In this document: positions 1-37,842 of the stretch, piece after piece | How positions within the stretch are numbered: position 1 is the first letter of the stretch | Layout: each line of letters begins with the position of its first letter | From: Phycisphaerae bacterium | Lineage (GTDB): Bacteria > Planctomycetota > Phycisphaerae > Phycisphaerales > SM1A02 | DNA length: 37,842 bases | NCBI GenBank assembly: GCA_002862305.1 | Contig: PKCS01000052.1 | Location: forward strand, 1 to 37,842 | Direction of reading: 5' to 3' | The notes under the pieces: model-generated | Told to the model about the DNA's origin: nothing | Seen by the model: only the letters and a program-made list of their open reading frames with translations | Databases searched by the model: none | Made by a program: the position numbers and the translations under genes

Positions 1-1
1 G

Positions 2-808
2 TTCGTCGCCCCGCAGTTCTGGGCGTGGGCGCCCTGGCGACTGCGCCGGTTCAGGCGGGTCGCCGAGAAGGTGCTGTGCATCCTCCCGTTCGAGGAGGAG
101 TGGTTCCGCAGCCGCGGGATGCCCGCCCGCTACGTCGGGCATCCGGTGGTGAACGACCCCCCGACCCCCGAGCGGATCGCCGCCGAGCGGGCCTCGCTCC
201 CGCTCCCCGACGGCGGACCCAGGGTGGTGCTCCTGCCCGGCTCCCGCCGTTCGGAGGTGGTCGCCAACATGCCGGTCCTCGAACGGCTGGTCGCCGGACT
301 CGCCGAGACCCATCCGGGCCTCGGCGCGACGGTGGTGGCCGCCAAGCCGGAGCTGGTCCCGCTCATCCACGCCGCGATCCCCGCCGAGCGGGCCGATGCG
401 CTCACCGTGGTGGACCACGGCCTCCACGGAGTCCTCGACTGGGCGGACCTCGCGCTCTGCACCTCCGGCACCGTCAGCCTCGACCTGGCGCTCCAGCGGG
501 TCCCGATGCTCGCGATCTACATGGTGGGGCCGGTCACCAGCGTGGGCTCGCGATTCGTGCTGTCGATGCCCGACCGGCTGCTGCCGAACATCGTCGCCGA
601 ACGCCGGGTGGTGCCGGAATTCGTACCCTATCGGGGACCCCACGAGCCGATCCTGCAGGTCGCCCGCGGGCTCCTGGGCGATCCCGCGCGCCTGGAGCTG
701 ATGTCCTCGGCCCTCGAGGCGGTGGTCGATCGCTTCGGGGACCACGACCCCGCCGCCGAATCGCTGGCCGAGCTGCTGCCGCTGCTGCCGGATCCCGTCG
801 CGGACTGA
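2..808 (+). CDS. lpxB: Lipid-A-disaccharide synthase, C-terminal part (5' end outside window)
   Basis: LpxB is a family 19 glycosyltransferase that joins UDP-2,3-diacylglucosamine to lipid X to form the lipid A disaccharide at the inner face of the cytoplasmic membrane. The frame is open from the first base; the opening residues FVAPQFWAWAPWR match the family's PQ-WAW-R signature. Further on are the CILPFEEEWF segment, VGHPVV, LLPGSRRSEV (the nucleotide-binding loop) and a CTSGTVSLDLAL stretch, all in the usual order. About 268 residues are visible, against roughly 380 for a whole enzyme, so the N-terminal third lies upstream. The stop is 30 bases before the stop of the convergent symporter gene. 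An LPS-type outer membrane is implied. Recognition is confident; only the 5' end is missing. Confidence 0.93.
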   Translation, partial: FVAPQFWAWAPWRLRRFRRVAEKVLCILPFEEEWFRSRGMPARYVGHPVVNDPPTPERIAAERASLPLPDGGPRVVLLPGSRRSEVVANMPVLERLVAGLAETHPGLGATVVAAKPELVPLIHAAIPAERADALTVVDHGLHGVLDWADLALCTSGTVSLDLALQRVPMLAIYMVGPVTSVGSRFVLSMPDRLLPNIVAERRVVPEFVPYRGPHEPILQVARGLLGDPARLELMSSALEAVVDRFGDHDPAAESLAELLPLLPDPVAD

Positions 809-838
809 CCCGAGCGGCCCGGAATGGTCGCCCGGGGG

Positions 839-2653
839 CTATTCCTTGGCCATGTCCTCGATGTTCCTCGCCTCGTGGGCGGTGAACTCCCCGGCCTTCA
901 GTCGGCGGCCGTAGGCGTGGTAGGCCTTCATCGCGAGGTACCCGAAGATCAGCATGATCGGGATGTTCGCCCAGAGCATCACCCCGGTCCCCAGCGCGGT
1001 GAGGGAATCGAGCTCCGCGTCGGTGGTGATGATGCCCACCGTGGAGACGATGATCATCGCGCAGTAGAAGATCTTGTACGGGATCACCGCCCACTTCCCG
1101 AGCACGAAGACCACGCCCTGCTCGCCGTAGTAGCTCCAGGAGATCATGGTCGAGATCGCGAAGAGCCACGCCGCCAGCAGCACCAGGTAGGTGCCCAGTC
1201 CGGGGATCGCCCGGTCGAAGGCGTGCGCGGTGAGCGCGGCCCCGGGGTACTCCTTGAAGACGTCCGCGCTGACCAGGGTCGGCATCGCCTCGGACTCCAC
1301 CGGGTCCTCGAAGCTGAGGTAGTAGGCACCCTCGTGCTCGTGCACCTCCCCGGAGATCCGGATCAGGTCGGTCCCGGTGGCCTCGCTGGTGGCGCCGGTC
1401 CGGGCGACCACGAAGGCGTTGTCCCCGTCCACCCAGTCCTTGCCGGTGGTCTTCTTCGCCCCGTCGGTCTTGCCCGGCAGCGGTACGTACCAGGTGGCCT
1501 GCTCGCCGCCCGGGGGGACCCCCTGGGTGCCGAGGTTCCAGGCGCTCGCACCCTCCCCGGTGGTGCCCTGGGTGAAGGCGGGGGTCTGGGCCAGCTGGGC
1601 CTCCCCGACGCCGCCGCGATCCCAGGCCCCGCTGGAGAGGATCACCAGGGCGGTCAGGGTGCAGACCACGATGGTGTCGATGAACGGCTCGAGTCCGGCG
1701 ACCACGCCTTCGCGGACCGGCTCGCTGGTCTTGGCCGCGGAGTGCGCGATGGGGGAGGAGCCCTGCCCGGCCTCGCTGGAGAACAGTGCGCGCTTCATGC
1801 CCCAGAGGAAGGCGTAGCCCGCGGTACCGCCGATGAACGCGCCGGTCGCCTCCTGGGGGTTGAAGGCGCTGGTGAAGATCATGCCGAAGATCCCGGGGAT
1901 CGAGGTGATGTTCATGATGATCACGATGAAGCCGGCGATGAGGTAGAGCACGCACATCACCGGGACCAGGATGCCCGCGACGTGCCCGATGCGCTTGATG
2001 CCCCCGATGATCACCATCGCCACCACGATCGCGAGCACGATCCCCACCGCCACCGACGGGATCCCGAGGGCCTCGTTGGTGGTGACCCCGACGTTCCAGG
2101 CCTGGAACATGTTGCCACCGGTGATCGCGGAGATGAACAGGGTGACGCAGAAGAGCCCGCCGATCAGGGAACCCAGCCACTTGAGGCCCCATCGCTCGAA
2201 TCCCTTCTGCGCGACGTACATCGGGCCGCCCCGCGGGTTCTCGGGGTCGTCCACGTTGCGGTGGAGCATCGCGAGGGTCACGGAGGTCGTCTTGAGGGCC
2301 ATGCCCGCGAGGCCCACCATCCACATCCAGAAGACCGCCCCGGGCCCGCCGAGGGCGATCGCCACCGCGACCCCGCCGATGTTGCCCAGTCCCACCGTCG
2401 CGGAGAGTGCCGCGGAGAGCGCCTGGAAGTGGTTGATCGCGCCCGGATCATCCTTGTCGTCGTACTTGCCGGCGGTGACCGCGGTGCCGTGGAAGATCGC
2501 CCGGAACTGGCAGAACCCGCTCCAGAGCGTGAAGAGGACTCCCACCGCGAGGACCGCGTAGAGGACCCAGTCCGCCCAGATGACCCCGTTGACCTGGTTG
2601 AAGAAGTCCATCAGGGCGCCGAAGAAGTCCGGGGAGCTGTCGCTGCTGTTCAT
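839..2653 (-). CDS. Alanine/glycine:cation symporter (AGCS family) with an extra ~110-residue loop
   Basis: This integral membrane carrier should import alanine or glycine with sodium or protons. Family signatures are visible: LSATVGLGNIGGVA near residue 88, GGPMYVAQKG near 143, SSEAGQGSSPIAH near 293 and the late WSYYGEQ helix near 506. There are about ten hydrophobic segments. The protein is 604 residues, whereas relatives are about 450-500. The excess sits at about residues 362-473, between the SSGAWDRG helix and FDRAIPGLGTYLVLLAAW. It is a soluble, charged insert containing GEVHEHEGAYYLSFEDP. I chose the ATG at 2653 because the first 46 residues of the longer frame are Arg/Pro-rich and lack membrane character; the Shine-Dalgarno match is weak. 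Convergent with lpxB. Family assignment is sure; the substrate is inferred. Confidence 0.9.
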   Translation of the reverse strand: MNSSDSSPDFFGALMDFFNQVNGVIWADWVLYAVLAVGVLFTLWSGFCQFRAIFHGTAVTAGKYDDKDDPGAINHFQALSAALSATVGLGNIGGVAVAIALGGPGAVFWMWMVGLAGMALKTTSVTLAMLHRNVDDPENPRGGPMYVAQKGFERWGLKWLGSLIGGLFCVTLFISAITGGNMFQAWNVGVTTNEALGIPSVAVGIVLAIVVAMVIIGGIKRIGHVAGILVPVMCVLYLIAGFIVIIMNITSIPGIFGMIFTSAFNPQEATGAFIGGTAGYAFLWGMKRALFSSEAGQGSSPIAHSAAKTSEPVREGVVAGLEPFIDTIVVCTLTALVILSSGAWDRGGVGEAQLAQTPAFTQGTTGEGASAWNLGTQGVPPGGEQATWYVPLPGKTDGAKKTTGKDWVDGDNAFVVARTGATSEATGTDLIRISGEVHEHEGAYYLSFEDPVESEAMPTLVSADVFKEYPGAALTAHAFDRAIPGLGTYLVLLAAWLFAISTMISWSYYGEQGVVFVLGKWAVIPYKIFYCAMIIVSTVGIITTDAELDSLTALGTGVMLWANIPIMLIFGYLAMKAYHAYGRRLKAGEFTAHEARNIEDMAKE

Positions 2654-2697
2654 GGCGGAGGTCCGTTCTCGCGTCTGCGATCGTTGGCGGCGGGTGT

Positions 2698-2730
2698 CCG
2701 GATCACCCGATCCGGCCAACCGCGATGATA
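2698..2730 (-). promoter_or_regulatory. Possible -10 element and 5' hairpin for the symporter
   Basis: On the minus strand, TATCAT at 2730-2725 resembles a -10 hexamer. Just downstream, 2715-2698 is a perfect 7-bp inverted repeat (CCGGATC / GATCCGG) around a 4-base loop, which would lie at the very 5' end of the symporter mRNA, about 45 bases before its start. It could be a stabilising hairpin or an operator. No -35 is evident. Low confidence in function. Confidence 0.3.
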
Positions 2731-2795
2731 CCCTCAACCCCCGCGGGCGGCGGGCTCCCGTGGGCCCCGCCCGTGCCGACGCGTCCCGCACACGC

Positions 2796-2801
2796 TAGAA
2801 T
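2796..2801 (+). promoter_or_regulatory. -10-like TAGAAT close to the start of the 2810 gene
   Basis: TAGAAT lies 8 bases before the ATG at 2810. At normal -10 to start-site spacing the transcript would begin at or within a few bases of the ATG, so it would be leaderless or nearly so. No Shine-Dalgarno sequence is present, which agrees. No convincing -35 is seen. TAGAAT/TAGACT recurs before other genes here (15578, 22680, 31223). Confidence 0.4.
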
Positions 2802-2809
2802 CACCCACG

Positions 2810-3862
2810 ATGCGCTCGTACCGACTGCGATCAGATCTCCAGCGAAGCGACGCGGGGGGCTTCCTGCTCCCACTGGGCGTCGAGGCCTCCAGCCTCCCCC
2901 GACCGGTGGTCGGGTACACCCTCGAGTACACCCCGACCGACGACGACCAGGAGGATGCCTACGCCTTCCACGTGGTGGTGAGCCACGAGCAGGTCCGGGC
3001 GGTGGTCCACGCCGCGTTCAGTCGCCTCCCCGACGAGGTCTACCCGGTCATCGAGGTGGGGTCCCGCGACGCCTACCGCTCGATCGACGTGTTCACCGCG
3101 GTCGGCCCGATCGCGAAGCGCGACTTCCTCGAGCTCTGGGCGGGCTTCGAGCCGTTCCTCCTCGAGGACGCGACGATCGGCGCGGGGGCGAGCGCCGACG
3201 ACCCCCTCATCGAGGTCTTCCTGGACCCCTGGAAGGGGATCTCCATCAACGTCCCCGTCAGCCAGCGGGAGTCCGTGGAGACGATGCTGGTCGGCCTCGG
3301 CCTCCGGGAGACGCCCGAGACCTGGCCCCTGGAGATCGAGCGCGAGGTCATGAAGGCCTCCCGGGTCCGCGACGTCCTGGAGATCATCGACGAGCACTCC
3401 CCGGACCTCGACGAGCTGCTGCTCCAGATGCGGGAGGGCTGGGGCCTGGAGCTCGACGTGGACCGCGAGGAGAACGTCGACGAGGGTGGTCGCTCGCTGG
3501 GCTTCACCCTCTGGCACTCGATCATCGTCGTCGAACCCGCCGACGGGTCCGAGCATCGGGGGGCCTACATCTCGATCTGGTCCACCGGGACCTCGATCGG
3601 CCAGGTCGAGGAGCTGATCAGCGAGACCCTCGCCGGCATGCCCGAGTGGTCGTTCCAGTCGGTCTACTCGATCGACCGTGTCGCCTACGACGAGCGTCCG
3701 GAGGAGCTCTCCGACCTGCCGCCCCGCCGGGCCCAGGCCAACGTCCACCAGATCTCGATCGACGTGTGGGGGGACGAGACCCCCCCGGATGCCCCGTCCG
3801 GCACGGACGGTGACGGACCCCGCACCCCCTCGCCCCCGCCTCCTCCCGAGTCACCGGAATGA
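2810..3862 (+). CDS. Uncharacterised 350-residue protein, Pro-rich C-terminus
   Basis: I do not recognise this protein. It is a soluble, acidic protein without a signal peptide or membrane segment. It shows alternating strand/helix patterns (for example VIEVGSRDAYRSIDVFTAVG and FTLWHSIIVVEPADG) and may contain two related halves. The last 30 or so residues are a low-complexity tail rich in Pro, Asp and Ser that is probably disordered. Codon use is strongly G/C-ending, as in neighbouring housekeeping genes, which supports a real gene. Its stop overlaps the start of the next gene as ATGA, so the two are probably translationally coupled and functionally linked. The ATG at 2810 is chosen because it closely follows a TAGAAT -10-like element. 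No function is proposed. Confidence 0.8.
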   Translation: MRSYRLRSDLQRSDAGGFLLPLGVEASSLPRPVVGYTLEYTPTDDDQEDAYAFHVVVSHEQVRAVVHAAFSRLPDEVYPVIEVGSRDAYRSIDVFTAVGPIAKRDFLELWAGFEPFLLEDATIGAGASADDPLIEVFLDPWKGISINVPVSQRESVETMLVGLGLRETPETWPLEIEREVMKASRVRDVLEIIDEHSPDLDELLLQMREGWGLELDVDREENVDEGGRSLGFTLWHSIIVVEPADGSEHRGAYISIWSTGTSIGQVEELISETLAGMPEWSFQSVYSIDRVAYDERPEELSDLPPRRAQANVHQISIDVWGDETPPDAPSGTDGDGPRTPSPPPPPESPE

Positions 3863-4392
3863 GCGGCCTCCCCGACCAGCCCCACGACCCCGAATCGGAC
3901 GGGCAGCCCACGGAAGGTGGCCCCTGGTTCCGCGACGGCCTGGGCTTCCGCTGCACGAGCTGCGGGAACTGCTGCACCGGTCCTCCCGGGGCGGTCTGGT
4001 TCGAGCGCGCCGAATCCGAGGCGATGGCGAAGGCGCTGGAGCTCGACCACGAGACGTTCCTGCGCACCTACACCCGCCGGGTCGGTGGTCGCCTCAGCCT
4101 GCGTGAACGCCACACCCGGCACGGCTTCGACTGCATCTTCCTCGATCGGGAGAGCCGCCCCGGCAAGGCGTTGTGCCGCATCTACCGCGAACGGCCCAGC
4201 CAGTGCCGCACCTGGCCGTTCTGGTCGGAGAACCTGTCCTCCCCGGAGGACTGGGAGCGGGCCCGCGAGCAGACGCCCTGTCCCGGCATGGGGTGCAGCG
4301 ACCCGGACGCGCTGATCCCGGCGGAGACCATCGTCGAGCGCCTCCGCGAGTCACGCGAGGCCGATCGCCGCCTGGCTGAACAGGCTGACTGA
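3859..4392 (+). CDS. YkgJ-family cysteine-cluster (CxxCxxCC) protein
   Basis: This small soluble protein carries the CxxCxxCC motif at residues 32-39 (CTSCGNCC). Conserved downstream cysteines are at about 92 (GFDCIFL), 106 and 116 (CRIYRERPSQCRTWPFW), the standard pattern of the YkgJ/PF03692 family thought to bind zinc or an iron-sulphur centre. Its biochemical role is not established; members have been linked to metal handling and to oxygenase partners. Length 177 residues is normal for stand-alone members. The ATG overlaps the preceding stop (ATGA at 3859-3862), which indicates coupling with the unknown protein before it. Its 3' end runs into a short tandem repeat at 4375-4430. Family call is strong; role is unknown. 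Confidence 0.9.
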   Translation: MSGLPDQPHDPESDGQPTEGGPWFRDGLGFRCTSCGNCCTGPPGAVWFERAESEAMAKALELDHETFLRTYTRRVGGRLSLRERHTRHGFDCIFLDRESRPGKALCRIYRERPSQCRTWPFWSENLSSPEDWERAREQTPCPGMGCSDPDALIPAETIVERLRESREADRRLAEQAD

Positions 4393-4430
4393 AGCCAGGC
4401 CGACTGAAGCCGGGCCGACTGGAGCAGGGA
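4375..4430. repeat. 15-bp tandem repeat, about 3.5 copies, spanning a stop codon
   Basis: GACTGAAGCCAGGCC at 4387-4401, GACTGAAGCCGGGCC at 4402-4416 and GACTGGAGCAGGG at 4417-4429 follow one another, preceded by a degenerate copy from 4375. The TGA of the YkgJ-type gene (4390-4392) lies in the first clear unit. The array fills most of the gap between this gene and the convergent rpoC end. It probably arose by replication slippage. Confidence 0.75.
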
Positions 4431-4449
4431 CCGCCGGTCGTGGTCGCGA

Positions 4450-7400
4450 TCACTCGGGGTCGGACGGCTCCGTGGTCGGATCCTCGGGGGAGGTCTCCTC
4501 CATGACCGGGGGCTCCGCGAGGTCCACGCCTCCGGACGGCTCGCCGGAGCCCATCGCCCCGGGTGCGCCACCGATGACCTCGACCATGCTTTCGGCCCGT
4601 TCCGCACCCATCGCCTCCGCCTGTTCGGCGGCCTCGGCGAGCATCGCGGCGTCGGCTTCCTCCTCGATGCTCGGCTCGTCGACGAGCTTCGCGATCTTGA
4701 GGTTGCTGTACTGGTCGAACCCGGTGCCCGCGGGGATCAGGTGCCCGAGCAGCACGTTCTCCTTGAGCCCGCGCAGCTCGTCGACCGCGCCCTTGAGCGC
4801 CGCCTCGGTGAGGACCTTGGTGGTCTCCTGGAAGCTGGCTCCCGAGAGGAACGATTCCGCCTGCAGCGAGGCCTTGGTGATGCCCAGGAGCAGGGTCCGG
4901 TAGGCGGCCGGCTTGGCACGCTTGGTCTTCGCGAGCTCGGTGCCCTCGGCGTCGGCGATCGCGTTGGCCTCCTTGACCTCGTCCTTGGGGACCAGGCGTC
5001 CCGCGGGGAGCGAGGTCGAGCCCGGGTTGTCCACCCGGACCATGGTCGCGACCCGGTCGTTCATCTCCTCGAGGATGTGTCGGTCGATGATCTCGTTGGG
5101 CAGCAGCTCGGTGTCGCCGGTGTCGATGACGTGGACCTTGCTGAGCATCTGGCGCAGCACGACCTCGATGTGCTTGTCGGAGATCGGGACGCCCTGCGCG
5201 CGGTACACGTTCTGGATCTCGTCCAGCATGTAGAGGCAGAGCGGCTCGACGCCCTTGATGCGGAGGATGTCCGCGGGGATCTGCGGCCCCTCGGTGAGGG
5301 CCTCCCCGGCCTCCACGTGGTCCCCGGTGTGGACCAGCAGCGGCTTGCCCTGGGGGACGTGGTGGTCGTGCTCGAGGCCCGCGTCGCTGACCACGCGGAT
5401 GGTCATCTTGCCCTTGCGCTTGTCGGAATGGAGCTCCACCCGGCCGCTGATCTCGCTGAGGAAGGTCGGGTCCTTCGGCATCCGGGCCTCGAAGATCTCG
5501 GTGACCCGGGGCAGGCCGCCCACGATGTCGGCGCTCTTGGAGGCTTCCTTCGGCTTGCGGGCGAGGATCTGCCCGATCTTGACGGTCTGCCCGTCGGTGA
5601 CGTCGATGCGTGCCTTCGCGGGCAGGTGGTGGAAGTCGAGGATGTTCCCATCCGCGTCCTCGATCGTGATCTGGGGGTTCTTCTCCCCGGTGTGCTCGAT
5701 GACGATCATCTCGTCGGTGCCGCTCTTGCCGGCCTCCACCCGGACCGTCTGGTCGAGGATGATGTCCTTGAAGCGGACGATCCCGCCCTTCTCGGCGAGG
5801 ATGACGTCGCGCTGCGGGTCCCACTCCACGATGATCTGGCCCTTGCGGACCTTGTCCCCGTTGGGGGTGTGGATGGTGGCTCCGTAGGGGACCTTGAACT
5901 TGTCGATCTCGCGTCCCTTGTCGTCGAGGATCGCGGCCTCGCCGTTGCGCTTGAGGGCCTTGAGCTCGAGGTCGCCGTTCTCGTTCTCGGTCTCGACCTC
6001 GTTGCAGTCACGCAGCTCGACGATGCCGCCCTGCGGCGCCTTCCAGGTGCGCTCGACCATGCCCTGCACCGCGACGCCTCCGGTGTGGAACGTGCGCATG
6101 GTGAGCTGGGTGCCGGGTTCGCCGATCGACTGGGCGGCGATGATGCCCACCGCCATGCCCTGCTCGACCAGCTGGCCGGTGGACATGTCCATGCCGTAGC
6201 AGCGGGCGCAGACGCCCCGGGCGGTCTTGCAGGTCAGCGGGCTGCGCACGTAGACCTGGTTGATGCCCAGCTTCTCGATCTTGTCCGCGATCTCCGGGGT
6301 GATGATCTCGTTCTTCCGGACGATCACCTCGTCGGTGAGCGGGTTGATGACCGCATCCACCGCGGTGCGGCCGATGATCGAGTCGCTCAGCGGCACGTCG
6401 ATCTCCTCGCCCTTGAAGATCGCCCGCTTGGGCATGCCCTGGTTGGTCCCGCAATCCTCCTCCAGCACCGTCACGGACTGTGCGACGTCGCACAGCTTCC
6501 GGGTGAGGTAGCCGGAGTCGGCGGTCTTGAGGGCGGTGTCCGCCAGTCCCTTCCGCGCCCCGTGGGTGGAGGAGAAGTACTCCAGCACGTTGAGGCCCTC
6601 GCGGAAGTTCGCGCGGATCGGGGTCTCGATGATCTCGCCGTTGGGCTTGGCCATGAGGCCGCGCATGCCCGCGAGCTGCTGCATCTGGCTGGTGTTGCCC
6701 CGGGCCCCGGAGTCCGTGAAGAGGTGGACGGGGTTGAGGTACTTCACGCCCGCGCCCTCGGTGATCGAGGCCTCGGAACCGTCGGGGTTCCGGCGGTCGT
6801 TGCGGATGGTCTCCTGCAGCGTCTTGGTCAGGTCGTTACGGCAGCTGGCCCAGAGGTCCAGCAGGTTGTTGTGCCGCTCGCGTTCGGTGATCGCGCCGCC
6901 CTGGTAGGCCTTCTCGACCCGGTCGGCCTTCTGCTGCGCCACCGCGAGGAGGTTCTCCTTGGATTCGGGGATGCGCAGGTCGGTGATCGCCAGGCTCAGC
7001 CCGGAGATGGTGGAGTTGCGGAAACCGACGGACTTCATGCGGTCCAGCAGCACGATGGTCGCGGGACGGCCGAGGGTCTCGTAGGTGTCGTCGATGACCC
7101 GGGCGCAGCCCTTCTTGCCGAGCGCGCAGTTGTAGAACGGCATCGGGGTCGCGACGTCGGAGTCGTGGGTGTCGTCGCTGATCAGGATCTCGTTGAAGAT
7201 CAACCGGCCCACGGTGGTCTCGATGCGCCGGTTGGCGGGCATCTCCTCGACCTCGCCGCCCTGCGAGTTCACCAGCTTGGTGAAGGGCGCGAGCCGGACC
7301 ACGATCCGCTCGTGGAGGTCGATCCGCTTCTCGTCGTAGGCGTGGATCGCGTCGCCGATGCTCATGAACTTCGAGAGCTCCTCGGTGGGACGCGGGTCCT

Positions 7401-8940
7401 CCATGAAGGTGGTGGTCAGGAAGTAGACCCCCATCACGATGTCCTGGGACGGGGAGACGATCGGGGTGCCGTTGGAGGGGCTGAAGATGTTGTGCGTCGA
7501 CAGCATCAGGACGTGCGCCTCGGTCTGCGCCTCCACCGAGAGCGGCAGGTGGACCGCCATCTGGTCCCCGTCGAAGTCGGCGTTGTAGCCGGTGCAGACC
7601 AGGGGGTGGATCTTGATCGCGTTGCCCTCGACCAGGACCGGCTCGAACGCCTGGATGCCCATGCGGTGCAGGGTGGGGGCGCGGTTGAGCAGGACCGGGT
7701 GGTTCCGGATCACCTGCTCGAGGATGTCCCAGACCTCGGGGTCCCGTCGCTCGAGCATGCGCTTGGCGCTCTTGATGGTGTCGGCGAGGCCCTGTTCCTT
7801 GAGGCGCCGGATGATGAACGGCTGGAAGAGTTCCAGCGCGATCTTCTTGGGAAGGCCGCACTGGTAGAGCTTGAGCTCCGGACCGACCACGATCACCGAA
7901 CGTGCGCTGTAGTCCACGCGCTTGCCGAGGAGGTTCTCGCGGAAGCGACCCTGCTTGCCCTTGATCATGTCGGTGATCGACTTGAGCGGGCGGTTGGAGG
8001 ATCCCAGCACCGGGCGACGGCAGCGTCCGTTGTCGAAGAGCGCGTCGACCGCCTGCTGGAGCATGCGCTTCTCGTTGCGGATGATGACCTCGGGGGCGTT
8101 GAGGTCCATCAGCTTCTTGAGTCGGTTGTTCCGGTTGATGATGCGCCGGTAGAGGTCGTTGAGGTCGCTGGTGGCGAAGTTGCCGCTCTCCAGGAGGACC
8201 AGGGGGCGCAGGTCGGGGGGGATGACCGGGACCACGTCCAGCACCATCCAGGCGGGGTCGTTCTCGCTGTTTCGGATCTGCTCCACGATCTTGAGGCGCT
8301 TGGAGAGGTCCTTCTCGCGCTGCTTGCTCTTGGTGGTGTCCAGCTCGGCCCGGAGCTCGAACGCGATCTCCACCAGGTCCAGCTGGTTGAGCAGCTCGCG
8401 GATCGCCTCCGCGCCCATCATCGCCACGAAGCTGGAACCGTACTTCTCGTAGGCGAGCCGGTGCTCGTCCTCGGTGAGGACCTGCTTGTAGGTGAGGTCG
8501 GTGGTGCCGGGGTCGGTGACCACGTAGTCCTGGAAGTAGATGACCTTCTCGAGATCGCTGGTCTTCATCGCCAGCAGGTTGCCCAGCCGGCTGGGCATCG
8601 CCTTGAAGAACCAGATGTGCACGATCGGGGCCGCGAGGTTGATGTGGCCCATTCGCTTGCGCCGGACCCGGGAGTGGGTGACCTTCACCCCGCATCGGTC
8701 GCAGATGATGCCCTTGTACTTGGTGCCCTTGTACTTGCCGCACGCGCATTCGTAGTCCCGTTCCGGGCCGAAGATGCGCTCGCAGAAGAGGCCGTCCCGT
8801 TCCGGGCGGTACGTGCGGTAGTTGATGGTCTCCGGCTTCTTGACCTCTCCGAACGACCAGCTGCGGATGTCGTTGGGGCTGGCCAGGGTGATCTTCACCG
8901 AGCCGAAGTCGTTGACGCGATCGTAGACGCTCTCTGCCAT
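4450..8940 (-). CDS. rpoC: DNA-directed RNA polymerase subunit beta'
   Basis: This is the largest catalytic subunit of RNA polymerase. The N-terminal zinc-binding site is visible as C65, C67, C80 and C83 (CACGKY...CDRCG). The active-site magnesium loop NADFDGD is at residues 453-459, and the trigger-loop region [10 protein letters not shown] is present. A second cysteine cluster ([19 protein letters not shown]) matches the second zinc site. At 1496 residues it is somewhat longer than the E. coli protein (about 1400). Some of the difference is a low-complexity acidic tail rich in Glu, Ala, Pro and Gly after the conserved [11 protein letters not shown] region. The start ATG at 8940 follows GGGAG. 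It sits 88 bases behind rpoB on the same strand and is the last gene of the cluster. Identification is certain. Confidence 0.99.
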
Positions 8941-9028
8941 GGTGTTCAGTGCTCCCGAGCTGGGTACTGTCGGTAGGTGGGAAAGTCGAGGTGACGAGAA
9001 GGGGACGGGGCCGCGGACGTCGGTCCCG

Positions 9029-12835
<3,807 letters not shown>

Positions 12836-12998
12836 CGACAGCTGTCCTCGAAGAGTGCGCATACCTGTGGCTGGACCGGGGCCAGGGGCGCTTCCGATGT
12901 CGGAGTCGGTAGCACCCGAACTGTCCCATGGAGTGGTCGGTGGCCGTAGGTGTTCACGCTGGTGATTTTGAGATGGTCTGCTCGCGGGTAAACATCGA

Positions 12999-13027
12999 AG
13001 AATAGGCGCGAGGCCATGCGATCACAA
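12999..13027 (-). promoter_or_regulatory. Candidate promoter for rpoBC
   Basis: On the minus strand, TTGTGA at 13027-13022 and TATTCT at 13004-12999 are separated by 17 bases, each matching four of six consensus positions. Transcription would start near 12992, giving a leader of about 157 bases before rpoB. It would allow rpoBC expression apart from the ribosomal protein genes. Found by eye only. Confidence 0.35.
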
Positions 13028-13163
13028 TACCACCCGGAAGCGCTTTCTTGATTTTTTGCCGAAAATTACGGCTTCCTCCGCGGCAGGCGCGATTTACAAG
13101 ATAAACGTTCGTTTGCAATCGGGGCTCGCCCCCCCCTTGAAACGACTCGGTCGCCTCGATGAA

Positions 13164-13195
13164 CAGGGCCCCCACCCGCTGGGGTGGGGGCCCTG
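13164..13195 (-). terminator. GC-rich hairpin behind rplL (terminator, attenuator or processing site)
   Basis: A perfect 14-bp inverted repeat, CAGGGCCCCCACCC (13164-13177) and its complement (13182-13195), encloses a 4-base loop. It lies 53 bases past the rplL stop in the direction of transcription. No T-tract follows, so it may be a partial terminator, an RNase III-type processing stem or a roadblock that lowers rpoBC expression. Confidence 0.6.
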
Positions 13196-13247
13196 GATCG
13201 AGCCTCGGTCGGGACGTCCGGGGACGCCCGGCGACGGGGTGGCTCGA

Positions 13248-13664
13248 TTACTTGAGGTTGACGACCGCTCCAGCTTCCTCGAGCTTCGTCTTCATCTCCT
13301 CGGCTTCCTCCTGCGAGGCCTTTTCCTTCACGGGCTTGGGGCAGTTGTCGACCATTTCCTTGGCCTCCTTCAGGCCCAGGCCGGTGATCTCGCGGACCGC
13401 CTTGATGACCTGGATCTTCTTGTCGCCCGCGCCCTCGAGGATGACGTCGAACTCGGTCTGCGCCTCTTCGGCACCGCCGCCGCCGCCATCGCCGCCACCG
13501 GCGACCATGACCGCGCCGCCCGCGGCGGGCTCGATCCCGTAGGTGGCCTTCATGTAGTCGGTGAGGTCCACGGCCTCCTTGAGGGTGAGGCCGGCGATCT
13601 CGTCGCCGAGCTTGGAGATCTTCGCGTCGAAGGACGCCTCTGCAGTGGTTTCTTCTTCGGACAT
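13248..13664 (-). CDS. rplL: 50S ribosomal protein L7/L12
   Basis: L7/L12 forms the flexible stalk dimers that recruit and stimulate translation GTPases. The 138-residue protein has the N-terminal dimerisation helices ([24 protein letters not shown]) and a C-terminal domain with the conserved [36 protein letters not shown] pattern. The hinge between them is unusual. Instead of the common Ala/Pro-rich linker it contains a Gly run ([13 protein letters not shown], about residues 57-69) after [11 protein letters not shown], and the N-terminus is longer than usual. The start at 13664 is preceded by AGGAAAG. It follows rplJ with a gap of about 108 bases that contains a GC palindrome. Identification is certain. 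Confidence 0.98.
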
Positions 13665-13699
13665 GTTCAGACTCTTTCCTGATTCCGCGTCCCGAGAGG

Positions 13700-13715
13700 C
13701 GCCGCGCGCGCGGCG
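13700..13715. promoter_or_regulatory. 16-bp GC palindrome between rplJ and rplL
   Basis: CGCCGCGCGCGCGGCG is a perfect palindrome in the rplJ-rplL gap. As RNA it could form a short stem (6 bp with a 4-base loop), perhaps an attenuating or stabilising hairpin that helps make L7/L12 in excess of L10. It may also be chance in such GC-rich DNA. Confidence 0.3.
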
Positions 13716-13772
13716 TTTAACCCGAGGGCCAGTCGGTACGCTGGTGAATGGATTCGTTGCTGCCGGCTCGGA

Positions 13773-14318
13773 TCAGCCGGCCTTGGAGATCGTCTCCCCG
13801 TTCTCGAGCTTCTCCTGGATCTGCTTGACGACCCCGAGGAGCCGGCTGCCGGGTGCGGAGGCCGCGCCCACCACGTTCTTGTAGGGCGAGAGGGCGAGGG
13901 CGACCACGGTGGCCTGGGCCTCTTCGCGGGTGGGGTAGTTGCTCAGCTGGGTGATGCCGGCCTCCCCCTCGAAGTACTCCCCGTCGAGGATCGCGGCCTT
14001 GAGGTCGAGGGCCTCGTACTCCTTGGCGCAGCGGACCAGCTCGCGCGCGACGTCGACCACCGAGTCCGCCCCGGTGACGATCGCGGTGGGGCCGCTGAGC
14101 GCCTCGTTGAGCCCCTCGAGCGGGCCGCCGGTGAAGGCCTTCCGCGCGAGCGAGTTCTTGAGGATCGTGACCTTGATCCCGTTCCGGGCGAGCTCGCCGC
14201 GAAACTGGTTGTTCGCGTTGGCGTCCATCCCACGGATCTCCACCAGCACCGCGCTGTCGACGCTCTCGAAGCGTCGGTGGTACTCGGAGACGATCATTTC
14301 CTTGACGGGCTTGCTCAT
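13773..14318 (-). CDS. rplJ: 50S ribosomal protein L10
   Basis: L10 anchors the L7/L12 dimers to the large ribosomal subunit at the stalk base. The N-terminal segment MSKPVKEMIVSEYHRRF, the VEIRGMDANANNQFRGELARNGIKVTILKNSLARKAF core and the C-terminal amphipathic L12-binding helix (VVKQIQEKLENGE) are all present in 181 residues, a normal length. An AAGGA lies about 8 bases before the ATG at 14318. Only 34 bases separate it from rplA, so there is no space for the usual structured L10-leader; autoregulation, if any, must work from elsewhere in the transcript. Identification is certain. Confidence 0.98.
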   Translation of the reverse strand: MSKPVKEMIVSEYHRRFESVDSAVLVEIRGMDANANNQFRGELARNGIKVTILKNSLARKAFTGGPLEGLNEALSGPTAIVTGADSVVDVARELVRCAKEYEALDLKAAILDGEYFEGEAGITQLSNYPTREEAQATVVALALSPYKNVVGAASAPGSRLLGVVKQIQEKLENGETISKAG

Positions 14319-14352
14319 TGCAGTGTCCTTCTTCTTGGGGTGGCTCGCCCGC

Positions 14353-15030
14353 TCAGGTGACGATGTTCACCGAGGGGGTCATGGCGCCGGAGACGACCAG
14401 CCGCTTGACGTACTGTCCCTTGGCCGAGGACGGCCGGATCCGGTCGAGGGTCTCGACGAAGTGACGGAGGTTGTCGGTGAGCTGCTCGTCGCTGAAGCTC
14501 ATCTTGCCCAGCACGCAGTGGACGTTCCCGCCCTCGTCGTTGCGGTACTCCTGCTTGCCGGCGCTGTACTCCCGGACCGCCTCGCCGACGTTGGGGGTGA
14601 CGGTGCCGGCCTTCGGGGAGGGCATCAGTCCCTTGGGACCGAGGACCTTGCCCAGCTGGCTGACCACCCGCATCATGTCCGGGGTCGCGATCGCGACGTC
14701 GAAGTCCATCCAGCCCCCGGCGACCTTCTCCACCAGGTCCTCCGCGCCCGCCTCGATCGCCCCGGCGGCCCTGGCCTCCTCGACCTTCTCCGAGGGGCAG
14801 AAGGCGATGACGGTGGCGGACTTGCCGATGCCGTGGGGCATCGAGATCGAGCCTCGCAGCGCCTGGTCGGCCTGCTTGGGGTCGATGCCCAGGTGGGCGA
14901 CCGCGTTCACGGTCTGGTCGAACTTCGGTTCCTTGAACCGCCGGAGGGCGGGGATCGCCTCCTCGACGGTGACCTTGTCGTCGGTGCGGAGCTCCGCGTT
15001 CGCGCGACTTCGCTTGCCCTTGCGTGCCAT
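14353..15030 (-). CDS. rplA: 50S ribosomal protein L1
   Basis: L1 forms the mobile stalk at the ribosomal E site and in many bacteria also represses its own operon. The 225-residue product has a basic N-terminus (MARKGKRSR), FKEPKFDQTVNAVAHLGIDPKQADQALRGSISMPHGIGK, the invariant LGKVLGPKGLMPSPKAGTV loop, and C-terminal NLRHFVETLDRIRPSSAKGQYVKRL. The frame remains open far upstream through rplK, but the ATG at 15030 follows a strong GGAGGGAG site 7 bases away and gives the expected length. The gap to the rplK stop is 2 bases, so the two genes are almost certainly co-translated. Identification is certain. Confidence 0.98.
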   Translation of the reverse strand: MARKGKRSRANAELRTDDKVTVEEAIPALRRFKEPKFDQTVNAVAHLGIDPKQADQALRGSISMPHGIGKSATVIAFCPSEKVEEARAAGAIEAGAEDLVEKVAGGWMDFDVAIATPDMMRVVSQLGKVLGPKGLMPSPKAGTVTPNVGEAVREYSAGKQEYRNDEGGNVHCVLGKMSFSDEQLTDNLRHFVETLDRIRPSSAKGQYVKRLVVSGAMTPSVNIVT

Positions 15031-15032
15031 GT

Positions 15033-15461
15033 TCAGTCTCCCTCCACGTCGACGCCCATCGACCGGGCGGTCCCGGCGATGATCCGGCCGGCCGCGTCCA
15101 CGTCGTGGGCGTTGAGGTCTTCCATCTTCTCCTGGGCGATCGCCCGGCACTGGTCCATGGTGATGGTGCCGACCTTGTTGACGTGGGGTTCGCCCGAACC
15201 CTTGTCGATCTTGGCGGCCTCCTTGATCAGGACCGAGGCGGGGGAGGACTTGATCTCGAACTCGAAGGACCGGTCCTCGAACACGGTGATCACGCAGCCC
15301 ACGACCTTCCCGTTGAGGTCCCGGGTCTTGTCGTTGAACTGCTGGATGAACTGGCCGGGGTTGACGCCGGCCGCACCCAGTGCGGGACCCAGCGGGGGTG
15401 CAGGGGTCGCCTGCCCGCCCGGGGCCATGATCTTCAGGGATGTCATTGCCTTCTTGGCCAT
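15033..15461 (-). CDS. rplK: 50S ribosomal protein L11
   Basis: L11 forms part of the GTPase-associated centre with 23S rRNA and is needed for RelA activation and factor binding. The 142-residue product starts MAKKAMTSLKIMAPGGQATPAPPLGPALG, with the family's Pro/Gly-rich L11 N-domain signature, and continues with NPGQFIQQFNDKTRD and a C-terminal RNA-binding domain (KVGTITMDQCRAIAQEKMEDLNAHD). I chose the ATG at 15461 because GGGAGGT lies 9 bases upstream; the annotated-longer frame adds only MGGTNH. It is the first gene of the cluster; secE and nusG, which usually come before it, are not here. A TAGACT promoter element lies about 110 bases upstream. Confidence 0.98.
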   Translation of the reverse strand: MAKKAMTSLKIMAPGGQATPAPPLGPALGAAGVNPGQFIQQFNDKTRDLNGKVVGCVITVFEDRSFEFEIKSSPASVLIKEAAKIDKGSGEPHVNKVGTITMDQCRAIAQEKMEDLNAHDVDAAGRIIAGTARSMGVDVEGD

Positions 15462-15572
15462 GTGATTCGTACCTCCCACGACGGTCGCCCGCGCATCGTC
15501 GCGGGCCGGCGGGACGACAGGCCTGCCGTCCCGTCCCGAAGTAGTGCTTGCGGCTTGGATGTCGAGCCGGGC

Positions 15573-15601
15573 AGTCTACCCCTGCCCGGACCTCGACGCA
15601 A
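15573..15601 (-). promoter_or_regulatory. Candidate promoter of the rplK-rpoC cluster
   Basis: On the minus strand, TTGCGT (15601-15596) and TAGACT (15578-15573) are 17 bases apart. This would give a leader of about 105 bases before rplK. TAGACT is repeated before hflX and the 31286 gene, which makes it more credible. The -35 match is only partial. Confidence 0.45.
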
Positions 15602-15626
15602 GCGCCCACCCCGGCCCCGAGGACAC

Positions 15627-15657
15627 CGCGCCAGCCCCCTCGAGGGGGGCTGGCGCG
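15627..15657 (-). terminator. Hairpin terminator candidate behind the metalloprotease gene
   Basis: A perfect 13-bp stem, CGCGCCAGCCCCC at 15627-15639 with its complement at 15645-15657, encloses a 5-base loop. It begins 32 bases past the stop of the metalloprotease gene. There is no T-tract, like other hairpins behind genes in this window. It would also insulate the rplK promoter from upstream read-through. Confidence 0.6.
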
Positions 15658-15688
15658 GGGCCTGGCTGGTCCGGAGGGGGTCCGGGGG

Positions 15689-18439
15689 TCAGAACGTCCA
15701 GTAGGAGAGCACCAGGGTGAGGTCGAAGCCGTCGACGATCCCGTCGCCGTTGGCGTCGCCGAGCCCGCCGTTGGCGCCCCAGTTCTGGATGATGATGGCG
15801 AGGTCCTGGCCGTCCACGACCTGGTCCGCGTTCACGTCACCGGGGATCAGGGCCACGTCGGGGCAGATGCCCACGCTGAAGCTGTCCACCGCGGCCTCCA
15901 CGATCGATCCCTCGCCCACGTCGCAGGCGGTGAACCGCATCCTGGTGGCGCTGCCCGGGGTCACGTAGTCCGCGACCCGGACGGTGTTCAGCACCCAGCC
16001 GCCATCCGCGTCGGCGTAGGGCCCGAACACGTCCACCACGACCCAGTCGAGGCCGTTGGAGCTCAGTTCCACGGTGAAGACGTCGCCTTCGTCCTCGCCG
16101 CCGCCGTTGTGCCACCAGTGCGCCCAGCTGCATTCGCTCAGGAGGTTGCTGCTGAAGGGCGGGGACACCAGGGTGGTGCAGCCCCCGTCGACGTCGGTGT
16201 TGCCGCTGCCCGGGCCGGTCAGCGCGCAGCGCCCGGACCCGTCGTAGTCGAAGGCGGGGTCGTTCCGCTCGCTCACCCCGTCGGGGGTCCCGATCCGCCA
16301 CGCCCCGGAGACCGGGAGGAGGATCTCCCCGGTGGTCGTCCAGTCGAGTTCGGCCTGGGAGGATTCGAAGGTCTCCACCGCGTAGCCGATCCCGCTCACC
16401 ACGCTCTCGGAGCGGAAGTCGAGGGTGCCGCCGGTCGGGATCGGACGGGTGGTCGCGCGCACCCGCCAGTCGAGGGTGCCGGGGCAGTCGAGTTCCGGGA
16501 GGGTCGCGACGTAGGTGTCAGTGCCGGCCTGCCTGACCATCGGGATCAGCACCGGGTCCAGCAGGGGCCCGGCCTCGAGGTAGACCCTGGCGGGGTCGAC
16601 CTGGTAGCCGACGCCGATGACGGTGGCCGCGACCTCCAGTCCCTCGGTGAGGACGGAGGGGGGGTCCACCAGCGAGAAGATCAGCGAGGCGCCGACCAGG
16701 ACCGTGACCTCGACCTCGACCTCGGTCGCGGGATCGGGGATCCCGTCCCCGTTGGCGTCGCCCAGCACCTCGTTGAGGTCGATGATCGTGTACCGGATGG
16801 TCTCCAGCCCGTTGAAGCCCGGGGCGGGGGTGTAGTTCAGCGCGTCCCGTCCGAGGGTGTTGTCGTCGGCGAGGATCAGCTGGACCAGGCCTCCCTGGGT
16901 GCCGACCGCGTCGTAGTCCACCAGCTTGATGACCCCGCAGCTCTCGACCTCGTCGTTCTGCAGGACGTCGAGGACCCGCGAGTCGTCCGCGGGGATGTCG
17001 AACTGGTCGGCGATGCCGACCGCGCCCAGGCCGTCCTCGAGGGTCGCGTTGCCCTCGTAGTCGCAGGAGAGCTGGTTGATGTAGAAGTTCATCTGCGCCT
17101 TGGTCTGGGGATTGAAGCCGAGGCGGATGTTGCTGTTGCCGCCCGGACAGAGGTGGCAGTAGCTCATGATCGTGCTGCGGTTGTCGATGATGCTCCCCCC
17201 GGGCTGCTCGCTCGGGCAGTAGCCGTTGCCGCAGCCGTCGGTGGCCGGGGTCTGCTCGTGGGTGTGCGCGGCCCCGAGCAGGTGCCCCATCTCGTGGGTG
17301 AAGACGATCACGTCCCAGTTGCCATCGCTGTAGTCCTGGAGCGGGTAGGGGAAGTAGCCCGACACCGCGCTGACGCAGAAGGCCTCGAAGTAGTCGCAGA
17401 GCCCGCTCAGCGAGGCCGCGACCCCGCAACCGAGCGGCTTGCCGCTCAGGAAGTGGGCGAGGTCCCGGTCGACCGCCACCTCGTTCTCGAGCCAGTAGTC
17501 GGTGAACTCGTCCAGCACGACCCCGCAGTCCCCCTGGCCCTCCCACGGGTCCTCGGTGGTCCAGAGGCGGACCTGGGTCAGCTGGATGTTGATGTTGAAG
17601 TCCGCGCGGTAGATCTCCGACCCGGCGGTCGCCAGCAGGGCGATGTAGGTGTTGGCCGCATTGACGTTGGATCCCAGTCGTGCGAGGAACTCCTGGTCGG
17701 TCTCGATCGCCTTGCGGATCGTCCGGCAGCGTCGCTGGAGCTCCCCGGCGAGCAGGCCGGCTCCGCCGCCGGGGGCGTCCCCGGCGTGGTCGAACTGGCA
17801 GACCCAGGGATCGGAGTCGATGACCTCCTGGGGCATGCTCGCGTGGTCGAAGACCAGCGTCGGGCGGTCCAGGCCGTAGGGGCCGCTGGAGATCATGTGC
17901 AGCCGGCCGTCGGTCTCGACGTAGCCGCTGGTGCCGTGGGGGCCGCTGGCGATGAACGCCCGGGAGCCGTCCGCCCCGTCGACCGTCCCGGCCATCATCA
18001 CCACGTCCGGCGCCTCGACCCGCACCTCGACCGGTCGTCCATCGCGCCCTTCGACCATGACCACGAAGCGGGTGGTCTCGTCGAAGGACCGGACCTCCCG
18101 GAGTCGCAGGTCGGCCATCGCACCGCCCCCGAGCGGGAAGTCCTTGACCAGCATCGTCGCGGTCCGCTCCGAGCTGCGGCGGGCGATCGCCCGGAACTTG
18201 CCCTGGTCGAGTTCCACGACCCTCGCGCCTACATCCTCCCAGGGGTTGGCCTCGGCCTTGAACTTGAGGGGGCTCTCGACCTGCTCGAGCCGGGGGCGTG
18301 CGAGCATGTGGTGCCCGATGACGATCCGCTGGCGCTCGTTCGCCCCGCCCTCCTCGGCGACGAGGGGTCGGTCGGCCGTTCCGCCGGTGGCGGTGAGCAG
18401 GGGAAGCAGGGTGGCGGTGGCGAGTCCGAGAAGGGCCAT
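15689..18439 (-). CDS. Secreted metzincin metalloprotease with Ig-like and dockerin-like domains
   Basis: This is a large exported zinc endopeptidase. With the ATG at 18439 (GGAG 6 bases upstream) it has 916 residues and a hydrophobic N-terminus (MALLGLATATLLPLL) that fits a signal peptide. In-frame ATGs at 18472 and 18445 are alternatives; the first adds a lysine but lacks a ribosome site. The catalytic motif HEMGHLLGAAH is at 382-392 (zinc ligands H382, H386, H392; catalytic E383), followed by the Met-turn segment STIMSYCHLC, as in reprolysin-like M12 peptidases. Next comes a VCBS/cadherin-like region (LDVLQNDE...LNYTPAPGFNGLETIRYT). A beta-sandwich region follows, probably adhesive. The end carries two calcium-loop repeats, GDVNADQVVDGQDL and GDANGDGIVDGFDL, like a type I dockerin, very common in Phycisphaerae. 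Likely role: extracellular protein degradation. Confidence 0.9.
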   Translation of the reverse strand: MALLGLATATLLPLLTATGGTADRPLVAEEGGANERQRIVIGHHMLARPRLEQVESPLKFKAEANPWEDVGARVVELDQGKFRAIARRSSERTATMLVKDFPLGGGAMADLRLREVRSFDETTRFVVMVEGRDGRPVEVRVEAPDVVMMAGTVDGADGSRAFIASGPHGTSGYVETDGRLHMISSGPYGLDRPTLVFDHASMPQEVIDSDPWVCQFDHAGDAPGGGAGLLAGELQRRCRTIRKAIETDQEFLARLGSNVNAANTYIALLATAGSEIYRADFNINIQLTQVRLWTTEDPWEGQGDCGVVLDEFTDYWLENEVAVDRDLAHFLSGKPLGCGVAASLSGLCDYFEAFCVSAVSGYFPYPLQDYSDGNWDVIVFTHEMGHLLGAAHTHEQTPATDGCGNGYCPSEQPGGSIIDNRSTIMSYCHLCPGGNSNIRLGFNPQTKAQMNFYINQLSCDYEGNATLEDGLGAVGIADQFDIPADDSRVLDVLQNDEVESCGVIKLVDYDAVGTQGGLVQLILADDNTLGRDALNYTPAPGFNGLETIRYTIIDLNEVLGDANGDGIPDPATEVEVEVTVLVGASLIFSLVDPPSVLTEGLEVAATVIGVGYQVDPARVYLEAGPLLDPVLIPMVRQAGTDTYVATLPELDCPGTLDWRVRATTRPIPTGGTLDFRSESVVSGIGYAVETFESSQAELDWTTTGEILLPVSGAWRIGTPDGVSERNDPAFDYDGSGRCALTGPGSGNTDVDGGCTTLVSPPFSSNLLSECSWAHWWHNGGGEDEGDVFTVELSSNGLDWVVVDVFGPYADADGGWVLNTVRVADYVTPGSATRMRFTACDVGEGSIVEAAVDSFSVGICPDVALIPGDVNADQVVDGQDLAIIIQNWGANGGLGDANGDGIVDGFDLTLVLSYWTF

Positions 18440-18506
18440 GTTCATCTCCGTCAGGTCTGGGGTTGTCTTCATCCCGTGACGCCGCAGCGTCGGATGTGGA
18501 TCGTCG

Positions 18507-18512
18507 AGTATA
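18507..18512 (-). promoter_or_regulatory. -10-like TATACT upstream of the metalloprotease
   Basis: TATACT on the minus strand matches five of six -10 consensus positions and would give a leader of about 60 bases before the ATG at 18439. No -35 is evident at standard spacing. Confidence 0.4.
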
Positions 18513-18772
18513 GGTAAGGGGCGTCGATCGAGTACCCCCGGCGCGGCGGGTTGGTGGACGGTTCGAGGGAGTCCGCGGGGTGGTTCCGGGGGACCCTCGT
18601 GAACGACCTCGACCGCCTCCATGAACCTACCCCGACACCCCGTTGCTGAGAAGCGAATTCCCCGGGTTCTGCGGAGGTGGTGCGGGTCGTGTGGGCTTTG
18701 CGGGCCGTCCCGCGTCGTTGCGGGCGGGGGGGTGGCGATCCGATTATCGGGCTGTTGAGTCGCGGGGGGGGT

Positions 18773-18800
18773 GCCCGCTCCCGGTCGCCCGGGAGCGGGC
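18773..18800 (-). terminator. Strong hairpin, possible terminator of a decayed minus-strand gene
   Basis: GCCCGCTCCCGG (18773-18784) pairs perfectly over 12 bp with 18789-18800 around the 4-base loop TCGC. It begins 18 bases beyond the stop codon of the minus-strand open frame ending at 18818, the same placement as the hairpins behind the metalloprotease and the multicopper oxidase. No T-tract follows. Confidence 0.45.
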
Positions 18801-18817
18801 CTGGGTTCGTCTGCAGG

Positions 18818-19255
18818 TCAGCGGGTCGTCCGAATGTGCTCCTCCTGGAACATCCCGTAGTCACCGTGCCTGCCCAACGAGTCCACCCGGCGGACGGGCC
18901 GCCACCGAGGCGGCGGGCCGTCCGAACCACACTCAGCCACCCGCGGGTCCCGGGACGTGGTGCGAACGTCCTGGCCCTGGGTGCGGATGCTGTCATCCAC
19001 GTCATCCCGTTGCATCAGCGATCCGGCCGGGTCCACCCCCAGCCAGAGTGGGCCGTGCCCGGGATCGCACACGAGCCTCCCACCGCCCAGTTCATTCGGG
19101 ACGACGAGGATGTCAGGTTGTCGCTTTCTCCCCGACTCCGGCATCAGGTGTTTCCACCGCCGGTCGTGCAGGCCACGGGTGACGACCCGCGGCAGGACGA
19201 AATCCTCAACGACCGCGGCCGACTGGCCGCGGGTCCCCCGCTGAAGGGCTCGTGA
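18818..19255 (-). pseudogene. Possible gene remnant, product not recognised
   Basis: An open minus-strand frame of 146 codons runs between stops. Its only clear ATG (19144) leaves 108 residues, beginning MPESGRKRQPDILVVPNEL. The stretch DILVVPNELGGGRLVCDPGH and the following HGPLWLGVDPAGSLMQRDD read like real protein, and third positions are fairly but not extremely GC-rich. There is no ribosome site at the ATG, and likely coding sense is lost further upstream. A strong hairpin follows the stop. Best guess: the 3' part of a former or horizontally acquired gene that has lost its 5' end. I cannot name the family. It may also be a chance frame. Confidence 0.25.
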
Positions 19256-19607
19256 TCAAGACGTGCTTCGGTGGGGCACTCCCGCCGGGACTCGAGGATC
19301 CCCGCGAATCGTCCCGGCAACGCGTCTGATGACCCCCGTGCGCCGAATGCGGGGGAAAGCGTGCAGGGACTGAACCCGGAAGCGCGGGAGGCCCGTTCGC
19401 GTGATGCCATGAGGTCCGCGCCGGAGAAGGCGGGACGTCTCGTGCGAACGGGGTGCGAGCGCCAGCGGGAGTGACCAGCATTCTCACGGGTGTCGCGGCG
19501 TGATTCACCGGTGAGGAGTACCGCGCGACGCATGTCTCGCGGTCCTGGAATCAGCCGAAGAGGGAGGAGAGTGACACGCATGGAATGCACCACCGAAAAC
19601 CTGAACG

Positions 19608-19674
19608 CCTCCGGCACGCGCCGGAGGAACGGTCGGGATGCCGGTCGAGAGCACCAAACATCAACGATCGTTGA
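19608..19674. promoter_or_regulatory. Hairpin and 14-bp palindrome in the gene-poor region
   Basis: CCTCCGGC (19608-19615) and its exact complement (19620-19627) enclose ACGC. About 30 bases on, TCAACGATCGTTGA (19661-19674) is a perfect 14-bp palindrome of the kind bound by dimeric regulators. Both lie beyond the 3' end of the M20 gene. Function unknown. Confidence 0.35.
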
Positions 19675-19780
19675 GTTCACAGTACACGGCCATGCCCCCG
19701 GTTCAAGGAACTTCTCGGAACTTTGGCCAAGAACACCCCTGCGGGTGCCTGAGCGTGGGTTGGACGCTGGGGAGGGCCGA

Positions 19781-20986
19781 TCAGGCCCCGAGGGCCAGGC
19801 GGCAGAAGACCTCGATCCCCGGGCCGATCGCCTCGTCGTTGAAGTCGAACCCCGCGTTGTGCAGGCCCGGCATCGACGAGGCCCCCTCGGCCAGCAGGCC
19901 CAGGAAGAAGAAGCAGGCAGGCACCCGTTCCCCGTAGAAGGAGAAGTCCTCGCCGCCCATCACCGGATGCTCGAGCCACTGCACCTGCTCGGCCGGCAGG
20001 CAGTCGAGGGCGCGCTCGCGGAACCGGTCCACGCACTCGGGGTGGTTGCGGGTCACCGGGTAGCCCTTGATGAACCGGACCTCGGCCCGGCAGTCGTGGG
20101 CGGTCGCGATCGCGGTGCCGACCTCCTCGATCCGTCGTTCCAGCCGTTCCCGGGTCTCCGCCTTGAGGGTCCGGACCGTGCCGCCCAGCCGGACCTCGTC
20201 GGGGATGACGTTGAAGGCATCGCCCGCATCCAGCTGGGTGATGCTGATCACCGAGGCGTCCAGGGGATCGGTCTCCCGGGAGACCAGTCCCTGCAGCGCC
20301 TGGACCAGTGCGGCCGCGCAGAGCACGGGGTCCGCGCAGCTGTGGGGCATGGCGGCGTGCCCGCCCCGCCCGCGGATCGTGATCTCCAGTTCGTCCGCGG
20401 CCGCGAGCATCGGACCGACCCTCGCGCTGACCATCCCGACCGGGGTCTCCACGTGGCCGTGCAGCCCGTAGATCGAGTGCACCGGCCGACCGATCCGCGT
20501 GCCGTCGAGCGCGCCGTCCTCGCACATCCGTCGTCCACCGGCCCCGCCCTCCTCGGCGGGCTGGAAGACGAAGGTGACGTCCCGGGGCAGCGGGTGCTCC
20601 TGCGCCAGTCGCGCGAGGACCTTCGCGGTGCCCAGGAGGATGGTGGTGTGCCCGTCGTGCCCGCAGGCGTGCATCCGGCCCTCGTTCCGGGAGGCGTGGG
20701 CGAGCCCGGTCTCCTCGTGGATCGGGAGCGCGTCCATGTCCGCCCTCAGGGCGATGGGGTTCCCATCCCCGCCGGGCAGGTGCCCGAGCACCCCGGTACC
20801 GCCGGCGAGGGAATCGACGTAGGCCACGTCGCTGGCCGCGAGCCCCTCGGTGACCACCTGGCTGGTGCGGAACTCCTCGTAGCCGAGCTCGGGGTTCCGG
20901 TGGAGGTCGTGCCGGAGCTCGACCAGGGCGGGCAGTTCCTCGGCGACGAGGGCGCGGACGCGACGGATCTGTTCTTCGGTGTTCAT
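19781..20986 (-). CDS. M20-family amidohydrolase / N-acyl amino acid deacylase (M20D type)
   Basis: This cytosolic metallohydrolase probably removes an acyl group from an amino acid or related amide (hippurate hydrolase, IAA-amino acid hydrolase and N-acetyldiaminopimelate deacetylase are close family types). Metal-site motifs are all present: MHACGHDGH (Cys and His ligands), FQPAEEGGAGG (catalytic and ligand Glu), GLHGH, the dimerisation-domain GRGGHAAMPH, and the closing VMGGEDFSFY plus LHNAGFDFND. The 401-residue length is typical. The substrate cannot be read from sequence. It is the last gene of a tight minus-strand run after tsaD and the GGQ factor, 28 bases downstream of the latter. 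GAGG lies very close to the ATG, so translation may depend partly on coupling. Confidence 0.92.
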   Translation of the reverse strand: MNTEEQIRRVRALVAEELPALVELRHDLHRNPELGYEEFRTSQVVTEGLAASDVAYVDSLAGGTGVLGHLPGGDGNPIALRADMDALPIHEETGLAHASRNEGRMHACGHDGHTTILLGTAKVLARLAQEHPLPRDVTFVFQPAEEGGAGGRRMCEDGALDGTRIGRPVHSIYGLHGHVETPVGMVSARVGPMLAAADELEITIRGRGGHAAMPHSCADPVLCAAALVQALQGLVSRETDPLDASVISITQLDAGDAFNVIPDEVRLGGTVRTLKAETRERLERRIEEVGTAIATAHDCRAEVRFIKGYPVTRNHPECVDRFRERALDCLPAEQVQWLEHPVMGGEDFSFYGERVPACFFFLGLLAEGASSMPGLHNAGFDFNDEAIGPGIEVFCRLALGA

Positions 20987-21014
20987 GTCCTCAGCGTAGC
21001 CGCTCCGGACCGGC

Positions 21015-21572
21015 CTAGGACCGAAGTCTTGGAAGTCCGACCCGTTCCCGTCCCCGGTTGACCTGGGCGATCGCCGCGGGTTCCTGGCGGATCAGCCGGG
21101 TCAGCTGGCTCATGGTCAGTCCCAGCACGCCCGCGGCGCCCGCCACGTCGAACTTCCGCGCGTAGACCACGTCGAGGGCCTCGGCCAGCAGGGCGGGGTA
21201 GTCCGCGTGCTTCGGGTTGACCGGGAGCTTGCGACCCTGCCGCCGGGACTCCCACAGCTCGCTGGGTCGGTGGTTGTCCCGACCGACCTGGGTGCGGACG
21301 GTCCGGGCCAGCTTCAGGCGCAGCCGGAAGATCGCCCGGGAGCGGTTGACCTGCTGTTCGCGACGCTCGGTCCCCCGGGCCTCGACCCCGGTCGGCAGGT
21401 GCACGACCCGGATCCCGGTCTGCACCTTGTTGCGGTGCTGGCCCCCGGGTCCGGACCCCTTGCCCGAGCTCACCTCGCACTCCGCCAGGAACGCGGCCTC
21501 CGGGAGCGCGGCCGGGTGCGGCCCGTCGTGGTAGATCGAATCCGGATCGCGGTAGGGGGGTCGGTAGCCCAT
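21015..21572 (-). CDS. GGQ-domain peptide chain release factor-like protein (probable ribosome rescue factor)
   Basis: This 185-residue protein contains the class I release factor catalytic loop GSGPGGQHRNKVQTG (GGQ at residues 43-45), followed by GVEARGTERREQQVNRSRAIFRLRLKLA as in the RF-1 catalytic domain. It lacks the domains that read stop codons, so it should hydrolyse peptidyl-tRNA without codon specificity on stalled ribosomes, like ArfB/YaeJ or mitochondrial C12orf65-type factors. However, the C-terminus is not the simple basic tail of ArfB; it carries a helical stretch (YARKFDVAGAAGVLGLTMSQLTRLIRQE) that resembles a small helix-turn-helix. It starts 3 bases after the tsaD stop, so the two are surely in one operon. 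Rescue function is inferred from the domain make-up. Confidence 0.88.
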   Translation of the reverse strand: MGYRPPYRDPDSIYHDGPHPAALPEAAFLAECEVSSGKGSGPGGQHRNKVQTGIRVVHLPTGVEARGTERREQQVNRSRAIFRLRLKLARTVRTQVGRDNHRPSELWESRRQGRKLPVNPKHADYPALLAEALDVVYARKFDVAGAAGVLGLTMSQLTRLIRQEPAAIAQVNRGRERVGLPRLRS

Positions 21573-21575
21573 CGC

Positions 21576-22646
21576 TCAGCGTCCCCTCCTCGTGGTCGGG
21601 CTCGCGGTGGTCTCCAGGGGGTCTCGCTGCCCGCGCACCAGGCGCTCGTGCGCGGTCACCCCGAGCATCGCCGCGTTGTCCATGCAGTACGCCATCGCCG
21701 GCATCCTCAGTTCGAGGCCCCGGGCCACCGCCAGCGCCTCCAGTTCGCGGCGGAGCAGTCGGTTGGCCACCACGCCCCCGCCCGCGAGGAGGGTGCGCGC
21801 CCCGGTGGCCTCCAGGGCCAGGGTGGTCTTGCGGACCAGGGCCGCGACCACCGCGTGGCGGAAGCTCGCCGCGAGCACCGCTCGTTGTTTGGGCGCAAGG
21901 TCCTCCGCGGAGCGCTCGAAGACGGTGCGGCCGCCCTCGCGCCGGGGGGTGCCGCGGATCGCGTAGAGCATCGCGGTCTTCACCCCGCTGAAGGAGAAGT
22001 CCAGCGAATCCCGCCGCATCAGGGAGATCGGGAGCTCGACCTCCGGCTCGGCCCCCGAGTCCTCGGCCAGCCGGTCGAGCTCCGGGCCTCCCGGGTAGGG
22101 CAGCCCGAGCATGGTCGCGGCCTTGTCGAACGCCTCGCCGGCCGCGTCGTCGATGGTCGCGCCCAGCAGCCGGAGGTCCAGCGGCCCCGACAGTTCGTAG
22201 AGGCAGGTGTGCCCGCCGCTGACCACCAGTCCCACCGCCGGCCACGCGACCTCGGGCCGATCGATCAGGCCCGCCAGCAGGTGGGACTCCACGTGGTCCA
22301 CCCCGAGGAAGGGGAGTCCCCGGCTCCAGGCCAGGGCCTTCGCGAAGCTCACCCCGACCAGCAGGGACCCGATGAGGCCGGGCCGGACCCCCGCGGCCAC
22401 CGCGTCCAGGTCCTCGAGGTCGATCCCCGCCTCGAGCAGGGCCCGATCCACGATCGGTCCGATCCGCTCCAGGTGCGCCCTCGAGGCGATCTCCGGCACC
22501 ACGCCGCCGTACTCCTCGTGGAGTTCGTGCTGCGAGGCGATGACGTTCGACGCGACCCGTCGCCCGTCCCGCACCACCGCGGCCGCGGTCTCGTCGCAGG
22601 AGGACTCGATGGCCAGGATGCAGGTTGGCTGGCGGGGCTCGTTCAT
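21576..22646 (-). CDS. tsaD: tRNA N6-adenosine threonylcarbamoyltransferase
   Basis: TsaD transfers the threonylcarbamoyl group from TC-AMP to A37 of ANN-decoding tRNAs, making t6A together with TsaB and TsaE. Signatures are clear: the N-terminal ILAIESSCDETAAAV, VPEIASRAH, the iron-binding HVESH within GVDHVESHLLAGL, VVSGGHT, DDAAGEAFDKAA, LPYPGGPELD, FSFSGVKT, and the late LAGGGVVANR and MDNAAM. I chose the ATG at 22646 (356 residues), since the longer frame depends on a GTG with an Arg/Pro-rich extension that would intrude on the hflX promoter. It heads the run tsaD, GGQ factor, M20 hydrolase and is divergent from hflX, 82 bases away. Confidence 0.97.
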   Translation of the reverse strand: MNEPRQPTCILAIESSCDETAAAVVRDGRRVASNVIASQHELHEEYGGVVPEIASRAHLERIGPIVDRALLEAGIDLEDLDAVAAGVRPGLIGSLLVGVSFAKALAWSRGLPFLGVDHVESHLLAGLIDRPEVAWPAVGLVVSGGHTCLYELSGPLDLRLLGATIDDAAGEAFDKAATMLGLPYPGGPELDRLAEDSGAEPEVELPISLMRRDSLDFSFSGVKTAMLYAIRGTPRREGGRTVFERSAEDLAPKQRAVLAASFRHAVVAALVRKTTLALEATGARTLLAGGGVVANRLLRRELEALAVARGLELRMPAMAYCMDNAAMLGVTAHERLVRGQRDPLETTASPTTRRGR

Positions 22647-22679
22647 CGGATGTCCACAGGGTAGCGGCCCCGCACGCGC

Positions 22680-22685
22680 TAGACT
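22680..22685 (+). promoter_or_regulatory. -10-like TAGACT upstream of hflX
   Basis: TAGACT lies 43 bases before the TTG start of hflX in the divergent tsaD-hflX gap. The same hexamer precedes rplK and the 31286 gene. No good -35 is visible. Confidence 0.4.
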
Positions 22686-22728
22686 TGGGGGCCGGTCCAC
22701 CGTCCCCCGAGCTGCGAAAGGTCATTCG

Positions 22729-24159
22729 TTGGAACAAGGTCTCCGTCACACGCTCGAGGTCGCCGAGGAACGGGCGGTGCTCGTGAAGGTCCTGCTCGGG
22801 GGGGACGACGCCGCGGGGTCCGATCCCCTCGCGGAACTTCGTGCCCTGGGTTCGACGGCGGGGGCGACGGTGGTGGGGGAGCTGCTCCAGCGCCGGGTCC
22901 GACCTCGCGGGGCCACCTACCTCGGCAAGGGCAAGCTCGAGGAGCTGGTCCGGCTGGTGAAGATGCTCGAGGCCACGGTGGTGGTCTTCGACAACGAGCT
23001 CTCCCCGATGCAGATCCGCACCATCGAGGAGGCGGTCTGCTGCAAGGTCCTCGACCGCAGCGAACTGATCCTCGACATCTTCGCCTCCCGCGCCCAGACC
23101 CGGGAGGCCAGGCTGCAGGTCGAGATCGCCCAGCTGCAGTACACCGCGCCCCGACTGCGCGCGATGTGGACCCACCTCGGCCAGGTGACCGGCGGCGCAC
23201 CGATGGGGGTCGGCACCCGCGGGCCCGGCGAGCAGCAGCTGGAGATCGACCGCCGGCTGGTGCACAAGCGCATCGCGCAGCTGCGGGAACGACTGGCCGA
23301 GGTGCAGTCGCGCAAGACCCGGGAGGTCGAGTCGCGCACCCTCGAGCACTTCACGGTCGGCCTCGTCGGCTACACCAACGCGGGCAAGTCGACCCTGTTC
23401 AACGCGCTCACCGCGGGGGGCGCGATGGAGGCGGACCAGCTGTTCGCGACCCTCAACACCCGGGTCGAGTCCTGGCCGCTGGGCGGGGGGGCCGAGGTCC
23501 TGCTCTCCGACACCGTCGGCTTCATCAGCGACCTGCCCCACCACCTCGTGGCCTCCTTCCGCTCGACCCTCGAGGAGACGGTCCGCGCCCACGCCCTGGT
23601 GATCGTGCTCGACGTGGGGGACCCCCTGGCGGAACGGCAGTACCGCACCGTGCTCGAGGTGCTGGAGGAGATCGGGGCCCGCGACCAGCCGCGGGTGCTG
23701 GTCCTCAACAAGATCGACGCCCTGGTCGAGCGCCGGCAGCGGGGGCTGCTCGAGCGGGACCCGCTGCCCGAGTGGCGGGAACGGTACCCGGAGGCGATCG
23801 CCCTCAGCGCCCGCAGCGGCGAGGGGATCGAGGACCTCCGCGCCCGCGTGCTCGGGCTTCTGCACGGTCCCGCGCGGGAGGTCCGGGTGGAGGCGCCGAT
23901 GTCCGATTCCCGGTTGATCGACTTCCTCGAGAAGCGGACCACGGTGCTCGAGCGGGATTGGAACGACACCGCCTGCGTCTACCGGGTCCGGATCGGACGA
24001 CGGCAGGTCGAGCAGCTGCTCGCTCGCGGGTCGAGGTTCACCATCGACGGGCGCGCCGCCGCGGAGGCGTTCACCGCACTGTGGCCGCCCCCCGAAGCGG
24101 GGACCGACCGGACCGTCCCCCCGCATCGCCGGGCCTGGCCGGAGGAGCACCTGGAGTGA
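22729..24159 (+). CDS. hflX: HflX ribosome-associated GTPase
   Basis: HflX binds the large ribosomal subunit and splits stalled or hibernating 70S particles. The HflX N-domain is recognisable from GATYLGKGKLEEL, VFDNELSPMQ, DRSELILDIFASRAQTREA and the glycine-rich TRGPGEQQLEIDRR motif. The GTPase domain has G1 GYTNAGKS (about residue 214), G3 DTVGF, G4 NKID and G5 SARSGEG. The frame is open well upstream, but that part lies over tsaD and lacks family similarity. The TTG at 22729 follows AAAGG at 7 bases and begins MEQGLRHTLEV, giving 476 residues. It is divergent from tsaD and the GGQ rescue factor. Identification is sure, the TTG start likely. Confidence 0.95.
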   Translation: MEQGLRHTLEVAEERAVLVKVLLGGDDAAGSDPLAELRALGSTAGATVVGELLQRRVRPRGATYLGKGKLEELVRLVKMLEATVVVFDNELSPMQIRTIEEAVCCKVLDRSELILDIFASRAQTREARLQVEIAQLQYTAPRLRAMWTHLGQVTGGAPMGVGTRGPGEQQLEIDRRLVHKRIAQLRERLAEVQSRKTREVESRTLEHFTVGLVGYTNAGKSTLFNALTAGGAMEADQLFATLNTRVESWPLGGGAEVLLSDTVGFISDLPHHLVASFRSTLEETVRAHALVIVLDVGDPLAERQYRTVLEVLEEIGARDQPRVLVLNKIDALVERRQRGLLERDPLPEWRERYPEAIALSARSGEGIEDLRARVLGLLHGPAREVRVEAPMSDSRLIDFLEKRTTVLERDWNDTACVYRVRIGRRQVEQLLARGSRFTIDGRAAAEAFTALWPPPEAGTDRTVPPHRRAWPEEHLE

Positions 24160-24193
24160 CGCCGGGCCGTGGGGGGCCGTGGATCGCGTCCGC

Positions 24194-25150
24194 TCAGGCC
24201 GGGGGGATGCCCAGGGCGATCCCGATGAGTTCGCGCAACGGTTCGTCCGGTTCGTCGGGGAAGCGGTGCCAGATCCGGGTCGCCGGCGCCTCGGTCTCCA
24301 GCTGCATCCAGCCGACCACCCGGCTTCGCTCGCAGCGCTGGCCGCTCCAGAAGCCGTCCTCCGCCCGTCCGTGCGCCACCAGTCGGTTGTCCCGCGGGAT
24401 TCGATCCCACCGCTGGACGTGGGTGCCCAGCAGCGCGAGGTCCACCAGCTGGTCGTGCATGCGGTCCTCGGTCAGCACCAGGATCACGTTCTCGCCCCCC
24501 GGCATGAACTGTTCGTAGGCCCGCTCCAGCGAGCGACCCACCCGCTCGATCGCCTTGGTGCGGTAGCTGTGCACGCTGACCACCGCGCGGTCCCCCTCGA
24601 CCGTCGCCACCACCCGGGCGTTGCCGGCGACCCGACCCGCCCGGTCCCGATGCAGCAGCTCCTCGCCGATGGTGGCCTCGTGGAGGAACCGTCCCACCGC
24701 CTGCGCGAGGTCGGTGAGCTGGGTCTCGTCGAGGTCGGCCCGCCAGCCCACCTCCACCAGGTAGGGCCGCGGGACCTGCTCGATCACCCGCAGGCACGAG
24801 GGCAGCGGGGGCCGGGGGACGTGGCTGATCCTCGGACACTTCACGTGGAGGTAGAAGCGGCGGTCGTTCACCTGCACCTCGAAGTCACAGGTCCGTCCGT
24901 TGGGGGTGGGCAGTTCGTGGGCGATGTCGCAGCCGGTCCGGAGGAGCCGTCGCGCCACCCTCGCCTCGGCCAGCGGTCCCCCGAGGGGCTTCGAGGCCTT
25001 GATGGTCCGTTCCAGCTGGTCCCGCACCGATCGGCCCGCTCGTCCGCCGCCCCCGGGCAGGTCGCGCCAGGCGGCGAGCTCCGCGAGCACGTGCTGCTCG
25101 AGTCTCCGGTCGGCGGGTCGGTCGGGGGATTGGTCGGCGGGCTGGCTCAG
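24194..25150 (-). CDS. Uncharacterised protein, possible PD-(D/E)XK-like fold; probable CTG start
   Basis: I do not recognise the family by name. Around residues 60-104 (CTG numbering) the order is a helix with Glu (AEARVARRLL), then GRTCDFEVQV, then FYLHVKC. This resembles the restriction-endonuclease-like core (E, D-x-E, then x-V-K), although His replaces the usual acidic residue before V-K, so catalysis is uncertain. The rest is soluble; a later part reads ENVILVLTEDRMHDQLVDLALLGT. The in-frame ATG at 25210 would add 20 unlikely residues and sits within a promoter-like pair (25185-25214). A perfect AAGGAG lies 5 bases before the CTG at 25150, so I prefer that unusual start (318 residues). 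It converges with hflX, 34 bases apart. Confidence 0.65.
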   Translation of the reverse strand: MSQPADQSPDRPADRRLEQHVLAELAAWRDLPGGGGRAGRSVRDQLERTIKASKPLGGPLAEARVARRLLRTGCDIAHELPTPNGRTCDFEVQVNDRRFYLHVKCPRISHVPRPPLPSCLRVIEQVPRPYLVEVGWRADLDETQLTDLAQAVGRFLHEATIGEELLHRDRAGRVAGNARVVATVEGDRAVVSVHSYRTKAIERVGRSLERAYEQFMPGGENVILVLTEDRMHDQLVDLALLGTHVQRWDRIPRDNRLVAHGRAEDGFWSGQRCERSRVVGWMQLETEAPATRIWHRFPDEPDEPLRELIGIALGIPPA

Positions 25151-25184
25151 TGGGGCTCCTTCTCGCGGGGCGAGGTTCCGGTGA

Positions 25185-25214
25185 ACACTATCGCAGCATT
25201 CGCCGTGCATCCAA
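25185..25214 (-). promoter_or_regulatory. Promoter-like pair upstream of the 24194-25150 gene
   Basis: On the minus strand, TTGGAT (25214-25209) and TAGTGT (25190-25185) are separated by 18 bases. Transcription would start near 25178, downstream of the ATG at 25210, which supports initiation at the CTG at 25150. Matches are partial. Confidence 0.35.
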
Positions 25215-25428
25215 CGTGATTTCCCCCTTCTCGACCGGTTTCACCTCCCGGAGGACGTCCGGGAAGAACCCCCGTGGCGGGGCCTCCGGCGCCGGTTCGT
25301 GGTGGTCGCCGAGGGTTTGGGCCGCGCCTGCGAGCCCGGGCTGCATTCCCCTCCCGGAGTGTCCGATGGAGGGGGCGGTACGGCGGCACTCGGTCGCCTT
25401 CCAGGTGATCCAGGGAAGGAAGTGAATC

Positions 25429-25929
25429 ATGCGTATCGGACAGATGCTCGTCTCCGCGGGCCTCCTCGACCCCAGCCAGGTGGAGGCGATCCTCCGCAAG
25501 CAGCAGAGCCACCCCGAACCGTTCGGGCTGCTCGCCCAGCGTCTCTACGGGCTCGACCCCCACGTCATCGAACAGGTGTGGTCCCGGACGATGATCCGGA
25601 TCTCCGAGGTCGTCCGGCCGGACCCCGCCGAGATCGACCCCTACGTGCTCGACCTCGTCACCCGCCGCCAGGCGTGGCAGTTCAGGTTCCTGCCGATCTC
25701 GATGGACGAGTCCGGCACCCTCCGGGCGGCCACCACCCGGGAGCACCTCTCCCGCGCGGTCCGCTTCGCGACCCGCGTCCTCGACCGGCCGTGTTCGTTC
25801 GTGCTCACCGATTCGGAGTTCCTCGCCGAGCAGCTCGACCTGAACTACGCACTGCCCGGGCTCGGGGAGCACGCGGTCGAGCAGGCGCAGCTGCACGAGG
25901 CCCTGCGATGCGCGGGGGAGGTCGCCTGA
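25429..25929 (+). CDS. Stand-alone GspE N-terminal / MshEN-like domain protein
   Basis: The N-terminus MRIGQMLVSAGLLDPSQVEAILRKQ matches the start of the GspE/PilB N-terminal domain (PF05157, MshEN), which in type II secretion and pilus ATPases anchors the ATPase and in some cases binds cyclic di-GMP. Here only this domain appears to exist: 166 residues, no Walker motifs and no ATPase. A second part (FRFLPISMDESGTLRAATTREHLSRAVRFAT) resembles the small alpha/beta unit that follows GspE_N in those ATPases. A good ribosome site (GAAGGAAG) precedes the ATG. It converges with a GYF_2 membrane protein. A regulatory or docking role is possible; cyclic di-GMP binding is only conjecture because the motif is incomplete. 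Confidence 0.75.
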   Translation: MRIGQMLVSAGLLDPSQVEAILRKQQSHPEPFGLLAQRLYGLDPHVIEQVWSRTMIRISEVVRPDPAEIDPYVLDLVTRRQAWQFRFLPISMDESGTLRAATTREHLSRAVRFATRVLDRPCSFVLTDSEFLAEQLDLNYALPGLGEHAVEQAQLHEALRCAGEVA

Positions 25930-25975
25930 GGGCGATCCCGCCTCGCGCGGCCACCCGATCCGGTTGCTCCTCCGG

Positions 25976-27049
25976 CTAGGCGCTCGCGGCCTCCGGCACC
26001 TCGAGGTCCGTCCGCTTCGGGATCAGGTAGCCGTAGGCGGCGGCCGAGACCGCGGTCACGTACGGCCAGCTCAGGAAGACCAGCGGCAGCAGGCACAGCA
26101 GCGCACCCGCGAGCAGGATGAGCCCGCACAGGACCAGCAGCACCAGCAGCGAGCCCACGGTGCCGAGGCCGCGGGTCGCCTGCCAGCTGATCCGGAAGGC
26201 GCCGGCCATCGAGGGGCGGCGGCAGCGCGGGTCGATCACCGCCAGCATCGAGAAGTGCAGGCGGATGTACAGGTAGATCCAGCAGGGGAGCGCGAGCGCC
26301 ACCCCCACGCCGAGGATCACCAGCACCGCGGAGACGCTCTCCCCCGGCGCCGCCCGGGATTGCAGCAGGTAGGCGGGGACCGCGAAGGGCACCACGAAGA
26401 CCAGGGCGAACGCCAGGAACCCCAGCGTCCAGCAGATCTGGATCAGGAGGACCCGTCCCCAGCTGCGGAAGCCCGCCCAGGAGTCGGCGAACTCGACGCG
26501 TTCGCCACGCAGCAGCCGGACCACCACCAGGGTGGCCCCGAGCATGTAGGGCACGAACACCATCCACTCGAAGAGGATGCTCGCCCACCCCGACCACGAG
26601 GTGTAGCGCTGGCCGGCGCCCACCGAGATGGCGCCCACGGTGCTGCCCGTCGGATCCGGCGTCGGGGGCGGGTTCAGCGCACCGAGGCCCGACTCCAGGC
26701 ACCCCCCGACCAGCTTCATGAGCACCATCACCGCGGTCATGCCGAGCAGGAGCCCGTAGTTCGAGCGGAGCACGTTCCAGCCGGCGTTGAAGGCGCGTTC
26801 GAGGGAGTAGTCCTCGGTTTCGACGACGCCCGGGCCTCCCTCCGAGATCGCCTTCGCCTGCAGGTGGTCGGTGGGGGGGGTGGTGCGCGCCAGCTCGGGT
26901 TCGGCCTCGAGCATCCGCCACGCCTCGCTGCCCTCCGGGCAGACCTGGGTCGTCTCGTCGATGGTTCCCGCGTCGCGCATCGCCTTGATGGTCTCGACGT
27001 CGAAGGGGCCTTCGACCTCGCCCGCGGTTCGTGAGATCCAGTAACGCAT
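25976..27049 (-). CDS. GYF_2-domain membrane protein
   Basis: The first 45 or so residues (RYWISRTAGEVEGPFDVETIKAMRDAGTIDETTQVCPEGSEAW) form a GYF_2 domain, a small module thought to bind proline-rich or other linear peptides, presumably on the cytoplasmic side. After a linker come about six hydrophobic segments (for example LLLGMTAVMVLMKLVGG, ILFEWMVFVPYMLGATLVVV, AVLVILGVGVALALPCWIYLYI, LVLLVLCGLILLAGALLCLLPLVFL), with an arrangement resembling DUF975-type proteins. I chose the ATG at 27049 (357 residues) because the longer frame begins without membrane or GYF character; AAAGGA lies upstream. Function is unknown; a membrane scaffold is plausible. Confidence 0.82.
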   Translation of the reverse strand: MRYWISRTAGEVEGPFDVETIKAMRDAGTIDETTQVCPEGSEAWRMLEAEPELARTTPPTDHLQAKAISEGGPGVVETEDYSLERAFNAGWNVLRSNYGLLLGMTAVMVLMKLVGGCLESGLGALNPPPTPDPTGSTVGAISVGAGQRYTSWSGWASILFEWMVFVPYMLGATLVVVRLLRGERVEFADSWAGFRSWGRVLLIQICWTLGFLAFALVFVVPFAVPAYLLQSRAAPGESVSAVLVILGVGVALALPCWIYLYIRLHFSMLAVIDPRCRRPSMAGAFRISWQATRGLGTVGSLLVLLVLCGLILLAGALLCLLPLVFLSWPYVTAVSAAAYGYLIPKRTDLEVPEAASA

Positions 27050-27095
27050 GGTGGGAGGGGTCCTTTCTGGGTTCGCTCGTCCGAGGTACGCGTCC

Positions 27096-27149
27096 ATGCT
27101 AGCGAAACCGCTTCGCGGCGATCGCGGCCGCCCGAGCGCGGCCGCATCG
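27096..27149. promoter_or_regulatory. -10-like TAGCAT and GC hairpin between divergent genes
   Basis: On the minus strand TAGCAT (27101-27096) could be the -10 of the GYF_2 gene. Directly upstream, GCGGCCGC at 27124-27131 and 27138-27145 flank a 6-base loop. CGAT at 27119-27122 and ATCG at 27146-27149 extend the pairing to 12 bp with one bulged base. It may be an operator for either divergent gene. Function is inferred only from position. Confidence 0.3.
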
Positions 27150-27276
27150 GTGGGGTCCCGGGGCGCTTTCGCAGCCCTGGGCCGTCATCGTGACCGGCTC
27201 GGGTAGAGATGGAGGCCGGGGCGTGATTCGCCCGGCTCGGAGCCGGCGCCGCCCCCCCAGACAAGGAGCGTGCAGC

Positions 27277-28503
27277 ATGCAGCGAACGACCACCCAACGC
27301 CCACTTGATCCCGTCGCCTTCACGACCACCCGCCCCCGCCCGGACGGGGGCGGCCGCGGCCGACCGTGCCGCCTCGGGACGCGCCTTCGCACCACCCTCC
27401 GACGGGGGCTGCTGGCGTGCCTCGGGGTCGTCGGGCTCGCCGGGGTCGCGGGGTGCCAGGACTGCGATGAGCGGTTCTGCCGCGGGGTGCGGCTCGCCAC
27501 CGTGCAGATGATGGCGGCCTCCGCGGAGTGCTGCGCGGGGGCCGAGGACCCCGCGTGCCCGGACCTCGAACATCGGTTCGACGAGCTGGTGCGCGCCCTC
27601 CACGAGGCCTACGACGCGTGCGAGGCGGGCAACCTCGAACGTCTCCGCGAGCTGCTGGAGTCGATCCTTCGTTCGCTGCCCCGGGCGTTCCTGCTGGGGT
27701 TCTGCGGGGTGGACGTCGACCTCGGCGACTGGCTCGAGGAGGCCTGCCATCCGTACGTCAACGCCACCACCGCGTTCCTCCCCGGGGACGAGCTGGCCAC
27801 GTCCATCCGGCTGCTCGAGTCGGGGTCGACGGGGCGCTCGCCGGACGGTCCCGCGGCCTGGTTCCCGGGGCGGGCGGCGAACCCCTTCCCGGGCTCGGTC
27901 GAGTACGCGGTCCTGCCCGGGTCCCACGTGGACGTCTCGGCCTGGTGGGGTACCGATCGATACACGGTCACCGGATCGCTGGGTCTCGGCGGCGTGGGGG
28001 GGGCGGGCGCCCGGCGTTCGATCGAGTCCGGCGGCCCGGTCCTCGAGTCCCTCGCGTTGCGGCTGGGCTCCACCAGCGGCGGGCCGGACGTCCTGATCGA
28101 CCACGCGGGACCCGGGGCCCCGTCCCTGGTGCGGGTCGATGCGTCCGGTCGCGGTCGGCTCGGTGCGGCGGTGTGGATCGAGTTGGTGGACGACCCCGGG
28201 GGCGTCCTCCCCGACGGCACCGGATGGACGGCGTGGATCGAGCTCCCGGTCCGGGTCTCGACGGGGCGGGTGGAGCTTGGTGACGGCGCCCCCGCACCCG
28301 CCGACGTGGTGTTCCCGGTGGATCCCGGTCACCACGCGGCCGGGGCCCGGCTCGACCTGCTCGTCGCGCACGCCGGGGGTGGGCTGCTCGGGGACGACCT
28401 CGCCCCCTCGCCCTGCCAGGTCCTGGATGGGTTCAGCGAGCGTGAATGGCGCTGGTTCCAGCGAATGCGGCAGTGCTTCCCCGAGTGCTTCACGCAGCCC
28501 TGA
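27277..28503 (+). CDS. Predicted lipoprotein, cysteine-rich, function unknown
   Basis: The start at 27277 has a perfect AAGGAG 8 bases upstream and gives 408 residues. The N-terminus is odd: about 43 mostly charged residues rich in Arg and Pro precede the hydrophobic segment LLACLGVVGLAGVAGC, whose VAGC is a lipobox with lipidated Cys at residue 60. Such a long n-region is unusual and the true start might be later, although no better ribosome site is seen. Mature protein: many cysteines early (CQDCDERFCRG, AECCAGAEDPACP) suggest disulphides; then a probable beta-rich region (SIRLLESGSTG, VSAWWGTDRYTVTGSLGL), and a C-terminal CFPECF. No family recognised. It converges on the DUF3137-like gene over a hairpin. 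Confidence 0.72.
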   Translation: MQRTTTQRPLDPVAFTTTRPRPDGGGRGRPCRLGTRLRTTLRRGLLACLGVVGLAGVAGCQDCDERFCRGVRLATVQMMAASAECCAGAEDPACPDLEHRFDELVRALHEAYDACEAGNLERLRELLESILRSLPRAFLLGFCGVDVDLGDWLEEACHPYVNATTAFLPGDELATSIRLLESGSTGRSPDGPAAWFPGRAANPFPGSVEYAVLPGSHVDVSAWWGTDRYTVTGSLGLGGVGGAGARRSIESGGPVLESLALRLGSTSGGPDVLIDHAGPGAPSLVRVDASGRGRLGAAVWIELVDDPGGVLPDGTGWTAWIELPVRVSTGRVELGDGAPAPADVVFPVDPGHHAAGARLDLLVAHAGGGLLGDDLAPSPCQVLDGFSEREWRWFQRMRQCFPECFTQP

Positions 28504-28517
28504 GGGGCGGGGCCGGA

Positions 28518-28550
28518 CCGGGGGCGTCGCCGTGGCGGAGGCGTCCCCGG
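28518..28550. terminator. Bidirectional hairpin between convergent genes
   Basis: CCGGGG at 28518-28523 pairs with CCCCGG at 28545-28550, and GCG/CGT next to it extends the stem to about nine pairs with one G-T. The interior GCC...GGC can pair further. It lies between the stops of the lipoprotein gene and the minus-strand gene at 28567, so it may end both transcripts. Confidence 0.45.
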
Positions 28551-28566
28551 CCCCGGTTCCCGGAGG

Positions 28567-29355
28567 TCAGGCCTCCAGCAGGTCCTTGTCGATGTGGTCG
28601 ATGAAACCGGCGAGGAAGTCCATGGCCTGGGCGACCACCTTCGGCGCGAGGGTGAACACGGTCGAGATGAGGATGCCCGCGGGGGCCAGCTCGATGTGCC
28701 ACTTCTCCTTGCGGTGATCCATGAGGTACTCGATCATCGCCTGCGAGATGAAGTCCATGGTGAGCTTGTCGTCCGCGGAGAGGACGCGATATCGCTTGTT
28801 GAAGTCGTGCAGCTCGAAGCTCATCTTGTGGTAGCCCCAGTTGAGCATCTGCCCCTCGTCGGCTCGCTTCATCCCGGCGATCACGCCGGTCGGGGTGATG
28901 ATCGCGCGTGGCAGCCGGCCGGTGCAGTGGGCGAACACCGAGCTGTACTCCCCCTCGCCGTCGACCTCGTAGTGCAGGGTGTCGAAGGAGGTCATCTGGT
29001 GCCCCTTCCAGCGTCCCTCCATGATGTTGCAGTTGGTCTGCCACCCACCCCGGAATCGGTTGGTGCTGAACGCCCAGAGCTTGGTCTGGAACGGCGAGTC
29101 GCCGAAGAATCGGCTCGCCATCTTGGCCTTCATCGAGAGGGGGCGGCTCATCTTCTGGGTCTCGGTCAGGTGCTCGGAGGCGTCGATGGACTCGATCTCC
29201 CCGTGGTAGTCCGCCGGCTTCTGCCAGAACTCGAGCTGGTGCTCCGAGGCCATCGCCCTGAAGGCCTTGGCACGGCTGTTGTTCTTCATCTTGAAGTACA
29301 GCATCTGCGCGCCCATCTTGATCGCGTCGAAGGCAAGGTCGTCTGCAGTACCCAT
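28567..29355 (-). CDS. DUF3137-like conserved protein
   Basis: This is a 262-residue protein with no signal peptide. The middle, from FDTLHYEVDGEGEYSSVFAH through GRLPRAIITPTG to SFELHDFNKRYRVLSADDKLTMDFISQAM and EKWHIELAPAGILI, follows the order of the DUF3137-type domain, in which a short cargo-like strand pattern, a P-x-x-x-x-P turn and an F-x-x-x-Y-x-V motif recur. This assignment is by eye and tentative. An AGGAG sits 8 bases before the ATG at 29355, which settles the start. The C-terminus includes a hydrophobic patch (VVAQAMDFLAGFIDHI) but no sure membrane segment. Likely single-gene transcript; function unknown. Confidence 0.78.
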   Translation of the reverse strand: MGTADDLAFDAIKMGAQMLYFKMKNNSRAKAFRAMASEHQLEFWQKPADYHGEIESIDASEHLTETQKMSRPLSMKAKMASRFFGDSPFQTKLWAFSTNRFRGGWQTNCNIMEGRWKGHQMTSFDTLHYEVDGEGEYSSVFAHCTGRLPRAIITPTGVIAGMKRADEGQMLNWGYHKMSFELHDFNKRYRVLSADDKLTMDFISQAMIEYLMDHRKEKWHIELAPAGILISTVFTLAPKVVAQAMDFLAGFIDHIDKDLLEA

Positions 29356-29436
29356 CGGGAGTCTCCTGTTCGGGATCAGCTGGTCGGGTGAGCGGTTCGT
29401 CGCCGGATGCCCGCGCCCCGGAGAACCGACCCCGAC

Positions 29437-29442
29437 AGCCTA
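29437..29442 (-). promoter_or_regulatory. -10-like TAGGCT upstream of the DUF3137-like gene
   Basis: TAGGCT on the minus strand, about 80 bases before the ATG at 29355, resembles the TAGACT elements elsewhere in the window. It is a weak candidate; no -35 was found. Confidence 0.25.
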
Positions 29443-29513
29443 TCCGCACCCCCTTTCCCGTGCAGCCGCCGTCCTGACCGCCGGTGGCACTCACCAGCGC
29501 CTCGAAGCGGGGG

Positions 29514-29519
29514 TATCCT
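29514..29519 (+). promoter_or_regulatory. -10-like TATCCT giving a leaderless start for the multicopper oxidase
   Basis: TATCCT ends 6 bases before the ATG at 29526, exactly where transcription should begin. No Shine-Dalgarno sequence is present. The pair suggests a leaderless mRNA. No clear -35 at 17-base spacing. Confidence 0.4.
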
Positions 29520-29525
29520 CTGCGC

Positions 29526-31049
29526 ATGACGAACCACGACCCCACCCGCCGATCCATGCTCCTGGCCGGGGCCCTCGCCCCGGTCTCCCTCGCCTCCTCC
29601 TCCGCCCTGGCCCGGCCCGCGCGGCGAACCGTCCCGCAGGACGCGGCCGCGGGGACGCACGACGACGGACGCTCCGACCGTCCCCCCGCGCAGGCGACCC
29701 CGGACTACGTGCTCGACGTGGACACCCGCGAGCTCGACCTCTTCGGCACCCCGACCCCCGCGTTGCTCGCCAACGACCGCCTGCCCGGTACCGAGCTGCG
29801 CTACCGGGAGGGCGATTCCTTCCGGGTGCTGATCAACAACCACCTCGAGACGCCCTGCACCCTGCACTGGCACGGCCTCATCGTGCCCAACTACATGGAC
29901 GGGGTCCCCGGCATCACCCAGTACCCGATCGGGTCGCGGCAGTCGGTCTTCATCGAATACCCCCTCCGCCAGTCCGGCAGCTACTGGTACCACTCCCACT
30001 ACCAGCTGCAGGAACAGCAGGGGCTCAACGGGCCGTTCATCATCGAGGAGCGCCGTCCGGAGCACGCCTACGACCACGACGTGACCGTGTACCTCCAGGA
30101 CTGGATCCAGCAGTCCCCCTACGGCATCGTCCCCCAGATCCGGGGCGAGCAGCCCGCGACCCCCGCGGTCCGGACCCCGGTCCCCGGTGGCGCGCCCTTC
30201 CCCGGGGATCGTCCGTTCAACGTGGACGTCGACTGCCCCGGCTACCTGATGAACGGCCGCACCGAGGAGGATCCCTGGACGATGACCGTCCGCAAGGGCG
30301 ACCGCCTCCGCCTGCGGTTGATCAACGGGTCGACCTCCACGTTCTTCCGGGTCGGGCTCGCCGACCACGACCTGACCATCATCGCCGCCGACGGGCAGCC
30401 GGTGGTGCCCACCACCGCCGGCAACGTGGTGCTCGCGGTGGCCGAGCGATACGACGTCCTGGTGACCATCCGCGAGACCGGGTCCTTCGACCTTCGTGCG
30501 GTCGCCCTGGGCACCCGCCGGGGCGCCAGCGGGGTGCTGCACACCCCCGGCGCGGTCGCGCGTCCCGCCCGCGGCCCCTTCGCGTTCCGTTCCCCGGCCG
30601 GGGGCAGCGCCGACTACCCCGCCCTCCGCTCCCCGTACCCCACCACCCTTCCCGAGGGACCGGTCCGGACCTTCGACATCGAGCTCGGCGGGGAGATGAA
30701 GCGCTACCTGTGGTCGATGGCGGGGGAGTACTACCCCGAGCTCTACGTGCCGGAGGGTGACGCCGGCCCCCTCGAGGTCCGGCGGGGGGAGCGGGTGCGG
30801 ATCCGCTTCACCAACAGCACGATGATGTACCACCCGATGCACCTGCACGGGCACTTCTACCGGGTGCTGGCGAAGCCCGGCGAGTGGGACCAGCCCGATG
30901 CACCCCTGAAGGACACCGTGGCGGTCGGTCCCGGCCAGCGCATCGACATCGAGTTCACCGCCGACAATCCAGGCCACTGGTTCTTCCACTGCCACAACCT
31001 CTACCACCTCGCGAGCGGGATGGCCCGGCAGGTCCGCTACGTGGTGTGA
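29526..31049 (+). CDS. Tat-exported multicopper oxidase (laccase/CopA-like)
   Basis: This protein oxidises phenols or metal ions while reducing oxygen to water, with four coppers. N-terminal TRRSMLLAGALAPVSLASSSALA is a twin-arginine signal, so the folded, copper-loaded enzyme should act in the periplasm. All four copper motifs are intact: HWHG (residues 114-117), YWYHSH, HPMHLHGH and HCHNLYHLASGM (type 1 ligands C489, H494 and axial M499). At 507 residues and three cupredoxin domains it has normal length. The axial Met and the FHCHNLYH motif favour the CopA/metallo-oxidase side over fungal-type laccases, but the Met-rich segment of typical CopA is missing. A hairpin follows 2 bases after the stop. 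Stand-alone; no copper pump or chaperone beside it. Confidence 0.95.
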   Translation: MTNHDPTRRSMLLAGALAPVSLASSSALARPARRTVPQDAAAGTHDDGRSDRPPAQATPDYVLDVDTRELDLFGTPTPALLANDRLPGTELRYREGDSFRVLINNHLETPCTLHWHGLIVPNYMDGVPGITQYPIGSRQSVFIEYPLRQSGSYWYHSHYQLQEQQGLNGPFIIEERRPEHAYDHDVTVYLQDWIQQSPYGIVPQIRGEQPATPAVRTPVPGGAPFPGDRPFNVDVDCPGYLMNGRTEEDPWTMTVRKGDRLRLRLINGSTSTFFRVGLADHDLTIIAADGQPVVPTTAGNVVLAVAERYDVLVTIRETGSFDLRAVALGTRRGASGVLHTPGAVARPARGPFAFRSPAGGSADYPALRSPYPTTLPEGPVRTFDIELGGEMKRYLWSMAGEYYPELYVPEGDAGPLEVRRGERVRIRFTNSTMMYHPMHLHGHFYRVLAKPGEWDQPDAPLKDTVAVGPGQRIDIEFTADNPGHWFFHCHNLYHLASGMARQVRYVV

Positions 31050-31051
31050 GC

Positions 31052-31073
31052 ACCCGGGACCCTGGTCCCGGGT
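31052..31073 (+). terminator. Hairpin terminator candidate behind the multicopper oxidase
   Basis: ACCCGGGAC (31052-31060) pairs perfectly over 9 bp with 31065-31073 around a 4-base loop, starting 2 bases after the stop. No T-tract follows. Same style as hairpins at 15627 and 13164. Confidence 0.6.
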
Positions 31074-31091
31074 CCAGCCGTCGTGCCGTCG

Positions 31092-31183
31092 GATCGAGTC
31101 CGAATCGGGCTGTTTGGAGGCGATCCGGGCTGATTTGGGCGGATTCGGGTGGATCCGGGCGGATTCCCCGGTGGATCTGGGCG
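31092..31183 (+). repeat. Array of 10-bp phased repeats, consensus GATYYGGGYG
   Basis: Nine units follow in near-perfect 10-base register, starting at 31092, 31102, 31112, 31122, 31132, 31142, 31152, 31162 and 31174. The best are GATCCGGGCT (31122), GATTTGGGCG (31132), GATTCGGGTG (31142), GATCCGGGCG (31152) and GATCTGGGCG (31174). The first three are degenerate and the eighth has two extra bases. The period is close to one helical turn, so all copies face the same side of the DNA. The array ends 39 bases before a TAGACT element and about 100 bases before the exported-protein gene. The unit length is not a multiple of three, so it is not coding. Confidence 0.8.
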
Positions 31184-31222
31184 CTTCTCGGCCTTTTGGG
31201 TTCAATCTGGACGTTTTTGGCG

Positions 31223-31228
31223 TAGACT
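31223..31228 (+). promoter_or_regulatory. -10-like TAGACT upstream of the exported protein gene
   Basis: TAGACT at 31223-31228 lies 57 bases before the ATG at 31286, downstream of the phased repeats. The sequence TTCAAT at 31201, 16 bases upstream, is a weak -35 candidate. Confidence 0.4.
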
Positions 31229-31285
31229 CTTCCTAGGCCCCCCTCGGCCACATGATTGAGAAGAGAAGAGAGCGAAGGACAACCC

Positions 31286-32023
31286 ATGACCCACCAATAC
31301 GTTCCGAGCGGTTCTGTTGCATCGCTGTTGCCCGCACTGGCGGTCCTCTGTGGAGCCACCGTGCTCCAGGCGGACGTCGACGTGGCACCGGTCGTGGGCA
31401 TGTCGGTCTCCGGTGGCAGTGGCTGGAGCTACTGGCTGGACAGCGACGTCGACGGCGTGACCGGTTTCGACCCCGAGACGAACTACCACCTCTACGAGGG
31501 CGGCGCCCTCTGGGCCGAATGCGACGTGTGGTGGGACCACTGGGTCGAGGTCGACCCCGGCCTCGGGTTCGGATTCACGGTCACCAACAACCTCGACGTG
31601 GTCGAGGAGTTCACCCTGGTCGCCTTGGTCGAGGTCCCGGGCTGGTCGCGCGGCACCTTGATAAACGCCTCCCTCGGCGGGTCCGTGACCGACTCGAACT
31701 TCGACGGCTTCGCCGAGCTCGCGGGAAGCTCCGACGGCCTGCTCACCACCTTCCTCGACGGAACCAAGCAGCTGGACGTGGGACCCGGGATCACCGCCAC
31801 CGTCAGGAACTACGGTGGCACCTCGGGGATCGGCATCTACAACACTCCCGTGGTCGCCGGCCCCGGATCGACCGACGGCCTGCTCGAGGTCGAGCTCTCC
31901 TTCACCCTGACCCCGGGCGACACCGCGGCGCTGAGCGGCGCCTTCGTCGTCAACTACGTTCCTGCGCCGGGCGCCCTGCTCGCGTTCGCGGGCTTCGGGG
32001 TCGCACGCCGCCGACGGCGGTGA
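31286..32023 (+). CDS. Exported PEP-CTERM-like protein
   Basis: The 245-residue product starts at 31286 (GAAGGA 7 bases upstream) and has a signal peptide, SLLPALAVLCGATVLQAD. The mature part is a Gly/Asp/Val-rich beta protein with several Trp near its N-terminus (SGWSYWLD, WWDHWVE) and no catalytic motif. The end, VPAPGALLAFAGFGVARRRRR, has the Pro-Ala-Pro motif, a hydrophobic helix and an Arg cluster, which is the layout of a PEP-CTERM sorting signal read by exosortases in planctomycetes. It is therefore probably a surface or extracellular matrix protein. No homologue with a known role is recognised. The repeat array before its promoter suggests special regulation. Confidence 0.8.
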   Translation: MTHQYVPSGSVASLLPALAVLCGATVLQADVDVAPVVGMSVSGGSGWSYWLDSDVDGVTGFDPETNYHLYEGGALWAECDVWWDHWVEVDPGLGFGFTVTNNLDVVEEFTLVALVEVPGWSRGTLINASLGGSVTDSNFDGFAELAGSSDGLLTTFLDGTKQLDVGPGITATVRNYGGTSGIGIYNTPVVAGPGSTDGLLEVELSFTLTPGDTAALSGAFVVNYVPAPGALLAFAGFGVARRRRR

Positions 32024-32081
32024 CCGCCCACCGTTCCTGATCGACCCGTTCCCGGCACCGGCCTCCCCGCGGGAGCGGTCG

Positions 32082-32660
32082 TCACGTTCCCGACCTTGCC
32101 ACGCTCCGGGTCCCCCGTGCGCCGCATTCGGGGCACGCCGCCCGGACCGGTTCCGGCAGCTCGTGTCCGCAGGCCAGGCAGTGGGGGACTCGTTGCCGGC
32201 GGAGCTGCTGGATGCGAATCGCGAAGGCGACCACCACCACCAGCCACCCCGCGACCAGGCCCAGGGTGGTCGCGTGCACCACCGCGGGTGCGATCGCGCC
32301 TCCGCTCGCCTGCTCGAGGCTCTCCTGGATCTCGCGCATCGCCAGGGAGTACTCGAGGAACAGCGGGCCCAGCCCGCCCACCACCAGCGAGAGGACGAAC
32401 GGCCACCCCGATCCGGTGAAGGCGGTCACCGCGTAGAGCGAGCGTGCGTTCCCGTGGGGTCCGCCCACCACGATCATCGCGAGCCACGCGATCAGGACCC
32501 CCCCCCACGCCATGGTCAGGAGCACCACCGCTCCCTCGACCACCGGCAGGCCGATCACCGCCGCGGGCACCTGCAGCAGCAGCAACCCGACGAAGAGCAT
32601 GCACCCGTGGAAGAACGGCTGTCGCGCGTACCAGAAGGGTTCCCGGGGGGGGCGGGGCAT
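32082..32660 (-). CDS. Four-helix membrane protein with C-terminal zinc ribbon
   Basis: The 192-residue protein has four likely membrane helices (about 18-40, 42-66, 82-105 and 127-150). A short basic linker leads to a C-terminal zinc ribbon HCLACGHELPEPVRAACPECG with two CxxC pairs, presumably cytoplasmic. Planctomycetes have many such proteins with unknown role; the ribbon could bind protein or nucleic acid. It starts 34 bases behind pntB on the same strand and may be read from the pnt transcript. A paralogue-like end (TRHCLHCGHPF...CPECG) occurs in the 35897 gene on the other side of the pnt operon, so the two may be related copies. Function not known. Confidence 0.75.
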   Translation of the reverse strand: MPRPPREPFWYARQPFFHGCMLFVGLLLLQVPAAVIGLPVVEGAVVLLTMAWGGVLIAWLAMIVVGGPHGNARSLYAVTAFTGSGWPFVLSLVVGGLGPLFLEYSLAMREIQESLEQASGGAIAPAVVHATTLGLVAGWLVVVVAFAIRIQQLRRQRVPHCLACGHELPEPVRAACPECGARGTRSVARSGT

Positions 32661-32694
32661 CCCACCATCCTAGGCACCGGCCATCCGGTCGTGT

Positions 32695-34119
32695 TCAGGC
32701 GTCCTTCACCGCGTTGTTGAGGTCGGTCATCATCGCCTTGCCGTCCCCGAACAGCATCATGGTCTTGTCCATGTAGAAGAGGTCGTTGTCGACCCCCGCG
32801 TAGCCCACCGAGAGGGAGCGCTTCACGATCACCACCGTGCGGGCGAGGTCCGCGTCGATGATCGGCATGCCCGCGAGCGGTCCCTCGTCCTCGCGGGCCG
32901 CGGGGTTGCAGGTGTCGTTGGCGCCGATGATCAGCGCGACGTCGCACTCGGGGAACTCGGGGTTGATCTCGTCCATCTCGATGAGCTGCTCGTAGGGGAC
33001 GCTGGCCTCCGCCAGCAGCACGTTCATGTGGCCCGGCATCCGGCCCGCCACCGGGTGGATCGCGTACTTGACCTCGGTGTCGTAGCGCTCCTGGAGCAGG
33101 TCCCCGAGCTCCTTGACCTGGTGCTGGCACTGGGAGACCGCCATCCCGTAGCCGGGGACGATGATCACCTTCCGGGCGCCGTCCAGCATCATCGCGACCT
33201 CCTCGGGATCGGAGCCCGCCTTGGTCCGGGTCACCTTCTCGCGGGTGGTCCCCCCGAACTCCTTGAACAGCACGTCCCGCAGGGTGCGGTTCATCGCCTT
33301 GCACATGATGAAGGTGAGGATCAGCCCCGAGGCCCCGACCAGCGAGCCCGCGACGATCAGCACCGGGTTGCTGAAGATGAAGCCGGTGAACGCGGCGGCG
33401 ATCCCGGAGAGCGAGTTCAGCAGCGAGACCACCACCGGCATGTCCGCCCCGCCGATCGGCAGCACCAGCACCACCCCCAGCACGCAGGACAGCCCGATGA
33501 TCGTCCAGAGGTAGGCCTGGTTGGTCGGATCCCCGATCGAGAGCAGGATCAGCACCACCACCCCGAGGAGCATGAACAGCTTGACGGGGTTCAGCCAGCG
33601 CGGTCCCCAGGTGGGGGTGGGGAACCACTTGCCGCGGAGCTCGATCCCGCCCATCAGCTTGAACATCGCGAGGACCGATCCGGTCAGGGTCGCCCATCCC
33701 ACCAGGGCCGAGAGTCCCGCCGCCACCACGATCACCTGCCGGGCCAGCCCGGTGGGCAGCGCGAGCGCGGGATCCTCGATGTACTTCCAGGTCTCCGAGA
33801 GGGCGACCAGCGCGGAGGCCGCGCCCCCGAACCCGTTGAAGAGCGCGACCAGTTCCGGCATCCCGGTCATCCTGGCCCGAAGCGCCATCACCAGCCCGAT
33901 GATCGACCCGATCACGAGGCCCGCCACGATCAGTCCCCAGTTCGCCCCGCCCTCGGTCCCGACCTGCATGTCCACCAGGGTGGTGACCACCGCCACCAGC
34001 ATCCCCAGCGCCCCGTACTGGTTGCCCCGGGGCGCGGTGCGGGGATGGCCGAGCTTCTTCAACCCGAGGATGAAGAGCGCCGCGGAGGCCAGGTAGCCGA
34101 GCGGGATCCATGCGTCCAT
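32695..34119 (-). CDS. pntB: NAD(P) transhydrogenase subunit beta
   Basis: PntB, with PntA1 and PntA2, couples proton entry across the membrane to reduction of NADP+ by NADH. The 474 residues fit the family. The N-terminal two thirds are about nine hydrophobic helices (including LNSLSGIAAAFTGFI). The cytoplasmic C-terminal NADP(H) domain starts after about residue 300 and shows VIIVPGYGMAVSQCQHQV, HPVAGRMPGHMNVLLAEA, VPYEQLIEMDEIN, DVALIIGANDTCNPAA and KRSLSVGYAGVDNDLFY, the standard nucleotide loop order. The ATG at 34119 is preceded by GAGGA and lies 1 base past the pntA2 stop, so translation is coupled. Identification is certain. Confidence 0.98.
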   Translation of the reverse strand: MDAWIPLGYLASAALFILGLKKLGHPRTAPRGNQYGALGMLVAVVTTLVDMQVGTEGGANWGLIVAGLVIGSIIGLVMALRARMTGMPELVALFNGFGGAASALVALSETWKYIEDPALALPTGLARQVIVVAAGLSALVGWATLTGSVLAMFKLMGGIELRGKWFPTPTWGPRWLNPVKLFMLLGVVVLILLSIGDPTNQAYLWTIIGLSCVLGVVLVLPIGGADMPVVVSLLNSLSGIAAAFTGFIFSNPVLIVAGSLVGASGLILTFIMCKAMNRTLRDVLFKEFGGTTREKVTRTKAGSDPEEVAMMLDGARKVIIVPGYGMAVSQCQHQVKELGDLLQERYDTEVKYAIHPVAGRMPGHMNVLLAEASVPYEQLIEMDEINPEFPECDVALIIGANDTCNPAAREDEGPLAGMPIIDADLARTVVIVKRSLSVGYAGVDNDLFYMDKTMMLFGDGKAMMTDLNNAVKDA

Positions 34120-34120
34120 C

Positions 34121-34432
34121 TCAGGTCCTCTTGTTCCTTCCCGCGATCATGTTCAGCATGCGGTTGGTCACGGTGAACCCCCCGACCACGTTGATCATCG
34201 CGAGGACGATCGCCACGAAGGCGAGGATCCCCGAGACCAGGGTGTCGCCCCCCTGGTAGGCCACGTTCGCCCCGAGCAGCGCGCCGACCACGCTGATCCC
34301 CGAGATCGCGTTGGCCCCGCTCATCAGCGGGGTGTGCAGCATCGCCGGCACCTTGGTGATGACCTCGAAGCCGATGAAGATCGCCAGCATGAAGAGGGTG
34401 AGGTTCGCGATCAGTGAGGTCTCGGTGATCAT
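34121..34432 (-). CDS. pntA2: NAD(P) transhydrogenase subunit alpha part 2 (membrane)
   Basis: This 103-residue membrane piece supplies the transmembrane helices that fused enzymes carry at the C-terminus of the alpha subunit. Three to four helices are visible: LIANLTLFMLAIFIGFEVITKVP, SGISVVGALLGANVAY and GILAFVAIVLAMINVVGGFTVTNRML. The segment KVPAMLHTPLMSGANAISG is highly conserved in the family, and VVGGFTVTNRMLNMI is the usual end. The ATG (34432) overlaps the pntA1 stop by an ATGA, with GGGAG 6 bases upstream, and pntB follows after 1 base. Separation of alpha into two polypeptides is as in Rhodospirillum-type operons, not E. coli. Identification is certain. Confidence 0.97.
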   Translation of the reverse strand: MITETSLIANLTLFMLAIFIGFEVITKVPAMLHTPLMSGANAISGISVVGALLGANVAYQGGDTLVSGILAFVAIVLAMINVVGGFTVTNRMLNMIAGRNKRT

Positions 34433-35592
34433 GGAAGGCTCCCGGCGAGTCGGCTCTGGGTGGGGTGGATCGCTCCGTCACGGCACACCAGCACCCCGCC
34501 CATCCCCGGGACGTGCAGCTCGTCGCCCTCCGGGGCCCCGACCAGGACCTCGTCGTCCTCGCGGAGCACCACCGCGCCGTCCTCCACGAGGGAGCACAGG
34601 AAGGTGGTGAGGTTGTTGGCGTACAGCATGCTCGCGGTGTTGGGAAGGGTTCCGGGGAGGTTGGTGGTCCCGACCACCGTGACCCCGTGCTCGGTGGTGA
34701 CCACCTGGTCGGGGACGGTGAGCTCGCAGTTGCCGCCCACGTCCGCGTTGAGGTCCACGACCACCGCCCCGGGCTTGAAGCCGGCGACCGCGGACGCGGG
34801 GATCGTCACCGGGGCGGGGGCCCCGAAGATCCGTGCGGTGGTGATGACGAGGTCCGCGCCGGCCGCGACCTCGCAGACCGTCCGGTTCACCCGCTCGATG
34901 AACTCCGGGGTCAGCGGCTTCGCGTAGCCGGAGTCGTCCTCGAAGTCGTCCATGCCCTCGACCTCGATGAAGGTCCCGCCCACCGACTCGATCTGTTCCG
35001 CGGCCGACCGCCGGACGTCCGAGGCGTGGACCACCGCGCCGATCCGCTTGGCGGTGGCGATCGCCTGCAGGCCCGCGACCCCGCTGCCCATCACCACCAC
35101 CCGGGCGGGGCGGACGGTGCCGGCGGAGGTGGTCATCATCGGGATCGCCCTCGTGGCGTGCGCGGCGCCCAGCAGCACCGCCTTGTACCCGGCGAGGTTG
35201 TCCTGGCTGGAATTGACGTCCATCGACTGCGCCCGCGAGAGTCGACGCGGGATCATGTCCATCGAGCAGAGGGTGATCCCCCCCTCGAGGCAGGCGGTGA
35301 CGAACCCGGGGTTCCGGAAGGGGTCGGCGACGCAGGTGAGCTGGGTCCCGCGGGCGATTCCCTCGCTCCCCGGGAAGCGCACGCAGGCGAGCTGCTCGCA
35401 GCCCAGGGCACCCGCCCGATCGACGAGGCTGGCGCCCGCGGCCTCGTACTCGGCGTCCGGGTGGTTCGCCCGCTCGCCCGCGCCGCGCTCGACGTGCACC
35501 TCGAAGCCCGCGCGCAGGAGCTTCCGGAGGCACGACGGAACGATCCCCACGCGGGGTTCGTCATCGGCTTCTCTTGGTACACCGAGTTTCAT
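34429..35592 (-). CDS. pntA1: NAD(P) transhydrogenase subunit alpha part 1 (NAD-binding)
   Basis: This soluble subunit binds NAD(H) and hands a hydride to PntB. It starts MKLGVPREADDEPRVGIVPSCLRKLL, as expected for the alanine dehydrogenase/PNT N-terminal domain. Then follow SMDVNSSQDNLAGYKAVL and the Rossmann motif VVVMGSGVAGLQAIATAKRIGAVVHASDVR, then QVVTTEHGVTVVG. I chose the ATG at 35592 (387 residues); the frame is open for 65 codons further but those residues are Pro/Arg-rich without similarity. Ribosome site is weak. A 13-bp tandem repeat and a TATCCT element lie directly upstream. It heads an operon pntA1-pntA2-pntB, possibly including the zinc-ribbon gene at 32082. Identification is certain. 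Confidence 0.96.
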   Translation of the reverse strand: MKLGVPREADDEPRVGIVPSCLRKLLRAGFEVHVERGAGERANHPDAEYEAAGASLVDRAGALGCEQLACVRFPGSEGIARGTQLTCVADPFRNPGFVTACLEGGITLCSMDMIPRRLSRAQSMDVNSSQDNLAGYKAVLLGAAHATRAIPMMTTSAGTVRPARVVVMGSGVAGLQAIATAKRIGAVVHASDVRRSAAEQIESVGGTFIEVEGMDDFEDDSGYAKPLTPEFIERVNRTVCEVAAGADLVITTARIFGAPAPVTIPASAVAGFKPGAVVVDLNADVGGNCELTVPDQVVTTEHGVTVVGTTNLPGTLPNTASMLYANNLTTFLCSLVEDGAVVLREDDEVLVGAPEGDELHVPGMGGVLVCRDGAIHPTQSRLAGSLP

Positions 35593-35896
35593 GCTGCGCC
35601 CTGGACGAAGTGCGAACCCAAGTCCGGAAGGGAAGTCCGGATGGGAAGTCCGGGAAGGATAGCCCACTTCACGGGGTGCAGTCGGACTTTCGTCGGCCCG
35701 GGCGGGTGCGGGCGCCGATCCCCCCGCGATCGGCTCGGTCGGGTGGCAGTGGGGGGGCGGGCGGTCGCCATCCTGCAGCCGTCCCACGAACGTAAGGTGT
35801 TTCGATGCCGAGGCATGCAGTTCGGGGGTCGACCGGCCTGGTCGCCTCGATCAGGAGTCCGGGGGACGTGATGGGAGCGGTTGCGGACCAGCGAGA
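35593..35896. other. 304-base intergenic region upstream of pntA1
   Basis: No gene is seen. Apart from the tandem repeats and the TATCCT element close to pntA1, I see only GC-rich sequence without clear hairpins or reading frames. It separates the pnt operon from the zinc-ribbon gene on the same strand. Confidence 0.5.
35620..35661 (-). repeat. Three 13-bp tandem repeats with a -10-like TATCCT upstream of pntA1
   Basis: On the plus strand the units are AAGTCCGGAAGGG (35620-35632), AAGTCCGGATGGG (35633-35645) and AAGTCCGGGAAGG (35646-35658). Two of the three contain the palindrome TCCGGA. On the minus strand TATCCT at 35661-35656 may be a -10, so transcription would begin inside the repeats, which would then lie in the pntA1 5' leader. 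They could serve as an operator or leader element, or be simple slippage. Confidence 0.5.
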
Positions 35897-36178
35897 CTAG
35901 AGAGTTCGCGGGTCATGGCAGCCGCACTCCGGGCACGTTTCCAGGTCGCCCCGCGAGAACGGGTGGCCACAGTGCAGGCAGTGGCGGGTCGTGCTGCGTC
36001 CGACCGCCGTCGCCTGGAACCAGAGGAGGATGACCTCCAGGAGCCACGCCGTCACCAGGAGTACCGCGGCCGCCATGATGAGCCCCCTGGCCATGGGGAC
36101 GCCCGTGACCTCCGCGAAGCCATCCTCACCGACGGCGGACCAGATCCGGTATTCGAGCCAGAGCATCGGAAACGGCAC
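35897..36178 (-). CDS. Small membrane protein with C-terminal zinc ribbon, probably 5'-truncated
   Basis: The visible 93 residues (GTG at 36178; ATG at 36166 also possible) have one clear membrane helix (LIMAAAVLLVTAWLLEVILLWF) and a zinc ribbon, RHCLHCGHPFSRGDLETCPECG. The frame stays open for 12 more codons to a TGA at 36215-36217 and reads IQRLLWSLGLVPFP before the GTG. That looks like the end of another membrane helix rather than a leader. Exactly there (36200-36215) base composition drops to that of the helicase region. I infer that an insertion removed the N-terminal part of a protein like the one at 32082. No ribosome site is visible. It may be a pseudogene; the residual part may still be translated. 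Confidence 0.6.
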   Translation of the reverse strand: MPFPMLWLEYRIWSAVGEDGFAEVTGVPMARGLIMAAAVLLVTAWLLEVILLWFQATAVGRSTTRHCLHCGHPFSRGDLETCPECGCHDPRTL

Positions 36179-36202
36179 GAGGCCGAGCGACCAGAGGAGC
36201 CT

Positions 36203-36237
36203 TTGAATTAGGCTTCAGGAAGATCGGATTAATTCAA
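36203..36237 (-). terminator. Inverted repeat at the helicase stop and composition boundary
   Basis: TTGAATTA (36203-36210) and TAATTCAA (36230-36237) form a perfect 8-bp inverted repeat around 19 bases. The right arm covers the helicase stop (36229-36231). It could be a terminator for the helicase or an end sequence of the inserted DNA. A smaller stem AGCCT/AGGCT overlaps its left part. Confidence 0.35.
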
Positions 36238-37842
36238 GTCCGCTTCTAACTGTTGCTTGATTACATCATGCATTCGTCGGATTGCGTGATCTCGATTGGA
36301 GTACCAGTCAGTCGACCAGATCCTGTGCAAAGTCCATCCTTTGCTCTCGATAATGTCCTGGCGTATCGCATCTCGTTCCCGGGCCGATCTTGAAGAGTGA
36401 TAGGTGGCGCCATCACACTCGATACCCATGACGAAGTTGTCAGATCCAGGGACTCGTACTCCTATATCAATGTAATAGCCTGCGACACCAACTTGTGGAA
36501 CGGCTTCGAGTCCCATGCCCTCAATGACTGTTGAGACTGATACCTCGAACTCTGAATCGGGTCCACGCCCTGTTTCAAGTCCCGTTTCTGCTAAAAGTCC
36601 AGTACGGGCATAGTGGATGTAGTTTCTCATCGCATTCCGACCAGGTTGATCTGGACCGCCAGTGATGTCGGTTTCGAGCATGGATGAAAAAACTCGAACA
36701 TGCTTCCTAGCTCTGGTAACAAGTACATTTAGTCTCCGCCACCCCCCGGGCATGTTGATCGGACCAAATCGCTGCGGAACAGAGTCTGCCCCAGGCGGAC
36801 GGCCATACGTAAAGGAAACGAAAATGTTGTCTCGTTCATCGCCTTGAACGTTTTCAAGGTTTTTGATGAAGAGCGGTTCGCGAAGTGCATCAAGGCGGTT
36901 GATCAGATTCCGAAGCGGTAATTCACGTTGACATCGACTATCTAAAATGTCGCCAATCAGAATCGATTGCTGCTTATTCATGGCAGCCACGCCGATGGAC
37001 GGCATTCGATCTCCAAGGTGTTCGTATTGCAACGCATGATCGATAATTGCATCTACTACTGCTTCTGCCTCGATTCGATTAACTTGGCCGCTACCAAATT
37101 CGCCATTCGGGACGTGAACGAATTCGATGCCAAGCCTTCCGCCAATCTTATGTGGTGCAGGAAAGATCACGAGATCGTTGTCGTAAAAGTGCTTGTTCGA
37201 GAAAGCGATCAATGACTCATGCTCACTTCGATAGTGCATTTTCAGCCTGCGATACCGCTTCGGGGGCATTGACTTCTGGGCTACTTCGAGGATCGATTCA
37301 CTGTCGGCAGATGCAAGTTGGTCATCAGGGTCAAGGTCGTCTGGATTGATTGTGCTGGAAAAGTATCTGGAAGGTGGAAGTTGCTTGGGATCGCCAACAA
37401 CCACAAACTGTTTCGCGCGCGCGATTGATCCGAGTGCATCGCCCGGCTTGACCTGAGATGCCTCGTCGAAAATTACCAGATCAAACAGGTCACACTCTTT
37501 GGGGAGAACTTCCGCAACGGTCGTGGGATTCAGCATCATGCAAGGCTGAAGTTGGAGCAGGGCATTGCTAGCGCGGCTGAACAACGGTCGAAGTTTGAGG
37601 TGTCGCTTACTCTTCCCAATCTCGTTTTGAATTAGATGCAGTTCCGATTTGTCACGCACCCTCGGTCCAGCTGATCCTCTTGTGACTTCTCCGTCCAGCA
37701 CGTGGCAGTCTTTGGCAATCTGGCTCCAGGCAAATTCGCGAAGCTCGGCATCGATTTTCTTGAATTCTGATCGGGCGGAATTTAATTGATCACCGGTGAT
37801 GGTGTTCAAATCTTCGGACGAATCGAAAATCCTAGTTACATG
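36229..37842 (-). CDS. Superfamily 1 helicase with C-terminal Vsr/MTES_1575-like nuclease (5' end outside window)
   Basis: The minus-strand frame is open to the window end; at least 537 codons of a larger protein are present. Motif II is DEAS (FDEASQV), motif III VGDPKQLPP, then HYRSEHESLIAFSN, motif V ENVQGDERDNIFVSF and motif VI RRLNVLVTRARKHV, so this is an Upf1/DNA2-like SF1 ATPase. The last 130 residues carry a nuclease of the restriction-like fold: EFEVSVSTVIEGMG, YYIDIGV, GIECDGATYHSSRSARERDAIRQ and HRIWSTDWY, as in MTES_1575/Vsr-like (PF18741) domains. Motif I (Walker A) lies upstream. The pairing is known from DUF4011-helicase-Vsr proteins in anti-phage defence islands; that role is inferred. 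Lower GC than neighbours suggests recent transfer. Confidence 0.9.
   Translation of the reverse strand, partial: HVTRIFDSSEDLNTITGDQLNSARSEFKKIDAELREFAWSQIAKDCHVLDGEVTRGSAGPRVRDKSELHLIQNEIGKSKRHLKLRPLFSRASNALLQLQPCMMLNPTTVAEVLPKECDLFDLVIFDEASQVKPGDALGSIARAKQFVVVGDPKQLPPSRYFSSTINPDDLDPDDQLASADSESILEVAQKSMPPKRYRRLKMHYRSEHESLIAFSNKHFYDNDLVIFPAPHKIGGRLGIEFVHVPNGEFGSGQVNRIEAEAVVDAIIDHALQYEHLGDRMPSIGVAAMNKQQSILIGDILDSRCQRELPLRNLINRLDALREPLFIKNLENVQGDERDNIFVSFTYGRPPGADSVPQRFGPINMPGGWRRLNVLVTRARKHVRVFSSMLETDITGGPDQPGRNAMRNYIHYARTGLLAETGLETGRGPDSEFEVSVSTVIEGMGLEAVPQVGVAGYYIDIGVRVPGSDNFVMGIECDGATYHSSRSARERDAIRQDIIESKGWTLHRIWSTDWYSNRDHAIRRMHDVIKQQLEADLN

What the first reader, a model, noticed from the sequence alone, without database searches (positions are those of the whole stretch)
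36200..37842. Edge of a low-GC island carrying a helicase-nuclease fusion of defence type
At about 36,200 composition falls abruptly: I counted 27 of 60 G/C at 36241-36300 against 45 of 60 at 34501-34560. The gene beyond is an SF1 helicase fused to a Vsr/MTES_1575-like nuclease, an architecture reported in phage-defence islands (DUF4011-helicase-Vsr, also called Hhe). Only its C-terminal half is visible. The genes to its right could be an undescribed defence cassette. Seen: motifs, composition. Inferred: defence role and transfer.
Basis: partly seen in the sequence, partly recalled or inferred. Interest (0 to 1): 0.72.

Follow-up and report, generated by a model that had tools for sequence, protein, structure and literature searches.

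The report
Partial foreign Hhe-type defence gene
The end of this DNA piece carries the last part of a probably borrowed gene for a DNA-unwinding and DNA-cutting protein related to the known bacterial anti-phage protein Hhe, so it is a sound but ordinary find, and whether more defence genes lie beyond the end of the piece cannot be seen.

Summary
G+C steps at 36,202 from 0.69 to 0.50; third codon positions fall from 0.87-0.97 to 0.50. The window is a whole contig, so nothing can be read past 37,842. ORF 36,229-37,842 (minus) is the C-terminal 537 residues of an SF1 helicase fused to an MTES_1575 (Vsr-like) nuclease, with motifs II-VI and nuclease residues present. Five of five close full-length relatives scanned have DUF4011. 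It groups with a Klebsiella plasmid protein annotated anti-phage Hhe (12-row clade, SH-aLRT 98), not with the nuclease-degenerate DUF4011 helicases common in its own taxonomic family. Four of four other genomes of its genus lack it, three of them incomplete. The step coincides with the cut end of a zinc-ribbon gene, which fits insertion; an assembly chimera is not excluded. New member of a known kind. The 'undescribed cassette' is untestable here and has little support: ten close relatives share no neighbouring gene family.

The parts
36229..37842 (-). C-terminal 537 residues of a DUF4011-type SF1 helicase fused to a Vsr-like nuclease (Hhe/PDC-S37 group); 5' end runs off the contig; own stop codon at 36229-36231
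36262..36549 (-). MTES_1575 (Vsr-like) nuclease domain, residues 432-527, with D459, E475, D477
   Evidence: coordinates worked out from residue numbers
36706..37467 (-). SF1 helicase motifs II (DEAS, from residue 126) to VI (residues 369-379)
   Evidence: coordinates worked out from residue numbers; motif names recalled
36184..36210 (.). junction: G+C change point at 36,202; surviving homology of the zinc-ribbon gene begins at about 36,184; one arm of an 8-base inverted repeat at 36203-36210 (other arm 36230-36237)
35897..36214 (-). remnant of a zinc-ribbon membrane-protein gene lacking about 85-95 N-terminal residues relative to its paralogue at 32082-32660

Best explanation
A foreign gene of the Hhe group (DUF4011, SF1 helicase, Vsr-like nuclease in one polypeptide) lies in the chromosome of this bacterium next to, and probably inserted into, a zinc-ribbon membrane-protein gene. 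Shown: the composition step, the C-terminal part with helicase motifs II-VI and nuclease residues, its place among Hhe-type proteins, its patchy distribution, the cut neighbour gene. Inferred: that the missing part is DUF4011 plus helicase motif I; that the join is real and is an insertion; that the protein acts against phages; and how: the helicase translocates on or senses abnormal or invading DNA and the C-terminal nuclease cuts it, in one polypeptide that needs no partner gene.
For: Domain content and scores; best relatives 50% identical, and 8 of the 10 best-scoring ones end within 22 residues of the same point, so the C terminus is native; DUF4011 in 5 of 5 full-length relatives; clade with an Hhe-annotated Klebsiella plasmid protein, SH-aLRT 98, without any same-family row; 63 of 63 aligned proteins keep DEAS, HYRS and QGDER, and all 12 rows of its clade, the window included, are among the 43 of 63 that keep D459-E475-D477; absent from 4 of 4 other genomes of the genus; third-position G+C 0.50 against 0.87-0.97 for seven neighbouring genes; change point 36,202 falls at the broken end of the zinc-ribbon gene; in 3 of 10 close relatives (L152, L153, L159) the gene is likewise a low-G+C islet of about its own length.
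Against: The N-terminal part is not in the bin. No tRNA or long direct repeat was seen at the edge and no mobile-element gene could be read there. The other edge was not found. Three of the four other genomes of the genus are only 54-79% complete. In 7 of 10 close relatives the gene is not a low-G+C islet. The tree is a quick one without bootstrap and the window's branch is long, 0.91. Four full-length close relatives score 1240-1969 bits, below NCBI's 2000-bit cut-off for Hhe. I saw no phage assay for this protein or its near relatives.
Confidence: 0.7

Rival explanations
1. Assembly chimera: the last 1.6 kb comes from another, lower-G+C organism of the same sample and was joined to this contig by mistake.
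For: The foreign piece is at the contig end, only 1.6 kb long, and no second part or second edge was found in the bin; the gene on the left is cut at the join.
Against: The foreign side begins about 27 bases beyond a native stop codon rather than inside a gene; the bin's estimated contamination is low, 0.23%; in 3 of 10 relatives the same kind of gene is a low-G+C islet in a higher-G+C region.
Confidence: 0.2
2. A conserved DUF4011 helicase of the taxonomic family with a housekeeping or genome-maintenance role.
For: 28 of 180 other family genomes have a homologue; in genus g29, 15 of at least 16 genomes do; a DUF4011 gene is a core flank of a defence hotspot in every Pseudomonas aeruginosa isolate (PMC10250203, two passages read).
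Against: The window protein is not in the clade of 19 same-family rows (SH-aLRT 100) and keeps the nuclease Asp that those 19 have replaced by Ser or Gly; absent in 4 of 4 other genomes of its genus; foreign composition.
Confidence: 0.04
3. Edge of a larger defence island or mobile element with further, perhaps undescribed, genes to the right.
For: Among 72 neighbour proteins of ten close relatives (of 126 neighbouring ORFs found) some match models of type I restriction-modification, TIR, PifA/KAP NTPase, DrmD and Fic (tallies only, 25 of 301 and 25 of 78 families shown, most with one member).
Against: No neighbour family is shared by any of 45 locus pairs; other neighbours match metabolic families; in L152, L153 and L159 the low-G+C stretch is about the size of the gene. 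Nothing right of 37,842 can be read.
Confidence: 0.06

Closest known systems
Hhe (DUF4011-helicase-Vsr, single-gene anti-phage system; NCBIfam NF042953, PADLOC PDLC02194)
   Same: Helicase motifs, Vsr-like nuclease, 46% identity to a Klebsiella plasmid protein annotated as anti-phage Hhe, same clade.
   Different: The Klebsiella protein runs about 128 residues beyond the point matched to residue 527, this one 10; four full-length near relatives fall below NCBI's Hhe cut-off.
PDC-S37 (PADLOC candidate, PDLC05009)
   Same: Best PADLOC model for the fragment and for 4 of 5 close full-length relatives.
   Different: The model has about 200 further C-terminal positions without counterpart here. That it is only a candidate is recalled from the PADLOC naming.
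ProA (NCBIfam NF058533, 'anti-phage protein ProA')
   Same: Similar over the same region, 569.8 bits for the fragment.
   Different: Scores below Hhe for the fragment and for 4 of 4 full-length relatives. I found no paper on it (listing only).
Hachiman (HamAB)
   Same: Works like: a helicase sensor governing a nuclease (start of the abstract of PMC12278908 as listed).
   Different: Two proteins there, one polypeptide here. Not a member.

Membership tests
Hhe | N-terminal DUF4011 | not testable with these tools
   Would lie beyond the contig end; DUF4011 search of the bin found nothing; present in 5 of 5 close relatives scanned.
Hhe | SF1 helicase with motif I (Walker A) | not testable with these tools
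   Would lie in the missing part; the 7 full-length relatives aligned carry it.
Hhe | SF1 helicase motifs II-VI | tested here: met
Hhe | C-terminal Vsr-like (MTES_1575) nuclease with catalytic residues | tested here: met
   Pfam 107.7 bits over a 38.2 cut-off; D459, E475, D477 present; that these are the catalytic residues is inferred from conservation.
Hhe | NCBIfam NF042953 equivalog cut-off (2000 bits) | tested here: inconclusive
   660.5 bits for a fragment that cannot be expected to reach it; 4 full-length relatives 1240-1969, all below.
Hhe | Same clade as an annotated Hhe | tested here: met
   12-row clade, SH-aLRT 98, quick tree without bootstrap.
Hhe | Protection against phage | not tested
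   Needs an assay.
Same-family nuclease-degenerate DUF4011 helicase | Placement in the 19-row same-family clade and loss of the nuclease Asp | tested here: not met

The most novel reading that the evidence does not exclude
The window protein and its nearest kin (L133, L118, L119, L135; SH-aLRT 97) are a separate, tail-less subtype of DUF4011-helicase-nuclease that lies between Hhe and PDC-S37, below the Hhe cut-off, and here sits at the edge of an island whose unread part holds further, undescribed defence genes.
Probability: 0.08. Interest if true: 0.5.

Novelty: new member of a known kind. Interest (0 to 1): 0.2.

Why it matters
It adds one probably transferred Hhe-group gene in a high-G+C lineage and shows that the DUF4011-helicase proteins in this group of bacteria include a patchy branch with intact nuclease residues and a same-family branch in which the nuclease Asp is lost. 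That split gives a ready comparison for asking whether the nuclease is what makes the protein an anti-phage system.

Tried and rejected
Considered and rejected: that the protein is truncated at its C terminus by the junction. The nine nearest loci first in hand (six same-family, three from named genomes) run on 191-293 residues after the aligned part, but 8 of the 10 best-scoring relatives found later end 0-22 residues after it, so the end is native.

Considered and rejected: that contig C21 is itself a contaminant, because the four other same-genus genomes lack a DNA match to its transhydrogenase region and only one has a weak protein match. Tetranucleotide make-up and G+C put it with the bin.

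Led nowhere: viral contigs (2 stretches matched a pattern, none a relative); the other edge of the insertion, sought with the N-terminal part of the zinc-ribbon paralogue (only itself and one match at E 0.08); an empty site in relatives (G129 has the transhydrogenase genes, but its contig ends about 0.5 kb past them and its two zinc-ribbon matches are on other contigs); tRNAs in the window and Rfam families in 30,000-37,842 (none). Structure prediction and fold search were not run, since sequence families already give the domains. Papers: seven searches for DUF4011, MTES_1575, Hhe, PDC-S37 and ProA; no mechanism study of Hhe stood in their listings, in a library that lacks most subscription papers. 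I read passages only, in five papers.

Full report
What is there. The window is the whole of contig C21 of a 2.67-Mb, 103-contig genome bin estimated 96.6% complete and 0.23% contaminated. A single change-point fit puts the G+C step at 36,202; to its right G+C is 0.499, lower than any of 465 windows of 1.6 kb from 13 of the bin's 103 contigs (minimum 0.614). Third codon positions are 0.50 G+C in the last ORF and 0.87-0.97 in seven genes to its left. The contig ends 1.6 kb later.

The gene. ORF 36,229-37,842 on the minus strand is open at its 5' end. It matches Pfam AAA_11, AAA_12 and MTES_1575, PADLOC PDC-S37 (601.2 bits) and Hhe (504.5 bits), and NCBIfam Hhe_antiphage (660.5 bits) and antiphage_ProA (569.8 bits). 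DEAS, HYRS, QGDER and R369, R370 and R377 are unvaried in all 63 aligned proteins, and the nuclease residues D459, E475 and D477 are present. That these are SF1 motifs II, IV, V and VI and a PD-(D/E)XK-like active site is recalled knowledge. The five full-length close relatives scanned all have DUF4011 at the N terminus, then helicase, then MTES_1575. The missing part was not found elsewhere in the bin (PDC-S37 model; DUF4011).

Where it belongs. A homologue at E 1e-30 is found in 29 of 181 genomes of the taxonomic family, this one included, and in none of the four others of the genus (three of those four are 54-79% complete, so absence there is weak evidence). At 1e-75 it is in 50 of 400 genomes drawn from the order and 86 of 392 from the phylum; at 1e-5 in 426 of 72,556 plasmid records, 239 of them Klebsiella. 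The best relatives, at 48-50%, are in other families of the order and phylum. A quick maximum-likelihood tree of 63 rows (one short row, L030, left out) places the window in a 12-row clade (SH-aLRT 98) with a Klebsiella plasmid protein annotated 'anti-phage protein Hhe' and with no row of its own family; a 5-row set (97) holds it with L133, L118, L119 and L135. The window's own branch is long (0.91), and the tree has no bootstrap. Hhe need not be patchy everywhere: in Vibrio europaeus it is reported missing from one strain only (PMC13249269, passages read).

A second branch. Nineteen of the 27 same-family rows form a separate clade (100). In all nineteen the residue aligned to D459 is Ser (16) or Gly (3), while E475 and D477 remain. 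Of 66 pairs among 12 of their loci, 40 share a neighbouring gene family; of 45 pairs among ten loci of the Hhe-type clade none do, and of 28 pairs among eight other same-family loci none do either. The first group is more closely related among itself, which alone raises shared synteny, so this contrast is suggestive only.

The C terminus. The nine nearest loci first in hand run on 191-293 residues after the aligned part, which at first looked like a truncation here. But 8 of the 10 best-scoring relatives end 0-22 residues after it, so this protein ends where most of its nearest kin end. A paper that describes the MTES_1575 nuclease as a novel Vsr REase lists two winged-helix domains, overlapping DUF3320, after it in that protein (PMC3710099, two passages read); I did not test the tails for that domain.

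The edge. Left of the step, the ORF 35,897-36,214 (minus) aligns to the second half of the 192-residue zinc-ribbon membrane protein at 32,082-32,660 (score 123; 500 shuffles: mean 31, maximum 66) and lacks its first 85-95 residues with the N-terminal hydrophobic stretches. The surviving homology begins at about 36,184. So the composition step and the cut end of a resident gene coincide within about 20 bases, and the foreign gene's stop codon begins 27 bases further on. This fits an insertion into the zinc-ribbon gene. It would also fit an assembly chimera; that the foreign side begins just beyond an intact stop codon, and that in 3 of 10 relatives (L152, L153, L159) the gene also forms a low-G+C islet about its own length, favours a true insertion but does not prove it; in the other 7 no such islet is seen. 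An 8-base perfect inverted repeat (TTGAATTA/TAATTCAA) spans the junction; it may be chance.

Neighbours in relatives. Around ten relatives 126 neighbouring ORFs were found; I scanned 72 of them. PADLOC and Pfam tallies (25 of 301 and 25 of 78 families shown) include type I restriction-modification subunits, TIR domains, PifA/KAP NTPase, Fic and DrmD-like proteins, but also tRNA synthetase, sulfatases, cyclophilins and other metabolic families. The tallies do not say which locus each comes from, and one protein can match many models. The gene thus occurs with both kinds of neighbour, as expected for a one-gene system.

Mechanism. Helicase and nuclease in one chain suggest that DNA sensing or translocation by the helicase feeds or licenses cleavage by the nuclease. 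Hachiman, where a helicase restrains a nuclease until damaged DNA is met, is a tested precedent for the principle (start of the abstract in the listing; the one passage read, lists Hhe among defence systems with SF1/SF2 helicases). That Hhe itself protected E. coli in the screen of Gao and colleagues (Science 2020) is recalled, not read here.

Verdict.

Noticed in passing
L010-L028 (same-family loci; 19 rows): A same-family clade of DUF4011-helicase proteins has lost the nuclease Asp (Ser in 16, Gly in 3) and often shares neighbours; in genus g29, 15 of at least 16 genomes have a homologue and 14 of these are placed in this clade. Perhaps a domesticated, nuclease-dead branch.
   Followed up: partly
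L077-L080 against L064-L076: The four other genomes filed in the same genus show 0.58-0.59 G+C in one 15-kb sample each, this bin 0.66-0.71 in 13 samples, a large gap within one genus.
   Followed up: no
34400-36220: The region of the transhydrogenase alpha-subunit genes has a 75%-identical DNA counterpart in a genome of another genus (G129), while the four other same-genus genomes show no DNA match and one weak protein match to the alpha subunit.
   Followed up: no
36203-36237: Perfect 8-base inverted repeat (19 bases between the arms) across the junction and the stop codon of the helicase gene.
   Followed up: no
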